The position numbers were made by a program, and so were the translations under genes. Under the pieces are notes generated by a model, which did not search any database, was not told the origin of the DNA, and worked only from the letters and a program-made list of their open reading frames with translations. Below are positions 1 to 11,161 of a stretch of 11,161 nt of DNA, piece after piece. Source of the stretch: an uncultured Duganella sp. (lineage in GTDB: Bacteria > Pseudomonadota > Gammaproteobacteria > Burkholderiales > Burkholderiaceae); contig CAMLRG010000178.1 in assembly GCA_946482335.1 (NCBI GenBank), forward strand, positions 1 to 11,161, given 5' to 3'. The stretch's first letter is position 1; each line of letters begins with the position of its first letter.

Positions 1-960
1 GCCGACGACGACATCGGGGACGACCTGCTGCGCCTGATGTTCGCGGCCTGCCATCCGGCGCTCGCGCGCGAGGCGCGCGTGGCGCTCACGCTGCGCCTGC
101 TCGGGGGCCTTTCGACCGCGGAGATCGCGCGCGCCTTCCTGGTGCCGGAGCCCACCATCGGCCAGCGCATCTCGCGCGCCAAGCGCACCTTGGGCGAGGC
201 CGCGGTCGCGTTCGAGATCCCGCGCGGGCGGGAACTCGAAGAACGGCTGGCGGCCGTGCTGCAAGTGATCTACCTGGTCTACAACGAAGGCTATGCCGCC
301 AGCGCCGGCACCGACTGGATGCGCCCTGCCCTGTGCCAGGAAGCGCTGCGGCTGGGGCGGATCCTGGCAGAACTGGTGCCGGGCGAGCCGGAAGTGCATG
401 GGCTGGTGGCGCTGATGGAAATCCAGTCCTCCCGTTCGCGCGCCCGTACCGATGCGCAGGGCAAGCCGGTGCTGCTGCTGGAGCAGGACCGCACGCGCTG
501 GGATCAGATGCTGATCCGGCGCGGGCTGGCGGCGCTCGAGCGCGCCGAGCGCCTGGGGCGGGTGCCGGGGCCGTATGTGCTACAGGCAGCCATCGCGGCT
601 TGCCATGCGCGCGCGCGGCAGGCGGAGGATACGGATTGGCAGCATATCGCGGCACTGTACCTGGCGCTGGCGACACGCGCGCCGTCGCCGGTGGTGGAAT
701 TGAACCGCGCGGTGGCGCTGGCCATGGCGTATGGGCCGGCGGTGGGGCTGGAGCTGGTGGACCAGCTGGTCGATGAGCCGGCCTTGAAGCAGTACCATTT
801 GCTGCCCAGCGTGCGGGGGGATCTGCTGTTCAAGCTGGAGCGGCTGGCGGAGGCGCGGGCCGAATTCGAACGCGCGGCGGGGATGACGCAGAATGAGCAG
901 GAGCGGGAATTGCTGCTGGCACGGGCAGCGGCCTGTTCAAACCGGCAAACCGGGGTCTGA
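1..960 (+). CDS. ECF-family RNA polymerase sigma factor with C-terminal TPR-type domain (ECF42-like), 5' end missing
   Basis: The reading frame is open from the first base, so the N-terminus lies outside the window; 319 residues are visible of a family usually about 400 long. The missing part would hold region 2, which binds the -10 element. Visible first is the CHPAL segment typical of this family, then region 4 with its helix-turn-helix (about visible residues 36-63: GLSTAEIARAFLVPEPTIGQ, followed by RISRAKR). The remaining ~240 residues are the helical, TPR-like extension (DUF6596 type) that replaces an anti-sigma factor in ECF42-like proteins; IYLVYNEGY and the ELNRAVALAMAYGP segment are characteristic. 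Family members usually sit beside a DGPF/YCII-domain gene, which would be left of the window. The last residues and the TGA stop lie inside a repeat shared with another place in this window, so the tail after about residue 313 may be repeat-derived. Family assignment is firm; the regulated genes cannot be told. Confidence 0.88.
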   Translation, partial: ADDDIGDDLLRLMFAACHPALAREARVALTLRLLGGLSTAEIARAFLVPEPTIGQRISRAKRTLGEAAVAFEIPRGRELEERLAAVLQVIYLVYNEGYAASAGTDWMRPALCQEALRLGRILAELVPGEPEVHGLVALMEIQSSRSRARTDAQGKPVLLLEQDRTRWDQMLIRRGLAALERAERLGRVPGPYVLQAAIAACHARARQAEDTDWQHIAALYLALATRAPSPVVELNRAVALAMAYGPAVGLELVDQLVDEPALKQYHLLPSVRGDLLFKLERLAEARAEFERAAGMTQNEQERELLLARAAACSNRQTGV

Positions 961-1005
961 CCGCAGCGTCAGACCCCGTCTGCGCCGAGTGCAGACCGGT
1001 TTGGC
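938..1005. repeat. Intergenic hairpin repeat, copy A
   Basis: The segment begins with ACCGGCAAACCGGG (941-954) running into TCTGAC, then a perfect 11-bp inverted repeat (951-961 with 968-978, 6-nt loop), and ends with an inverted, imperfect copy of the head motif (991-1005; reverse complement GCCAAACCGGTCTGC). The same head motif and a GTCAGACCC hairpin recur at 5756-5833. The architecture is REP/BIME-like: a short conserved head plus a hairpin, placed between genes. It overlaps the 3' end and stop codon of the sigma factor gene and ends about 10 bases before the stop of the convergent GFA gene. No transposase is visible nearby. Confidence 0.7.
951..978. terminator. Possible bidirectional terminator hairpin within repeat copy A
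   Basis: Perfect 11-bp GC-rich stem (CGGGGTCTGAC / GTCAGACCCCG) with a 6-nt loop, located between two convergent genes. There is no T-run on either strand, so it is not a textbook intrinsic terminator; termination is inferred only from stem strength and position. Confidence 0.35.
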
Positions 1006-1014
1006 TGTTCTTAG

Positions 1015-1428
1015 CTAAGCACTCTCCAGCGCCCCATCCCCCCGCGTGCGCCGGTAGCGCGGCAAATCATCGCAAATCGCCGCCCAATGCAGCCGGTTCT
1101 CGGCAAACGTATGGTCCTGTGGCGCCAGCGCCTCCGGATCGTCCAGGCTGCACGTGGTGACATCCATCTCATCCGGTGTGCGCGCATCGGCAAAGGTCAG
1201 CTGCGTCCCGCACGCCCCGCAAAATTCGCGTATCACACCCGGACTCGAAGCAAAGCGCGCCGGCCTGCCCCGCACATAGCGGAATTGCGTGCGCCGCACG
1301 CTGAACCACGCCACGCTGGGCGCACCGCTCAGGCGGCGGCACATCGAACAATGGCACCAGGTGCAATTCAACACCGGCGCCTCCGCTTCATACTGCACCG
1401 CCCCGCAAAAACAGCCGCCCGAATACAT
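1015..1428 (-). CDS. GFA/CENP-V family zinc-binding protein
   Basis: 137 residues, a normal length for the stand-alone GFA fold (named after the glutathione-dependent formaldehyde-activating enzyme). The cysteine pattern of the family is complete: GGCFCGAV (Cys6, Cys8), CHCSMC (Cys25, Cys27, Cys30) and FCGACGT (Cys70, Cys73). In the family these form one structural and one more exposed zinc site. Cys22 is an extra cysteine. Most members have no proven reaction, so formaldehyde or glutathione chemistry should not be assumed. The start is supported by AGGGGGGA about 6 bases upstream of the ATG; that Shine-Dalgarno overlaps the stop codon of the preceding Imm26/HocA gene, only 10 bases separate the two, and they are very probably co-transcribed and coupled. 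This is the last gene of a three-gene operon and faces the sigma factor gene. Family call firm, role unknown. Confidence 0.88.
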   Translation of the reverse strand: MYSGGCFCGAVQYEAEAPVLNCTWCHCSMCRRLSGAPSVAWFSVRRTQFRYVRGRPARFASSPGVIREFCGACGTQLTFADARTPDEMDVTTCSLDDPEALAPQDHTFAENRLHWAAICDDLPRYRRTRGDGALESA

Positions 1429-1438
1429 AGGGTCCCCC

Positions 1439-1897
1439 CTACTCCAGCAACTTGGTCATGAGCAGTTCCGCCGAGCCGTAGCCGTATAGCGAATCGCTCT
1501 CCAATCCCTCCGTATCGTATGGCACGGACACTTCACGCTCCGGCTTGGCCGGATCGTCGCCATAAGTCGCCTGCCAGGCGCGCTTCAGCGCGTCGGCGCG
1601 CCGGATGAACATGGGCACCGGCCAATCGCTGCGCTGGAAGCCGACCGTATTGCCGATCACCGGCCAGCGCCCGTTAGCCACCGCGATGTCGCCGGTGCGG
1701 ATCACCTTCAGCGCATCGTTCGCCGACAGCTGCTGCACGTCCGCCAGCGTCGGCAGCGTCCAGTGGGTCGGCCCGAACAGGTAGGCCAGCATGACCTTCC
1801 CTTGCGGCGACAGGCGCGCCACCAATCCGGTGGCATACCCGCCATTTCTGAGCGGGATGGCAAACCAGCTGCCTTCCCGGTACGGCTGCAACTTCAT
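1439..1897 (-). CDS. Imm26 / phosphotriesterase-HocA family protein
   Basis: 152 residues with no signal peptide or membrane segment. The opening YREGSWFAIPLRNGGYATGL, then GKVMLAYLFGP, a central VIRTGDIAVANGRWPVIGN and W-P-V-P-M-F (about 93-98), match what I recall of the Imm26 / HocA family. Imm26 was predicted as an immunity protein of polymorphic toxin systems from gene neighbourhoods, and HocA is a reported organophosphate hydrolase; neither role can be inherited here, since no toxin gene is in the window and many members stand outside toxin loci. The ATG is preceded by AAAGGGA at good spacing and lies 9 bases after the stop of the ferritin-like gene; the next gene follows after 10 bases, so it is the middle of a tight operon. 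Recognition is by remembered sequence pattern, hence moderate confidence. Confidence 0.68.
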   Translation of the reverse strand: MKLQPYREGSWFAIPLRNGGYATGLVARLSPQGKVMLAYLFGPTHWTLPTLADVQQLSANDALKVIRTGDIAVANGRWPVIGNTVGFQRSDWPVPMFIRRADALKRAWQATYGDDPAKPEREVSVPYDTEGLESDSLYGYGSAELLMTKLLE

Positions 1898-1906
1898 TGA
1901 TTCCCT

Positions 1907-2206
1907 TTATTCGTAGTGGTACTGCGCGGCGATCGGTCCCGCCTTGAACAGTGCCTCCTTCATTTCCTTGTCCAACTTCGGGTCGCGCCGGCGCACCCAT
2001 TCCAGCAGCATTGCGATCTGCTTGCGCGTGGAATCGCGATGGCTGGCCATCACCAGCTTCAACTCTGGATCGGTGCACGTCTCGATGCGCTGGTTATGCA
2101 AATCCAGCGCCTCGATCTTCTCGCTCAGTGACGTCAAGGCCCGGTGCATGTCGAGCACCTGGGCATTGAGGTAGTCGCGCGGCTCGACCACGTGTTCCTG
2201 TGTCAT
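1907..2206 (-). CDS. Encapsulated-ferritin-like (EncFtn-type) small helical protein lacking iron ligands
   Basis: 99 residues from the chosen start, predicted to form two long helices. It aligns without gaps to my recollection of the core of Rhodospirillum rubrum encapsulated ferritin: MHRALTSLSEKIEALDLHNQ, then TDPEL, HRD, AMLLEW-RR-D and LF-GPI all have counterparts. In EncFtn two such antiparallel helical hairpins dimerise, and the interface holds di-iron ligands Glu32, Glu62 and His65. By alignment these are Lys30, Thr60 and Gln63 here, so a ferroxidase centre is not expected; the adjacent Trp-Tyr pair is Leu-His. The C-terminus stops at AAQYHYE with no encapsulation peptide, and no encapsulin gene is in the window. 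A longer reading from 2224 exists, but AAGGAG six bases before the 2206 ATG sets the start. It heads an operon with the Imm26/HocA and GFA genes. Function unknown; possible structural relative of EncFtn. Confidence 0.75.
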   Translation of the reverse strand: MTQEHVVEPRDYLNAQVLDMHRALTSLSEKIEALDLHNQRIETCTDPELKLVMASHRDSTRKQIAMLLEWVRRRDPKLDKEMKEALFKAGPIAAQYHYE

Positions 2207-2212
2207 CTCACT

Positions 2213-2218
2213 CTCCTT
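2213..2218 (-). promoter_or_regulatory. Shine-Dalgarno that fixes the start of the ferritin-like gene
   Basis: AAGGAG on the minus strand, six bases before the ATG at 2206. It lies inside the longer open frame that begins at 2224, which therefore is unlikely to be the real start. Confidence 0.75.
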
Positions 2219-2235
2219 GGGCATATCGATACAGC

Positions 2236-2264
2236 ATTGTCTGCCCGGGGCGCGGATTTCTCAA
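2236..2264 (-). promoter_or_regulatory. Candidate sigma-70 promoter of the ferritin-like/Imm26/GFA operon
   Basis: On the minus strand TTGAGA (2264-2259, 5 of 6 to the -35 consensus) is followed after exactly 17 bases by GACAAT (2241-2236, 4 of 6 to the -10). The start of transcription would fall near 2229, giving a leader of about 22 bases that carries the Shine-Dalgarno. It lies in the 124-base divergent spacer shared with the alcohol dehydrogenase gene. Prediction from sequence only. Confidence 0.45.
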
Positions 2265-2330
2265 GTTTAACAAGCCGTTTTGGCGGGTGTCGCACGGCTG
2301 GGCAGGATTTGCGCGATAATGCCCGGCACT

Positions 2331-3494
2331 ATGCAAAATTTCGAATTCCACAACCCAACCCGCGTCATCTTCGGCGTGGGCCAGATCGCTTCCCTGTCCA
2401 AACACATTCCCGCCGGCGCCCGCGTACTGATGCTGTACGGCGGCGGCAGCATCAAAGCCAACGGCACTTACGACGAAGTGCGGGCCGCCCTGGCGGGCCA
2501 TGGGCATCCGCTGCTCGAATTCGCCGGCATCGAGCCCAATCCACAATATGAAACGCTGATGAAGGCGGTCGACGTGGTGCGCCGCGAGAAGATCGATTTC
2601 CTGCTGGCGGTGGGCGGCGGCTCCGTGGTCGACGGCACCAAGTTCGTCGCCGCCGCCGCGCAGTACCAGGGCGATGCCTGGGACATCCTGAAGATCGGCG
2701 CCAAGGTGATCAAGTCCGCACTGCCTTTCGGCGCCGTGCTGACGCTGCCGGCCACCGGCTCTGAAATGAACAGCGCCAGTGTGGTCAGCCGCGCCGAGAT
2801 CCAGGAAAAGCGCGCCTTCATGAGCCCCCACGTGTATCCGCGCTTCTCGGTGCTGGATCCGGCCAAAACCCTGACCCTGCCGCTGCGCCAGGTCGGCAAC
2901 GGGGTGGTGGACGCCTTCGTCCACACCACCGAGCAATACCTGACCTACCCGGCCAATGCGCCGGTGCAGGACCGCTTTGCAGAAGGCTTGCTGCAAACCC
3001 TGGTCGAACTGGGCCCGCAAGTGCTGGCCCGCCCCGGCGACCTTGAGGTGCGCGCCAACATCATGTGGAGTGCCACCATGGCACTGAATGGCCTGATCGG
3101 CGTCGGCGTGCCGCAGGACTGGGCCACCCACATGGTCGGCCACGAACTGACCGCGCTGTTCGGCCTGGACCACGCGCAAACCCTGGCCATCGTCCTGCCG
3201 GGCATCCTGCAGGTGCGGCGCGACGCCAAACGCGGCAAGCTGCTGCAATACGCCGAGCGCGTGTGGGGCCTGCGCGAAGGCGGCGAAGACGAGCGCATCG
3301 ACGCCGCCATTGCCCGCACCCGCGCCTTCTTCGAGCAGATGGGCGTGCCGACCCGCCTGTCCGCCTACGGCCTGGGCCCGGCCGCCATCGATGCCACTTG
3401 CGCCGCGCTGGAAGCGGCCGGCCTCACCAGCCTGGGCGAGCGCCATGACATCGCACCGGCCGACGTGCGCCAGGCATTGCAACTGAGCCTGTAG
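2331..3494 (+). CDS. yqhD: YqhD-type iron/zinc-dependent, NADPH-linked alcohol dehydrogenase / aldehyde reductase
   Basis: 387 residues, the same length as E. coli YqhD and colinear with it from MQNFEFHNPTRVIFG onward. YqhD reduces a range of short aldehydes, including lipid-peroxidation products, with NADPH in the cytosol. Visible motifs: YGGGS (36-40) and LAVGGGSVVDGTKF (92-105) of the nucleotide-binding domain, LPATGSE (139-145), and the four metal ligands Asp194, His198, His267 and His281, with the E. coli numbering preserved exactly. That match supports the ATG at 2331. Upstream in-frame starts at 2280 and 2319 would add residues the family lacks, though no strong Shine-Dalgarno marks 2331; a start at 2319 adding MPGT cannot be excluded. 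It is transcribed divergently from the ferritin-like operon and is followed by a TPP riboswitch with its own likely promoter, so it is probably monocistronic. Confidence 0.93.
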   Translation: MQNFEFHNPTRVIFGVGQIASLSKHIPAGARVLMLYGGGSIKANGTYDEVRAALAGHGHPLLEFAGIEPNPQYETLMKAVDVVRREKIDFLLAVGGGSVVDGTKFVAAAAQYQGDAWDILKIGAKVIKSALPFGAVLTLPATGSEMNSASVVSRAEIQEKRAFMSPHVYPRFSVLDPAKTLTLPLRQVGNGVVDAFVHTTEQYLTYPANAPVQDRFAEGLLQTLVELGPQVLARPGDLEVRANIMWSATMALNGLIGVGVPQDWATHMVGHELTALFGLDHAQTLAIVLPGILQVRRDAKRGKLLQYAERVWGLREGGEDERIDAAIARTRAFFEQMGVPTRLSAYGLGPAAIDATCAALEAAGLTSLGERHDIAPADVRQALQLSL

Positions 3495-3500
3495 TACAAT
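3495..3500 (+). promoter_or_regulatory. Candidate -10 element for the riboswitch/TonB receptor transcript
   Basis: TACAAT (5 of 6 to consensus) directly follows the TAG stop of the yqhD-type gene and would start transcription near 3507, the first base of the TPP aptamer. No good -35 at 16-18 bases is visible (TTGCAA at 3477 is only 12 bases away), so the promoter would be weak or activator-dependent. Confidence 0.4.
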
Positions 3501-3507
3501 ACCGCCT

Positions 3508-3586
3508 CGCTAGGGGTCCTCGCGCATGCGCGGGGTGAGAAATACCCTCCGAACCTGATCTGGATAATGCCAGCGAAGGAAAGCGC
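3508..3586 (+). ncRNA. TPP riboswitch aptamer (THI element)
   Basis: The conserved THI-box landmarks occur in order: AGGGGTCC (3512-3519), a GC-rich variable P3 stem (3521-3534), GTGAGA (3535-3540, the CUGAGA core with one change), ACCCTCCGAACCTGATCTGG (3544-3563), ATAATGCCAGCG (3564-3575) and GAAGGAAAGCG closing P1 with CGCT at 3508-3511. The aptamer binds thiamine pyrophosphate and normally switches expression off when it is plentiful. It lies 84 bases before the TonB receptor ATG. The absence of a T-run after it points to control of translation start rather than of termination. Confidence 0.95.
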
Positions 3587-3669
3587 AGACGGATGAAGGC
3601 CCATCGGATCGGGTCCGCTCACAGCCTTCGTGCTCTCCAGCTGGCGCAACGCACAGCAAGAGCACAAAA
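3587..3669 (+). promoter_or_regulatory. Riboswitch expression platform with start-site-sequestering hairpin
   Basis: GTGCTCT (3630-3636) can pair perfectly with AGAGCAC (3659-3665), which ends four bases before the ATG at 3670 and covers the only, weak, Shine-Dalgarno-like AAGAG. The loop contains the self-complementary CCAGCTGG (3637-3644). Just upstream, GCCTTC (3624-3629) can pair with GAAGGC (3595-3600), while CCTTCG (3625-3630) can instead pair with CGAAGG inside the aptamer (3574-3579). These pairings are mutually exclusive and could form the switch. The pairings are visible in the sequence; the mechanism is inferred. Confidence 0.5.
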
Positions 3670-5757
3670 ATGACTCAAACACGCCTCAACCTGGCCGCAC
3701 TGGCCATCGCTTCCGCCTTCGCCCCTGCCGCCAGCGCGCAGGAGCAGAAAATGACCGAAGTGGTCATCACCGCCAACCGCGTGGCCGCCGAGCGTGCCTC
3801 CGTGGCCGGCTTCAGCGAGCAGCCCTTGCTGCAAACCCCCGCCTCGGTCAGCGTGCTGACCCGCGAACAGCTGCAGGAGTTGAACATCCGCAGCACCACC
3901 GATGCCGCCAAATTCGACGCCAGCATCGGCGATGCCTACAACGCCATCGGCTATGCCGAGCAATTCTCGATCCGCGGCTACAAACTCGATAACGCCAGCT
4001 CCTACCGCAAGGATGGCCACGCGATTTCGGGCGACACCCAGATCCCGCTGGAAAACAAGGAAAGCATCGAAGTGCTGCGCGGCCTGGCCGGCCTGCAGGC
4101 TGGCGTCGCCGCGCCGGGCGGTGTCGTCAACTACGTGACCAAGCGCCCCACCGACAACAATCTGCGCTCGGTGCTGTTCGAAGTGAGCGAGCGCGGCTCG
4201 GTGCTGGGCACCGTGGACCTGGGCGGCCGCTTCGAAGACCGACGCTTCGGCTACCGCATCAATGCCGCCGGCGAGCGCATGCGTTCCATCATCAAGGGCG
4301 CCGACGGCCACCGCAGCTTCGTGTCCGCCGCCTTCGACTGGCGCATCAGCCCGCAGGCCCTGCTGCAGATCGATGCCGACTACCAGAAGAAGTCGCAGAA
4401 ATCCGCACCCGGCTTCCAGCTGATCGGCGGCACCAGCCTGCCGGTGGTCGATGCCGACACCTTCCTGAACGACCAGCCATGGGCCAAGCCGGTGGAAACG
4501 GAGAGCAGCAATGTCGGCATCTCCTTCCAGTACCAGCTTGCGCCGGAATGGAAAGCCACCGTCAGCGCCAACCAGCACCGCTTCAAGCGCGACGACTACA
4601 CCGCCTTCCCCTACGGCTGCTCGAGCGAAGAGCTGTGGCCTGGCTACTGCGCCAACGGCGACTACGATGTCTACGATTACCGCAGCCTGGGCGAGGAAAA
4701 GAAGCCGCTGTCGGCCAAGGCCCAGTTGAACGGCCGCTTTGCGACCGGTGCCCTGCGCCATGATCTGACCGCCGGCCTGTCCTTCTTCAGCAACCATGAG
4801 CGCTGGGGCGATTACGTGTATGACTACGCGGGCGTGAGCAACATCTACCATCCGGTGGTGGTGCCGATGTCGAGCGGCGTGGTGGGCGCGCCTTCCGAGC
4901 GCCGCAGCGACAATGAGCGTGCCGCCTATGTGCAGGACATCATCGGCCTGTCCAACGGCCTGGCGCTGCATGCCGGCGCGCGCTACGTGTCCGTGCGCCG
5001 TTCGCAGGCCAGCGCGGACCCGACCCGCGACAACTTCTGGCTGCCGAACGTGGCGCTGGTGTTCAGCCCCGCGGCCAAGCTGTCGTACTACGCTTCTTAC
5101 GCCCAGGGCCTGCAGCACGGCGGCGTGGCGCCGATCGAGACCATCAATACCGGTACCGCACTGGCGCCGGGCAAGTCGAAGCAGGTGGAAGTGGGTGCCA
5201 AGGCCGAGATCAACGGCGTGGCGCTGTCGGCCGCGCTGTACCAGATCGAACAGGGCCTGGAATTCACCAACCCTGCCAATACCTTCGTGCGCAGCGGCCA
5301 GGACCAGCATCGCGGCCTGGAATTGTCGGCGCAGGGCAAGCTGACGCGCGAGCTGTTGCTGGGCGCGTCGATGGCGGCCATCCATACCGAACAGGATGGC
5401 ACGGGGTTGGCGGTATTCGACGGCAAGCGCGTGACCAATGTGCCGAACTTCAAGTCCACCGTCTGGGCCGATTACGCCGTGGCGGCAGTGCCGGGCATGA
5501 AGCTGAGCGCCAACTGGCAGTTCGCGGGCAGGAAGGCGTTCGACCAGGAGAACAAGGTCATGGTGCCGTCCTACCATGTGGTGAACCTGGGCGGGTCCTA
5601 CGCGACGCGCGTGGGCGGCTCGTCGGTGGTGCTGCGCGCGCAGGTGAAGAATGCGTTCGACAAGTTCTACTGGCGCGATGTGACGCCGGACCTGGGCGGG
5701 TACCTGTTCCCGGGCTCGCCGCGCACGTTCCACGTTTCGGCGCAGATTGATTTCTAA
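3670..5757 (+). CDS. TonB-dependent outer-membrane receptor under TPP control (probable thiamine or precursor uptake)
   Basis: 695 residues, normal for the family. A signal peptide covers about 1-23 (cleavage after ASA). A TonB-box-like TEVVITA follows at 29-35. The plug domain (about 45-155) includes FSIRGYKLD and EVLRGLAGLQAGVAAPGGVV, then VTKRPTDN begins the 22-strand barrel, and the chain ends in Phe (SAQIDF) as outer-membrane barrels do. Cys317 and Cys327 probably form a disulfide in a surface loop. By sequence it resembles the TonB-dependent siderophore receptor group, so automatic annotation would say siderophore; the TPP riboswitch directly upstream argues instead for thiamine, a thiamine phosphate or a precursor such as HMP, as for the receptors known to follow THI elements in other Gram-negative bacteria. 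Energy would come from TonB-ExbBD, not encoded here. Its 3' end meets a repeat and a convergent operon. Confidence 0.93.
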   Translation: MTQTRLNLAALAIASAFAPAASAQEQKMTEVVITANRVAAERASVAGFSEQPLLQTPASVSVLTREQLQELNIRSTTDAAKFDASIGDAYNAIGYAEQFSIRGYKLDNASSYRKDGHAISGDTQIPLENKESIEVLRGLAGLQAGVAAPGGVVNYVTKRPTDNNLRSVLFEVSERGSVLGTVDLGGRFEDRRFGYRINAAGERMRSIIKGADGHRSFVSAAFDWRISPQALLQIDADYQKKSQKSAPGFQLIGGTSLPVVDADTFLNDQPWAKPVETESSNVGISFQYQLAPEWKATVSANQHRFKRDDYTAFPYGCSSEELWPGYCANGDYDVYDYRSLGEEKKPLSAKAQLNGRFATGALRHDLTAGLSFFSNHERWGDYVYDYAGVSNIYHPVVVPMSSGVVGAPSERRSDNERAAYVQDIIGLSNGLALHAGARYVSVRRSQASADPTRDNFWLPNVALVFSPAAKLSYYASYAQGLQHGGVAPIETINTGTALAPGKSKQVEVGAKAEINGVALSAALYQIEQGLEFTNPANTFVRSGQDQHRGLELSAQGKLTRELLLGASMAAIHTEQDGTGLAVFDGKRVTNVPNFKSTVWADYAVAAVPGMKLSANWQFAGRKAFDQENKVMVPSYHVVNLGGSYATRVGGSSVVLRAQVKNAFDKFYWRDVTPDLGGYLFPGSPRTFHVSAQIDF

Positions 5758-5833
5758 ACCGGTAGGACGGTGTCAGACCCAAAGGGTCTGACACCTGGCG
5801 GCCTGGCCCTCGGGCCAGACCCGGTTTGCCGGT
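5756..5833. repeat. Intergenic hairpin repeat, copy B
   Basis: Read on the minus strand it begins ACCGGCAAACCGGGTCTGGC (5833-5814), the same head as copy A, then a small hairpin (CTGGCC 5803-5808 with GGCCAG 5813-5818), then a perfect 12-bp hairpin with a 3-nt loop (5769-5780 with 5784-5795; GGTGTCAGACCC arm) and ends in an inverted AAACCGG (5756-5762). It fills the whole space between the TAA of the TonB receptor and the TAA of the convergent barrel gene, overlapping the first by two bases and abutting the second. Confidence 0.72.
5769..5795. terminator. Probable bidirectional terminator hairpin within repeat copy B
   Basis: A perfect 12-bp stem (GGTGTCAGACCC / GGGTCTGACACC) with loop AAA lies between convergent operons, 12 bases after the receptor stop. 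It lacks a T-run, so Rho-independent termination is uncertain, but it could block read-through or protect 3' ends in both directions. Confidence 0.45.
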
Positions 5834-5834
5834 G

Positions 5835-6539
5835 TTAGAATGTGTACTGCACCCGCATCGTGAACGAATTCGCCGCCCTTCCCGAATTCTTCCCGAACAG
5901 GTAAGCCGCCTCATACTTCACCCGTCCCAGCTCGCCGAAGAGCGCCGGTCCCGCGCGATGCGACTGCTTCGCGGATGGCAGCCAGTCATTCCACTTCCCC
6001 ACTTCGCCAAACCCCTGCAAGCCCGGCGCCAGCCAACGCTTCCAGCGCTGTTTGACCTGCCACTGGTATGCCAGCTGCGTCTCGTTGCGCTCACCGTTAT
6101 CCATCTCGCGCTGGAAGAACAGGTTGAAATTGAGCTGCGTGCGCCAGAGCTGCGTCTGCAGCACCGGCCCGAACTCCACGTAATACCCGTTATCGCGCCG
6201 CCGTGCGCGCTCCACCAAGGTATGCAGCGCCACGTCCACATCGTACTGCCCCTGTGTCAGGAGGAAATCGTTCTGCCACTCCACCCCGGTATGCCGCGTC
6301 TGCCCACCGTCGCGCTGGAACCATTGCGCAGTCACTTCCGTGTACCAGCGCGAGGTCACGCCATAGCCGATCCCGATCTCCGGACTGGCAGTGTTGCGGG
6401 AATTTCGGTAATGGGCATTCCAGTATTTGTAGTCGATTGAAGCCTGCCCCTCGACATCGTAGGCGGTGACCATGTAATAGCCGGTCTCGCCGAACGCCGC
6501 CAGCGGAAACAGGGCGGCCAACGCGAGCAGTTTTTTCAT
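5835..6539 (-). CDS. Small outer-membrane beta-barrel protein of unknown substrate
   Basis: 234 residues. A signal peptide covers about 1-17 (MKKLLALAALFPLAAFG, cleaved before ETGYY). The rest alternates polar and hydrophobic or aromatic residues in strand-length runs (YYVEFGPVLQTQLWRTQLNF, VKYEAAYLFG) and ends in MRVQYTF, the terminal aromatic signature recognised by the BAM machinery. The size suits a barrel of roughly 10-12 strands. I do not recognise a named family. It is the last gene of the minus-strand operon: the kinase stop lies three bases before its ATG, with a GGAG Shine-Dalgarno inside the end of the kinase gene, so translation is probably coupled. Position after a PnuC-type permease and a kinase suggests an outer-membrane channel for the same vitamin; that is inference from context only. 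Confidence 0.78.
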   Translation of the reverse strand: MKKLLALAALFPLAAFGETGYYMVTAYDVEGQASIDYKYWNAHYRNSRNTASPEIGIGYGVTSRWYTEVTAQWFQRDGGQTRHTGVEWQNDFLLTQGQYDVDVALHTLVERARRRDNGYYVEFGPVLQTQLWRTQLNFNLFFQREMDNGERNETQLAYQWQVKQRWKRWLAPGLQGFGEVGKWNDWLPSAKQSHRAGPALFGELGRVKYEAAYLFGKNSGRAANSFTMRVQYTF

Positions 6540-6542
6540 GAT

Positions 6543-7058
6543 TCAATCTCCGAGGAGTTGGGCTACCTGCCGCAAGCGCTCGTCCAGGCTGCCCGCAATG
6601 CGCGTATAGGGCACACCGCGCCGGGCCAGTTCGTCGAGCAGGATCGAGTCGATGATACCGCTGACATCCTCCTCCTCGTGATGCAACCCGTCAGGGATCC
6701 ACGCAAATTCCGGCTTGCATACCAGGGTGATGTCGTAAGGGCGCGACGCCGCGAGCTTTTCCAGTTGCTGGTCGATGCCGCCAAAATAATGGATGCTGTA
6801 GACCGCCGTCATCAGCGGCGTGGTATCGCAAAACAGGAATCGTCCACCTTGCGCGGCCAGCGCATCTTCACGCGCCACCTGCGTGGTGGCGATGTGGAAC
6901 TGGTCGGTCGATACCGGCACGCACTGGCGCGCCTCGCAGAAATCGCGCAGGTATTCGGGCACCCATGGCGCACCGTAACGCTGCGCCAGCGCCTGCGCCA
7001 GGGTGGTCTTGCCGGAGGATGCGGCGCCCAGGATGGCGACGCGGTAAGGCTGCTTCAT
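6543..7058 (-). CDS. NadR-like P-loop kinase (ribosylnicotinamide-kinase type, vitamin trapping)
   Basis: 171 residues forming one domain similar to the C-terminal ribosylnicotinamide kinase part of NadR; the N-terminal adenylyltransferase and regulatory domains are absent. Visible: Walker A GAASSGKTT (11-19), PEYLRDF (34-40, corresponding to the EY-R motif of NadR), LFCDTTPLMT (75-84, Walker-B-like with Asp78) and WIPDGLHHEEE (120-130, like the W--DG motif). Family members phosphorylate a nucleoside-like vitamin with ATP in the cytosol, which traps it after facilitated entry. The start overlaps the pnuC-type stop (ATGA), a strong sign of coupled function. Nicotinamide riboside is the default substrate; thiamine is a realistic alternative because PnuT relatives occur with TPP-regulated receptors like the one nearby. 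The P-loop fold is firm, the substrate is not. Confidence 0.82.
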   Translation of the reverse strand: MKQPYRVAILGAASSGKTTLAQALAQRYGAPWVPEYLRDFCEARQCVPVSTDQFHIATTQVAREDALAAQGGRFLFCDTTPLMTAVYSIHYFGGIDQQLEKLAASRPYDITLVCKPEFAWIPDGLHHEEEDVSGIIDSILLDELARRGVPYTRIAGSLDERLRQVAQLLGD

Positions 7059-7669
7059 TTCCAGACGATTGCCTCATCCGGCTCGGCGCTGCTGCCCTGC
7101 CAGGCCAGTAAGCCAAGGATTGCCATGCCGACGAACATGCCGTACAGGACGGCCGTCAACATCAAACCCTTGTGGATGTACAGCGCCACATACAGCACGT
7201 CGACGATGATCCAGACGTGCCAGTTCTCGATCTTCTTGCGCGACAGCAGTGCCTGGCCCACCAGGCTGCCGGCGGTCAGGAAGGCGTCCGCGTTCGGCAC
7301 GTCGGTATCGGTAAAGCTGCGCAGGAACCAGGCCAGCACGCCGAACATGGCCAGCCACGCCACGCCCGACAAGGCGCGGCCGCGCAGCGTCAGCGCCGAC
7401 ACCGCCAGCTCATGCCCTTGGTCGCCGCGCAGCCACTGGTACCAGCCCCAGATCGACACCGCAATGAACACTCCCTGCAGCGCCATGTCGCCATACAGCC
7501 TGGCGCCAAAGAACACCACGGCATACGTGGCGGATGACAGGATGGCGAACAGCCAGGCCCAGTGGTTCTGGCGGATATTCAGCCAGACCGTCGCCACCGA
7601 CAGCACGAAGGAAAGCAGCTCCAGCGGCGTGGTCGTCGCGATGCCTAACAGGGAAATCGATTCGTTCAC
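7055..7669 (-). CDS. pnuC: PnuC-family vitamin transporter (nicotinamide riboside or thiamine)
   Basis: 204 residues, highly hydrophobic, about seven predicted membrane helices as in PnuC structures. Family signatures are SIWGWYQWLRG (72-82) in the middle and, near the end, WHVWIIVDVLYVALYIHKG followed by LYGMFVGMAILG. PnuC proteins are inner-membrane facilitators (SemiSWEET-like fold) without their own energy source; a cytosolic kinase drives accumulation. PnuC itself carries nicotinamide riboside, PnuT thiamine and PnuX riboflavin, and I cannot separate them from sequence alone. The start is GTG, overlapping the S46 peptidase stop as GTGA, and the stop overlaps the kinase start as ATGA, so it sits in the middle of a translationally coupled set. 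The GTG lacks a good Shine-Dalgarno, consistent with dependence on upstream translation. Confidence 0.88.
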   Translation of the reverse strand: MNESISLLGIATTTPLELLSFVLSVATVWLNIRQNHWAWLFAILSSATYAVVFFGARLYGDMALQGVFIAVSIWGWYQWLRGDQGHELAVSALTLRGRALSGVAWLAMFGVLAWFLRSFTDTDVPNADAFLTAGSLVGQALLSRKKIENWHVWIIVDVLYVALYIHKGLMLTAVLYGMFVGMAILGLLAWQGSSAEPDEAIVWK

Positions 7670-9798
7670 TTTTTAGGGTACTTGATGGTCATTTCCCGCA
7701 GCAGGTTGTCGGCATGGTCGACTTCCTTCATCACCCACAGCATGTAGCGCACGTCCAGGTGGATGGCGCGCGTGATGTCGCGGTCGAAGTACCAGTCCTT
7801 GGTGATGGACTCGTAGGTGGAATCGAAATTCAGGCCGACCAGCTCACCGCGCTTGTTGACGATGGCCGAACCGGAATTGCCGCCGGTGGTGTCGGCCGAG
7901 GACAGGAAGTTGACCGGCACGGTGCCCAGCACCGGATCCTTGAACTGGCCGTAGCGCTTGGCCTTGACCGCTTCCAGCAAGCCTTTCGGCGCGTCGAACG
8001 GTTCCTTGCCGGTGTACTTTTCGGCAATGCCTTCCACCGTGGTGAACGGGCCCTTGGTCACGCCGTCGCGTGGCGAATAGGCCGACACGGTGCCGTACGT
8101 CACGCGCAGGGTCGAGTTGGCGTCCGGGTAGACCGGCTTGCCTTGCGATTTCTTCCAGGCGATCACCGCCGCCATGTATTGCGGGATGATCTTTTCCAGG
8201 TTGCCGTCCACTTCCTTGCGGCGCTCTTCCAGCGACATCGCCACGCCATGCATGCGCACCGCCAGCTTGATGAAGGGGTCGGTGGACTGTTCGAAGTCGG
8301 CCGGCGCCTTGTCCATCCATGCCAGGCGGGTGGCGGTATCGGCCAGGCTGCTTTGCTGGTACATGGCCGGCACGTCGCCGGCGGCCGGCACCAGGTCGTC
8401 CAGCCATTGCGGATGCGACTTGGCCGGCACCTTGGCGTAACGCCCCAGGCCGGCGACATAGCGCGCCTGGTCGACAGAAGGCACCAGCGACTGCTCCAGG
8501 CGGCTCAGGCGGCCCTTGATGTTGGCCAGGTCGCGCTCCTGGTAGCCGGATTCGCGGTCGGCGTCGGGTTTCTGTTTTTCCAGCGCCAGGCGGTACAGGG
8601 TACGCGCGCTTTTCAGCAAGTCGCTGTAGGTGGCCACGCCGTAGGCGAATTCTTCGTCGCTCAGTGCCATGTCGGCGGCGATGGCGGCATCCAGCTCGGC
8701 CAGCATGGCGGACGAGGCATCCGGCTGCTTGCCGTACCAGCCGCGGAATTCCGCGTCCTGCACGTCCTTGATCGCCGCCAGGTCCTTGCGCGCGAAGCCG
8801 TCCAGCAAGCCCTGGGTCTTCTTCATGCGGTTGTTGATCGACTTGACCACGCTGGCGTAGCGCACCACGTCGTTGTCCTTGCCCTTGGTGGCGGCGGCAA
8901 TCGCATCCAGGTCGGCCTGGTAATCGGCCACCATGGCCGGGTAGCTCAGGTCGCGCGCATAGCGGATCTCGACCGGCAGCTTGTAGCGGCTGGTGCGGCC
9001 CGGATAGCCGGCCAGCAGGATCGGGTCGCCGTTCTTCAAGCCCTCGGCCGACACCACCAGGAAGTCCTTGGACTTGTACGGCACGTTGTCGGGCGACGGG
9101 TCGGCCGGGCGGCCATCCTTGCCCACGTAAGCGCGCAGGAAGGAATAGTCGCCGGTATGGCGCGGCCACTCGTAGTTGTCGATGTCGCCGCCATAGTTGC
9201 CGATCGATTCAGGCGGCGCATAGACCAGGCGCACGTCCTTGATCATCATCTGGCGGATCCGGTAGTACTCGGCGCCGCGGTGGAAGGCCGGCACCGAGCA
9301 GCGGTAGATCTTGTCGCTTTCACATTCGGCCACCAGGGCCTTGATGCGCTTTTTCGCTTCGGCGTGGCGCGCCTTGCCTGACAGCTTGTCCAGGCCGCCG
9401 TTCACACGCTCGGTCACGTTTTCCACCTTGTCGGTCACATAGACACGGGTGGTCGGGCCGCCCGGCAGCTCTTCGGCGCGGGTCTTGGCCAGGAAACCGT
9501 TGGCGATGTAATTCCTGTCGGCGGTCGAATTGCGCTGGATGGCGCCATAGGCGCAATGGTGGTTGGTGACCACCAGGCCGTCCGGGGAGACGAAGGATGC
9601 CGAACAGCCGTCCAGCGACACGATGGCGCTCATCGGGTGCTTTGACAGGTCGGCCAGGCGTTCGGCCGGGATCGTCATGCCGATGCGCTTCAGCTCCGCC
9701 TTCAATTGAGGCAGTTGGTGCGGCTGCCATTGGCCCTCGTCGGCCATGGCGGGAGCGAAAGCGGCCAGCAAGGCGGCCGAAAGTGCTAGTTTTTTCAT
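7666..9798 (-). CDS. S46-family dipeptidyl-peptidase (DPP7/DPP11 type, DPP11-like specificity position)
   Basis: 710 residues from the ATG, typical of S46. These periplasmic enzymes remove dipeptides from peptide N-termini in bacteria that use peptides as nutrients. A signal peptide covers about 1-19 (cleavage after AMA). Catalytic signatures of the chymotrypsin-like fold: VTNHHCAYG (His81), GGDIDNYEWPRHTGD (Asp207 likely) and TTGGNSGSA (Ser642). Eighteen residues after the catalytic Ser the family carries Gly in DPP7 (hydrophobic P1) or Arg/Ser in DPP11 (acidic P1); here it is Ser660, which favours Asp/Glu specificity. Paired cysteines (65/82, 159/167) fit periplasmic disulfides. A TTG one codon earlier is a weaker start; the ATG is followed by KKL, a normal signal-peptide beginning. 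It follows the sensor kinase after 58 bases and overlaps the pnuC start by four bases. Confidence 0.94.
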   Translation of the reverse strand: MKKLALSAALLAAFAPAMADEGQWQPHQLPQLKAELKRIGMTIPAERLADLSKHPMSAIVSLDGCSASFVSPDGLVVTNHHCAYGAIQRNSTADRNYIANGFLAKTRAEELPGGPTTRVYVTDKVENVTERVNGGLDKLSGKARHAEAKKRIKALVAECESDKIYRCSVPAFHRGAEYYRIRQMMIKDVRLVYAPPESIGNYGGDIDNYEWPRHTGDYSFLRAYVGKDGRPADPSPDNVPYKSKDFLVVSAEGLKNGDPILLAGYPGRTSRYKLPVEIRYARDLSYPAMVADYQADLDAIAAATKGKDNDVVRYASVVKSINNRMKKTQGLLDGFARKDLAAIKDVQDAEFRGWYGKQPDASSAMLAELDAAIAADMALSDEEFAYGVATYSDLLKSARTLYRLALEKQKPDADRESGYQERDLANIKGRLSRLEQSLVPSVDQARYVAGLGRYAKVPAKSHPQWLDDLVPAAGDVPAMYQQSSLADTATRLAWMDKAPADFEQSTDPFIKLAVRMHGVAMSLEERRKEVDGNLEKIIPQYMAAVIAWKKSQGKPVYPDANSTLRVTYGTVSAYSPRDGVTKGPFTTVEGIAEKYTGKEPFDAPKGLLEAVKAKRYGQFKDPVLGTVPVNFLSSADTTGGNSGSAIVNKRGELVGLNFDSTYESITKDWYFDRDITRAIHLDVRYMLWVMKEVDHADNLLREMTIKYPKK

Positions 9799-9825
9799 CA
9801 AATAGTCCCGTGAACGTTTAAAGCA

Positions 9826-9847
9826 CCGGCAGTATATGCGCTGCCGG
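9826..9847 (-). other. Hairpin between the sensor kinase and S46 peptidase genes
   Basis: CCGGCAG (9826-9832) and CTGCCGG (9841-9847) form a perfect 7-bp stem with an 8-nt loop, just after the kinase stop. On the minus strand it is followed by TGCTTTAAACG, with no real T-run. It could be a weak terminator, an attenuation point or an RNA-processing site separating the kinase from the peptidase/transport genes. It also resembles a small operator-like dyad. Confidence 0.3.
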
Positions 9848-9856
9848 CCTGGCGGG

Positions 9857-11017
9857 CTATTGATTTTTTTGTAACGGAAGGCGCACCGTCACGCAGCATC
9901 CCGCGCCGGGCTCGAAGTCGTTCAGGACAAAGCTGCCATGCAGTGCGTCGGCCCTTTCCTGCATGCCGATCAGCCCGAACGAGCCAGGCCGCTCACGGCA
10001 GCTTGGCGCGATGCCGATGCCATTGTCTTCCACCTCCAGCGACACCGTGCCGTCCCGGACCGCGAGCCGGACGCTGACCTGGCTGGCGCGCGAGTGGCGC
10101 AGCGCATTGACCAGGGCTTCCTGCACGATGCGGAACAGCACCAGGCCGGCGTCGCCATCAATCGCCGCGATGTCCGCGTCGCCCGGCAGTTGCAAGTCGT
10201 AGCGCAGGCTGCTGCGGTGACGGAAATCGTTGACCAGCCATTCCAGCGCCGCCGCCAGGCCCAGGTCCAGCACCGAGGGGCGCAGCTCATTCATGATGCC
10301 GCGCACACTGCGCAGCGTGGCGTCGATATTCTCCAGCGCGGCCGCCACCCGGCGCGCAAAGCGCGTCTCGCGGCCGCCCAGGCGCTCGTTCAGCTGCGCG
10401 ATGTCCAGCTTCAGCGCCAGCAGGTTCTGGCCCAGTTCGTCGTGGATTTCGCGCGCGATGCGCTTGCGTTCTTCTTCCTTGACCGCCGCCATGTGGGCCG
10501 ACAGCTGGCGCAACTGGCCATTGGCGTGCAGCAGCTCGGCGGTGCGCTGCATCACACGCGATTCGAGATTGCGGTGCAGATCCTGCAGCGCGGCTTCGGC
10601 ATGCTTGCGCCGGCTGATATCCGACAGCACCGCCAGCACACCGTCCACCCCGCCACCGACGGCGGGCAGCGGGCGCAGTGACAGCGATGCCTGGAATTCA
10701 CCGCCGTCGGGACGCCGGCCGGTCAATTCGCCCTGCCAGCTCCGCCCTGCCAGCGCCGCCTGCAGCGCGGCGCCGCCGCACACCGCGGCCAGCGGGCTGC
10801 CGACAGCGCACGCCTCCGGCCAGCCGCTGATGGCCGTGAAAGCCGGATTGACGGCCTTCACCAGCCCCTCGGCATCGGTCACCGCCACGCCCTCGCCCAA
10901 GTGGTCGATGACCGCCAAGGCATGGCCGGACAACCCCGCGTAGCGCACCGGCTCCTGCGGGTGACTGAGGTGCTCGTGCAGCAGCTGTTCGACTTGTTGC
11001 GGGAAGTTGCCGTTCAT
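9857..11017 (-). CDS. Soluble PAS-domain sensor histidine kinase, NarL type (HisKA_3 plus HATPase)
   Basis: 386 residues from the chosen ATG. A PAS domain occupies about 30-137 (GVAVTDAEGLVKAVNPAFTA at its start, VLAVLSDISRR at its end), a coiled-coil linker about 138-172, then the HisKA_3 dimerisation domain with EEERKRIAREIHDELGQNLL (phospho-acceptor His192) and the HATPase domain with QEALVNALRHS (Asn304), DNGIGI (331-336) and GSFGLIGMQERA (345-356). There is no transmembrane segment or signal peptide, so the signal is intracellular. Kinases of this class phosphorylate NarL/FixJ-type DNA-binding response regulators; none is in the window. The frame stays open upstream to 11152, but that stretch does not look like protein and PAS kinases commonly begin shortly before the PAS, so 11017 is preferred, although no clear Shine-Dalgarno precedes it. 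The S46 gene follows after 58 bases. Confidence 0.9.
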   Translation of the reverse strand: MNGNFPQQVEQLLHEHLSHPQEPVRYAGLSGHALAVIDHLGEGVAVTDAEGLVKAVNPAFTAISGWPEACAVGSPLAAVCGGAALQAALAGRSWQGELTGRRPDGGEFQASLSLRPLPAVGGGVDGVLAVLSDISRRKHAEAALQDLHRNLESRVMQRTAELLHANGQLRQLSAHMAAVKEEERKRIAREIHDELGQNLLALKLDIAQLNERLGGRETRFARRVAAALENIDATLRSVRGIMNELRPSVLDLGLAAALEWLVNDFRHRSSLRYDLQLPGDADIAAIDGDAGLVLFRIVQEALVNALRHSRASQVSVRLAVRDGTVSLEVEDNGIGIAPSCRERPGSFGLIGMQERADALHGSFVLNDFEPGAGCCVTVRLPLQKNQ

Positions 11018-11161
11018 TGTTGGTTGGTCTTGACGTCGATGGAACCAGGCCCAGGTATCACAATTCGCTAGAGTATCAGATTGCAGCCCGGGAAGCATTC
11101 CAAGCCGCGATCGGGATAGGGGCGACCAGTAAACTGGCCGAGCCCCTCCCACACCACCCGG
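11018..11161. other. Upstream region of the sensor kinase, no gene seen
   Basis: 144 bases at the right edge. The minus-strand frame stays open to 11152, but its translation has no recognisable domain. It should hold the kinase promoter; I see no convincing -35/-10 pair with proper spacing. Confidence 0.4.

Follow-up and report, generated by a model that had tools for sequence, protein, structure and literature searches.

Can a ferritin-like protein be kept by selection after its iron-oxidizing site has gone, and if so, for what? The question is raised by a short open reading frame in the 11,161-nucleotide stretch of DNA analysed here (the window), which a preliminary description took to encode a relative of the encapsulated ferritins (EncFtn) that keeps the helical scaffold while iron oxidation and cargo loading have been lost. 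Our analysis confirms the central observation and extends it from one protein to a clade; as judged from sequence, this is a known family in which the chemistry has been lost and the constraint has shifted.

Assignment to the EncFtn family

The frame runs on the minus strand from an ATG at 2206 to a stop codon at 1909-1907.

1907..2206, minus strand: EncFtn-like protein without ferroxidase ligands (pseudo-ferritin), 99 amino acids plus stop
2213..2218, minus strand: AAGGAG, resembling a ribosome binding site, 6 nt 5' of the pseudo-ferritin ATG, as read from the sequence

The preliminary description had claimed a gap-free alignment with the EncFtn core and proposed a profile search of that family as a check; both came out in its favor. 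The protein matches the Pfam family PF22277 (EncFtn-like) with 103.8 bits (E 4.2e-30; cut-off 27), and scores below the cut-offs of the NCBIfam models TIGR04535 (encapsulin-associated ferritin-like protein; 79.2 bits, cut-off 125) and EncB (35.5 bits, cut-off 90). Its best match in the PDB is NE0167 of Nitrosomonas europaea (3k6c; E 4.1e-26), to which it aligns without gaps at 45/90 identical positions (50%). Rru_A0973, the EncFtn of Rhodospirillum rubrum (5da5; E 7.5e-20), belongs to the same family by sequence and is ungapped over the core, with 36/88 identities (41%). A different register of this alignment, which had been named as a way in which Glu/Glu/His might return at the metal site, is ruled out: among ungapped registers from -6 to +6 against R. 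rubrum EncFtn, register 0 gives the 36 identities and all others at most 6, and none places Glu/Glu/His at the three ligand positions. These results support the view that the protein is a true relative with the EncFtn fold.

The short chain, the missing targeting peptide and the EncFtn-like sequence are those of the s-FLP class, of which 3k6c is the type, and NE0167 resembles the window protein in both length and want of a targeting peptide. NE0167 keeps the ferroxidase Glu/Glu/His, whereas all three are replaced in the window protein. Because the conserved ferroxidase center is missing, the protein is a variant of the s-FLP class and not a full member. From R. rubrum EncFtn it differs in having neither the ferroxidase ligands, nor the outer metal site, nor the targeting peptide, and its relatives are without a family-1 encapsulin.

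Loss of the metal site

The di-iron ligands Glu32, Glu62 and His65 of R. rubrum EncFtn align with Lys30, Thr60 and Gln63 of the window protein, and the ungapped alignment thus bears out the replacements first described. We count Trp38 as well among the metal-related residues, a role that we take it to have. Five further positions have changed from R. rubrum to the window (W38 to L36, Y39 to H37, H57 to S55, E61 to S59 and E64 to K62), while E31 and E34 are retained as E29 and E32; eight of ten metal-related residues are gone and two are kept. The roles of these residues, Trp38 excepted, follow the description in PMC5012862. Neither the EXXH motif nor the Glu32, Glu62, His65 set that marks a ferroxidase center is found in the window protein.

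2111..2122, minus strand: E29-K30-I31-E32, equivalent to E31/E32/L33/E34 of R. rubrum; the first of two halves of what was the di-iron and entry site, with Lys in place of E32
2096..2101, minus strand: L36-H37, equivalent by alignment to W38/Y39 of R. rubrum
2018..2044, minus strand: S55 to Q63, in which S55, S59, T60, K62 and Q63 correspond by alignment to H57, E61, E62, E64 and H65 of R. rubrum

Distribution of the ligand-less proteins

The loci closest to the window come from Pseudoduganella, Duganella and Massilia, with 84.8-86.6% DNA identity over 4.3-4.8 kb. A search for relatives gave 114 loci with a match, which after removal of identical proteins left 87 and, with the window, 88 distinct rows. 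Glu/Glu/His is present in 35 of these (canonical, EEH) and absent from 53 (degenerate; the window plus 52 loci). Outside the triad, all seven remaining metal-related residues are kept in 34/35 canonical rows versus 0/53 degenerate rows, and six of the 53 retain none of the ten. Named degenerate members belong to Massilia, Pseudoduganella, Duganella, Rugamonas and Janthinobacterium, with one Oxalobacteraceae MAG and one Burkholderiaceae MAG; the clade is one group of soil bacteria, its named members nearly all Oxalobacteraceae.

A family-level sample has a PF22277 match in 54/195 genomes, one in each, 27 of them scoring 137.9 bits or above and 27 no higher than 108.9 bits; residues were read in all 27 high-scoring and 25 of the 27 low-scoring rows (G156 and G199 were scored only), all in agreement. 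At class level, 105/369 genomes have matches, among which 102 whole-domain matches score at least 112.6 bits, the center genome G001 (99.5 bits) apart, and 13 more are partial or weak. The triad is kept in all 50 of the 102 whole-domain rows that were read, these being the top 30 by score and 20 of the bottom 22, and all ten residues are kept in 49 of them. The survey of homologues proposed in the preliminary description therefore gives a divided answer: 53/88 rows lack the triad, but 50/50 rows of the class sample keep it. The ferroxidase ligands are lost as first described, the loss is shared across the whole clade and, as far as sampled, it appears to be a property of that one clade. Plasmid records hold a match in only 2 of 72,556, both under 60% identity.

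In the literature searched, with most subscription journals outside its scope, ligand-less EncFtn-like proteins are reported nowhere. Databases name some of these proteins 'ferritin' or 'ferritin family protein' and many 'hypothetical protein'; as a statement of function, the 'ferritin' label is very likely wrong. A separate locus, L165 (G457:C227:5954-6205), has an EncFtn-like domain within a 492-residue open frame that carries all metal residues but for W38S and is possibly a fusion.

Orthology and gene neighbourhood

A tree computed after removal of the ten metal columns separates all 53 degenerate rows from the others by a branch with support of 85/86 and 86% of 200 bootstraps, although only 81 columns enter it, many forks are weak and the bootstrap had not settled. 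The degenerate branch lies inside the Burkholderiales s-FLPs. A larger, quicker tree (123 degenerate and 35 EEH rows) calls for three changes but is compatible with one. The pseudo-ferritin gene has these neighbors.

2331..3494 (scanned as 2328-3494), plus strand: YqhD-like iron-containing alcohol dehydrogenase, divergent neighbor that marks orthology with canonical loci
1439..1897, minus strand: Imm26-family protein, starting 9 nt past the pseudo-ferritin stop; syntenic, and also found without an EncFtn-like gene

Canonical loci L052, L065 and L071 have the order YqhD (divergent), s-FLP, RisS-type kinase (convergent); in the degenerate loci of Janthinobacterium, L017 for example, Imm26 stands between s-FLP and RisS (YqhD, s-FLP, Imm26, RisS), and in degenerate L024 RisS directly follows the EncFtn-like gene on its 3' side. 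In seven other canonical loci (L045, L056-L059, L061, L068) the EncFtn-like gene sits between genes for a CCG/GlpC-like Fe-S protein and DUF3501, as it does in degenerate L025 and L073. Since gene order and tree agree, the degenerate protein appears to be an orthologue, and not a duplicate, of the canonical short EncFtn-like proteins of the Burkholderiales, and the gene orders suggest that the metal site decayed in situ and within more than one neighborhood.

The CCG/GlpC-like Fe-S protein and DUF3501 are described in PMC5114695 as partners in aerobic-type rubrerythrin clusters (RBR-DUF3501-RFO). The nine loci just named resemble such clusters with the EncFtn-like gene in the rubrerythrin slot, and s-FLP may have replaced rubrerythrin there; the window's own clade differs in having another neighborhood, with DUF3501 in 0/12 main-clade genomes.

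Selection on the scaffold and the C-terminal tail

Pairwise dN/dS (Nei-Gojobori) between the window and its close relatives L001, L002, L003, L006 and L007 is 0.029, 0.022, 0.062, 0.036 and 0.060; it is 0.11 and 0.12 against L009 and L010, and rises to 0.25, 0.30, 0.29 and 0.44 against the more distant L013, L014, L017 and L093. The five lowest values support constraint on the EncFtn-like protein outside the metal site and agree with the earlier statement that the scaffold is kept; the rise with distance weighs on the other side. The constraint is most marked in one part of the chain.

1910..1954, minus strand: residues 85-99 (ALFKAGPIAAQYHYE), the C-terminal tail, on which the degenerate clade shows unusual constraint (test run on residues 85-98)

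With rows at least 95% alike dropped, here and in the charge tests below, we compared mean mismatch between canonical rows of the same family (n=25) and degenerate rows (n=38). At the ten metal sites it is 0.000 versus 0.742 (shift p 1.1e-6), three of these sites being constant in the canonical group by construction, as they define it, and the other seven not. In tail residues 85-98 the direction is reversed, 0.401 versus 0.195 (shift p 5.1e-4), while elsewhere in the protein it is 0.197 versus 0.358; both p values come from rank tests of shift that treat columns as independent. The test had first been run on groups of unequal taxonomic breadth, and the same-family canonical rows gave the same outcome. 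A motif of the tail, FKAGPI, occurs in 120/123 degenerate and 19/136 EEH rows, among the latter L055, L060 and L062, which stand next to the degenerate clade in the tree; on this distribution the tail would predate the loss of ligands, FKAGPI having apparently arisen before that loss and become fixed after it.

The region upstream of the gene also carries a recurrent pattern.

2236..2264, minus strand: promoter-like element TTGAGA-N17-GACAAT; 1 found, 0.3 expected in shuffles

The pattern (CTTGAG-like, a 17-nt spacer, GA(C,A,G)AAT) is present in 43/44 main-clade loci, 0/8 early-branching degenerate loci and 0/35 canonical loci, and 0.08% of upstream stretches match it after shuffling; as it was drawn from the aligned upstream regions of 16 of the same loci and the window, these counts are not independent of it, and the loci are kin. 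The figure of 43/44 is a fixed-anchor count with a slightly wider pattern, a first count having given 15/44 with some upstream stretches starting too late.

Encapsulin and targeting peptide

The window protein ends in AQYHYE and has no C-terminal encapsulin targeting peptide. A motif resembling one is found in 0/53 degenerate rows, the window included, in 1/35 canonical rows and in 14/50 rows of the class sample, and the portion of a review consulted here describes the s-FLP class as being without it (PMC11202242). Since the canonical short relatives also have none, its absence probably reflects no loss in this branch; the short s-FLP branch appears to have been without a targeting peptide ancestrally and probably never had one. 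The preliminary description was right that the peptide is absent. Its further reading of lost cargo loading is not supported, for the same reason and because family-1 encapsulin (PF04454) is found in 0/195 family genomes; it is likewise absent from 11 relatives searched (nine degenerate, two canonical), while 3/14 control genomes are positive.

A family-2 SrpI-like shell (PF19307) occurs in 2/12 relatives, both Janthinobacterium, at G008:C38:673775-674500 and G009:C83:141602-142330; both genomes carry the degenerate protein elsewhere.

Charges at the former metal site and a proposed model for assembly

The structural study of R. rubrum EncFtn reports that the acidic center keeps subunits apart until Fe2+ binds, so that the apo wild type is monomeric, and that the E32A and E62A variants are decamers without iron, whereas H65A is monomeric (PMC5012862). 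In 123 non-redundant degenerate rows, from which those with more than 25 gaps are excluded, the pair of charges at positions 32 and 62 is base/neutral in 48, neutral/neutral in 39, acid/base in 14, acid/neutral in 10, base/acid in 10 and neutral/acid in 2; opposite charges are thus paired in 24/123, and acid/acid and base/base both occur in none. Naive shuffles, which ignore kinship, expect 2.35 acid/acid and 6.60 base/base pairs, and both were zero in 0/20000 of them; the absence of like charges is thus significant with kinship ignored, whereas a kinship-aware test has just three pairs on supported branches, too few to decide. On the larger tree, whose resolution is poor, acid/base and base/acid pairs require four changes each. 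Over all ten sites the median charge moves from -6 in canonical (n=33) to 0 in degenerate rows (n=38). Such a pattern would be expected of an interface released from its metal gate. The window protein itself has Lys/Thr at 32/62 and no acid/base pair.

We propose the following model. By its sequence, an orthologue of the short, non-encapsulated s-FLPs has lost the di-iron ferroxidase center at the dimer interface, the repulsive Glu pair giving way to neutral residues or to an acid/base combination. With the repulsion removed, the ring would assemble without metal and would have no ferroxidase activity; metal-free assembly is not assured, since H65A of R. rubrum EncFtn is monomeric and the window has Gln63 at that place. 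What selection now keeps is the scaffold and, above all, its C-terminal tail. In published structures helix H4 meets the neighboring dimer at the rim of the ring (PMC11202242), so that the newly constrained tail, if part of this H4/rim region, may sit where stacking or docking could take place. That review also describes the last ten or so residues of s-FLPs as disordered, which weakens any precise placement of the tail. The final and weakest step is that the protein would most likely serve as a constitutive ring scaffold or adaptor, using the tail either to dock a partner or to stack.

We give a probability of about 0.53 to this reading of the protein as a metal-independent ring scaffold or adaptor working through its tail, analogous to ferritin L chains. 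A more specific form, a clade-wide pseudo-ferritin whose interface was rewired, apparently on several occasions, to charge pairs of either orientation, and which would serve as an iron-free scaffold with a partner bound via the tail, is tentative and in our judgment falls short of even odds. The human ferritin L chain offers the closest parallel in that its di-iron site is replaced while the assembly fold is kept (PMC11396501, PMC4642653), the former report describing a Lys62-Glu107 salt bridge in place of the iron site. The parallel is incomplete: the L chain builds a 24-mer cage rather than using the two-helix EncFtn fold, the relatives of the window show no active partner subunit, and a salt bridge here is presumed from the residues. 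Of the options first offered for this protein, the two that stand up best are that it is a structural relative and that it forms a new small helical family with a job of its own.

Alternative explanations

The EncFtn-like gene is present in 28 of 74 genus-level genomes and has no match in 46, which argues that its job is not essential; the gene is dispensable: either its function is helpful without being required, or it disappears where something else can stand in for it. Such patchiness would also be left by a dying gene, an s-FLP no longer needed whose metal site decayed and which is deleted whole, lineage by lineage. In 18 of the 20 Imm26-only loci inspected (39 in all) a TonB receptor gene lies close 5' of Imm26, as it would after deletion of the gene between, and an EncFtn-like ORF is found in 0/20; other ferritin/Dps-type genes (PF00210) are present in 12/12 relatives, though also in 14/14 control genomes. 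A gene in decay should hardly show dN/dS of 0.022-0.062 against five close relatives, internal stops in 0/28 genus matches, a tail less variable than that of canonical kin and a promoter-like element conserved in nearly all main-clade loci, and we consider this explanation unlikely, if the strongest of the rivals. We rate lower the possibility that the protein carries out metal, other cofactor or redox chemistry through other residues, such as E29/E32, H21, H37, the His at 65 of some relatives or Cys44. The window does keep the entry-site pair E29 and E32, His is retained at 65 in 15/53 degenerate rows, neither group shows any variation at H21, and Cys44 is close to fixation in degenerate rows (37/38 versus 22/33 canonical rows). 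Yet the ten former metal positions, E29 and E32 included, vary widely; His at tail residue 97 is found in only 24/38 degenerate rows; H21 is just as constant in the canonical proteins, and the part of PMC5012862 consulted here does not list it as a ferroxidase ligand; and a single Cys is by itself no metal site.

Very improbable, in our view, is a two-gene unit of Imm26 and the EncFtn-like gene, for example a toxin-immunity or decoy-immunity pair. Same-strand Imm26 does lie 3' of the EncFtn-like gene in all of L001-L023, L075, L076, L080 and L083-L093, only 9 nt away in the window, and the 67/74 genus genomes with Imm26 include all 28 with the EncFtn-like gene. But 39/74 have Imm26 with no PF22277 match, and the early-branching degenerate loci L024, L025, L072, L073, L077, L078, L081 and L082 have no Imm26 match, their genomes falling outside the 24/195 family genomes that do; loss of the ligands is therefore older than, or independent of, the pairing with Imm26. 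Neither protein has a match in PADLOC. Least credible of all is an inactive subunit assembling together with a true EncFtn of the same cell, the 'dominant partner' of the preliminary description. Retention of the EncFtn fold and the co-assembly of L-ferritin with H-ferritin (PMC4642653) would suit it; the positive genomes carry exactly one PF22277 copy each (54 at family and 28 at genus level), which rules out such a partner for the relatives of the window. Anti-phage defense was set aside, PADLOC giving no match for three proteins.

Significance of the clade

A metal site wholly lost in a gene so carefully preserved makes a new, iron-free job probable. From canonical through intermediate to fully degenerate members, the clade offers a natural series for how metal-gated assembly turns metal-independent, and it might supply EncFtn rings that lack iron chemistry.

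Other genes in the window

At 3670-5757 the window encodes a TonB-dependent siderophore receptor (TIGR01783, 365.7 bits; cut-off 223.5) whose synteny with the pseudo-ferritin gene holds across the main clade. Imm26 is usually near a TonB receptor gene, and a Pfam scan of 11 genes of the window shows no toxin family; the Imm26 protein may have been domesticated instead of acting as an antidote to a toxin. The stretch 6543-7669 holds a NadR-like AAA-domain gene overlapping a gene for a PnuC-type nicotinamide mononucleotide transporter, a probable NAD precursor salvage pair, and 37-960 encodes a protein with Sigma-70 region 4 and DUF6596, probably an ECF-type sigma factor cut by the start of the window.
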